Assembly: GCA_022823775.1 (NCBI GenBank) | Contig: JAJEHI010000143.1 | Location: 1-40,372, forward strand | Direction of reading: 5' to 3' | DNA: 40,372 nt | Source: Defluviicoccus sp. | GTDB lineage: Bacteria; Pseudomonadota; Alphaproteobacteria; MPNO01 | Shown: positions 1 to 40,372 of the stretch, in pieces | How the letters are laid out: each line of letters opens with the position of its first letter | Numbering within the stretch: position 1 is the stretch's first letter | Made by a program: the position numbers and the translations under genes | Notes under the pieces: generated by a model | Told to the model about the DNA's origin: nothing | Database searches by the model: none | Seen by the model: only the letters and a program-made list of their open reading frames with translations

Positions 1-80
1 GCCGCCCGGGAGCCCCCCACCCCCTAACCCCCCCCCCGCTGGGGCGTGGGTACTCGCTCGCCGCTTCCTGCTTGCCTTCC

Positions 81-115
81 CCCCCCCCGCTTGCGGGTGG
101 GGCCGGGGGAGGGCG
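81..115. repeat. GC-rich palindromic intergenic repeat, copy 1
   Basis: Imperfect palindrome centred on CCGCTTGCGGG, followed by a GGGGCCGGGGGAGGG tail. The same core recurs at 11367-11400 and 40185-40219, always outside genes. The whole stretch 1-169 holds only this repeat and C-rich low-complexity sequence; I see no gene there. Function unknown; it looks like a REP-type dispersed repeat. Confidence 0.6.
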
Positions 116-169
116 GTCACCCGGTCAGGTCGGAAATTACCGTAGCCGACGGCGGATCCTCCGCCTCCC

Positions 170-649
170 TCAGAGCGGGATGACGATCAGCGTGTCGATC
201 GTCTCGGACTCCAGGACAACGGTGCGCTCGGCGTAGCGCAGCTCGGCGGCGGCCTCGACCACGACATCCAGATAGCGCCCGGCGCAGAACAGGTCCGTCC
301 GCGCCATCTGCATGGTGCGGAAGACCGCGAAGTTGGCGCGGACGGTCCAGAGGCCGGGGCGGGCCCGGACGACGGTCGGCGGGTCGATCAGGTGGCGGTA
401 GCAATGCGGTTCGAAGACGTTGGCCTCGCGCAACGCCTTGATCCGATCCGCCATCATGCCGTGGCCCTCGCACAGCATCAGCCCGACCGGCATGTCCGCC
501 GCATGGTTGGCCCGCGTCGTGATGCGGTAGATCCCGGTCTCGACGAAGAAGTTCGGCCACTCCTCGAGAAGATCCTCGTCGATCGCGTGCGCGTAGGCGC
601 GGTTGAGCGCGTCGATCCGGCGGACCAGCGCGGGGTCGGCATCGGTCAT
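170..649 (-). CDS. aromatic-ring-hydroxylating dioxygenase beta subunit (SnoaL/NTF2-like fold)
   Basis: The 159-residue protein has the length and layout of small subunits of ring-hydroxylating dioxygenases. The N-terminal helix region carries the typical 'NRAYAHAIDEDLLEEW' pattern, followed by 'FFVETGIYRI' and a C-terminal strand rich in Val and Ile. Such beta subunits are structural partners of Rieske alpha subunits and have no redox centre. I placed the start at the ATG after a run without family resemblance; the frame stays open upstream but overlaps the divergent Rieske gene. That neighbour begins 138 bp away on the other strand, so the two could form a divergent pair. However, the neighbour looks like a single-component VanA-type oxygenase, which normally needs no beta subunit. 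The partner is therefore uncertain. Confidence 0.8.
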   Translation of the reverse strand: MTDADPALVRRIDALNRAYAHAIDEDLLEEWPNFFVETGIYRITTRANHAADMPVGLMLCEGHGMMADRIKALREANVFEPHCYRHLIDPPTVVRARPGLWTVRANFAVFRTMQMARTDLFCAGRYLDVVVEAAAELRYAERTVVLESETIDTLIVIPL

Positions 650-787
650 GGCGGGCAGCGGCGGGGTCACGTCTCTTCTCCAGGGGCGGGCGCGCGCACT
701 AAACCACCGAAGCCGCGTTGCCGGAAGGGGCGGCGGAAGCCGCGCTCGGCTATAGTCCGGGTCCGACGAACGACGGGCGAGGCGCCG

Positions 788-2164
788 ATGTTTCTCCGCA
801 ATGCGTGGTATGTCGCGGCCTGGAGCGGCGAGGTGACGGATACGCCGCTCGCCCGGACGCTGCTGGGCGAGCCGGTGGTGCTGTTCCGCGCCGGGGACGG
901 CGCGCCGGTCGCGCTCGAGGACCGGTGCTGCCACCGCCAGCTGCCGCTCTCGATGGGGAGGGTCGTGGATGGCGGGATCCAATGCGGCTATCACGGGCTC
1001 CGCTTCGACGCCCAGGGGCGCTGCACCGGCGTTCCGGGCCAGAGCGCGGTTCCGCCGGGCGCCGCGGTGCGCGCCTACCGGCTCGCCGAGCGCTGGGGCT
1101 GGGTCTGGATATGGATGGGCGATCCGGCCCGCGCCGACGAATCCTCGATTCCCGACTGGTGGTTCATGGACCATCCCGGCTGGAAAGTCGTCCCGGGGAA
1201 CGGCGGACGGCCGATCCACACGAGGAGCAATTACGAGCTGATTACCGACAACCTGCTCGATCTCAGCCACGTCGGCTATGTCCATCCCGACACCATCGGC
1301 AGCGACAACGTGGTGAACTTTCCGGTCCGCACCGAGCGCAAGGCCGATCGGGTCGTCATGACCCGGCTGATGCCCGACGTCGAGCCGCCGCCGTTCCACA
1401 GGATGGCCGGCGGGTTCGAGGGCAATGTCGACCGCTGGATGATCGTCGAGGCGGCGCTTCCCGCCCTGATCGACGTCGACGTCGGCAGCGCGGAGGTCGG
1501 TGGCGGCGCGCTGGAAGGCGACCGGCTGCAGGGGATCGCCTATCACGCGCTCAACGCGCCGACGCCGGAGACCGCGACCACGACCCATTTCTTCTATGCG
1601 CATGCCCGCTTCTTCAGGACGGACAGCGCCGAGATGGACGAGGTCTATCGCCGCGACTTCTACAGGATCTTCATGGAGGACGTGGCGATCGTCGAGGCGC
1701 AGCAGGCCTCGCTCGACAGGAACCCCGCCGCCGAATGGATCGACATCAACGTCGATGCGCCGGGGCTCGCGATGCGCGCGCTGCTCCGCGAGCGCATCGC
1801 CGCCGAAGCCGCGGCCTCGGCGGAAGCCGGCGCCGCAATCCGCAACCCGCGACCGAAGGAGATCCGCATGAGCGCCGTCGTTCTACTGGTGGAATTGAAG
1901 ATGGAGGAAGGCAGGCGGGGGGATTTCGTCGCCCGCGCCCAACGGCACCGCGAGCTCGTGCTGGCGAACGAGCCGGCCTGCCGGCGTTTCGACATCGTGG
2001 TCCCGGACGGCACGGACGACGTCGTGCGCCTCTACGAGGTCTATGACGACCAGGCCGCCGTCGACCGCCACATGCAGACCGACTACATGGCGGCCTACCG
2101 CGCGGACACCGGGTCCATGGTGGCCGACCGGCGGATCGTGACCGCGGTGCTGGCGAACGAATAG
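788..2164 (+). CDS. Rieske 2Fe-2S oxygenase (VanA-like) with in-frame C-terminal ABM-like domain
   Basis: Residues 1 to about 350 form a VanA-type oxygenase. The Rieske ligands are in 'CCH' and 'CGYH' (C-x-H and C-x2-H) near residues 44 and 65, and the mononuclear-iron region is 'DNLLDLSHVGYVH'. Such enzymes typically O-demethylate or hydroxylate aromatic acids using a separate reductase. After residue 360 the same frame runs without a stop into a domain of about 99 residues, starting MSAVVLLVELKMEEGRRG, that resembles antibiotic-biosynthesis-monooxygenase (ABM) proteins. An internal ATG at 1868 sits 6 nt after an AAGGAG sequence, so the ABM part could also be made separately. Start ATG 788 is chosen because 'MFLRNAWYVAAW' is the usual beginning of this family. 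Substrate unknown. Confidence 0.85.
   Translation: MFLRNAWYVAAWSGEVTDTPLARTLLGEPVVLFRAGDGAPVALEDRCCHRQLPLSMGRVVDGGIQCGYHGLRFDAQGRCTGVPGQSAVPPGAAVRAYRLAERWGWVWIWMGDPARADESSIPDWWFMDHPGWKVVPGNGGRPIHTRSNYELITDNLLDLSHVGYVHPDTIGSDNVVNFPVRTERKADRVVMTRLMPDVEPPPFHRMAGGFEGNVDRWMIVEAALPALIDVDVGSAEVGGGALEGDRLQGIAYHALNAPTPETATTTHFFYAHARFFRTDSAEMDEVYRRDFYRIFMEDVAIVEAQQASLDRNPAAEWIDINVDAPGLAMRALLRERIAAEAAASAEAGAAIRNPRPKEIRMSAVVLLVELKMEEGRRGDFVARAQRHRELVLANEPACRRFDIVVPDGTDDVVRLYEVYDDQAAVDRHMQTDYMAAYRADTGSMVADRRIVTAVLANE
1856..1870 (+). promoter_or_regulatory. internal ribosome binding site and start codon inside the Rieske-ABM gene
   Basis: AAGGAG at 1856-1861, 6 nt and then ATG 1868, in the same frame as the Rieske gene. 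It would start a free ABM-like protein of about 98 residues. This suggests two originally overlapping or adjacent genes whose stop codon has been lost, or dual expression as both fusion and free domain. Confidence 0.5.
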
Positions 2165-2267
2165 GTCCGCGCCCGGGGTCCGGAACGACGGAACGATCAG
2201 CGCGTCGTCGCTGCCGTTCGACCCGGCGGTGGAAATCGACGCGGCGTTCGAGATCGCGTGAGGCGCG

Positions 2268-2729
2268 CTATTCGGCCGGGACGGGCTCCTTCGCCCTTGC
2301 CTCCCGCTCCTCCTTCTCCTTGCGCAGCCGGCCGACCGGCTCGGTGGCCCAGCCGTGCTCGGAGATGTCGAAGACGACGCCGTTGATGTCCTTGTACTTC
2401 TCCTCCGCCTGAAGGCCCTCGTAATCGCCTTCGAGCGTGTAGTAGTAGGACCCGCCGGCCTCCTCGATCTTCTTCGCCGTCGCTTCGGCGTCGTCGACCA
2501 CAAACCCGACATGGTGCATCCCGGCCCAGTCGGGGCCGTTGACGAGCCCCCTGGTCCCTTCCGGGAAGTTGAGCAGGGCGAGATTGATCGTCCCGTCCGA
2601 CAGCATGATCACGTTGCCGAACGGCGTGTCGCCGCGGCAGACCCGCTCCATCTCGAACACGCTCTCGTAGAACCGCGCGGCCTTTTCGAGGTCTGGCACC
2701 TGAATCGCGACGTGGCGCAGCTTGGCCAT
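2268..2729 (-). CDS. VOC-family (glyoxalase/bleomycin resistance) protein
   Basis: A 153-residue protein with the paired beta-alpha-beta-beta-beta pattern of the vicinal oxygen chelate fold. The first half begins 'KLRHVAIQVPDLEKAARFYE', where the His is a usual metal ligand. The second half carries 'MHHVGFVVDDAEATAKKIEE', again with a candidate metal-binding His, and ends with a charged tail of Lys, Arg and Glu. Members include lactoylglutathione lyases, extradiol dioxygenases and resistance proteins, so the reaction cannot be assigned. The start ATG is preceded by GGAG at a good distance, and the first motif begins at residue 3. It is a single gene, convergent with the Rieske-ABM gene. Confidence 0.85.
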   Translation of the reverse strand: MAKLRHVAIQVPDLEKAARFYESVFEMERVCRGDTPFGNVIMLSDGTINLALLNFPEGTRGLVNGPDWAGMHHVGFVVDDAEATAKKIEEAGGSYYYTLEGDYEGLQAEEKYKDINGVVFDISEHGWATEPVGRLRKEKEEREARAKEPVPAE

Positions 2730-3049
2730 CGATCCGCTCCGTGGCTGTTTGCGTGACACGATTTTGGCCCAGGCGCGGGCGCGGGGCAACCGGGAGCGGA
2801 TCCCCGTCCGTGTCAAACCAAAAAAGGGCGACAGAGGTCCGACATCCCGGAATGCCGAGTAGGATATGGCCGGTGGTTCTGGATTCAAAGGATGGGCTCG
2901 CCTAAAAGACCGGGTGTTGTGAGACGGTAATCACCCACCGAATAAGGCACAATTCGACTTCGGTGAAGCAAGCGTTGGGTTAGTGATCACGCGCGAAACC
3001 GAGATCAATGCGGGCGACCCTCTGTAATCCGTGGGAATTGATCACTCTT
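2730..3049. other. intergenic region, 320 bp
   Basis: The base composition shifts here from GC-rich to clearly more AT-rich, marking the edge of the lower-GC segment that holds the interrupted gene. I see no ORF with coding character, tRNA fold or strong terminator. It must contain the promoter of the VOC gene, but I cannot place it. Confidence 0.4.
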
Positions 3050-3961
3050 CTAGCCACCAGAACCAACGAGGATGGTGATAACTGAACCAGCGACGCCGCC
3101 AATCACTGCTGCAGCCAGCACGATCACGAGTTCAATTGCTTTGGACCTGCGAGATTCTGCAAACGTGACTAATTCTTTCATCTGCTTAATCGGAAATAGT
3201 GGACGATTATTGAGTTCAGTTTCAATAAAGGCTCGAAGAAAGCCAGATATGTCCCTAGCATATAGCTCTCGACAAATTTTGTCAGCATAGTGTTGTCGCT
3301 GGATATAATTCGCATCAAACTTGGACAACGCCAAGGTCAATGCAGACAGGCCTCGGCCCTGTACCAATGCACTTATGAGTCGTTTACGACTCTCGGTATC
3401 TTGCATGGAATCAAAAAGGCTATCAGCTATGGTCTGAATTGTGTCCCAGCCTCGATAATCTCTTCTGTTGGAATACAGAATGTGGTAGAAGCGATCGAGT
3501 TCGTATCTTAACTCCGCAAACAAGATTTCCCGTGCACGTTCTTTGAACTGGGCATTTTCGACACAACATCGAAAGGTTACGTCCGCATATCCAAATTTGT
3601 TGAGAATTTTGCATTCGAAGAAGCTGCTATTCTCGTTAGGCGTGCTATACCCTTCGACCCAAAGGTTGGCGTGAAACGGCGAAGGACCCATAAAGACGAA
3701 CGCGAGGTTGCTTGACATCCTGTCCACCTCGGCCTGCAGGTATTCCCTTACAACCCTTACCGCCGTAGATGGGCTATGCGACTCTTGGCCGTCTATCAGT
3801 TCGACAAACGCAACCGGGGCATGATATTCTAAGTATGTATGGATACGAAATTTTTCTGTCATGGTATCGGAATCGAAATAGGCACCTACTATCTCTTTTT
3901 GTATTCTAAACGGAATATAGAGGTCAAAATGGATTGAGAATATTGCTTGCCCAGGAAAAAC
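3050..3961 (-). pseudogene. 3' part of an interrupted lower-GC gene; tail-anchored protein of unknown function
   Basis: This segment encodes the last 303 residues of a protein I do not recognise. It is much more AT-rich than its neighbours, suggesting transfer. It has several alpha/beta-looking stretches and ends in one hydrophobic segment of about 24 residues (starting ELVIVLAAAVIGG) next to the C-terminus, so it is probably anchored in the membrane by its tail. The frame appears open up to 4084, but everything beyond 3961 is read from the inserted mobile unit, so the codons upstream of VFPGQAIF are not native. The true 5' part lies at 6427-6675. Joining the two and removing 3962-6422 plus one AAAC gives a continuous 386-residue frame across 'DDGPA|VFPGQ'. 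The gene is therefore split by insertion. Confidence 0.85.
3958..3961. repeat. left target-site duplication AAAC
   Basis: AAAC directly abuts the left inverted repeat. The same four bases follow the outer right inverted repeat at 6423-6426. A 4-bp duplication is what IS407-group IS3 elements are known to make. Confidence 0.75.
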
Positions 3962-3988
3962 TGATTCTCCCCCATTGGATTGGTCCAC
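3962..3988 (+). repeat. left terminal inverted repeat of the IS unit
   Basis: It begins TGA, has CCCCC at positions 8-12 and ends GATTGGTCCAC. The reverse complement of the inner right end begins TGACCTGCCCCC and also ends GATTGGTCCAC, with one single-base gap in the alignment. The TGA...CCCCC start is typical of IS407-group ends. Confidence 0.8.
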
Positions 3989-4051
3989 CCCTAGGTTTGG
4001 GACTGAGGAGGACCGAGGAGGGCCAGGAAACGTTACAAGCCGGAGGAGATT

Positions 4052-4297
4052 GTGAGCCTGCTGCGGCAGGCCGAGGTTTTGCACGGCCAGGGCATGTCGA
4101 TGGCGGACGCGATCCGGCAGCTCGGGATCAGCGAGGTTACCTTTTACCGGTGGCGTAAGGAGTACGCCGGGATGAGCGGCGACCAGCTGCGCCGTCTGAA
4201 GGAGCTGGAGAAGGAGAACGAGCGGCTGCGCCGTGCAGTTTCCGACCTGACGCTGGACAAGCAGATCCTCAAGGAGGCCGCAGGGGGAAACTTCTAA
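4052..4297 (+). CDS. IS3-family transposase OrfA (HTH DNA-binding)
   Basis: An 81-residue OrfA. The helix-turn-helix lies around 'MADAIRQLGISEVTFYRWRK' (about residues 17-36), and a leucine-zipper-like coiled coil, 'LRRLKELEKENERLRRAV', follows before the end. It recognises the element's ends. Relatives usually start about nine codons earlier with MRKRYKPEE. Here those codons are present (from 4025), but an ATG is missing and a stop closes the frame at 4004, so the GTG at 4052, 3 nt after GGAGGAG, is the likely start. It is expressed alone or fused to OrfB by -1 frameshifting at 4285-4291. It looks intact. Confidence 0.88.
   Translation: MSLLRQAEVLHGQGMSMADAIRQLGISEVTFYRWRKEYAGMSGDQLRRLKELEKENERLRRAVSDLTLDKQILKEAAGGNF
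4285..4291 (+). promoter_or_regulatory. programmed -1 frameshift site GGGAAAC
   Basis: In the OrfA frame the bases read G GGA AAC, a canonical X-XXY-YYZ slippery heptamer, two codons before the OrfA stop. Slipping back one base continues as ...G-K-L-L-S-P-S into the OrfB frame, the junction expected for the OrfAB transposase of this group. Confidence 0.8.
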
Positions 4298-5190
4298 GCC
4301 CCTCGCGCCGCCGCCGGTGCATCGATCATGTCCGTGACCGGCTCGGGGTCTCGGAGCGCCGCGCCTGCCGGGTGCTGGGGCAGCATCGCTCGACCCAGCG
4401 CCGCGTCCCGCGCGGCCGCGACGACGAGGACCGCCTGGTCGCGGACATGATCGAACTGGCCCGCCAGTACGGCCGCTACGGCTACCGGCGGATCGCGGCC
4501 CTGCTGCGCGATGCCGGCTGGCGGGTCAACGACAAGCGGGTCGAGCGCCTGTGGCGGCGCGAGGGGCTGAAGGTGTCCGGGAAACAACCGAAGCGGGGCC
4601 GGCTCTGGCTGAATGACGGCTCCTGTGTCCGGCTGCGCGCCGAGCGGACGGACCATGTCTGGTCCTACGACTTCGTGCATCACCGGACCGATGACGACCG
4701 CGCCTTCCGCATGCTCAACGTGCTGGACGAGTTCACCCGCGAGAGCCTGGCCATCCGGGTCCGGCGCAGCCTCTCCTCGGTCGACGTCATCGACGTGCTG
4801 ACCGACCTGTTCATCCTGCGTGGCGTCCCGGCCTACATCCGGTCCGACAACGGACCGGATTTTGTCGCCAAGGCTGTCAGGCAATGGATCGCCGCAGTGG
4901 GCGCCCGGACCGCCTTCATCGAGCCGGGCTCACCCTGGGAGAACGGCTATATCGAGGGCTTCAACGCCCGATTGCGCGACGAGCTCCTGAACGGGGAGAT
5001 CTTCTACACCCTCAAGGAAGCCCAGGTTCTCATCGAATCCTGGCGACACCATTACAACGCCGTGCGCCCGCACAGCAGCCTGGGATACCGGCCGCCGGCA
5101 CCAGAGATGATCGTCATGCCAAGCTGGCCGCCCGGCTCCGCTACGCTCCGCCGGCCACCCAGCTTGGCCGAGAAGCCGGCAATGCACTAA
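4291..5190 (+). CDS. IS3-family transposase OrfB (rve/DDE integrase domain)
   Basis: The OrfB frame enters from the slippery site and has a first possible own start at GTG 4372. An HTH_21-type segment, 'YGRYGYRRIAALLRDAGWRV', comes first, followed by a retroviral-integrase-like core. The catalytic triad is visible: D in 'WSYDFV', D in 'IRSDNGPDF', and E in 'NGYIEGFNARLRDE', with the D-to-E spacing typical of DDE(35). The C-terminal 'RPHSSLGYRPPAPE' is the family's usual end. Fusion with OrfA gives the active transposase. The last about 25 residues are encoded by sequence that is duplicated at 6292-6422. No inactivating mutation is seen, so the element may be active. Confidence 0.9.
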   Translation, partial: LLSPSRRRRCIDHVRDRLGVSERRACRVLGQHRSTQRRVPRGRDDEDRLVADMIELARQYGRYGYRRIAALLRDAGWRVNDKRVERLWRREGLKVSGKQPKRGRLWLNDGSCVRLRAERTDHVWSYDFVHHRTDDDRAFRMLNVLDEFTRESLAIRVRRSLSSVDVIDVLTDLFILRGVPAYIRSDNGPDFVAKAVRQWIAAVGARTAFIEPGSPWENGYIEGFNARLRDELLNGEIFYTLKEAQVLIESWRHHYNAVRPHSSLGYRPPAPEMIVMPSWPPGSATLRRPPSLAEKPAMH

Positions 5191-5224
5191 CATTCGAAGT
5201 GGACCAATCGACGGGGGCAGGTCA
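5094..5224. repeat. inner copy of the IS right end (131 bp), including inner right inverted repeat 5199-5224
   Basis: These 131 bp, from the 3' end of orfB through the inverted repeat ending GGGGGCAGGTCA, are repeated without gaps at 6292-6422. I count about ten differences, six of them in the last 26 bp. The divergence means the outer copy was not made by a very recent duplication and may come from a related IS. Confidence 0.85.
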
Positions 5225-6175
5225 ATGAAACTCATAGCCCGTACCCTCTCCGCCGTGGCCTTCGTAGCCGCTTCGCTTCTTGCCAGCCACGGAACAGCCG
5301 GAAGCGTGGATGATGTTGTAAGGCCAGCAGAAGAGATTGCGCTGCATGACGCAGCGGGCCGTGTCGAGGCAGGCGGGCGTGCGGGGTTTGTTCCGACGGC
5401 GCTGCTGGCCGAAGCGGAAGTGGGGCCGAAGGCGGGGGAAACATTCCGGGATTGCCCGTCCTGTCCGGAAATGGTGGTGGTGCCGGCGGGTTCGTTCGTC
5501 ATGGGCTCGCCGAGGTCGGAAGTAGGCCGTGACGGAGATGAAGTCCTGCAGCATGAGGTGACGATCTCGCAACCCTTTGCGGTGGGCAAACACGAGGTGA
5601 CGTTTGCGGAATGGGATACCTGCGTATCCGCTGGCGGGTGCGACGGGTATCGCCCCGATGACAAGGGCTGGGGCCGTGGAAGTCGGCCGGTCATCCATGT
5701 GACCTGGAACGAAGCGCGGTCGTATGTCGCGTGGCTGTCGCGGATGACGGGGAAGGAGTACCGGCTGTTGACGGAGGCGGAGTGGGAATATGCGGCGCGC
5801 GCGAAGACGCGGACGCGCTATAGCTGGGGGGATTCGGTGGGCCGGAACCGGGCGAACTGCCGCGGCTGCGGCAGCCGCTGGGACGGCCGTGAAACGGCTC
5901 CGGCGGGTTCGTTTGCGGCGAACGGTTTCGGCTTGCATGACATGTCGGGCAATGTATCGGAATGGGTCGAGGACTGCTGGCACAATGACTATGCGGGCGC
6001 GCCGTCGGACGGCAGCGCTTGGGTGGCGGGCGGTGATTGCGGGAAGCGCGTATTGCGCGGCGGTTCGTGGAGCAACATACCGTGGTTCCTCCGTTCCGCC
6101 ATCCGCCTCGGGTACAGCGTCGGGAACCGGGTCGTCACCTTCGGCTTCCGCGTTGCCCGGACGCTTACGCCTTGA
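5225..6175 (+). CDS. secreted FGE-sulfatase-fold (SUMF1/PvdO-type) protein, probable DGR-type variable protein
   Basis: A 316-residue protein. Residues 1-26 look like a signal peptide (KLIARTLSAVAFVAASLLAS). The FGE/SUMF1 fold starts at 'MVVVPAGSFVMGSP' (about 84) and includes 'EVTFAEWD', 'RLLTEAEWEYAAR', 'GNVSEWVEDCW' and the terminal 'RGGSW...GFRVARTL'. The C-terminal cysteine pair of true formylglycine-generating enzymes is absent, so sulfatase activation is unlikely. Such proteins are frequent targets of diversity-generating retroelements, and the C-terminal 24 codons fit that pattern. The ATG is the base right after the inner IS end, whose GGGGGCAGG would act as ribosome binding site. 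Six extra cysteine-containing spots (such as CPSC and CRGC) suggest an oxidised, exported protein, perhaps ligand-binding. Confidence 0.85.
   Translation: MKLIARTLSAVAFVAASLLASHGTAGSVDDVVRPAEEIALHDAAGRVEAGGRAGFVPTALLAEAEVGPKAGETFRDCPSCPEMVVVPAGSFVMGSPRSEVGRDGDEVLQHEVTISQPFAVGKHEVTFAEWDTCVSAGGCDGYRPDDKGWGRGSRPVIHVTWNEARSYVAWLSRMTGKEYRLLTEAEWEYAARAKTRTRYSWGDSVGRNRANCRGCGSRWDGRETAPAGSFAANGFGLHDMSGNVSEWVEDCWHNDYAGAPSDGSAWVAGGDCGKRVLRGGSWSNIPWFLRSAIRLGYSVGNRVVTFGFRVARTLTP
6071..6142 (+). other. candidate diversity-generating variable region (VR)
   Basis: Between the conserved 'RGGSW' and 'GFRVAR' blocks, 13 of the 17 codons at positions that are Asn-like (AAC) in typical DGR templates end in C and differ at the first two bases (AGC, TTC, ATC, CTC, TAC, GTC, ACC). 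Intervening codons for P, LRSA and R are as in the usual template. This is the signature expected of adenine-directed mutagenesis from an AAC-rich template. No template repeat or reverse transcriptase is in the window, so the region could be a static descendant. Confidence 0.5.
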
Positions 6176-6200
6176 GTCCTCACTTGTTTACCTCGGGGGT

Positions 6201-6219
6201 CCGGGGGCGGAGCCCCCGG
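6201..6219 (+). terminator. perfect 8-bp hairpin 25 nt after the passenger stop codon
   Basis: CCGGGGGC, a GGA loop, then GCCCCCGG. No T-run follows, so it is a weak candidate for an intrinsic terminator. A hairpin of this size just downstream of the variable region is also a known feature of DGR target sites. Similar GTCCGGGGGCGGAGCCCCC hairpins are common between genes in GC-rich bacteria, so the role is open. Confidence 0.45.
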
Positions 6220-6291
6220 CAGGATTATTTCGCGGGGCCTCGTGCCGCCTCGACGACTATCGGCACGAACCGGTCGACCCCGACATCGCCC

Positions 6292-6422
6292 GCCGGCACC
6301 AGAGACGATCGTCATGCCAAGCTGGCCGCCCGGCTCCGCTACGCTCCGCCGGCCACCCAGCTTGGCTGAGGAACCGGCAATGCACTAACATTCGAAGTGG
6401 ACCCGTCGGTGGGGGCCGCTCA
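6292..6422. repeat. outer copy of the IS right end, including outer right inverted repeat 6397-6422
   Basis: Gapless 131-bp match to 5094-5224. It ends GGGGGCCGCTCA and is directly followed by the target duplication AAAC (6423-6426). It serves as the right boundary of the unit. It carries only the last codons of orfB and no other part of the transposase. Confidence 0.85.
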
Positions 6423-6426
6423 AAAC
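6423..6426. repeat. right target-site duplication AAAC
   Basis: Same four bases as 3958-3961, directly after the outer right inverted repeat. One copy must be removed together with the unit to restore the interrupted gene. Confidence 0.75.
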
Positions 6427-6675
6427 AGCCGGTCCATCGTCTGAATCTTCCACATGATTTTGATTGAACCTAATGTGATCATCTTCATCGTGACGAATTT
6501 CTAGATTGTTAAGTGAAGATATCGCCTCGAGTTCAGATGATAATTGTGAGCAATATTCTTCCACGCTCAGATCAAATGGCCCATCGAATTTTAATCCAAA
6601 ATTCCAACTTCCTATTCCGAAGGCTACACGCCATTGTAGAGCATCGTTTCCGGTAGTTCGATCCTGTTCAACCAT
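6427..6675 (-). pseudogene. 5' part of the interrupted lower-GC gene
   Basis: This encodes the first 83 residues (start MVEQDRTTGNDALQWRVAFG, end HVEDSDDGPA) of the gene whose remainder lies at 3050-3961. The frame today runs on into the IS end, adding a short foreign tail (...GPHRRVHFEC) and stopping at 6385. Codon use and base composition match the 3' part and differ from the GC-rich surroundings. The N-terminal part is acidic and polar without a signal peptide, so with the C-terminal hydrophobic segment the intact product would be a tail-anchored cytosolic-facing protein of 386 residues. No family recognised. Confidence 0.75.
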
Positions 6676-6835
6676 TATTTATGCATCTTGATTATAGTGA
6701 GTACGGGTACGAACAAGTATATCAACTATCGGCGTGTTGCCAATGCCTGCGAATGAACCCCGTTGCCGCTAGGGCTTGCCCCCTACCATCCGCAACCGCT
6801 ATGCAACCGGGTAACGATGCGAGCGGAGGGACATC

Positions 6836-7876
6836 ATGAAGATCGGTGTGACCATCGGCTATTCGGGCGCGAGCTTTTCGGTGCCGCCGGACGAGCTCCG
6901 GGAGATCGAGAGCCTCGGCTATGATTCCGTCTGGACCTCGGAGGCCTACGGCTCCGACGCGCTGACCCCGGCGGCCTGGGCGCTCGCCCATACCTCGAAA
7001 ATCACCGTCGGCACGGCGATCGTCCAGATGGGCGCGCGCACGCCCACCGCCGCCGCGATGGCGGCGATGACGCTGCAGGCGCTCTCGGGCGACCGTTTCG
7101 TGCTCGGCATCGGCCCGTCCGGGCCGCAGGTGATCGAGGGCTGGTACGGAGTCCCCTACGGCAAGCCGCTGGCGCGGACCCGGGAGTACATCGCAATAAT
7201 CCGCAAGATCCTCGCCCGCGAGGAAGCGCTGACGCACGAGGGCGAGCACTACACCGTCCCCGCCGCCGGCCCGGGCGTCACCGGGCTCGGCCGCCCGCTC
7301 AAGAGCATCCTGCACGCCAAGCCCGGGCTGAAGATCTTCACCGGCGCGTTCACCCCGGCCGGCGTGCGCACCGCGGCCGAGGTCGCCGACGGGTTCTTCC
7401 CGGTCTTCATGAACCCCGAGCGCTTCGACCTGTTCGAGGGGCCGCTGAACGAGGGCTTCGCGGCGGCCGGCGGCGGCAAGGGTCTCGCCGATTTCGAGAT
7501 CGCGCCCTTCGTCCCGGTCCATGTCGGCGACGACCTCGACGCCTGCCGCATGGCGGTCAAGCAGCACCTCGCGCTCTATGTCGGCGGGATGGGCGCGCGC
7601 GCGAAGAATTTCTACAACGACTACGCCGTCCGGCTCGGCTACCCGGACGCGGCGGCCGAGGTGCAGGATTTGTTCCTCGGCGGCAAGCGGAGGGAGGCGG
7701 CCGCCGCGATCCCCGATTCCTTCGTCGACGACATCGCTCTGGTCGGCCCGCGCGAAAGGATCCGCGAGCGGCTCTCGGTCTGGAAGGACGCGGCGGCGAA
7801 GGGCCACGTGTCGACCCTGATCGCCAACCGCTCGGACCCGGAGGCGCTCCGCGTGCTCGCCGAAGAGGTGCTGTAG
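6836..7876 (+). CDS. luciferase-like (LLM) flavin/F420-dependent oxidoreductase
   Basis: A 346-residue TIM-barrel protein of the bacterial-luciferase superfamily. It begins 'MKIGVTIGYSG', has 'ESLGYDSVWTSEAYGSDA' (about 27-45), the 'GTAIVQMGARTP' strand, and 'DRFVLGIGPSGPQVIEGWYG', a pattern common in the F420-type branch. The C-terminus contains 'VGPRERIRERL', also typical. It is preceded by GGAGGG. It starts a three-gene run with the biotin carrier and carboxyltransferase (10 bp and 3 bp gaps), so it is probably cotranscribed with them. Substrate and cofactor (FMN or F420) cannot be told from sequence; no F420 genes are in the window. Confidence 0.85.
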   Translation: MKIGVTIGYSGASFSVPPDELREIESLGYDSVWTSEAYGSDALTPAAWALAHTSKITVGTAIVQMGARTPTAAAMAAMTLQALSGDRFVLGIGPSGPQVIEGWYGVPYGKPLARTREYIAIIRKILAREEALTHEGEHYTVPAAGPGVTGLGRPLKSILHAKPGLKIFTGAFTPAGVRTAAEVADGFFPVFMNPERFDLFEGPLNEGFAAAGGGKGLADFEIAPFVPVHVGDDLDACRMAVKQHLALYVGGMGARAKNFYNDYAVRLGYPDAAAEVQDLFLGGKRREAAAAIPDSFVDDIALVGPRERIRERLSVWKDAAAKGHVSTLIANRSDPEALRVLAEEVL

Positions 7877-7886
7877 GGCCCGCGCG

Positions 7887-8345
7887 ATGGAGCTGACCGA
7901 CGAGGACGTTCGCGAGATCCTCGATCTGATCGACAAGTCGAAATTCGACTATTTCGAGATCGAGTATCGCGGCCTCAAACTCACGGTCGGCAAGACGCTC
8001 GCCGCCGCCGCGACCGCCCGGGCACCGGTCTCCGCGGCCCCCGCGCCCGATCCGGAGGCCGGCCCCGCCGCCCGCAAGCACCGCGACATCCCGGACGGGC
8101 TCGCCGCGATCCCGGCACCCATGGTCGGCACCTTCTACCCCGCGCCCGAGCCCGGCGCGCCGCCCTTCGTGAACCCGGGCGACCGGGTCGAGCCCGACAC
8201 CACGGTCGGGCTGATCGAGGTGATGAAGGTCTTCACCGCCGTCACCGCCGGCCTCGCCGGGACGATCGAGGAGGCGCTTGCGGGAGACGCCCGGGGGGTC
8301 GAGTACGGCGAGCCCCTGTTCCTGGTCCGCCCGGACGGGGAATAG
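7887..8345 (+). CDS. biotin carboxyl carrier protein (AccB-like)
   Basis: A 152-residue carrier. The N-terminal 'EILDLIDKSKFDYFEIEYRG' is the helix-strand seen in AccB. An Ala/Pro-rich linker spans about residues 40-65. The C-terminal lipoyl/biotinyl domain starts at 'IPAPMVGTFY', and the biotinylated lysine lies in 'IEVMKVF', where Val replaces the usual Ala of EAMKM. It carries CO2 as carboxybiotin between a biotin carboxylase and a carboxyltransferase. The carboxyltransferase follows directly, 3 bp downstream; the biotin carboxylase is missing here and would have to be encoded elsewhere. Confidence 0.9.
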   Translation: MELTDEDVREILDLIDKSKFDYFEIEYRGLKLTVGKTLAAAATARAPVSAAPAPDPEAGPAARKHRDIPDGLAAIPAPMVGTFYPAPEPGAPPFVNPGDRVEPDTTVGLIEVMKVFTAVTAGLAGTIEEALAGDARGVEYGEPLFLVRPDGE

Positions 8346-8348
8346 GCG

Positions 8349-9803
8349 ATGGCGGCGATCCGTTTCGTCGACACCACCGTCCGCGACGGGCATCTGAGCC
8401 TCTGGGCGTCGGGGATGACCACTGGGATGATGCTCCCGGTCGTCGGGACGCTCGACCGGGCCGGGTTTGACGCGATCGAGCTGCTGTCCGACGGCCAGAT
8501 GGGGAAGGCAGTCCGCGATCTCGGGGACGATCCGTTCGAGCGCATGCGCATGGCGGCCGAGCGGGCGAAGAAAACCCCGCTCCGCCTGATTGCCGGGCGC
8601 ATAAACACGTTCGAATACGAGCCGCCCGACGCGTTCGCGCTGTTCCTGAAGCTCGCCGCGCGGAACGGAATCGCCGAGGTGCGGATTTCCGATCCGTGGA
8701 ACGAATACGCCGGCTGGAAGCGCCGGGTGGATGCCGCGCATGCCGCCGGGCTCCGCGTGATCCTCAACCTGGTCTACTCCATCTCGCCGGTCCATACCGA
8801 CGCCTACTACGCCGAACGCTGCCGTCAGGCCGCCTCGCTCGATGTCTTCCGACTCTGCTTCAAGGACCCGGGCGGGCTGCTGACGCCCGAACGCACGAAG
8901 GCGCTGGTCCCCACGATGCTGGAGAACGCGGGCGCGACGCCGGTCGAGTTCCACACCCATTGCACCACCGGACTCGGGCCGCACTGCGTGCTCGAAGCGA
9001 TCCAGGGCGGGATGACGATCGTCAACGCCGCGGTGCCGCCGCTGTCCGATGGCTCGTCCAACCCGTCGACCTTCGACATCGCGGCCAACGCGCGCGCTCT
9101 CGGCCACGAACCGGAGCTCGACCTCGAGGCGCTCGAGCCCGTCTCGGCGCATTTCGAGACGGTGGCGAAGCGGGAGGGCTTTCCCATCGGCCGGCCGGTC
9201 GCGTTCGACGCCGGCCAGCACCGCCACCAGGTGCCGGGCGGGATGATCTCCAACCTCGCCTTCCAGCTCCGCAAGGTGGGGATGGAGGACCGGCTGGCCG
9301 AGGTGCTGGAGGAGACCGTCCGGGTCCGCGCCGAGCTCGGCTATCCGGTGATGGTGACGCCGCTCTCGCAGTTCGTCGCCAGCCAGGCGGCGATCAACGC
9401 GATTACCGGCGAACGCTACCGCGAGGTCACCGACCAGGTTATCGAATACGCGCTCGGGCATTACGGCGAAACCGCCGTCCGGGCGATGGATCCCGACATC
9501 CGCCGGCGCATTCTCGATCGCCGGCGCGCCGACGAGCTCCGCCGCCGGGACGAGCCCACCCTCGACGATCTGCGCGAACGCTTCGGCGGCCCCGGCGTCC
9601 CGGACGAGGAGATGATCCTGCGCTGGCTGTTCGGCGCCGACGCGGTCGAGAAACAGCGCCGTGCCGGCCCGGCCGTGCCTTATCGGAGCGGCCGCCACCC
9701 GGTGGTCGACCTCGTCGACCGGCTCGCGCAACGCGACGACAGGGCTCTCATCGCGGTGGAGCGGCCGGGGTTCAGGCTGCGTATGGAGCGGCGCGCGCGT
9801 TGA
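8349..9803 (+). CDS. pyruvate/oxaloacetate carboxyltransferase-type (HMGL-like plus PYC_OADA domain)
   Basis: A 484-residue protein. The HMGL-like barrel starts with 'FVDTTVRDGHLSLWA' (metal-binding Asp) and holds 'FKDPGG', whose lysine is carbamylated in relatives, and the 'HTH' metal ligands in 'EFHTHCTTG'. The second half has the conserved 'VPGGMISNL' segment of the PYC/OADA carboxyltransferase domain. Known relatives are pyruvate carboxylase subunit B and oxaloacetate decarboxylase alpha. There is no biotinyl domain at its C-terminus; that role falls to the carrier gene directly upstream. The usual 'RDAHQS' is changed to 'RDGHLS', so the acceptor may differ from pyruvate. It converges on the ubiD gene with 27 bp between stops. 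Confidence 0.85.
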   Translation: MAAIRFVDTTVRDGHLSLWASGMTTGMMLPVVGTLDRAGFDAIELLSDGQMGKAVRDLGDDPFERMRMAAERAKKTPLRLIAGRINTFEYEPPDAFALFLKLAARNGIAEVRISDPWNEYAGWKRRVDAAHAAGLRVILNLVYSISPVHTDAYYAERCRQAASLDVFRLCFKDPGGLLTPERTKALVPTMLENAGATPVEFHTHCTTGLGPHCVLEAIQGGMTIVNAAVPPLSDGSSNPSTFDIAANARALGHEPELDLEALEPVSAHFETVAKREGFPIGRPVAFDAGQHRHQVPGGMISNLAFQLRKVGMEDRLAEVLEETVRVRAELGYPVMVTPLSQFVASQAAINAITGERYREVTDQVIEYALGHYGETAVRAMDPDIRRRILDRRRADELRRRDEPTLDDLRERFGGPGVPDEEMILRWLFGADAVEKQRRAGPAVPYRSGRHPVVDLVDRLAQRDDRALIAVERPGFRLRMERRAR

Positions 9804-9830
9804 AGTCCTCGGGGCGGGGGCGCTCCTGCC

Positions 9831-11276
9831 TCACGCGTCGTCGAGCCGGTAGGCGAGGCGTTTCGGGACCTCGAACTCCGGCAGTCCGGCCTTGCGCCAG
9901 CTGTCGAGCGCCTTCTCCATCAGCGGCCGCGCGGGAAGCGACAGCTCGCCCGCGTCGATGCTGCGGGTCGCGTCGACGACGATCTTGCTCCCGGGGTCGG
10001 TGTTTCCCCCGCGCACCCGCACCGAAGGGTCCATGTACATCGGCACGAACACGTTATCGATCAGCACGGTATCGCGCGCCGGGTCGAAATGGGCGTTCAT
10101 TGCCCAATCGAGATGGAGCGGGTCCCGGATGTCGACATTGCTGTCAACGACGGTAACCCGCTTGACCGGCGCGATGGCGGCGACGATCCGCCCGATCCGC
10201 TGCGCGTCGCCGGCGACGCGCGGGCGCATCGCCACGATCGCATGCGCCAGCAGTCCGCCGAAGGTGAGGTCGATATGGACGTCGTCCACGCCGCGCTCGC
10301 CGAGGTCGTGGCGCAGCACCTTGCGCAGCGCGCCCGCGTTGGTGAGGCTCTGCATCAGCGTACTCTCGCTCGGCGGTATCTGGCTGGCGATGCCGTAATA
10401 GATCGGGTCCCGGCGGTGGGTAATCGCGGTGACCCGCACCACCGGCCGGTCGGACACCGGCCCCATATAGCCGGCGAACTCGCCGAACGGCCCCTCCTTC
10501 GCCACCTCGCCCGGGTAGACCAGACCCTCGATCACGATTTCCGAGCGGGCCGGCACGTCGAGCTCGACGGTCCGCGCGCGCACCGTCTCCACCGGCGCCT
10601 CCTTGAGGCCGCCGGCGAGCGCCGCCTCGTCGACGCCGATGGGAAAGTTGGTGACCGACGCGAAGTAGACGGCGGGCTCGGCGCCGATGACGAACGCGAT
10701 GGGCGCCGGCCGGCCGAGCTTGTGATGGCTCTCGCAGCAAAGCCGCCCCTGCCGTCCGGGCGAGAGGTTGCACACCAGCCGGTCGCGGCCGGTAACGAGG
10801 GTCCGGTAGACGCCGTGGTTCTGGACCCCGGTATCGGCGTCGCTCGTGACGACGATCGTGGTGATGTAACGCCCGGCGTCCTTGCCCGGCGTCCAGACCG
10901 GGATCGGCAGCAGGCCGAGATCGGCCGCGGCGCCCTCCTGCACGATTTCCTGGCAGGGCGCGCTTTCGGTCGGCGCCGGCGCCACCGGGTTGCGAAGCGC
11001 GCGCTCCCACCTGGCGTTGATGTCCTCCGGCGCGACGCCGAGCGCGGTGGCATAAGCCTCGGTCGAGGCGCCCAGCGCGCCGGTCGCCGCCGGGATGCCG
11101 CTGCCCGCGACGGACTCGAAGAACAACCCGAAGCGCCGGTCCTCCGGCAGGCTCTGGAACGCCCACTTGACCAGACAGCCGATCTCCCATTCCGGATCGA
11201 CGGTTTCCCGCACCCGGCGCAACAGGCCGCGCTGTTCCAGCACGGCGAGATACTCCCTGAGATCGTCGAAGGCCAT
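9831..11276 (-). CDS. UbiD-family prenylated-FMN (de)carboxylase
   Basis: A 481-residue protein of full UbiD length. It starts 'FDDLREYLAVLEQRGLLRRV', the usual N-terminus of the family. The central region contains 'EGPFGEFAGYMG', with the Glu/Arg network residues around the prenyl-FMN site, and 'SQIPPSE'. The C-terminus contains 'RVTVVDSNVDIRDP'. The family reversibly decarboxylates aromatic or unsaturated acids and needs prenyl-FMN made by UbiX, which is not in the window. Next to aromatic oxygenase genes it more likely serves aromatic degradation than ubiquinone synthesis. A palindromic repeat lies upstream. Confidence 0.92.
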   Translation of the reverse strand: MAFDDLREYLAVLEQRGLLRRVRETVDPEWEIGCLVKWAFQSLPEDRRFGLFFESVAGSGIPAATGALGASTEAYATALGVAPEDINARWERALRNPVAPAPTESAPCQEIVQEGAAADLGLLPIPVWTPGKDAGRYITTIVVTSDADTGVQNHGVYRTLVTGRDRLVCNLSPGRQGRLCCESHHKLGRPAPIAFVIGAEPAVYFASVTNFPIGVDEAALAGGLKEAPVETVRARTVELDVPARSEIVIEGLVYPGEVAKEGPFGEFAGYMGPVSDRPVVRVTAITHRRDPIYYGIASQIPPSESTLMQSLTNAGALRKVLRHDLGERGVDDVHIDLTFGGLLAHAIVAMRPRVAGDAQRIGRIVAAIAPVKRVTVVDSNVDIRDPLHLDWAMNAHFDPARDTVLIDNVFVPMYMDPSVRVRGGNTDPGSKIVVDATRSIDAGELSLPARPLMEKALDSWRKAGLPEFEVPKRLAYRLDDA

Positions 11277-11366
11277 CGCCGCCCAGCCTAACGCATTTTC
11301 CGACCGGGCACGATCAGGACCGGCCGCCTCGCCCCGGCCCCCTCGCCGGGGGAGAGGGGGCTTTTT

Positions 11367-11400
11367 CCCCTCCCGCTCGCGGGAAGGGCCGGGGAAGGGC
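11367..11400. repeat. GC-rich palindromic intergenic repeat, copy 2
   Basis: The core CCCTCCCGCTCGCGGGAAGGG is followed by CCGGGGAAGGGC, matching the copies at 81-115 and 40185-40219. It lies in the 160-bp gap between ubiD and a small exported protein gene. A shorter related piece (CTCTCCCCGCTGGGGCGAGG) is near 11880-11900. Confidence 0.6.
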
Positions 11401-11436
11401 GGCGGCCCGGCGTTCGGCGGCGGTCGAAGCCGAACG

Positions 11437-11694
11437 CTACTCGTGGATGTGGGCGAGCGGCCCCGCCTCGATGACGACGCAGTCGCGGTTCGTCGCCTCG
11501 CGGCATTGCGCGATCGCCTCGGTCCGGGCCGTGGCGGTGTCGCGCGCCAGCGCCGTATAGACCTTCTCCGAGATCGCCAGCGAGGCCTGCTTCGTCCCGG
11601 CGACCGCCATCGCGTAGTGGACCGGATGAGCCGCCGCCAAGGGTCCGGCGCAAACCGTGGCGACGATCAGAATACCCTGAAGCTTCCTGAGCAT
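11437..11694 (-). CDS. small exported protein of unknown function (DUF4189-like)
   Basis: An 85-residue protein. A signal peptide covers about residues 1-22 (LRKLQGILIVATVCAGPLAA). The rest has 'AISEKVYTALARDTATARTEA' and 'CREATNRDCVVIEAG', a pattern of repeated Ala-rich helix, Cys, then Cys-Val-Val, as seen in DUF4189-type periplasmic proteins; the resemblance is only moderate. I start it at the second ATG because AGGAGG lies 6 nt upstream of it, rather than at the earlier in-frame ATG. The two cysteines could form a disulphide. It is monocistronic, with no functional clue from neighbours. Confidence 0.65.
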   Translation of the reverse strand: MLRKLQGILIVATVCAGPLAAAHPVHYAMAVAGTKQASLAISEKVYTALARDTATARTEAIAQCREATNRDCVVIEAGPLAHIHE

Positions 11695-11981
11695 TTTCGC
11701 CTCCTGTTGCATCGATTTTCATGTGGGATGCAAGAAAGGTCACGGCAAGGAGGCACAAGCCGTCAATGAGAAAATATTTTCTCCTTTCGGATAAGATTAT
11801 TGAAGGTCGGTCATAAGTTTTCGAGCTTGCCAGGAAAGGTCGACCGGCGGTCGGTCGGCGCCCGAGAGGTCCCCGGCTCTCTCCCCGCTGGGGCGAGGGC
11901 GGCCCCGCCGCCCGTCGACTCATCTTCGCGAGCCCACAAATTCCGGACCGAAAGGCGCCGGATGGGGATGGGCTGCCCGGA
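11695..11981. other. intergenic region with AT-rich stretch
   Basis: This holds the upstream region of the small exported protein, with an AT-rich stretch near 11765-11815 that probably contains its promoter. A partial palindromic repeat follows near 11880-11900. No gene seen. Confidence 0.4.
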
Positions 11982-13181
11982 TCAAAACTGCGCCGGGCCG
12001 GGCGGTAGGCCGAGGGCCACCCTCCCGTAGAGCGCGGACACCGCATCGAAGTTCATGCTGATATGCATGGCGGCGGCGTGGATATCCCGCCAGCAGCGCT
12101 GCATCCGCGAGGAGGTGAAGAGCCCCCCGCCGCCGCCGGCTTCGAACATGAGGTCCGCCGCGCGGGTGGAGAGGCGGGCGGCGAAGGCGAGGTTGCGCTT
12201 GTTGCGGGCGCGCGCATCGACGGTGAGTTCGTCTCCGGCGGACACGGTCCGCATCAGAGCCTTGCAGTCGCGGTCGACGAGCAGACGGGCGGCGTCGATC
12301 GAGGCGGCGGCCTCGCCGACTTTCATGTGGATGTTGGGAAGCGACGCCATCGGCACCGGCTGCGACAGCGCGGCGCCGCGGGTGACGCGCGCGCGGGTCG
12401 CCTCGACGAACTCCTCGTACGCGCCCTGGGCCATGCCGAGGATGGGCGCGCACAGGCTGATCGAGATCATCGAGAACAGGGGAATGCGGAACATCGGCCC
12501 GGGATTGACCGCGGCGCCGGGCGGATTGCCGGACATGGTATCGGCGAGGGGCAGGAAGCGGTGCGCGGGCACGAAGAGACCCTCGCCATGGGCGGTCTTC
12601 GATCCGGTACCCGCGAGGCCGACGACCGACCAGTTGTCCTCGATACCGAAATCCTCGGTCGGCGCCAGCGCGTAGCCCCGCGTCCCTTCTCCGCCGTCGG
12701 GGTCGGGAACGGTGGTGGCGACGATCGTCCAGGCGCTGTTGTCGATGCCGGAACAGTACATCCAGCGGCCGGACAGCCGGTATCCTCCGTCGACCGGCAC
12801 CGCGCTGCCGTTGGGCACCACGGAAACCGACAGCACGGCTCTCCGGTCCCGTCCCCAGACATCGTCCTGGGCCTCCTTCGCGAACATGCCGAGGAAGAGG
12901 TGGTACTTGGCGGTGACCGAATAGACCCACCCCGTCGAGCCGCAACCGCGGGCGATTTCGAAAGCGACGTCGACATAGGTGTCGAGCCCGTGCTCGAAGC
13001 CGCCGAACCGCGCGGGCATCAGGAGGCGGTACAGGTCGGCGTCGACCAGCCGCCCGAACGTCTCGTCGGAGACCCGACGGTCGGCCTCGGTGCGCTCCTG
13101 GCGCTCGCGGAGCGTCGGTACCATGGCGCGCGCGCGGGCCACGAGCTGTTCCGCCGGCACCGGCTCCCGACCGTCGTCCAT
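11982..13181 (-). CDS. acyl-CoA-dehydrogenase-fold flavin-dependent monooxygenase (HsaA/HpaB-C2-like)
   Basis: A 399-residue protein with the acyl-CoA dehydrogenase fold. The N-terminal helical part contains 'LYRLLMPARFGGFE' and 'EIARGCGSTGWVYSV', and the middle beta domain 'YRLSGRWMYCSGIDNSAW'. The C-terminal helical part has 'EAGGGGGLFTSSRMQRCWRD', the pattern of two-component flavin hydroxylases such as HsaA. Those enzymes use FMNH2 or FADH2 from a reductase to hydroxylate phenols. The gene 10 bp upstream encodes a PNPOx-fold flavoprotein, and gentisate dioxygenase precedes that, so an aromatic substrate is likely. A dedicated flavin reductase is not evident. Confidence 0.85.
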   Translation of the reverse strand: MDDGREPVPAEQLVARARAMVPTLRERQERTEADRRVSDETFGRLVDADLYRLLMPARFGGFEHGLDTYVDVAFEIARGCGSTGWVYSVTAKYHLFLGMFAKEAQDDVWGRDRRAVLSVSVVPNGSAVPVDGGYRLSGRWMYCSGIDNSAWTIVATTVPDPDGGEGTRGYALAPTEDFGIEDNWSVVGLAGTGSKTAHGEGLFVPAHRFLPLADTMSGNPPGAAVNPGPMFRIPLFSMISISLCAPILGMAQGAYEEFVEATRARVTRGAALSQPVPMASLPNIHMKVGEAAASIDAARLLVDRDCKALMRTVSAGDELTVDARARNKRNLAFAARLSTRAADLMFEAGGGGGLFTSSRMQRCWRDIHAAAMHISMNFDAVSALYGRVALGLPPGPAQF

Positions 13182-13191
13182 CGGCGCTTTC

Positions 13192-13677
13192 CTAGTCCGC
13201 GTCCCAGGGCAGGGTGGCGCCGTAGCCGTGCGTCAGGGTCTGCACGTCGTCCGGGTTGTAGACGTGGCGCGGCGGGGTCTCGAAGGTCGCGTAGGGCTCG
13301 ATGCGGACGACCACCCGGCCTTCCTCCTCGGCCAACCTGCGGAGGTCCTCGCGTTCGGCTTCGGGCATCGGCTGCTCCGCCATCAGCTCGCAGATCCTGA
13401 TCAGCAAATCGTCTCCCCCCTCCTCCTCGATCGCCGCGTTGCCGTAGACCAGCAGGTAGGTCGGCGGCCAGTTCTCGTCGAGGATGCAGAGCGAGACCTT
13501 CCGATCGCGCATGACTGCCTTCGCCTTGGCGCGGCGGATCATCGTCGATACCAGGATGTCGTCGCCGTCCATGACGTAGTAGCAGACCGACATCGACGGC
13601 CCGTCCGCCTTTCGTGCGTAGCCGAATACCGCCGTCCGATGCTCGCGAACGAACGCACGCCTCTCCGCCCCGTTCAT
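13192..13677 (-). CDS. PNPOx-fold (pyridoxamine 5'-phosphate oxidase-like) flavin or F420-binding protein
   Basis: A 161-residue split-barrel protein. 'RRAFVREHRTAVFGYARKADG' followed by 'VCYYVMDGDDILVSTMIRRAKA' is the classic start of FMN/F420-binding PNPOx-like proteins. 'KVSLCILDENWPPTYLLVYG' continues the barrel. ATG 13677 is chosen because GGAGGAG precedes it and it overlaps the stop of the gentisate dioxygenase gene by ATGA, showing translational coupling. Function within the operon is not known; it could supply or sense reduced flavin for the following monooxygenase. Confidence 0.8.
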   Translation of the reverse strand: MNGAERRAFVREHRTAVFGYARKADGPSMSVCYYVMDGDDILVSTMIRRAKAKAVMRDRKVSLCILDENWPPTYLLVYGNAAIEEEGGDDLLIRICELMAEQPMPEAEREDLRRLAEEEGRVVVRIEPYATFETPPRHVYNPDDVQTLTHGYGATLPWDAD

Positions 13678-14654
13678 GACTCTCCTCCCTCCCAGCGTTG
13701 CTCGCGCCACAACCCGAGCCGTTCCTGCAGCGCGAGGTCGCTGACGCTGAAAAGAACGGCGCCGTTATCGGCCAGGTGGCGGTGGCGGCACCAGCCGGGC
13801 ACGACGAACACGTCCCTCGCGGCCCATTCGAGGGTGCCGTCCCCGGTCTCGGTCGCGCCCGCCCCTTCGACCACGCAATAGACCGCCCCGTCGCTCGCGC
13901 GCCGGGGCGCGCCGTCGAAACCGCGCGGCAGGCGTTGCAGGAACGCCGCCATGGTGGGGCCCGGATCGTCGCAGCGATGCCGCCAGCCGAGACATGGGTC
14001 GGGCCGGGTCTCCCGCGCGAGACGATCCAGAGCGTCGCGCGCGGACGCGGCGCGACGGTTAAATGCCGGTCGCATGTCACCTTCCGCGCGGGTGAGCGGT
14101 TGAAGGGTCTCGCGGTGCGTTTCGCGGAATACGGTGTCGAGGGCGTCGATCAGCGGCGTATCGAGGATGTCGAGCCAGATCGCCGGCTCGCCGCCCTCGT
14201 TGCGGTGGTCGTGCCAGGTCCATTGCGGGGTGACGACCATGTCGCCGGGCCTCATCGCCGTCGCCGCGCCGTCGACCGTGGTAAGCGCGCCGCTTCCTTC
14301 GATCACGAAGCGAATCGCGGTCTGGCTGTGACGATGGCAGGGCGCGATCTCGCCCGGAAGGACGAGCTGGATGCCGGCATAGAGCGTCTGGGTCGCCCGC
14401 ATGGCGCCGCCGAAACCGGGGTTCTGGAGGACCAGCACGCGTCGGAAGGCGTTCTCGGCGCTCACTAGGGCGCCGGCTTCCATCAGCCTGGGCCGCACGT
14501 CGTCGAAGCGCCAGACAGCGGGGCGCGCGGGCGTGCCCGGGCGGGTGAGGTCCAGGCCCCTCCGCCCGACCCAGAGCGCCCCCAGATTTTCCGCGCCGAT
14601 CCGCGCGTGAAACGCGGCCTCCGGGTCTTCGCTGCGCTGCATGGGGCGCGGCAT
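13674..14654 (-). CDS. gentisate 1,2-dioxygenase-like bicupin
   Basis: A two-cupin protein of about 326 residues. The N-terminal 'EAAFHARIGAENLGALWVG' and the first cupin with 'PCHRHSQTAIRFVIEG' (metal-binding HRH) are typical of gentisate and 1-hydroxy-2-naphthoate dioxygenases. The second cupin has 'VPGWCRHRHL'. These enzymes cleave gentisate to maleylpyruvate with Fe(II). I chose ATG 14654, 9 nt after GGAGGTG, over an in-frame ATG at 14732 that lacks a good ribosome site. The gene is divergent from a NagGH-like Rieske pair, which fits a salicylate-to-gentisate route. Maleylpyruvate isomerase and hydrolase are not in the window, unless the more distant GST gene acts there. Confidence 0.85.
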   Translation of the reverse strand: MPRPMQRSEDPEAAFHARIGAENLGALWVGRRGLDLTRPGTPARPAVWRFDDVRPRLMEAGALVSAENAFRRVLVLQNPGFGGAMRATQTLYAGIQLVLPGEIAPCHRHSQTAIRFVIEGSGALTTVDGAATAMRPGDMVVTPQWTWHDHRNEGGEPAIWLDILDTPLIDALDTVFRETHRETLQPLTRAEGDMRPAFNRRAASARDALDRLARETRPDPCLGWRHRCDDPGPTMAAFLQRLPRGFDGAPRRASDGAVYCVVEGAGATETGDGTLEWAARDVFVVPGWCRHRHLADNGAVLFSVSDLALQERLGLWREQRWEGGES

Positions 14655-14831
14655 CGCCGATCGCACCTCCATAGGCGTGGAATCCGCGACTGCCCGCAAC
14701 AGCCGCGTCGGCAAGCTTAGGGGCTGGGGCATCGGGGTGCCACCCCGCGGGCGGGCGCGGCGGCTGGCAATGACCGGCGATCGCTGGATATAGTCGAACC
14801 GACGGAATAGCCGATGCGGGGGGAACCGGCC

Positions 14832-16133
14832 ATGGCGGCACTGGACGATCGGGCTCTGCGCGGCCTCGTCGAATCCGATCGGGTGCACCGCGACTTCTAT
14901 ACCAGCCCCGCAGTCTTCGAGCTCGAGATGGAGCGCATCTTCGGCCGCGCCTGGCTGATCGTGGGCCATGCCAGCCAGGTGCCGGAGCCGGGCGATTTCG
15001 TCACCGCGACGCTCTGCCGCCACCCGGTGATCATGAGCCGGCACGCCGACGGCGAAGTCCACCTGATGTTCAACCGCTGCGCCCATCGCGGCGCCCAGGT
15101 CTGCACCGAACCGAGGGGCAACGCGCGCCGCTTCGAGTGCCCCTATCACGGCTGGGTGTACGAAACCGACGGCAGGCACGCGGGCGCGCCCTACCCCAAA
15201 CGCTACGCCAGCGGCTTCCTCAAGGGCGGGGAGTTCGATCTCGCCAAGGTGCCGCGCATGGCGGTCTATCGCGGCTTCGTGTTCGGCTGTCTGAGCGCCG
15301 ACGGACCCGGTCTCGACGAATTTCTCGGCCCCATGAAATCCCACATCGACGCCATGGTCGACCGCGCGCCGGACGGCGAGGTGGAAGCCTGCGCCGGCAC
15401 GTTCCGCTACCGCTTCGGGGCCAACTGGAAGATCCAGATGGAGAACCAGAACGACCTCTACCATCCGATGTTCACCCACGCCTCCACCACCGCGCGGGAC
15501 GGCACCCAGTTCCGGCGGCACGGGGCGGAGGACGACGAGGCGGGCCGGGTCAGGCTGCTGAAGGAGAACGAGGCGCTCAACGAGCAGTGGGAGGAGCTTG
15601 CGATCGGCGGGCACCGCTACGGACATACCTATATGGAGAGGTTCCCCATGGACAGGGGCCAGAGCGGCCCGGTCCACGAGCGCTACCGCGCGGCGATGGA
15701 AGCGAGCTACGGCGAGCGCGCCGCCGAGGCCATGGCGGTGAAGCACCACAACAGCATCTTCTACCCGCAATGGTCGATCCAGTACCTGACCCAGCACATC
15801 CGGGTGATGAATCCGGTCTCCGTCGACTGCACCGAGAACGTCATCATCCCCCTCAAGCTCAAGGGCGCGCCGGAGGAGATGTGGCGGGCGGCGCTCCGCA
15901 GCAACAACAACAGCCATTCGCCGTCCGGCATGGTCATGTCGGACGACATGGAGGTCTGGATCCGTTGCCAGAGGGGCCTTGCGAGTCCCGGACGGGAGTG
16001 GGTGGTCTTCGCCCGCGGCATGAACGAGGAGCGCATCGACAACGCCGGGTCCTTCGAGGGGCGCGGCACGTCCGAGGCGAACGCCCGGCACCAGCACGCG
16101 GCGTGGCTCGACTATATGTGCGGCGAGGCCTGA
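14832..16133 (+). CDS. Rieske aromatic-ring hydroxylase alpha subunit (NagG-like)
   Basis: A 433-residue alpha subunit. Rieske ligands are in 'NRCAHRGAQ' and 'CPYHGW'. The mononuclear iron region is 'ENQNDLYHPMFTH', with bridging Asp and two His, and 'NWKIQMEN' precedes it as in multi-subunit dioxygenases. ATG 14832 follows GGGGGGAA and is preferred to an in-frame ATG at 14814. The beta subunit follows 15 bp later. With gentisate dioxygenase on the opposite strand, salicylate 5-hydroxylase (NagGH type) is the most likely activity. Anthranilate-type or benzoate-type substrates remain possible. Ferredoxin and reductase must come from elsewhere. Confidence 0.85.
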   Translation: MAALDDRALRGLVESDRVHRDFYTSPAVFELEMERIFGRAWLIVGHASQVPEPGDFVTATLCRHPVIMSRHADGEVHLMFNRCAHRGAQVCTEPRGNARRFECPYHGWVYETDGRHAGAPYPKRYASGFLKGGEFDLAKVPRMAVYRGFVFGCLSADGPGLDEFLGPMKSHIDAMVDRAPDGEVEACAGTFRYRFGANWKIQMENQNDLYHPMFTHASTTARDGTQFRRHGAEDDEAGRVRLLKENEALNEQWEELAIGGHRYGHTYMERFPMDRGQSGPVHERYRAAMEASYGERAAEAMAVKHHNSIFYPQWSIQYLTQHIRVMNPVSVDCTENVIIPLKLKGAPEEMWRAALRSNNNSHSPSGMVMSDDMEVWIRCQRGLASPGREWVVFARGMNEERIDNAGSFEGRGTSEANARHQHAAWLDYMCGEA

Positions 16134-16148
16134 CGGCGGTCCATTGCG

Positions 16149-16622
16149 ATGCGGGCCGAGATCGAACGATTCCTCTATCTGGAAGCGCGCCTGCTCGACG
16201 AGCGCCGGTTCGAGGAGTGGATGAATCTGTTCGCCGAGGACGGCTGGTACTGGGTGCCGGCCGCACCCGACCAGAAAGACCCCTATGACGGCGTGTCGAT
16301 CTTCTTCGACGACCGCAGGATCATGAAGACCCGCCTGGAACGCCTCGATCATCCCCGGATCCACTCGCAGAAGCCGGCGAGCCGCACCATGCACGCCCTG
16401 TCGAACATCGAAATCGACGAGGAACACGGCGAGGAAGGCGAGGTGCTGGTGCGGTCCAACCTGACGATGTTCGAATTCCGCCTCGACAAGCAGACCGTGT
16501 ATGGCGGGCGTTGCCGCCACTCGCTGCGCATCCGGGACGGCGGCGGTTTCGAGATCGCCTGGAAGCGCGTCGACCTCGTCAACTGCGACGGTGTATTCGA
16601 GACCCTGTCGGTGCCGTTCTAG
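16149..16622 (+). CDS. ring-hydroxylating dioxygenase beta subunit (NagH-like)
   Basis: A 157-residue SnoaL-fold subunit. 'FLYLEARLLDERRFEEWMNLF' then 'DGWYWVPA' is the standard start of dioxygenase beta subunits, and it closes with 'YGGRCRHSLRI...WKRVDLVNCD', also conserved. It is the structural partner of the alpha subunit directly upstream, in an alpha3beta3-type oxygenase. No redox centre is expected. The gap of 15 bp indicates one transcript. It is clearly a better match to standard beta subunits than the lone gene at 170-649. Confidence 0.88.
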   Translation: MRAEIERFLYLEARLLDERRFEEWMNLFAEDGWYWVPAAPDQKDPYDGVSIFFDDRRIMKTRLERLDHPRIHSQKPASRTMHALSNIEIDEEHGEEGEVLVRSNLTMFEFRLDKQTVYGGRCRHSLRIRDGGGFEIAWKRVDLVNCDGVFETLSVPF

Positions 16623-16977
16623 ACGGCTTCGGTCGAGGGCGGCATGCCGGCCCGCGGAGAGGGTGGAACGCCGTACCGTTGCACCCCGGGTTATCGGAAA
16701 ATCCTATGGAATTGATGAATAACTAATCTTCGACGTTATACCCGATTCCAGCATAGCCTGTGTCTGTCCGGCATCCGACGGGCCGGCATCGCGCTCCTGC
16801 TGGAGACGGAGGCGTGGACGTGAAGAACGAGCCTTGTGGAAACCAAGCGCGGACGCGGTTCGCCGCGCCCTTCGTCGCGACACCGGCCGGAGGGGCCGCG
16901 ACGCCGCGAGCGAATCGTTGCGGAAATCGGGCGCATATTATATCGAGCCGCGTCCCCAGTAACGAAAGCCGGCCTGG
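16623..16977 (+). other. 355-bp region upstream of the sterol operon
   Basis: It has no convincing coding frame. It is less GC-rich near 16700-16750, where a promoter-like pair is seen. The rest is a GC-rich putative leader of about 230 bp leading to a start with only a weak ribosome site. No riboswitch or known operator recognised. Confidence 0.45.
16712..16741 (+). promoter_or_regulatory. possible sigma-70-type promoter of the sterol operon
   Basis: TTGATG, 18 bp, TTATAC in the only AT-rich part of the upstream region, on the same strand as the operon. The match is decent but not proof; the implied 5' leader would be about 230 nt long. Confidence 0.3.
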
Positions 16978-18135
16978 ATGACTTCGGGATCGAACATACC
17001 GGCGGGCTCGCCGCCGCCCGTTTTCGTTACCGGCTCGGCCGGTCATGTCGGCGCCAATCTGGTGCGCAGGCTGCTCGACGACGGTGTCCGTGTGCGGGTG
17101 CTGTTGCGGCACGAGGACAACAACGAGGGGCTGGAAGGCCTCGACGTCGAACGCTCCTACGCCGACATAAGGGACCTGGACGCCACCAGACAGGCGGTTG
17201 CGGGTTGCCGGGGCGTCTATCACGTCGCGGCCCGGATCTCGACCATCGAAGGCAACCGCGCGCACCGCCGAAACGTGTTCGAGTGCAATGTCCTCGGCAC
17301 CCGTAACGTGTTGCAGGCGGCGCGGGAGGCGGAGGCCGGCCGGGTTGTGGTTACGGGCTCTTTCAGCGCCGTCGGTTACGACCTCGACGATCCGTCGGCT
17401 CCCAGCGACGAAACGATGCCGTTCTTTCCGATGGAACGCACGATGCCCTACGAGCGCAGCAAGTCGCTCGTCGAGCAGGAGTGCTGGCGCGCCGCGGCGA
17501 CGGGACAGGACGTTCTCGTCGCAACCTGTTGTGCCGTGGTCGGAGGGGCGGATTATTTCCCCTCGCGGCTGGGAAGAACGTTGTGCGATTACACCAACGG
17601 CAAGCTTCGCGCCTATGTCGACGGAGGTTTCGAATTCGTCGCCGCGCGCGACATCGTCGAAGGGCATTTGTTGTGCATGCGGCACGGCCGTTCGGGCGAA
17701 AAGTACATCTTCAGCAGCGAATACAAGACGATCTCCGAGATCCTGGACCTGTTCGAGGAGGTCTCGGGCGTCCCGCGGCCGCGCCGGCGGATGCCGACCC
17801 GCGCGATGCTGGTCTTTTCGGAGGTGGCGAGCTTCTACCTGAGCCGGTTCCACCCTGACTTTCCGCAGCGCTTTACCCCCGGCGCCATCCGCCTGCTGCA
17901 AAAGCGACGACACGCCGACACCGGCAAGGCGAAGCGCGAGCTCGGCTATCGCCCGACCGGCATCCGCGACGCGGTCTATGAGGCGTACGAATTTCACTAC
18001 CGCCGCAACGCGATTACCAATCCGGCCGCGAACCGCCCGCGCGCGGACGCCGCGAAACCGCGTACCGCGACGCAAGCGGGAAATCCCGTGCCGGACGGAG
18101 GCATTCGGATGACTCCCGACGGGAGCGCGACATGA
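16978..18135 (+). CDS. 3beta-HSD/NSDHL-like NAD(P)-dependent dehydrogenase, sterol C-4 demethylation candidate (SdmB-like role)
   Basis: A 385-residue extended SDR. The nucleotide-binding motif is 'VTGSAGHVGANL' (about 17-28) and the active site is 'PYERSK' (Tyr-x-x-x-Lys). The pattern resembles the 3beta-hydroxysteroid dehydrogenase branch, which includes eukaryotic NSDHL (C-4 carboxysterol decarboxylase) and also HpnA-like hopanoid-locus proteins. The C-terminal about 45 residues are Pro/Ala-rich and probably disordered. Its stop overlaps the next start (ATGA), so it is translated together with the Rieske oxygenase. In a sterol operon, oxidation at C-3 with decarboxylation at C-4 is the likely job; this is inferred from context. 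Confidence 0.75.
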   Translation: MTSGSNIPAGSPPPVFVTGSAGHVGANLVRRLLDDGVRVRVLLRHEDNNEGLEGLDVERSYADIRDLDATRQAVAGCRGVYHVAARISTIEGNRAHRRNVFECNVLGTRNVLQAAREAEAGRVVVTGSFSAVGYDLDDPSAPSDETMPFFPMERTMPYERSKSLVEQECWRAAATGQDVLVATCCAVVGGADYFPSRLGRTLCDYTNGKLRAYVDGGFEFVAARDIVEGHLLCMRHGRSGEKYIFSSEYKTISEILDLFEEVSGVPRPRRRMPTRAMLVFSEVASFYLSRFHPDFPQRFTPGAIRLLQKRRHADTGKAKRELGYRPTGIRDAVYEAYEFHYRRNAITNPAANRPRADAAKPRTATQAGNPVPDGGIRMTPDGSAT

Positions 18136-19229
18136 GGCCGGCAACCGGTTCACCGCCCGCCTTCGAAGACGCGGGGACCCTGCGCCAGCAAGCGCGCGCC
18201 GCGGGGATGGATCCGAATTACTGGTACGCGGTCGAGGAGGTGCGCCGGGTCAAGCCGGGGACGGTGATCGAGGTCGTTTTCTGGAAACACTCCATCGCGC
18301 TGTTCCGGGGAGCGGACGGCGCGTTCCAGGCGATCGAGAACCGCTGCGCGCATCGCCAGCTAAAGCTCTCGATCGGCGACGTGCAGGGCTGCCGGCTGGT
18401 ATGCGCCTATCACGGTTGGGAGTATGGCGGGAAAGGGCGCCCCGCCGGGGTCCCGTACGACCGCGAGGGCACGAGCTTCCCGCGGCTCGCGCTCAAGACC
18501 TATCCGGTCAAAATCCGGTACGGCCTGATCTGGCTCTTCCCCGGGGACCCGGAGCGGGCGGAGAAGCGCCCGATCCCCGATATCCCCGAGCTGGAGGGGT
18601 CCGGGCGGTGGGCCTGCGTGCCGCTATGCTTTACCTGGTCGGCTCACCACTCGATGGTGATCGACAATGTGAGCGACTTCACCCACGCTCATTTGCACCG
18701 CCGATACCGGCCCTTCGACGGCGCCACCCTCACCCGTTGCGAGACCGTCGGCGACGACGTGCATCTCGCATACGACACGCGTGTCGGGCGCGGGCGCGTG
18801 TCGGGGCGGTTCGTCGATCACAAGCGGGTCGACACCAACCGCATGGAGCTTTGCTACCAATACCCTTACCAGTGGTCGAACACCGACGACGCGATAAAGC
18901 ACTGGCTGTTCGTGCTGCCGGTCGACGAGCGCACCACCCGGGTGTTTTTCCTGTTCTACTTCAAGTCGCTGAAGATTCCCTTCCTGCCGGTGCATATCCC
19001 GCGTTTCGCGATGACGGCGGTCATGAAAATCTCCAACCGTCTCCTCATCGCCCCCCTGCTCTCCCAGGACCGGTTCGCGCTCGAAGCGGAGCAGTCGGGC
19101 TACGAGAGACATTGGGACGCGCGTCCGGTCGAGTTCAACCCGGTGGTGCAGGCCTTTCAGAAAGTGACCGTGCGCAAGTGGCGAGAGTATCTGGCCGGCG
19201 CGGCGGAGGACGCCGATGTCCACGCCTGA
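18132..19229 (+). CDS. Rieske oxygenase, sterol C-4 demethylase candidate (SdmA-like)
   Basis: A 365-residue single-component-type Rieske oxygenase. The cluster ligands are 'CAHRQ' and 'CAYHGW', and the mononuclear iron region is 'IDNVSDFTHAHLH'. The C-terminal 'PFLPVHIPRFAMTAVM' is hydrophobic and may touch the membrane, fitting a lipid substrate. In methanotrophs that make sterols, a Rieske protein and a dehydrogenase replace the eukaryotic C-4 methyl oxidase system. The same pair, coupled by ATGA and followed by other sterol genes, suggests the same task here. It overlaps the C-14 reductase gene by 14 bp. A cholesterol-7-desaturase-like (DAF-36 type) activity is the main alternative. Confidence 0.75.
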   Translation: MRPATGSPPAFEDAGTLRQQARAAGMDPNYWYAVEEVRRVKPGTVIEVVFWKHSIALFRGADGAFQAIENRCAHRQLKLSIGDVQGCRLVCAYHGWEYGGKGRPAGVPYDREGTSFPRLALKTYPVKIRYGLIWLFPGDPERAEKRPIPDIPELEGSGRWACVPLCFTWSAHHSMVIDNVSDFTHAHLHRRYRPFDGATLTRCETVGDDVHLAYDTRVGRGRVSGRFVDHKRVDTNRMELCYQYPYQWSNTDDAIKHWLFVLPVDERTTRVFFLFYFKSLKIPFLPVHIPRFAMTAVMKISNRLLIAPLLSQDRFALEAEQSGYERHWDARPVEFNPVVQAFQKVTVRKWREYLAGAAEDADVHA

Positions 19230-20316
19230 ACCCTACTCGCTGGTTGCCGCGCTGTCGGGCGGAACGGTGCTGCAGGCGGCGGCGATGCTGCTCGGGTTTA
19301 TCGCGCTGTTGTTCGTGGGCTCGGCGCTTCTGCCCGGTCGCCGGGTGACGGGGCCCGACGCCGAGGGGAACCGGCGCGTCTACAAGCTGAACGGCCTCGC
19401 CCTCTTCCTGATCGTCGCCGTGGCGGCGGGTCTCGGTCAGATGTCGGGCATGGTCTCCCTTTCCGTGCTGCACACGCATTTTCTCGCCCTGTTCGTCGTG
19501 GCCAACGGGTTTGCCTTCGCCCTCGCCGGCTGGCTGTTTTTCCGTGGCGCGCGGGCCCGCGAGGAATCGCAGGTCTCGTGGCGGAAATTCTTCATGGGCG
19601 TGGAAGCCGGCCCGACATGGTTCGGGCTGGACCTGAAACTCTTCAGCTACTGCCCCTCGCTTATCGGCCTCGCGCTGTTCAACGCATCCTTTGCCGCCGT
19701 GCAGTACGAAACTTACGGCGGGCTGACCCTCGGGATGGCGCTCTACCAGATCTTCGCGTTCCTGTACGTGCTCAACTATTTCCAGTTCGAACAGGGGATG
19801 ATCCATACTTGGGACATCGTCAGCGAGCGCTTCGGATGGAACCTGGTCTGGGGCGATTTTGTGCTGGTGCCGTTTTTCTACTGCCTCCCGGGCTGGTGGC
19901 TGGTGCACGCTCCGGAAACGGTGTCGCCCGCCGCCGCCGCCGCGATCGTCCTGCTGTTCCTGTTCGGCTTCTGGCTATTCCGCGGCGCCAACCAGCAAAA
20001 GCACCGTTTCAAGCGCGATCCCGACATCGAGATCTGGGGCAAACCGGCCCGGACCCTGGACGGCCGCCTTCTGGTCTCGGGTTTCTGGGGCATCGGACGG
20101 CATCTCAACTATACCGGCGAGATCTGCATCTACCTGTCTTTCGCCCTGACCGCTGGGCTCGCGTCCTGGTTCCCCTTCCTGTTGCCGGCGTGGCTGGCGG
20201 GCCTCTTGTGGCACCGCTCGCGCCGCGATGAGCGCCGGTGCCGGGCCAAGTACGGCGCGTTGTGGGACCGCTACACGAAGACGGCGCGTTTTTCGATGCT
20301 GCCGTTTGTCCATTGA
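19216..20316 (+). CDS. sterol C-14 reductase (ERG24/LBR/DHCR7 family)
   Basis: A 366-residue polytopic membrane protein with roughly nine to ten hydrophobic segments. The family signature 'SGFWGIGRHLNYTGE' (about residues 288-302) is present, followed by 'HRSRRDERRCRAKYG' and 'WDRYTK...MLPFVH' at the C-terminus, which form the NADPH and sterol-reducing part. The reaction reduces the C-14 double bond left after CYP51 removes the 14alpha-methyl group. CYP51 is the next gene, 8 bp downstream, so both halves of C-14 demethylation are adjacent. C-7 or C-24 reductase activity is possible within the same family, but the CYP51 neighbour favours C-14. Confidence 0.9.
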   Translation: MSTPEPYSLVAALSGGTVLQAAAMLLGFIALLFVGSALLPGRRVTGPDAEGNRRVYKLNGLALFLIVAVAAGLGQMSGMVSLSVLHTHFLALFVVANGFAFALAGWLFFRGARAREESQVSWRKFFMGVEAGPTWFGLDLKLFSYCPSLIGLALFNASFAAVQYETYGGLTLGMALYQIFAFLYVLNYFQFEQGMIHTWDIVSERFGWNLVWGDFVLVPFFYCLPGWWLVHAPETVSPAAAAAIVLLFLFGFWLFRGANQQKHRFKRDPDIEIWGKPARTLDGRLLVSGFWGIGRHLNYTGEICIYLSFALTAGLASWFPFLLPAWLAGLLWHRSRRDERRCRAKYGALWDRYTKTARFSMLPFVH

Positions 20317-20324
20317 GGGCGGGG

Positions 20325-21734
20325 ATGGCGAACCGGAGTCACAGCGCGGCCACCCTGCCTTCGGCGGAACTCCCGCGCCGCGCGGAAACGGCCGTCCCCG
20401 CGCTCTCGGGCGGGTGGCCGCTGCTGGGCAACCTGCCGGAATTCCAGAGGGATCCGGTCGCGATGTTGAGCCGCGGCTGGCAGGAGCATGGCGAGCTCTA
20501 CCGCTTCCGGCTGGGCCCCCGCGACTTCGTTCTCTTCACCGGACCCGAGGCTCACGACTTTTATTTCAGGGCCCCGGAGGACCGGCTGAACGCCCAGCCG
20601 GTCTACCGGTTCACGGTCCCCATCTTCGGGCGCGGCGTAGCCTACGACGCCTCGCCCGAGATCATGGCGGAGCAGCTGGGCTTCCTGTTCCCCGCCCTCC
20701 GCGAGGCCGCCATGCGCAAGTTCGCCCTCATCATGTTCGACGAGACGAAACGGTTCGCCGAGGCCCTCGGCGCGGACGGGGAAATCGATCTGCCGCACGC
20801 GATGAACGAGCTCACCGTCAAGATCGCCAGCCGCTGCCTGATCGGACAGGAAGTCCGGGACCGGGTGGATACCGGTTTCGCCGAGGCCTACCACGAACTG
20901 CAGAACGGCATTAACACGCTGGGGTTTTTCCTCCCAAGACTTCCCACCGCGGCCCATCGAAGGCGCGACAGGGCGCGGCGGAGGGTGGCCCAGCTCTTCG
21001 GCGGGATCATGGCGGAGCGCCGGCGGTCCGGAGCCGAGCCGGACGATTTCATGCAGACGCTCATGCAGGCCCGTTACAAGGACGGCCGCGCGCTCGGCGA
21101 CGACGAGATCACCGGGATCCTGCTGACGGTGCTGTTCGCGGGCCAGCACACCAGCGCGGTGCTCGCGACCTGGACCGGCCTGGAGCTCCTCGGGGCGCCC
21201 TCCTATCTAGCGCGCGTAAGGGACGAGGCGGAGGAGGTCTACCGCGAGGCGGGCGCCATGAACCTCGAAAGCCTCCAGCAACAGGCGCTGCTGGACCGCG
21301 CGGTGCGCGAATGCGAGCGGCTGCACCCGCCGCTGATATTGCTGATCCGCAAGGTGCTCAAGCCCCTGCGCTACGGCGGCCGTCTGGTGCCTGCCGGCAC
21401 CATGGCCATGGTGTCGCCGGCGGTCTCTCACCGGTTGCCCCATCTGTTCGCCGACCCGGAGCGGTTCTTTCCGGACCGCTTCGCCCCGCCGGCGTGCGAG
21501 GACAAGCAACACCACTACGCCCTGATCGGCTTCGGCGGCGGCAAGCATGCCTGCATGGGCAAGCATTTTGCCTACCAGCAGCTCAAGGCGATCTGGACCG
21601 TGTTGCTGGATCGGTTCGAGTTCTTTCTCGATGGCGGGTTTCCCCGGCCGAATTACGGAAGCTGGGTAACCGGCCCCGAAACGCCGTGCCGGGTCCGCTA
21701 CCGCCGCCGCTCCGAGCCGAGCGTCTTCCGATGA
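20325..21734 (+). CDS. cyp51: cytochrome P450 CYP51, sterol 14alpha-demethylase
   Basis: A 469-residue P450. The B-prime/BC-loop signature of CYP51 is clear: 'YRFTVPIFGRGVAYD' (94-108). The I-helix has 'GQHTSAV' from residue 273, again specific to CYP51. ExxR is in 'ECERLHPP', and the haem loop is 'FGGGKHACMG' with Cys410. It oxidatively removes the 14alpha-methyl group of lanosterol-type sterols. ATG 20325 follows GAGGGCGGGG and leaves an N-terminus of about 30 residues before the conserved 'GGWPLLGNLPEF', without an obvious membrane anchor. The redox partner is not encoded nearby. The stop overlaps the next start by ATGA. Confidence 0.95.
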   Translation: MANRSHSAATLPSAELPRRAETAVPALSGGWPLLGNLPEFQRDPVAMLSRGWQEHGELYRFRLGPRDFVLFTGPEAHDFYFRAPEDRLNAQPVYRFTVPIFGRGVAYDASPEIMAEQLGFLFPALREAAMRKFALIMFDETKRFAEALGADGEIDLPHAMNELTVKIASRCLIGQEVRDRVDTGFAEAYHELQNGINTLGFFLPRLPTAAHRRRDRARRRVAQLFGGIMAERRRSGAEPDDFMQTLMQARYKDGRALGDDEITGILLTVLFAGQHTSAVLATWTGLELLGAPSYLARVRDEAEEVYREAGAMNLESLQQQALLDRAVRECERLHPPLILLIRKVLKPLRYGGRLVPAGTMAMVSPAVSHRLPHLFADPERFFPDRFAPPACEDKQHHYALIGFGGGKHACMGKHFAYQQLKAIWTVLLDRFEFFLDGGFPRPNYGSWVTGPETPCRVRYRRRSEPSVFR

Positions 21735-24700
21735 GCGGCGGCGTATCGGGCCGCTACGACGTAGCCGTGGTGGGCGCGGGCCCGGTGGGCAGCCTGTGCG
21801 CGCTCGCCCACGCGCGAAAAGGCGCCCGGGTGGCCCTCCTCGAGGCGAACCCCAAGGCGTCCGGACGGCTGGCGGGCGAATGGCTGCATCCGCCCGCCGT
21901 ACGGATATTGCGCGACATCGGGATCGAGGTCGACGCGTTGCCCCGAAGCAGCGAGGGCAAGGGGTTCGTGGTGTTTCCGGAAGACGGCTCGGAACCCATC
22001 GTCCTTCCCTATCTGGGCGAGTCCCTGGGTTTGGCATGCGATCACGCGGTGCTCGTCTCGAAGCTGCGCGAAGCCATCGAGAACGAGACGGGGGTCGACT
22101 TTATTCTCCGCGCGCGGGTGAACGGGGTCGAAGACGAGCGGCTTACATATGCCGTGAACGGGACCGATCGATTTCTGGGCGCCGCGCGGATTATCGGCGC
22201 CGACGGCCGGGCTTCGGTCGTGCGTCAATCGCTCGGCCTGTCGACCGACCCGATGCTCTGCTCGCGCATGCTCGGGATTACGTTGAACGATGTCGGCCTG
22301 CCGTTCGAGGGTTTCGGACATGTGCTGCTCGGCGGGCCGGGGCCGATCCTCGTATACGGTCTGGGGAACGGTTGCGTCCGGATCGTCGTCGACGTGCCGC
22401 TGGATCGCTGGTCGCCCCGGGATCGGGTGGGCTTTTTGTCGGAAGCCTATGCCGGCCTGTTGCCGGAGCCTCTCGGGCCCGCGTTCATGGCGGCGCTGCG
22501 GATGGGGAATTTCGACGCCGCGACCAATCGGCTGCGGCCGCGCGTTTCTTACGGGAACTCGCGCCGCGTGCTTATCGGGGACGCGGCGGGGCACTACCAC
22601 CCCATGACCGCCGTGGGTATGACCCTGGGATTCGGCGACGCGCTGGCGCTCGCCGAGGGCGGCGTATTTCGCGACTTCGTCGCCAGGCGGTTCCGTGCCA
22701 CCAGCAGCCCGGAGTTCCTCGCGATGGGACTCTACGAGGTCTTTGCCGATCACCGGGCGGAGGCGGTGGCGCTCCGACAGGCGATCTACCGGGGTTGGCG
22801 GTCGAATGCCTCGTACCGAAACCGGACCACGCGGATACTCGCCTGCGAGGACCGGTCCGCGGTCCAGCTCGGCCTTGCGTTCTGCTCGACGACGGTCCGG
22901 GCGGTCGCCCGGGGAATTCCACGATCCCATCGGTCGTTCCCTTCGCGCCAGACCCGCGACATCTTTCTCGCCCTCATCGTTCGTTTCTGGTGGCTCCTGC
23001 GCGCGGTTATGCAGCTGCACAGGGAGAAAGCCGCGGGTCGAGGACGGGACGAGCGGGCCCGCGACGCGCTGGCCCGCGCGTTTCTGAGCTCCATGTCGGG
23101 GGTCCGCGATCCACGGTGCGGCCGCCCGGGCGAGATGGAGTCGCCGGACGCCGGCCCCGCATCGAAGCGCGCGGCCGCCCGCCTGATGGATCTTCAGGGA
23201 AAGGACGGCGCCTGGGAAGGCGAGATGGTCTGGTGCCCCATGCTCACCGCCCAATATGTGCTTCTGCACCACATCGTCGGGCGGCCGCTCGACCGGGGCC
23301 GGCGCCGGCGCGTGCTGCGCTCCTTCGAACGGACCCGTCTCGAGGGCGGCACATGGGGATTGCACGAGCACTCCCCGCCTCACCTGTTCGTCACCGCCCT
23401 GGTCTACGTCGCGGCAAGACTGCTCGGCGTCGAGCGGGACGATCCCCTGGTCGCGCCGGCCGGGCGCTTCATCCGGGCCGAGGGAATTCTCGGCATCCCG
23501 AGCTGGGGAAAGTTCTGGCTGGCGCTCCTCAACCTCTACGACTGGCGCGGGGTGAACGCCGTTCTGCCGGAGCTCTGGAGCCTGCCGCGCCGGTTTCCGC
23601 TGCATCCGTCGAACTGGTACTGCCATACGAGGCTGATCTACATGGCGATGGCGGTGATTTACCCGCGCCGGTTCCAGGCGCACGTCACGCCCCCGATCGC
23701 CGCGCTGCGGGAGGAGCTGTTCCCGGACGGTTTCGCCGACGCCAATTTCTCCGCGGCCCGAAACCGCCTGCGGGACGCCGATCTCTACGCGCGGCCGAGC
23801 GTCTGGCTCAGGGCCGGCTTCGCGATTGCGCGGCTGTTCGAGCGGTTCCACGGCAAGCGATTGCGGGCGCGTTCCACGCAAGCGATCGTGCGCGGCATCA
23901 AGTGGGAGCTGCGGACCACCAGCCATACGAGCATCTCCCCGGTGAGCGGCCTCCTCAACATCCTGGCGTTGTGGCTGCACGATCCGAACGACGCGGACAT
24001 GCTCCGGGCGCTGGAGAAGCTGGACGGCTGGATCTGGGAAGACGAGGAACAGGGAGCCCGCGTCGTCGGCGCGAGAAGCGCCTCGTGGGATACCGGGTTC
24101 GCGCTGCAGGCTCTGGCGACGGTGCCCGGGCTCGACGGCGTCGGGGACGCCCTTCGGCGCGGCGCCGACTTTCTGCTCGGGGAACGGATCAACAAGAGCT
24201 TCGAGGGTTTTCGGGAGGCCTGTCGAACCGACCCCAAGGGGGGGTGGTGCTTTGCCGGGGGGTGGCACGGCTGGCCGGTGAGCGACTGCACCGCGGAAGC
24301 GGTGCTGGGGATCGTCGCCGCCCGGGGCGAGACCGCGGACACGGCGGCGCTGGCCGATGCGGTCGGGTTCATGCTGCGCGGCCAGAACCGCGACGGGGGC
24401 TTCGGCAGCTACGAGGCGCGGCGCTCGGCGTTCGGTCTGGAATGGCTGAATCCCGCCGAGATGTTCGGCGACTCGATGACCGAGCATTCCTTCGTGGAGT
24501 GCACCGCGTCCTGTCTCGCAGCGCTCGCACGATGCAGGGACAATTTTCCGACGGTCGCGGACCGGTCGGTGACGAGCGCCATCTCGCGGGGCGACGCCTG
24601 GCTTCGACGAACCCAGGCGAGCGACGGGTCGTGGCGCGGCGTTTGGGGCGTTCAGTTCATCTACGGCACGCTGTTCGGGATCAGGGGGCTTGTCGCCGCC

Positions 24701-25123
24701 GGGGCCCGTCCCGGGGATCCTGCGCTGCGTTCGGCCTGCCGCTGGCTGCTCGACCGTCAGCGCGACGACGGGGGGTGGGGCGAGCACCACAGCGGTTGCC
24801 TGACCGGCCGCTACGTTCCTCACCGGGAGAGTCAAATCGTCCAGACGGCGTGGGCGCTGATGGCGCTACTGGAGGCGGGCGAACCGGACTGGAGCGCGAT
24901 TTCCCGGGGCGCGCAATTCCTGCTGGATTCGCAGGACCCCGACGGGGGATGGCCCAAGCAGGACATGGCCGGCGTGTTCTTCCGAACGGCGCTGCTCGAC
25001 TACGTCCTCTACCGCCAGTATTTCCCGCTGCACGCGCTCGGCCTCTACGAGCGGCGGCGGCGGAATCGGCTGGATCTGACGGCCGCCGAAGCCGAAGCGG
25101 CACCCGCCTGTTCGATGTCTTGA
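21731..25123 (+). CDS. squalene epoxidase-oxidosqualene cyclase fusion protein
   Basis: One uninterrupted frame of 1,130 residues. Residues 1-450 are a squalene-monooxygenase-like flavoprotein: 'VVGAGPVGS' (13-21), 'GEWLHPPAVRILRDIG', 'IGADGRASVVRQ', and 'GDAAGHYHPMTAVGMT' around Asp284. After an Arg-rich linker (about 450-475), residues 475-1130 are an oxidosqualene cyclase: 'WYCHTR' (His632), the catalytic 'SDCTAE' with Asp852 rather than the DxDDT of squalene-hopene cyclase, 'VECT' with Cys924, 'GVWGVQFIYGT', and 'AGVF' with Phe1083. It would turn squalene into 2,3-oxidosqualene and then a tetracyclic sterol. His846 matches cycloartenol synthases, while Val850 matches lanosterol synthases. 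In-frame ATGs at 23093 and 23135 lack strong ribosome sites. Separate proteins are the usual arrangement; I know of no such fusion. Confidence 0.9.
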   Translation: MSGGVSGRYDVAVVGAGPVGSLCALAHARKGARVALLEANPKASGRLAGEWLHPPAVRILRDIGIEVDALPRSSEGKGFVVFPEDGSEPIVLPYLGESLGLACDHAVLVSKLREAIENETGVDFILRARVNGVEDERLTYAVNGTDRFLGAARIIGADGRASVVRQSLGLSTDPMLCSRMLGITLNDVGLPFEGFGHVLLGGPGPILVYGLGNGCVRIVVDVPLDRWSPRDRVGFLSEAYAGLLPEPLGPAFMAALRMGNFDAATNRLRPRVSYGNSRRVLIGDAAGHYHPMTAVGMTLGFGDALALAEGGVFRDFVARRFRATSSPEFLAMGLYEVFADHRAEAVALRQAIYRGWRSNASYRNRTTRILACEDRSAVQLGLAFCSTTVRAVARGIPRSHRSFPSRQTRDIFLALIVRFWWLLRAVMQLHREKAAGRGRDERARDALARAFLSSMSGVRDPRCGRPGEMESPDAGPASKRAAARLMDLQGKDGAWEGEMVWCPMLTAQYVLLHHIVGRPLDRGRRRRVLRSFERTRLEGGTWGLHEHSPPHLFVTALVYVAARLLGVERDDPLVAPAGRFIRAEGILGIPSWGKFWLALLNLYDWRGVNAVLPELWSLPRRFPLHPSNWYCHTRLIYMAMAVIYPRRFQAHVTPPIAALREELFPDGFADANFSAARNRLRDADLYARPSVWLRAGFAIARLFERFHGKRLRARSTQAIVRGIKWELRTTSHTSISPVSGLLNILALWLHDPNDADMLRALEKLDGWIWEDEEQGARVVGARSASWDTGFALQALATVPGLDGVGDALRRGADFLLGERINKSFEGFREACRTDPKGGWCFAGGWHGWPVSDCTAEAVLGIVAARGETADTAALADAVGFMLRGQNRDGGFGSYEARRSAFGLEWLNPAEMFGDSMTEHSFVECTASCLAALARCRDNFPTVADRSVTSAISRGDAWLRRTQASDGSWRGVWGVQFIYGTLFGIRGLVAAGARPGDPALRSACRWLLDRQRDDGGWGEHHSGCLTGRYVPHRESQIVQTAWALMALLEAGEPDWSAISRGAQFLLDSQDPDGGWPKQDMAGVFFRTALLDYVLYRQYFPLHALGLYERRRRNRLDLTAAEAEAAPACSMS

Positions 25124-25129
25124 GCGCGG

Positions 25130-26161
25130 TCAGCCTTCCGGGCGCGGGGGCTTGCGGGCCAGGAAGAAGAACATGGGCGTGAAAATACCGGACTTGCCGC
25201 CTTCGACCAGCGCGTCGGCCGCCGCATTCAACAGCGTGCTGACCGCGCGGGAACCCTCGGGAAACAATCGCAATCGCTCGCCGACCCGCAACGTCAGATT
25301 GGTCAAGGCCCGACCGAAAGGCGTGCGCGGAATGCTCGATGTGCTGAGGTCGCGGCCTTGCAAAGCCCGGTACCATGGCGTTTGCGGATCGGACTCCGTC
25401 GCGCGGTCCCGGGCGTCCAGGAACTCGAACCCGGCCCTGCGCAACGCAGCGCACACCTCCGACGTCGAGGCGATTTCGGGCAGCGCGTCCCCCACCATGA
25501 TGTCGTTCTTGATGCGCAGGTGCTCCGCGTTCCCGGGATCGAAATCGTCCGTCAGACACCACTCGTAGCCCGCGAAACAGGCGCCCGGACGCAAGACGCG
25601 ACAGATCTCCCGGAACGCCGCCGTCTTGTCCGGTGCGTGGGGCATGGATTCGATCGCGAAAGCGGCATCGTATCGCTCGTCCCCCTCCGGAATCCGCATG
25701 TAATCGCCGTGGATAAAGCGGCACAGCGATTCGACATCCCGGGTGTGCAGTTTCGCCCGCTCGATCTGGTAGGCGTTGTTGTTGATTCCGACGAAGCTGG
25801 CCCCGGAATGGCGCGCCAGGTTGCTCATCGGCCCCCCGACCCCGCACCCGACATCGAGGACCTGCATCCCGGGCTTCAGGGACAGCCGTTCGGCGAGATA
25901 ATGCTGGTGCCTGAGCAGCGACGCCTTGAAGCTCTCGCCCCGGCGCCGGGGGGCGAAGTGAAAGGACTGGCCCCAGCCGAACTCGTAGAAGTCGGTCACG
26001 AGGTCGTAGTAACGATTCACGAAGGACCGATAATGCTCCTTTCTGCCCTCCAGGCCCGCGTCGTAGATCGCGTTGTATCCGTCGACGGTGGACTTCACCT
26101 CGTCCGGGGAGAGGTCCGCGAGGGAACGGGAACTCGATCGTCTGGCGGCGGGCCGGGTCAT
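25130..26161 (-). CDS. sterol C-24 methyltransferase (SMT/ERG6 family)
   Basis: A 343-residue SAM methyltransferase. It shows the sterol-specific block 'YEFGWGQSFHF' (59-69), 'RHQHYLAERL', SAM motif I 'LDVGCGVGGP' (102-111) and 'GINNNAYQIERA' (125-136), followed by 'AIESMPHAP' where eukaryotic enzymes have AIEATCHAP. It would add a methyl group to the C-24 side chain of the sterol. It is convergent with the cyclase fusion gene (6 bp between stops) and divergent from the EBP-like gene. The frame is open for 28 more codons upstream; ATG 26161 is the likely start, although its ribosome site is weak. Confidence 0.92.
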   Translation of the reverse strand: MTRPAARRSSSRSLADLSPDEVKSTVDGYNAIYDAGLEGRKEHYRSFVNRYYDLVTDFYEFGWGQSFHFAPRRRGESFKASLLRHQHYLAERLSLKPGMQVLDVGCGVGGPMSNLARHSGASFVGINNNAYQIERAKLHTRDVESLCRFIHGDYMRIPEGDERYDAAFAIESMPHAPDKTAAFREICRVLRPGACFAGYEWCLTDDFDPGNAEHLRIKNDIMVGDALPEIASTSEVCAALRRAGFEFLDARDRATESDPQTPWYRALQGRDLSTSSIPRTPFGRALTNLTLRVGERLRLFPEGSRAVSTLLNAAADALVEGGKSGIFTPMFFFLARKPPRPEG

Positions 26162-26332
26162 CCGCCCATTGTGCCAGAGTCGAGGGGTGTCCCCTAGGCT
26201 GGAAACCCGACAATAGGAAACGACGCTTCGTTCCACTGCGTCCATAAGTATTGCCTGTCGCGCGCCGCACCGGCCCGTTCGAACTAATATGCCTTGCGGT
26301 GCAACGAATCATTTTCCACGAGGTCAGGACAA

Positions 26333-27046
26333 ATGCCCCAGCGCCGCGCCGACCAGGCGCATTCCGAAGCGGCAATTCCGGCGTGGCTGTTCACGATCCT
26401 GGTCATCGTGGTCCTGGCATCGGCGGGCGTCTTTGCGCGCTACTGGGCCCGCGGGGATTTCGATGTCGTTCACGCCCTCCTGATCTCGTTCTTTTCGATC
26501 AATCTGGCGATCTGCTACTGGGAAGTGTGCCTGTTCCTGAGGCGCGACCGTATCGAACTGCGCGCCGAATACTGGCGCGCCCGCCAGCTTGAGACGGGCC
26601 GGCCGGCGGCCGTCGAATTCCTCACCGCAAGGGTTCCGCTGCGACGGCTATTGTCGTCGACGGTGTGGGCCGAGGTCTGGGCGGCATATTCCCAGATCGA
26701 CGGTTCCTACGCGGATCGCCGCACTTACGGTTTCAACGTGGACATCGCCAACGGCTTCGTGACCCCGGTTCCGACACTGATCCTTTACGCCGCCTTTACC
26801 TTCGATTTCCTGCCCGCCGTCGTCGCCGGAATCGTCGGGGCGATGATGTTCTGGCAACTGACCTACGCGACGTCGGTCTACTGGGTCAGTTTCTTCGTGG
26901 CGAACCGGCAGGCCCGGATCCGCCCGCGCGACACGCTGGTCTACATCTGGGCGCTGAATTCCCCCTGGGTGCTGTTCGCGCTGCTGGGGCTCTGGGCCTC
27001 CGTTCGCCTGATCGTCGACGGGGACTACAGCGTCCTGGGCTATTGA
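26333..27046 (+). CDS. polytopic membrane protein, possible EBP/EXPERA-like sterol isomerase
   Basis: A 237-residue protein with about five membrane spans: roughly 17-36, 45-67, 138-157, 160-186 and 203-223. The ATG follows AGGTCAGGAC. The order of features recalls emopamil-binding protein (delta8-delta7 sterol isomerase): a Glu in helix 2 ('CYWEVCLF', Glu64), 'WAAYSQIDGSYADRR' comparable to the W-x-E-Y-x-x-x-D-S-R-Y stretch, and 'LNSPWVLFALLG' comparable to N-A-L-W in the last helices. The catalytic His of EBP four residues before the Glu is not conserved (Ile60). The assignment rests on weak resemblance plus location next to sterol genes. It could equally be an unrelated sterol-locus membrane protein. 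Confidence 0.45.
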   Translation: MPQRRADQAHSEAAIPAWLFTILVIVVLASAGVFARYWARGDFDVVHALLISFFSINLAICYWEVCLFLRRDRIELRAEYWRARQLETGRPAAVEFLTARVPLRRLLSSTVWAEVWAAYSQIDGSYADRRTYGFNVDIANGFVTPVPTLILYAAFTFDFLPAVVAGIVGAMMFWQLTYATSVYWVSFFVANRQARIRPRDTLVYIWALNSPWVLFALLGLWASVRLIVDGDYSVLGY

Positions 27047-27060
27047 CCGCGGCCTGCCGG

Positions 27061-28323
27061 TTACGCCGCCGCGGGGCGCGGACTCCGGGGGCCGATCCGG
27101 AAGATCGTAACGGCGAGGACGACGAGGTTGGCGAGGTTGAAGGCGACACCGAGCAGGAAGGCGCTGACGTAGGTTCCCGTCGCGTCGAACAGCACCCCGC
27201 CGATCCAGCTTCCGAACCCCATCGCAAGCGCGCCGAACAGGAACACCAGCCCGGTTCTGCGCCCCGCCTCGGTCACCGGCATCAGCTCGCGGATGGCCAC
27301 CGCATAGACCGGAAAGATGCCTCCGTAACCGAGCCCGAACAGGATCGCGACCACGTAGAGCTCCGCCAGCCCGTGGACCATGGTGAAGGCCGCGAGCATC
27401 GCCGCCTGGGTGCCGGAAAACAGGAACAGAGCGCGGAGTCCGCCGATATTGTCGGCCAGCAGGCCGACGAAAACCGCGCGGCTGACGAACGCCGACATCA
27501 GCATCAGCGACAGCACCTCCGCCGCGTTGCTCGCCGGATGGCCGAGGTCGGTGACGTAGGAGACGAGATGGCCGAGCGGCAGGCCCATCGCGACGCAGCA
27601 ACCGACGATCGCGGCGCAGAGCGCGGCTTGCAGGCCGCGTACGGAAATCGGCATGCTGGCGCGGGCGGCGGGACGGGCCTCCGGCGCGGATGGGGCGGAG
27701 CGCGTTCCGGGAGACCCCGCGGGAATCCCCGGCCGCCGCCTCAGCACGAGCGCGAGCGCTGGGAGGAACAGGGCGGCGACCGCGCCGAAGGCGAGCGCCA
27801 TCGTGCGCCATCCGTGCGCCTCCATGACGAGTACGAAAATCGGCGGCCACATGATGCCGGCCAACGCCTGACCGCCGGCCACGATGCCCACCGCCATCCC
27901 GCGGCGGCGGACGTACCAGCGCGCGATATTCGCCATCGCGGGGGCGGCGAGAGCGCCCGTCCCCAGGAATCCGATCAGCAGCCCGTAGATCGCGTAGAGC
28001 TGCCAGGCCGCGTCGAACTGGCTCAGCAGGATCGCGCCGCAGGGGATGGTGACCGAAGCGACCAGCGCGGGCGGCCCCATGCCGTAGCGGTCGAGCACCC
28101 GGCCCATGAAGAATCCGCCGAACCCCGCCCCGAGGAACTGGAGCGAGAAAGCGAGCGACGGAACCGCGCGGGGCCATGAAAACTCCGCCGCGATGGGCTT
28201 GAGCGCGACCACCACCAGGAACATCGCGCCCGAGCCGATGAGCAGCGTCAGCACCGAGGCGGCGAGCACGTAAATCTGGCCCGCCGGCTCCTGCCCGTTG
28301 GGATTGCTACCTGCCTCGGTCAT
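27061..28323 (-). CDS. MFS transporter (OFA/monocarboxylate-like)
   Basis: A 420-residue permease with about twelve membrane segments and a cytoplasmic loop rich in Pro, Ala and Arg in the middle (near 'RRRPGIPAGSPGTRSAPS'). 'GRVLDRYGMGPP' after helix 2 is the MFS loop 2-3 motif, and 'ARWYVRRRGMAVGIVAGG' is typical of the oxalate/formate antiporter and monocarboxylate-porter branch. It probably takes up or exports a carboxylic acid. ATG 28323 is chosen; a GTG 18 bp upstream is possible. It is convergent with the EBP-like gene with 14 bp between, so it is not part of the sterol operon. Confidence 0.88.
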   Translation of the reverse strand: MTEAGSNPNGQEPAGQIYVLAASVLTLLIGSGAMFLVVVALKPIAAEFSWPRAVPSLAFSLQFLGAGFGGFFMGRVLDRYGMGPPALVASVTIPCGAILLSQFDAAWQLYAIYGLLIGFLGTGALAAPAMANIARWYVRRRGMAVGIVAGGQALAGIMWPPIFVLVMEAHGWRTMALAFGAVAALFLPALALVLRRRPGIPAGSPGTRSAPSAPEARPAARASMPISVRGLQAALCAAIVGCCVAMGLPLGHLVSYVTDLGHPASNAAEVLSLMLMSAFVSRAVFVGLLADNIGGLRALFLFSGTQAAMLAAFTMVHGLAELYVVAILFGLGYGGIFPVYAVAIRELMPVTEAGRRTGLVFLFGALAMGFGSWIGGVLFDATGTYVSAFLLGVAFNLANLVVLAVTIFRIGPRSPRPAAA

Positions 28324-28419
28324 GGCCGACCCCCGCGGCACGGTAGAGCAAGGAGCCGCGGGAAGCGAGACACCCCGACCGCGGCAAGAAACGGCGCGGT
28401 TTCGAGCCTATGCCGCCGG

Positions 28420-29025
28420 TCACGCGTCCCACGCCGTCTGGAGAGCCGGACGGGCGAGAAGCCGTTCGTTGTAGTCCTTGAGATTGGGCTTGTCGGAGAA
28501 ATCGACGCCGAACTTCTCCGACATGATGCAGGCATGGCCGGTGACGGTGTCCGCCGCGCTGAACGAGTCCAGGAGATATTCCCGGCCTTCCAGCCGGGCC
28601 TCGACCGGCGCCAGGGTGCGGTTCAGGAGCCTGAGCGCGCGGGCGGCATGGGTCTCGCTGCGCCGGTCGGGCGGCAACAGGATCGTCTCGACGACATAGG
28701 CGTTGATCGGCGGCATGATCATGCCTTCGGCGTAATGCAGCCACTGGAGATAGGCCGGGAATTCGGGCGAGTCCGGACCGCGGGCGAGGGACCCGTCGCC
28801 GTAGCGCGCAACGAGATATTGCGCGATGGCCGTGCTCTCGGACATCCGCACTTCCCCGTCGTCGAGCGTCGGCACGCGGCCGTTGGGATTGACGGCGAGA
28901 TATTCCGGCGAGCGCATCGCCTTCTCGCCGAGCTTGAAGCGTTCGAGCTCGTAGTCGAGCCCGAGCTCGTTCAACAGCCACACCGTGCGAACCGCACGGG
29001 TGTCGGGCGCGTAGTAGATCTTCAT
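28420..29025 (-). CDS. glutathione S-transferase family protein
   Basis: A 201-residue protein. The thioredoxin-like N-domain starts 'MKIYYAPDTRAVRTVWLLNE', has 'NPNGRVPTLDDGE' with the cis-Pro, and 'MSESTAIAQYL' with the glutathione-binding Glu-Ser. The C-terminal helical domain carries 'FSAADTVTGHA', the N-capping region. It would conjugate or isomerise small electrophiles with glutathione. A maleylpyruvate isomerase role for the gentisate route is conceivable but the gene is 14 kb away. It is divergent from the luciferase-like gene, with 138 bp between start codons. Confidence 0.9.
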   Translation of the reverse strand: MKIYYAPDTRAVRTVWLLNELGLDYELERFKLGEKAMRSPEYLAVNPNGRVPTLDDGEVRMSESTAIAQYLVARYGDGSLARGPDSPEFPAYLQWLHYAEGMIMPPINAYVVETILLPPDRRSETHAARALRLLNRTLAPVEARLEGREYLLDSFSAADTVTGHACIMSEKFGVDFSDKPNLKDYNERLLARPALQTAWDA

Positions 29026-29163
29026 CCGGGACCCCCAGCCAGTTTGGCGCGTTCGCGCGGAGACATGCCCGAAGCCCGTCCGCCGCGTCAATCCGCCCCG
29101 CGCGTTACCGCGGCCCCGGTTGGGGTAACATGCGGCGGGGCGAGTGACGATCAGGAGGCGCCG

Positions 29164-30222
29164 GTGCGGTTCGGCATGCAGTTCTTTCCCGATGTGCGGC
29201 CGGCCGAAAAGCCGGCGGATCGGTATTTCGCCGAATCGCTCGACCTGGTCGGGCTCTGCGACCGCTACGGCTACAGCGACGTGCGGATCGTCGAGCACTA
29301 CTTCCACCATTGGGGCGGCTACAGCCCCAACCCGATCGTTTTTCTCGCCGCCGCCTCGCAGCGTACCAGGACCGCGCGCATGGTGACGGGCGCGGTGCTG
29401 CCGGTGTTCAACAACCCGCTCAAGCTGGCTGGCGAGATCGGCATGCTCGACGCCATCTCGGGCGGCCGGCTGGAGGTCGGCTTCGCGCGGGCCTTCCTCC
29501 ATCACGAGTACGAGCGCTTCGGTATCGACATGGAGGAGAGCGTTGCCCGGTTCGAGGAAGGGCTCGACCAGGTCCGGCGCCTGCTGGAGGAGGAGAACGT
29601 CTCCGCGAAGGGACGGTTCCACGGCTTCGAGAACGTGACCTCGCTGCCGCGCCCGACCCAAAAGCCGCGCCCGCCGATCTATATCGCGGCGGTCGGAACC
29701 CCGACCTCGTTCGAACGCGCCGGCCAGCTGGGCCACGCGGTGATGGCGATCCCGGGCGTGGGCTCGACCCCGTCGGAACTGGTGGGCGTTTACCGCGAGG
29801 CGTGGCAGCGGGCTGGGCATCCGGGGAGGCCCACGGTAATGCTCGCGGTGTTCATGTATTGCAGCGAAGACCGCGGGGAGGCGGTCGCCATCGCCAAGCC
29901 CCGCATCGAGCGCCATTTCGAATCCATCGTCGACGCGACGGCCGGCTATGCCGAGGGCGCCCCGCCCTCGACCTACGCCAACTACGACAGGATGCGCGCG
30001 CGGATGGCCGCCGAGACGTTCGAATCGCAGGTCGAGCACATGGCCGCCTTCGTCGGCACGCCCGACGACATCGTCGAGCAGCTGCACGCGTTCGACCGGA
30101 CGATGGGCGGGTGCGACCACGTCTCGATGCAGGTCAATTTCAACGACATGCCCTACGAGCTCGCCGAACGCTCGGTCCGCCTGTTCGGCGAAAGGGTCAT
30201 CCCGCGCTTCGCCCGGCGTTAG
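29164..30222 (+). CDS. luciferase-like (LLM) flavin-dependent monooxygenase
   Basis: A 352-residue TIM-barrel flavoprotein starting 'MRFGMQFFPDVRP', with 'IVEHYFHHWGGYSPNPIVFL' (the usual E-H pair after strand 2), 'RTARMVTGAVLPVFNNPLKL' and 'GRLEVGFARAFL'. It belongs to the luciferase-like monooxygenase group rather than the F420 branch. The start is GTG 29164, 5 nt after AGGAGG; no ATG lies close. The 3' end overlaps the mgdD gene on the other strand by 26 bp. Substrate unknown; relatives act on alkanes, sulfonates or amines. Confidence 0.87.
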   Translation: MRFGMQFFPDVRPAEKPADRYFAESLDLVGLCDRYGYSDVRIVEHYFHHWGGYSPNPIVFLAAASQRTRTARMVTGAVLPVFNNPLKLAGEIGMLDAISGGRLEVGFARAFLHHEYERFGIDMEESVARFEEGLDQVRRLLEEENVSAKGRFHGFENVTSLPRPTQKPRPPIYIAAVGTPTSFERAGQLGHAVMAIPGVGSTPSELVGVYREAWQRAGHPGRPTVMLAVFMYCSEDRGEAVAIAKPRIERHFESIVDATAGYAEGAPPSTYANYDRMRARMAAETFESQVEHMAAFVGTPDDIVEQLHAFDRTMGGCDHVSMQVNFNDMPYELAERSVRLFGERVIPRFARR

Positions 30223-30919
30223 CTCCGATCGCGTGCCGCACCGCGTCGAGACCGACGGGCACGCCGTCGAACTCCGTCATGGCGTCGACCAGCACGCTCC
30301 AGGCATAGGAGGCGGACGCGCTGTCGCCGAGCAGGTGGAAAGCCGGGACTTCACCGAGCGCGACGGCGATGACGATCGTCGAGATGCGCGCGACCGAGGT
30401 CTGGGCGACGCTGCCCGCGGGAAAGGCAAGCGGCCGGAGATCGACGCCGCAGAGCGTCGCCATGGCATCGGCGGCGTGGGCTCCGGCGAGCAGGAAATGG
30501 AAGCTCCCGTCGCGCCGCATCGCCTTGTAGCAGCCGGGTTCGGGATTTTCGTCGAGAGCCGCCTCGAGCCGGTCGCAGAGATTGCCCCGCCCCGCCGGGT
30601 TGCCCAGGACCAGCGCTTCGGTCGGCGCCAGCCGGACGGCGAGCGCACCGCTCCGCTGGATATCCGCCCGATTGTCCCGGTCGAGCCCGCGGACCCGCTT
30701 TGCGCGCAACCAGTCGAGCGCGGCGGGGCCCCTGAAGCCGATACGCGGCAGCGGCGAGAGATCGCACAGTCCGAGCCTCGCCAGGGATCGCCGTTCGCCT
30801 TCGGGGTCGCCGAAATCGACCGCGACCGCGGCTCCGCCGGCCCCGCGGAACCGTGCCCCGCAAGCCGCGAGCTCGCGATAGACGAAGCTGCGGCGCGCAT
30901 ATGCCCCGGGTTCCGCCAT
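30197..30919 (-). CDS. mgdD: N-methylglutamate dehydrogenase subunit D (SoxG-like, gamma)
   Basis: A 240-residue protein of the SoxG family. It has a folate-binding-like layout: 'DPEGERRSLARLGLCDLSPL', 'RIGFRGPAALDWL' and 'CYKAMRRDGSFHFLL', ending in a variable tail. It is the small gamma subunit of heterotetrameric sarcosine-oxidase-type enzymes. Start and preceding stop overlap (TGATG), so it is coupled to mgdC. It is the last gene of the eight-gene operon; gmaS and mgsABC in the same operon point to N-methylglutamate rather than sarcosine as substrate. It overlaps the convergent LLM gene at the 3' end. Confidence 0.82.
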   Translation of the reverse strand: MAEPGAYARRSFVYRELAACGARFRGAGGAAVAVDFGDPEGERRSLARLGLCDLSPLPRIGFRGPAALDWLRAKRVRGLDRDNRADIQRSGALAVRLAPTEALVLGNPAGRGNLCDRLEAALDENPEPGCYKAMRRDGSFHFLLAGAHAADAMATLCGVDLRPLAFPAGSVAQTSVARISTIVIAVALGEVPAFHLLGDSASASYAWSVLVDAMTEFDGVPVGLDAVRHAIGANAGRSAG

Positions 30920-33831
30920 CAGCCCTCCTGCCGCGCGTTGCCGGGGTCGTAGAAGGGCAGCGGAGCGACTTCGGCCGACACGGTCTCGCCGTCGGGCCTC
31001 CGGATCTCGAAGCGTTTGCCCGGCTCGGCATCGCCGGGCGGCAGGAAGGCGAGGCCGACGACCCGGCCGAGATGGGGCGACCGCATCGCGGAGGTCACCC
31101 GCCCCGCGATCTCGCCGTCGCGGATGATCAGGCAACACTCTTCGGGCGCCGCGGCGTCGGCGTCGCTCAGCACGAAGCCGGCGAGCTTCCGCGTCGCCGG
31201 GTGCCTGTCGTGGACATCGAGCGCCCTGCCTCCGACGAAGAACGGTTTGCTTCGCCTGACCGCCCATTCCATGTCGGCCTCCATCGGGGTGGTCAGCCCG
31301 TCGGTATCCTGCCCGACGATGATGTGGCCCTTCTCCAGCCGCAGCAGGCGCTGGGCCTCGACCCCGAACGGCCTTATCCCGTCCGCCGCGCCCGCCTCCA
31401 TCAGCCGATCCCACAGCGCCTCGCCGAACCCGGCGGGGACGTGGATCTCGTATCCCAGCTCGCCCACGAAACCGACCCGGAGCAGACGGGCGGGAATGTC
31501 GGCGACCAGGCCCTCGCGAACGCCGAGATACGGGAAGGCCTCGGTGGATAGATCGACCTCCGGCGCGATCCGGGCCAGCGTTTCCCGACTGCGCGGACCC
31601 GCGATATTCACCCCGCACCATGCCGCGGTGACGTTCGCGATATCGACGTCGAGCCGCCACTGCGCGTTGTGCCACAGCATCTCGCGATGGACGCGATCCG
31701 CCCCGCCGGTGGTGGCGGTGACGTAAAAATGCCCGTCGCCGAGGCGGCAGGCCACGCCGTCGTCGATTATCGTTCCGGCCGCGTCGCACATCAGCACGTA
31801 GCGCAGCCGCCCGACCGGTTGGCGCCGATAGGCGAAGGTGTACATCCGGTCGAGGAACGCGGCCGCGTCCGGGCCGCGGATCTCGATCCCGCCGAGGGTC
31901 GAAACGTCGATCAGACCGACCGCGCTCCGGACATGGGCCGCCTCTTCCTCCACCAGACGGTCGCGGTCGGCCTCGGGACCGTAGAAGGCGGGCCGCAGCC
32001 AGTCTCCCGCCACCATCGTCCGCGCGCCCGCCTCGACATGGCGGTGGTGCATCGGCGTGAGGCGGACGGGCTCGAGACCGCGCCCGGCGAGGACGCCGAG
32101 CTTCTCTCCGCTGACCGGCGGCCGGACGGTCGTGGCGCCCGCCTCGTCGAGGCTCCGGCCGGCGGCGGCGGCGGCGACGCGGAGCGCATTGGTCGCCGAA
32201 TAGCGGCCCTGGGACGGGCCCATGCCGACGGTGGAGTAGCGTTTCGTCAGCTCGATATCGTCATAGCCCTCGTGAACGGCATCGGTGAGATCGCGGACGG
32301 CGAGGTCCTCGTCGAAATCCACGAACTCCTTGCCCTTGGGGTGGGCGAAGATCGGCCAGGCGTGGTTGCGCAGCCGGCCGGAATCGTCGGGCGCAGCCGG
32401 CGCTTCCCCCGGGTCCAGGCCGAGCGCCTGTGCCGCCGCCCGGCCGGCGCGGCGGCCGTCGGCGATGGTGGGCCCGAGTCCGTGGCGGCCGTTGGCCGCG
32501 CCCGCGACGAACATGCCGTCCGGTACGCGGTCGATCCGGAGGCCGGACAGCGTCCGGTCGTAGACCAGCCGCGCGCCCGCGTGGCAGGCGATCTGGGCGG
32601 CGGGCATCGTTCCGGCGCTCATGCACAGGAGGTCGCAGGAAATCGTCTCGCCGCCCTTGCCCAACCGCCCGCGGTCGAGGATCGGCGAGACCCTGACCGC
32701 GCCCACCCGGCCCGCCCGCCCGCGCCTCCGTGCCTCGGACGGCGTGTGTCCGGCGACGACCCCGATACCGCGCTCGGCGACGGCAGCGGCTTCCGGAGAC
32801 GGGTCCGGGTGCTGGCGAAGATCGACGACCGCCGCCACCTCGACGCCGCCCTCGAGCAGGTCGAGCGCCGCGGCGTACCCGTCCCGGCCGGCGGTCGCGA
32901 CAACCGCCCGGTTGCCCGGCCGCACCCCGTAATGCCGGATCAGCCGCTGCGCCGCGGAGGGCAGCATCGTTCCCGGCAGGTCGTTGCCGCGGAACACGAT
33001 GGGCTGCTCCACCGCGCCGGTCGCCACGATCGTCGTCTTCGCCCGCACCTTGTGCAGGCGGCGTCCCCTGACGATGGAAAGCCAGTTGTCGGCGAACCGC
33101 CCCTCGCAGACGGCGCCGGTCATGATCTCCACGTTCGGCGCCGCCTCCACCGCCGCGACGAGCGCGCGAAGCTCTTCCTCCTGCGAGGCGCGGTCTACGC
33201 CGAACCGGGCGTAGGTGAGCGACCCACCGGGCGCGGGCTGGTCGTCGACCAGCAGAACCTCCGCTCCGGCCCCGGCGGCGGTCGCCGCGGCGGCGAGTCC
33301 GGCCGGACCCCCGCCGACGACGACCGCGTCGTAAAATCCGTATTTCTTGTCGAACCGGCCGGGCACGGCGGCGGGATCGACGGAACCGAGGCCCGCGCGG
33401 GCGCGGAAAACGGGTTCCCAGCGCTGCCACGCGCCGGACGGGCGGTAGAACGCCTTGTAATAGAACCCGACCGGAAGGAACCGGGAGAAGCGCCCGATCC
33501 AGGCGCCCCGGTCGCGCTCGAGGCTGCCGGTGTAGTTCTGCCCGAGAACCTCCATCCCGTCCTCGATTTCGCGGACGGCCGCCGGGACGTTGGGCTCGCC
33601 CGGCAGCTGAACCAGCGTGTTGGCGTCCCGGTCCGACAGGGCGAGGATCCCGCGCCGGCGGCGGTACTTGAAGGAGCGCGACAGGGTCGAGACGCCGTTG
33701 GCGGCCAGCGCGCTCGCGATGGTGTCGCCCGCGAAGCCCTCGAACTCCCCGCCCTCGAACGTAAAGCGGACGGTCCGCGAGCGGTCGATGCGCTCTCCCG
33801 GCGCCGGCGGCAGGCGGTACTCGCCGGTCAC
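30919..33831 (-). CDS. mgdC: N-methylglutamate dehydrogenase subunit C (SoxA-like, alpha)
   Basis: A 970-residue alpha subunit. The N-terminal ferredoxin-like part contains 'FTFEGGEFEGFAGDTIASAL'. A nucleotide-binding flavoprotein domain follows from about 168 ('AVVVGGGPAGLAAAATAA'), with 'RGNDLPGTMLP' further on. The C-terminal third is an aminomethyltransferase (GcvT) fold containing 'LIDVSTLGGIEIRGPDA' and 'GELGYEIHVP', which binds tetrahydrofolate and captures the methyl group as methylene-THF. The start is GTG, overlapping the mgdB stop (GTGA). It is the same architecture as sarcosine oxidase alpha, and the operon context decides for N-methylglutamate. Confidence 0.88.
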   Translation of the reverse strand: MTGEYRLPPAPGERIDRSRTVRFTFEGGEFEGFAGDTIASALAANGVSTLSRSFKYRRRRGILALSDRDANTLVQLPGEPNVPAAVREIEDGMEVLGQNYTGSLERDRGAWIGRFSRFLPVGFYYKAFYRPSGAWQRWEPVFRARAGLGSVDPAAVPGRFDKKYGFYDAVVVGGGPAGLAAAATAAGAGAEVLLVDDQPAPGGSLTYARFGVDRASQEEELRALVAAVEAAPNVEIMTGAVCEGRFADNWLSIVRGRRLHKVRAKTTIVATGAVEQPIVFRGNDLPGTMLPSAAQRLIRHYGVRPGNRAVVATAGRDGYAAALDLLEGGVEVAAVVDLRQHPDPSPEAAAVAERGIGVVAGHTPSEARRRGRAGRVGAVRVSPILDRGRLGKGGETISCDLLCMSAGTMPAAQIACHAGARLVYDRTLSGLRIDRVPDGMFVAGAANGRHGLGPTIADGRRAGRAAAQALGLDPGEAPAAPDDSGRLRNHAWPIFAHPKGKEFVDFDEDLAVRDLTDAVHEGYDDIELTKRYSTVGMGPSQGRYSATNALRVAAAAAGRSLDEAGATTVRPPVSGEKLGVLAGRGLEPVRLTPMHHRHVEAGARTMVAGDWLRPAFYGPEADRDRLVEEEAAHVRSAVGLIDVSTLGGIEIRGPDAAAFLDRMYTFAYRRQPVGRLRYVLMCDAAGTIIDDGVACRLGDGHFYVTATTGGADRVHREMLWHNAQWRLDVDIANVTAAWCGVNIAGPRSRETLARIAPEVDLSTEAFPYLGVREGLVADIPARLLRVGFVGELGYEIHVPAGFGEALWDRLMEAGAADGIRPFGVEAQRLLRLEKGHIIVGQDTDGLTTPMEADMEWAVRRSKPFFVGGRALDVHDRHPATRKLAGFVLSDADAAAPEECCLIIRDGEIAGRVTSAMRSPHLGRVVGLAFLPPGDAEPGKRFEIRRPDGETVSAEVAPLPFYDPGNARQEG

Positions 33832-34100
33832 GGCGGCCTCCGCCCGAAGACCTCGGAGGCGGGATAGGTCCTGAGTATCTCGTCGGTGCCGGTATCGCGT
33901 TCGGCGATGAACCAATAGGCGGTGGGCACGTGGAACCACCATTCGCGCACCGCGCCGCGCGCGTTCTCGTGGCCGAACACGTAATCCGCCCATTCCCCGT
34001 CGGTCGCCGCGCCCGCCTCGGGCATCTCGACGACCTCGCCGCCGCAGACGAACTCGGAGATGTTGCGCGGGCCGTTCAGCGGGCAATGCAGGATCTTCAC
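33828..34100 (-). CDS. mgdB: N-methylglutamate dehydrogenase subunit B (SoxD-like, delta)
   Basis: A 90-residue small subunit. It begins 'MKILHCPLNGPRNISEF', corresponding to the zinc-binding start of sarcosine oxidase delta, but the second Cys of CxxC is Asn here (CPLN). The later conserved part 'REWWFHVPTAYWFIAERDT' retains the His used in the zinc site. The start is GTG; it lies 9 bp after mgdA and overlaps mgdC by GTGA. The missing cysteine suggests that zinc is bound differently or not at all, possibly a mark of the MgdB branch rather than a defect. Confidence 0.85.
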   Translation of the reverse strand: MKILHCPLNGPRNISEFVCGGEVVEMPEAGAATDGEWADYVFGHENARGAVREWWFHVPTAYWFIAERDTGTDEILRTYPASEVFGRRPP

Positions 34101-34109
34101 CGCGGCGCC

Positions 34110-35351
34110 TCAGTGCCCGACGGACGCGGCGCCACGCTCGCCGAGCTGGCGGAAAGCGGCGAAGCGACCGAGGTCGAAGGGCGCGATCGGGGACGGCGGC
34201 TTGCCGGTGGCCACGGTCTCCGCCATGCGCTTGCCGCAGACCGGCGTCGCCTTGAAGCCCCAGGTCCCCCAGCCCGCGTCGATATAGTAGTTCTGCACCG
34301 GCGTCAGCCCCATGATGGGGCTGAAATCGGGCGTCATGTCGGCGAGCCCCGCCCACTGGCGGAGCACCCTGACCTCCGCGAGGAACGGGAAGAGCGCCAG
34401 CATCGGCGCGGCCAGCCCTTCCTTCCATTCGAGCGTCGAGCGCTGCGAATAGAGCGCGTAGGGATCCGTCGGGCCGCCCATCACCAATTCGCCGCGGGCG
34501 GACTGCGATACGTAGACGTGGAGGCTTCCCGAAACCACGATCGGGTCGAGGAAGGGCTTGAGAGGCTCCGTGACGCAGGCCTGGAGCGGCACCGTCTGGA
34601 TCGGCAGGCGGAACCCGGCCATCGCCGCCAGCAGCGAGCTCGACCCCGCCACGGCCTGCAGCACCTTGCCGCAGGCGATCCGCCCCCGGCTCGTCTCGAC
34701 CCCGGTGACGCGCCCCTTCTCGGTCAGGATGCCGGTCACTTCGGTGTTCTGGTGGATCTCCACGCCGCGCCGGGCGGCGGCGATCGCGTAGCCCCAGGCG
34801 ACGGCGTCGTGGCGCGCGATGGCGCCGGGCTTGTGATGGAGAGCGCCCAGAATGGGAAACCGCGCGCCGCGGTCGAGGTTGAGGGGCGGGCAGAGCCGCG
34901 CCAGCTCGTCCAGGCCGACCATCTCGGACTCGACCCCGAGATGCTTGTTCACCTCCGCCCGCCAGCGCATGGTCCGGAGCGCCGCGTCGGTGTGGGCGAG
35001 GGTCAGATGGCCGCGCTCGGAATAGAGGATGTTGAAGTCGAGCTCGCCGGAGAGGCCGCGGAACAGGCGGATCGACTCGTCGTAGAACCGCACCCCCTCG
35101 GGCGTCAGGTAGTTGGAACGCACGATCGTGGTGTTGCGCGCCGTGTTGCCGCCGCCCAGCCAGCCCTTGTCGAGCACCGCGACATCGGTGATGCCGTGAT
35201 CCCTGGCGAGGTAATAGGCGGCGGCGAGCCCGTGCCCGCCCGCGCCGATTATGGCCACGTCGTAGCGCGGCCGGAGCCTCGCCTCGGGCGGCAGCGCGCG
35301 GCGCGGCCGGCGCCCGGCCCGCAACCCGTGCCCGATCAGCCCGAGCGGCAT
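34110..35351 (-). CDS. mgdA: N-methylglutamate dehydrogenase subunit A (SoxB-like, beta)
   Basis: A 413-residue DAO-type flavoprotein. The FAD motif is 'AIIGAGGHGLAAAYYLA' (about 33-49). 'GWLGGGNTARNTTIVRSNYL' includes the region before the covalent FMN site of SoxB, and 'DAGWGTWGFKATPVCGKRMA' is the conserved C-terminal block. It oxidises the N-methyl amino acid. It is the first of the four dehydrogenase genes, 31 bp after gmaS. The N-terminal about 28 residues are Arg-rich and of no clear function. Confidence 0.9.
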   Translation of the reverse strand: MPLGLIGHGLRAGRRPRRALPPEARLRPRYDVAIIGAGGHGLAAAYYLARDHGITDVAVLDKGWLGGGNTARNTTIVRSNYLTPEGVRFYDESIRLFRGLSGELDFNILYSERGHLTLAHTDAALRTMRWRAEVNKHLGVESEMVGLDELARLCPPLNLDRGARFPILGALHHKPGAIARHDAVAWGYAIAAARRGVEIHQNTEVTGILTEKGRVTGVETSRGRIACGKVLQAVAGSSSLLAAMAGFRLPIQTVPLQACVTEPLKPFLDPIVVSGSLHVYVSQSARGELVMGGPTDPYALYSQRSTLEWKEGLAAPMLALFPFLAEVRVLRQWAGLADMTPDFSPIMGLTPVQNYYIDAGWGTWGFKATPVCGKRMAETVATGKPPSPIAPFDLGRFAAFRQLGERGAASVGH

Positions 35352-35382
35352 CGCCCCGACCGCGTCCGGTACCGGCGAGGTT

Positions 35383-36687
35383 CTAGGCGTCGAGCGTGTG
35401 GTCGAACTCCCATTGCGAGAGCGCGGTCGCGTAGCTCCGCCATTCGTCCAGCTTCAGCTTGACATAGCTGTCCACGAATTCGTCGCCGAACGCCGCCCGC
35501 GCCACCTTGTTCCTGTCGAACAGGCGGAGCGCGTCGAGCAGGTTGAGCGGCAGCCGGCGGATGCGGCGCAGCCGGTCTCCCTCGGTATACATGTTGATGT
35601 CGAGGCGCTTGCCCGGGTCGCGGTCGTTCTCGATGCCGTCGAGCCCGGCGGCAAGCACGCCCGCCTGCGCCAGATAGGGGTTGGCCGCCCCGTCCATCAG
35701 CCTGAGCTCGAACCGTCCGGCATCCGGGATACGGATCATGTGGGTGCGGTTGTTGCCGGAATAGCTGATCGCGTTGGGCGACCAGGTGGCGCCCGACAGC
35801 GTGACGGTTGCGTCGATCCTCTTGTAGCTGTTGACCGTCGGGTTGAACAAAGCGCACATCGCGTCCGCCGAGTGGACGATCCCGCCGAGGAAGCTGTAGG
35901 CGAGCGCGGAGAGGCCCATCTCCTCGCCCTCGTCGAGGAACGAATTGTTCCCGTCCCCGTCCCACAGCGACACATGGGTGTGGCAGCCGTTGCCGGTCAG
36001 GTTGGCGAACGGCTTGGGCATGAAGGTCGCGCGGTAGCCGTGCCGCTCGGCGACCGACTTGACCATGAACTTGAAGAACGCGTGGCGGTCGGCGGTGACC
36101 AGGCAGTCGTCGTATTCCCAGTTCATCTCGAACTGGCCGTTCGCGTCCTCGTGGTCGTTCTGGTAGGGCTTCCAGCCGAGCTCGATCATCGCGTCGCAGA
36201 TCTCGGCGATGACGTCGAAGCGGCGCATCAGCGCGGTCTGGTCGTAGCAGGGCTTTTCCTGGGTGTCGCGGGGATCGGAAACCGCGACCTCGTCCGGCGC
36301 CAGCAGGAAATATTCGCACTCGACGCCGGTCTTCATGGCGTAGCCGGCGGCCTCGGCACGCTCGATCTGGCGTTTCAGCACCACGCGGGGAGAGGCCTCG
36401 ACCGGCGCGCCGTTCATCCACAGATCGGAGGCGAGCCAGCCGACCTCGCGGTTCCACGGAAGCTGGATCAGGCTGTCGGGGTCCGGGATCGCGAACATGT
36501 CGGGATCGGCGGGCGTCATGTCGAGCCAGGCCGCGAATCCCGCGAAACCGGCGCCGTCCCGTTGCATCTCGGCGATCGCGCGCGCCGGCACCAGCTTGGA
36601 GCGCAGCACCCCGAACAGGTCGACGAAGCTGATCAGGAAGTAGCGGATTCCCCTGTCCTCGGCCACGCTGGCGAGATCGACGCTCAT
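35383..36687 (-). CDS. gmaS: gamma-glutamylmethylamide synthetase (GlnT-type glutamine synthetase family)
   Basis: A 434-residue member of the glutamine synthetase superfamily. The N-terminal beta-grasp part has 'FLISFVDLFGVLRSKLVP'. Catalytic-domain motifs include 'GVECEYFLL', 'NGQFEMNW', 'GNGCHTHVSLW' and 'GAANPYLAQA'. It joins methylamine to glutamate with ATP to give gamma-glutamylmethylamide. GGGAGGA precedes the ATG. Position between mgsC and mgdA, within a complete N-methylglutamate operon, makes GmaS much more likely than an ordinary glutamine synthetase. Confidence 0.9.
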   Translation of the reverse strand: MSVDLASVAEDRGIRYFLISFVDLFGVLRSKLVPARAIAEMQRDGAGFAGFAAWLDMTPADPDMFAIPDPDSLIQLPWNREVGWLASDLWMNGAPVEASPRVVLKRQIERAEAAGYAMKTGVECEYFLLAPDEVAVSDPRDTQEKPCYDQTALMRRFDVIAEICDAMIELGWKPYQNDHEDANGQFEMNWEYDDCLVTADRHAFFKFMVKSVAERHGYRATFMPKPFANLTGNGCHTHVSLWDGDGNNSFLDEGEEMGLSALAYSFLGGIVHSADAMCALFNPTVNSYKRIDATVTLSGATWSPNAISYSGNNRTHMIRIPDAGRFELRLMDGAANPYLAQAGVLAAGLDGIENDRDPGKRLDINMYTEGDRLRRIRRLPLNLLDALRLFDRNKVARAAFGDEFVDSYVKLKLDEWRSYATALSQWEFDHTLDA

Positions 36688-36718
36688 GTCATTCCTCCCT
36701 GTTTCTGACGCGGACCCG

Positions 36719-38035
36719 CTACCCGCGGCCGGGAATCCAGTCGGTCCCGGCGAGCGGCACGCCCGCCATCGCCGCGGCCTCGACGGTCAGCGCGACGAGA
36801 TCCTCGGGCTCGAGGTTGAGCACGTGGCTCTTGCCGTTGGCCCGCGCGACGGTCTGGAGCTCCAGCACCATCACGGTGAGATAGTTCCTGAGCCTCCGCG
36901 CGCCCTGCTCCGGATCGAGGCGCGCTTCGAGCTCGGGGTCCTGGGTGGTCACGCCCACCGGGCAGCGGCCGGTATGGCAGTGGTGGCACGCTCCGGGCTC
37001 GGTGCCGATGGCGCGGTAGTCCTCGATGTGAATCGGACGGTTGCAGCCGAGCGCGACCATCGCCGCCGAGCCGATCGACACCGCGTCCGCTCCCATCGCG
37101 AGCGCCTTGGCGACGTCGGCGCCGGTCCTGATTCCGCCGGAGACGACGAGCTGCACCCTGCGGTGCATGTCGAGCTCCTGCAGCGCTTCGACCGCCTGGC
37201 GGACGGCGGGCAGGATCGGAATGCCGACATGCTCGATGAACACGTCCTGGGTCGCGGCGGTGCCGCCCTGCATGCCGTCGAGGACGACCACGTCGGCGCC
37301 CGCCTTGACCGCGAGCGGCACGTCGAATTGCGGCCTGGAAGCGCCGATCTTGATGTAGACCGGCTTCTCCCAGTCGGTGATCTCGCGCAGCTCCTGGATC
37401 TTGATCGCGAGGTCGTCGGGCCCGGTCCAGTCGGGGTGGCGGCAGGCGCTGCGCTGATCGATTCCGACCGGGAGATCGCGCATTCCGGCGACCCGCTCGG
37501 TGATCTTCTGGCCCAGCAGCATGCCGCCGCCGCCCGGCTTGGCGCCCTGGCCGACCACGACCTCGATCGCGTCCGCCCGGCGCAGATCGTCGGGGTTCAT
37601 CCCGTATCGCGACGGCAGCACCTGGTAGACCAGGGTCTTGGAGGATCGGCGCTCCTCCTCGGTCATGCCGCCGTCTCCGGTGGTCGAGCTCGTCCCCATG
37701 GCGGTGCAGGCCCGGCCGATCGCCTCCTTGGCGTTGGCGCCGAGCGCGCCGAAGCTCATCCCCGCCACGGTGATGGGGATGGCGAGCTCGATCGGCTTGG
37801 AGGCGAAGCGGTCGCCGAGCACGACATCGGTGTCGCAGCGCTCGCGGTAGCCTTCGAGCGGGTAGCGCGACATCGAGGCGCCGAGAAACAGGAGATCGTC
37901 GAAAGTCGGCAGATGGCGCTTGGCGCCGAAGCCGCGGATTTCATAGACGCCCCGGTCGGCCGCGCGGTGTATCTCGGCCAGAACGTGGTCCGGAAAGGTG
38001 GCGGACGGGCGCAGCGTGCGGCGGTCGACGCTCAC
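36719..38035 (-). CDS. mgsC: N-methylglutamate synthase subunit C (glutamate synthase FMN domain)
   Basis: A 438-residue protein corresponding to the FMN-binding domain of glutamate synthase. 'ITVAGMSFGALGANAKEAIG' and 'GQGAKPGGGGMLLGQKIT' are signature segments, and 'VSGGIRTGADVAKALAMGAD' binds the FMN phosphate. The cysteine-rich 'CHHCHTGRCPVGVTTQD' corresponds to the Fe-S cluster loop. It carries out the transfer step making N-methylglutamate. The start is GTG 38035, overlapping the mgsB stop (GTGA). 31 bp separate it from gmaS. Confidence 0.92.
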   Translation of the reverse strand: MSVDRRTLRPSATFPDHVLAEIHRAADRGVYEIRGFGAKRHLPTFDDLLFLGASMSRYPLEGYRERCDTDVVLGDRFASKPIELAIPITVAGMSFGALGANAKEAIGRACTAMGTSSTTGDGGMTEEERRSSKTLVYQVLPSRYGMNPDDLRRADAIEVVVGQGAKPGGGGMLLGQKITERVAGMRDLPVGIDQRSACRHPDWTGPDDLAIKIQELREITDWEKPVYIKIGASRPQFDVPLAVKAGADVVVLDGMQGGTAATQDVFIEHVGIPILPAVRQAVEALQELDMHRRVQLVVSGGIRTGADVAKALAMGADAVSIGSAAMVALGCNRPIHIEDYRAIGTEPGACHHCHTGRCPVGVTTQDPELEARLDPEQGARRLRNYLTVMVLELQTVARANGKSHVLNLEPEDLVALTVEAAAMAGVPLAGTDWIPGRG

Positions 38036-38718
38036 GAATAGGCATCCGCGTTGTCGACACGGAAATGGTAGAGCCGGCGCGCCGAGCCGAAGCGGCGGAA
38101 ACCGGATATATCGGCCTCGATTCCGGCCCGCTCCAGAAGCGCGGACAGTCTCGCGAGATGCTCGGGCGTCATTTCCTTTTCGATGCAATCGGCACCGAGG
38201 CGCCCGGTCTTGCCGCCGACATAGATCGTCGCCTCGTAAATCGAATCCCCGAGATCCTCGCCGGCGTCGCCGCACACCGCGAGCGTACCCGACTGCGCCA
38301 TGAACGCGCTCATATGACCGACCGATCCGCCGACCACGATGTCGACGCCCTTCATCGAGATGCCGCAGCGCGGCCCCGCGTCGCCCTCGATCGCAAGGAG
38401 GCCGCCATGGCCCGACGCGCCGGCGCATTGCGATGCGTTGCCGCGGACCCGGACCGAGCCCGACATCATGTTCTCGGCCACGCCGGTGCCGCAATGGCCG
38501 TTTATGGTCAGATCGGCGGCCCGGTTCATCCCGCCGCAGTAGTATCCCACGTGACCGTCGATCTCGACCGAGACGGGAACCGTGAGCCCCGCCGCGACCG
38601 CGTGCGCCCCCTTCGGCTCGGCGATGCGCCATGCGGTCTCGTTGGTATCGGCGGGGAGCGCGTGCAGCCGCGCGTTGAGTTCCCGCACCGAGCTCGCCGA
38701 GAGATCGACCGTGGTCAT
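38032..38718 (-). CDS. mgsB: N-methylglutamate synthase subunit B (GXGXG, GltB C-terminal-like)
   Basis: A 228-residue right-handed beta-helix protein matching the GXGXG domain of glutamate synthase. Repeated glycine-rich turns include 'VEIDGHVGYYCGGMNRAADL', 'INGHCGTGVAENMMSG', 'VRVRGNASQCAGASGHGG' and 'YVGGKTGRLGADCIEK'. It forms the structural linker between the amidotransferase and FMN subunits. ATG 38718 overlaps the mgsA stop (ATGA), and its own stop overlaps mgsC (GTGA), so the three are tightly coupled. Confidence 0.92.
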   Translation of the reverse strand: MTTVDLSASSVRELNARLHALPADTNETAWRIAEPKGAHAVAAGLTVPVSVEIDGHVGYYCGGMNRAADLTINGHCGTGVAENMMSGSVRVRGNASQCAGASGHGGLLAIEGDAGPRCGISMKGVDIVVGGSVGHMSAFMAQSGTLAVCGDAGEDLGDSIYEATIYVGGKTGRLGADCIEKEMTPEHLARLSALLERAGIEADISGFRRFGSARRLYHFRVDNADAYS

Positions 38719-39623
38719 GAACCGCCTTCGTGCGACCATGTGTAGACGATCGAGGGTTCCGGTTCCCAGATCGTCGCCTTGTCGACACCGGGGAGGTCGG
38801 CGAGCGAGCGGAACTCGGACGCCATCGCAACCCAGTCGTCGGTCTCGGCGAGGACCGCGGGCTTGCAGGCGAAGGCATCGCGCAGCACCGCGAAGCCGTC
38901 GGCCGTGCCGACCGCGAAGGTGTAGAACCCGTCGAGATCGTCGAGACCGGCTTCCATCGCCTCCTTGAGGCTCGCCCCCTCGTTCAGACGGTGGGCGAAG
39001 TAGCGCGCCGCGACCTCGGTGTCGTTGTCGGACTCGAAGCGGAGCCCGCGGCGCTGGAGCCGCAGACGAAGCCGGTTGTGGTTGCTGAGCGAGCCGTTAT
39101 GCACCAGGCACACATCGTCCGCCGCGATGAAGGGGTGCGAGTGCTCCGTCGTCACCGCGCTCTCGGTCGCCATCCTCGTGTGCCCGATGGCGTGCGTGCC
39201 GCCCATCCCGCCCACGCCGAACCGTTCGGTGATGTCGCCGGGCAGGCCCTTGTCCTTGAAGACCTCGATCAGCCTGCCATAACCCATGACGCGGATGTCG
39301 GGTCGGTTGGCGGCGAGCCAGTCGACGACCCGGCCGGCCGGACCCGCGACGCGCAGGACGGCGTGGTTCGACCGCACGTCGATCCGGGGCGTCGAGCTAA
39401 AAGCGGCGGCCACCGCGCTCCCCAGCGACTCCCAGTCGTGGTTCGGATCCGGCGCGAACAGGGTGAGCTTGCACTCCGACTCCGGCACCGGGTCGTGGAA
39501 GACGGCGAGACCGGCGCTGTCGGGGCCGCGGTCGGCCATGCCGGCGAGCATCGTCGCGAACCGGGCGCCGAGCCCCTCCCGGAGCGCCGGGTTCTTGAGA
39601 AACAATCCGACGATGCCGCACAT
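38715..39623 (-). CDS. mgsA: N-methylglutamate synthase subunit A (class II glutamine amidotransferase)
   Basis: A 302-residue Ntn-hydrolase of the GltB amidotransferase type. It begins 'MCGIVGLFL' with the catalytic Cys2. 'MADRGPDSAGLAVF', 'IGHTRMATESAVTTEHSHPF' and 'CLVHNGSLSNHNRLR' are the standard substrate-binding stretches. It handles the gamma-glutamyl substrate in N-methylglutamate formation. It is the first gene of the operon, with GGGAGG before the start. Only 58 bp separate it from the higB remnant on the other strand, so the operon promoter must lie close by. Confidence 0.92.
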   Translation of the reverse strand: MCGIVGLFLKNPALREGLGARFATMLAGMADRGPDSAGLAVFHDPVPESECKLTLFAPDPNHDWESLGSAVAAAFSSTPRIDVRSNHAVLRVAGPAGRVVDWLAANRPDIRVMGYGRLIEVFKDKGLPGDITERFGVGGMGGTHAIGHTRMATESAVTTEHSHPFIAADDVCLVHNGSLSNHNRLRLRLQRRGLRFESDNDTEVAARYFAHRLNEGASLKEAMEAGLDDLDGFYTFAVGTADGFAVLRDAFACKPAVLAETDDWVAMASEFRSLADLPGVDKATIWEPEPSIVYTWSHEGGS

Positions 39624-39681
39624 CGGCGCCTCCCGAATTGGGAAACCGAAACCTAGCCCGCGTCCGGGAGCGGCGCAAACC

Positions 39682-39756
39682 GATGTATGGTGGCGCGTCT
39701 GCTTCCGTCGGATCGACGACGGGCCGTGCGAGGTGGAGATCGTGGATTATCACTGA
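39682..39756 (+). pseudogene. 3' remnant of a higB-type toxin gene
   Basis: The last 20-odd codons before the stop at 39754 read 'WWRVCFRRIDDGPCEVEIVDYH'-like (given here as its two halves: WRVCFRR and CEVEIVDYH), the usual C-terminus of HigB/RelE-type toxins. The roughly 70 N-terminal residues are missing; upstream codons run into the spacer of the mgs operon. higA begins 12 bp later, the normal order for this module. The toxin is therefore lost and only its tail remains. Confidence 0.7.
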
Positions 39757-39768
39757 GGGGTGAGCGGC

Positions 39769-40074
39769 ATGAACCCGAAAAACGGCATGAGGCCGGTGCA
39801 TCCGGGCGAAATCCTGCGCGATGAACTCGACGCGCTCGGGCTGTCGGCGAAGGCGCTGTCGAAGGCGCTGGGCGTGCCGGTCAACCGGGTGACGACGATC
39901 CTGAACGGTCAACGCGGCGTGAGCGCGGACACGGCGCTCCGGCTGGCGCGGTATTTCGGGACGACACCGCAGCTCTGGCTGAACCTGCAGAAGACCTGGG
40001 AGCTTCGCCGGGCCGAGATCGAGTCCGGCCGCGAGATCGCCGAGCGCGTAACGCCCCGGCAATCGGCGGCGTAG
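39769..40074 (+). CDS. higA: HigA-family addiction-module antitoxin (XRE-type HTH)
   Basis: A 101-residue DNA-binding protein. 'RPVHPGEILRDELDALGLSA' is the diagnostic start of HigA proteins. The helix-turn-helix follows in 'KALSKALGVPVNRVTTILNG' and continues 'RGVSADTALRLARYFGT', then 'WLNLQKTWELRRAE'. HigA normally binds and represses HigB and its own promoter. Here the toxin gene upstream is reduced to a 3' remnant, so this is an orphan antitoxin. ATG 39769 is chosen with GAGGGG upstream; a GTG nine bases earlier is possible. Confidence 0.92.
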   Translation: MNPKNGMRPVHPGEILRDELDALGLSAKALSKALGVPVNRVTTILNGQRGVSADTALRLARYFGTTPQLWLNLQKTWELRRAEIESGREIAERVTPRQSAA

Positions 40075-40184
40075 GGCAATATTCGAAGGGGCGCGGCCGC
40101 AGCCGGTTGCCGGGGGCTTGCCTGGCGTGCGGCTCCGGTATCGCCCCTCACCCCGACCCTCTCCCCGCCTCCTCCCTGCCATCT

Positions 40185-40219
40185 CCCCTCCCGCTTGCGG
40201 GAGGGGCCGGGGGAGGGCG
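40185..40219. repeat. GC-rich palindromic intergenic repeat, copy 3
   Basis: The core CCCCTCCCGCTTGCGGGAGG is followed by GGCCGGGGGAGGGCG, the most perfect of the three copies (others at 81-115 and 11367-11400). It lies between higA and the DksA-like gene, which are convergent, so it could also help end transcription. Confidence 0.65.
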
Positions 40220-40275
40220 CCTGCACGCACAGAACGCCAATTGTCTGACGGTTCCGCGAGCCCCGCCGGATTGGT

Positions 40276-40372
40276 TCACCCTGCGCAGGAAACGCAAAGG
40301 GGAACGGCGGGGTCGATTTCGAGGCGGCGCGGCGGGATCGGCTCGCCGCATTCGAGGCACTCGCCGTAGCTT
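40276..40372 (-). CDS. DksA/TraR-family C4 zinc-finger protein (C-terminal part, cut by window edge)
   Basis: Only the last 31 residues are in the window. They read 'SYGECLECGEPIPPRRL...' and end '...LCVSCAG' before a TGA. The C-x2-C ... C-x2-C zinc finger with 'YG-C--CGE-I---RL' is the hallmark of DksA/TraR proteins, which bind in the RNA polymerase secondary channel. The rest of the gene lies beyond the right edge. The short length of the tail after the last Cys is more like the small TraR/YbiI type than full-length DksA. Confidence 0.85.
   Translation of the reverse strand, partial: SYGECLECGEPIPPRRLEIDPAVPLCVSCAG

Follow-up and report, generated by a model that had tools for sequence, protein, structure and literature searches.

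A sterol C-24 methyltransferase gene in a sterol gene cluster of an uncultured Defluviicoccus and its predicted role in side-chain alkylation

We analyzed a stretch of DNA of 40,372 nucleotides (hereafter, the window), which is one whole contig (JAJEHI010000143.1) of the 4.8-Mb genome of the uncultured alphaproteobacterium Defluviicoccus sp. (GCA_022823775.1). Domain, structure-database and fold comparisons revealed a near-complete sterol gene cluster and an adjoining transporter gene, listed below with the evidence for each.

16978–18135, plus strand: 3beta-HSD/SDR protein, SdmB-like C-4 sterol demethylation protein ("DFR" of Kelly et al. 2022); best NCBIfam match SdmB NF052578, 288 bits, below the cut-off of 600; Epimerase/3Beta_HSD.
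18132–19229, plus strand: Rieske oxygenase, SdmA-like 4beta-methylsterol monooxygenase; best NCBIfam match SdmA NF052579, 410 bits, below the cut-off of 600; Rieske and VanA_C.
19216–20316, plus strand: ERG24-type sterol C-14 reductase; PF01222, 227.9 bits; PDB Delta(14)-sterol reductase 4quv, E 5.9e-67.
20328–21734, plus strand (start chosen inside ORF 20238–21734): CYP51, sterol 14alpha-demethylase; best PDB matches nearly all CYP51, E 8.7e-106.
21731–23092, plus strand: squalene epoxidase (SQE) part of a fused ORF; FAD_binding_3 and SE PF08491; PDB squalene monooxygenase 6c6n, E 3.2e-22; fold match to human SQLE, TMt 0.79.
23093–25123, plus strand: oxidosqualene cyclase (OSC) part of the fused ORF, with the catalytic motif VSDCTAE; TIGR03463, 727 bits (below the cut-off of 851); TIGR01787, 502 bits (above the cut-off of 322.7); PDB lanosterol synthase 1w6k, E 1.8e-130.
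25130–26161, minus strand: sterol C-24 methyltransferase (SMT/ERG6 family); PF08498, 77.8 bits; alignment, tree and dN/dS of about 0.1.
26333–27046, plus strand: EBP (EXPERA)-fold membrane protein, probable sterol delta8-delta7 isomerase; structure model and fold match.
27061–28341, minus strand: MFS transporter of doubtful pathway membership; MFS_1, 117 bits.

Among the matches listed, the MFS transporter gene adjoined the cluster only in the two loci from the same genus. Upstream of the cluster, at 14814–16622, the window also carries a ring-hydroxylating dioxygenase alpha subunit and a small beta-like subunit, which look like unrelated aromatic-degradation genes.

The SMT ORF encodes 343 amino acids from an ATG at 26161, and an alternative in-frame ATG upstream at 26245 would give 371 amino acids. 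Pfam comparison placed Sterol_MT_C (PF08498) at residues 279–338, against a cut-off of 21.7 bits, and Methyltransf_11 as the second domain. In the alignment, Region I (aromatic motif Y-E-x-G-W-G, as defined in PMC6997595) reads YEFGWG, with Y59 at the position of yeast Y81, the SAM motif is DVGCGVGGP, and the C-terminal part carries GIFTPMFFFLARKP and IFTPMFFFLARKP. The full set of SMT signatures described in the initial annotation was thus recovered, as was the convergent arrangement with the cyclase gene: the cyclase TGA lies at 25121–25123 and the SMT stop at 25130–25132, leaving 6 bp between them. Among the eukaryotic reference sequences, whose Y81 numbering agrees with PMC6997595, identity to the window protein was highest for Arabidopsis SMT1 (48%), followed by yeast Erg6 (40%) and Arabidopsis SMT2 (35%). 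The protein has the same domains and motifs as the eukaryotic SMT1/ERG6 proteins (Arabidopsis SMT1, yeast Erg6) and differs from them in being encoded by a bacterial gene inside a cluster. It was the only PF08498 match in its own genome.

To place the gene among its relatives, one genome per species from 84,980 bacterial and archaeal species was scanned for SMTs, and at least 80 loci were kept. Two genomes of the same genus carried the whole cluster, with SMTs 93% and 91% identical to that of the window. The dN/dS of the SMT was 0.086–0.12 against three relatives, and the gene is under purifying selection with an omega of about 0.1. Because the ORF recurs within the genus beside the same neighbours and shows these dN/dS values, it is not a chance reading frame.

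A tree of 122 rows was computed by a quick method. The window SMT fell within a bacterial SMT clade of 80 rows, near myxobacterial SMTs, and two ordinary, non-SMT methyltransferases were separated at a support of 100. The yeast and plant SMTs joined other myxobacterial SMTs with moderate support. Some branches were weakly supported, and the tree program issued a long-branch warning, so that the deep joins are unsure. The nearest solved structures by sequence were natural-product methyltransferases such as MitM, as would be expected if the protein were a small-molecule methyltransferase of the tocopherol or natural-product type; the list of solved structures, however, held no good full-length SMT match as a competitor. 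Sterol_MT_C, Region I and the tree all put the window protein with SMTs. On the domain and the tree, among whose rows there was no tocopherol methyltransferase, we rejected a tocopherol-type or general small-molecule methyltransferase as highly improbable. The initial reading, that of an SMT in a sterol locus of a bacterium, was upheld by domain, tree and neighbouring sterol genes.

We further examined the residues that follow the AIE motif. E171 and H175 of the window SMT correspond to yeast E195 and H199 and are both kept, whereas A196-T197-C198 (yeast numbering) are replaced by S-M-P before the conserved H199. The initial annotation had singled out S-M-P-H as a change that may alter substrate or the number of methylations. 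The motif is present, but it turned out to be the commonest one of the SMT clade: most rows carry S-M-P-H, others A-T-P-H or similar, and Cys198 is Pro in most of the clade. S-M-P-H is therefore a clade feature, and we rejected the reading that it is peculiar to this bacterium. The myxobacterial SMT of locus L097 has A-T-C-H after AIE. Sterol_MT_C occurred in 12 of 284 genomes of Myxococcota, the phylum of L097; for the class to which the window belongs, the count was 11 of 385 genomes.

The same lineages contain two more SMT-like groups, distinguished by ATCC-type motifs and an STCH motif, respectively. In locus L021, the SMT at 1162–2190 and the ORFs after it make up a tandem of three SMT genes, one resembling the window SMT and two belonging to the L015 (ATCC-type) group. 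L015 itself (9891–10901) has a lone ATIC-type SMT beside dnaA-, dnaN-, recF- and gyrB-like genes. In L017 (7381–13323), and also in L016 and L018, an STCH SMT-like gene has genes for a Rieske, a P450 and an FAD protein as neighbours, which may together make up a second sterol-modifying locus. In L014 (about 9966–10978), from another family of the same order, the SMT gene is broken by a frameshift at about residue 200, and its neighbour is a partial SDR gene.

The gene at 26333–27046 encodes a 237-amino-acid membrane protein whose AlphaFold2 model had a pLDDT of 88.2. A fold search matched this model to human EBP with a Z of 16.0 and an rmsd of 2.8 over 183 residues, while the next match had a Z of 7.0; the human EBP structures 6oht and 8w0r gave a Z of 15–16 at 13% identity. 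The protein itself had no Pfam match, and of its 31 homologues three matched EBP PF05241, with E values no better than 0.084. The fold evidence for EBP identity is thus clear, and the hhalign and sequence-profile evidence is weak. In a by-eye register against human EBP, N209 and W212 fit, E122 corresponds to D137 and H76 to N57; the catalytic His of human EBP would accordingly be Asn in the window protein, and the His/Glu positions seem not all kept. By its fold the protein is a probable sterol delta8-delta7 isomerase, and the weak sequence evidence and the His-to-Asn change leave this activity a prediction. Homologues of this protein lay beside or near the SMT in about 30 loci among the matches listed. 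ERG2 and EBP are separate protein families.

The ORF at 21731–25123, of 1130 amino acids, encodes both squalene epoxidase and oxidosqualene cyclase. Among the matches listed, both parts stood in a single ORF with no stop between them in 53 of the 54 distinct loci that have both, across phyla, and we therefore rejected an assembly or frameshift artefact. In locus L022, the cyclase is cut short by a premature stop. The structure model of the fusion was of middling confidence (pLDDT 70.7). A literature search on the SQE-OSC fusion found nothing, but fused SMO/OSC homologues are named in the methods of Brown et al. 2023 (PMC10070321); the fusion is thus not a new discovery.

Taken in pathway order, these genes suggest the following route. 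Squalene would be epoxidised and cyclised by the single SQE-OSC polypeptide, CYP51 and the C14 reductase would take off the C-14 methyl group, the SdmA/SdmB-like proteins would work at C-4, and the EBP-fold protein would move the delta8 double bond to delta7. With S-adenosylmethionine as donor, the SMT would methylate the sterol at its delta24 double bond, so that C-24 is alkylated once or more. Enzyme activity, substrate, step order and methyl count are the parts of this route that we infer. We know of no sterol from such a bacterium. The best-supported function of the window SMT is side-chain alkylation: it is very probably a genuine bacterial sterol 24-C-methyltransferase whose delta24 sterol substrate is supplied by the neighbouring enzymes. 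Ergosterol- or sitosterol-type side chains, as the initial annotation proposed, stay an inference because the number of methylations is not readable from sequence.

The SMT might instead methylate the delta24 bond of a 4- or 14-methylated intermediate or of a non-lanosterol triterpenol made by this cyclase, in which case the product would not be of the ergostane or stigmastane type. The cyclase leaves a range of candidate products, with Val453 kept and Thr381 aligned with Ala in comparison with human lanosterol synthase; arborane triterpenols are described from bacterial cyclases, as cited in PMC9531527, and C-4 demethylation may be incomplete in the window pathway. The CYP51, C14 reductase, SdmA/B-like and EBP-fold genes nevertheless point to demethylated delta7-type sterols, and we regard such other substrates as unlikely.

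Outside the window, the same genome contains squalene synthase-family genes and a squalene-hopene cyclase. On contig C173 (9358–15750), the squalene-hopene cyclase lies between two SQS_PSY genes; this is a hopanoid-type locus, and the bacterium may therefore produce hopanoids in addition to sterols. A second OSC-SQE-CYP51-C14 reductase-Rieske cluster, with 68–93% amino acid identity, lies at the end of contig C182 (L103, 8784–14987), and an SMT was not found with it on that contig end. It is either a real second copy or bin contamination (4.75%).

The sterol cluster was whole or mostly whole in about 50 loci among the matches listed, commonly with the SMT facing the cyclase. Within the fetched flanks, some loci had an SMT without the rest of the cluster, e.g., L041 and L046–L049. 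Such loci would suit an SMT that modifies sterols of a host sponge or of the diet rather than serving de novo synthesis, as has been proposed for the chlamydial SMT; the idea of sterol uptake is discussed for Chlamydiae by Brown et al. 2023 (PMC10070321). The window SMT, in contrast, is accompanied by the cyclase and demethylation genes of a full cluster, in a genome with squalene synthase-family genes, and we consider its dependence on foreign sterols quite unlikely compared with de novo synthesis.

Among the matches listed, the metagenome-assembled genomes (MAGs) with SMT loci were labelled Alpha- and Gammaproteobacteria, Nitrospira, Gemmatimonadetes, Binatota, Rhodothermales, Opitutales, Acidobacteria, Chloroflexi, Bacteroidetes, Myxococcota and others, and MAGs with the same cluster bore the labels of at least eight phyla, all labels being the submitters' own. 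Locus L098, an SMT with a cyclase piece on a 3.6-kb contig of a 0.7-Mb bin labelled Patescibacteria, is likely a binning error. The SMT and RpoB of the window genome were compared with those of five genomes of other classes or phyla that had full RpoB (it was fragmentary in two further genomes). SMT identity was 75–80% and RpoB identity 51–56%, whereas within the genus RpoB was 96% and SMT 93% identical. A higher identity of SMT than of RpoB across phyla, with the reverse within the genus, fits horizontal transfer and points to movement of the sterol cluster across phyla. The bin codes of the relatives, e.g., RHO, IRC, COS and CAR, are known from sponge studies. On these codes, the window bacterium probably lives in a marine sponge. 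Exchange of the cluster between phyla probably occurs within sponges.

The window SMT is not known to be among the enzymes that Brown et al. tested. In that study (Brown et al. 2023, PMC10070321), 20 of 24 bacterial SMTs alkylated sterols in vitro (8 of 10 from symbionts and 12 of 14 environmental), 4 of 24 were inactive on the two substrates used, and three reached the 24-isopropyl side chain. By description, the window shares with that work SMTs that lie in bacterial clusters with sdmA/sdmB, including those from demosponge metagenomes. Kelly et al. 2022 (PMC9531527) reported clusters of steroid genes (CSGs) in bacteria of Ircinia sponges from 11 classes and 10 phyla, with evidence for transfer and for purifying selection. 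The CSG definition, an ERG24-CYP51-LSS core flanked by DFR and a hypothetical gene, with SMT or FDFT1 on the opposite strand, fits the window and its relatives (PMC9531527). The gene order is also the same as in the Ircinia CSGs, with DFR, hypothetical, ERG24, CYP51 and LSS on one strand and SMT1/ERG6 at the 3' end on the other (PMC9531527). Three differences were seen from that report (PMC9531527): SdmA and SdmB are unannotated there, whereas SdmA/B-like genes were scored in the window; its text names no squalene epoxidase gene, whereas the LSS ORF of the window has an N-terminal SQE; and ERG2 is mentioned in several CSGs, whereas an EBP-fold gene was found here. The view that bacterial SMTs form a limited set, from which the initial annotation had started, is out of date in the light of these two studies.

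Because of the CSGs of Kelly et al. and the active SMTs of Brown et al., the window locus belongs to a recently known kind; it is a good further example of the published bacterial SMT clusters and not a surprise. The EBP-fold neighbour and the family-wide SQE-OSC fusion are the most useful additions to the known picture. The consequence for biomarkers suggested at the outset was already published, since the biomarker meaning of bacterial SMTs is discussed by Brown et al. 2023 (PMC10070321). A far-reaching picture can be drawn, which we regard as speculative and, as a whole, rather doubtful. In it, a mobile and nearly complete pathway leading to delta7 sterols alkylated at C-24 would be shared by sponge bacteria from many phyla. 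The isomerase would be a divergent EBP-fold protein missed by annotation, the SMT would have an active site peculiar to its clade (C198 to P) and methylate more than once, and these bacteria would truly be a source of the 24-alkyl sterols that are ascribed to sponges. Steranes alkylated at C-24 are taken as fossils of eukaryotes, some of them as fossils of sponges. A whole bacterial cluster with an SMT, found in many lineages that are mostly apparently sponge-associated, strengthens the published warning about a bacterial contribution, to which this work adds a scored list of pathway genes, a candidate EBP-fold isomerase and the family-wide fusion.
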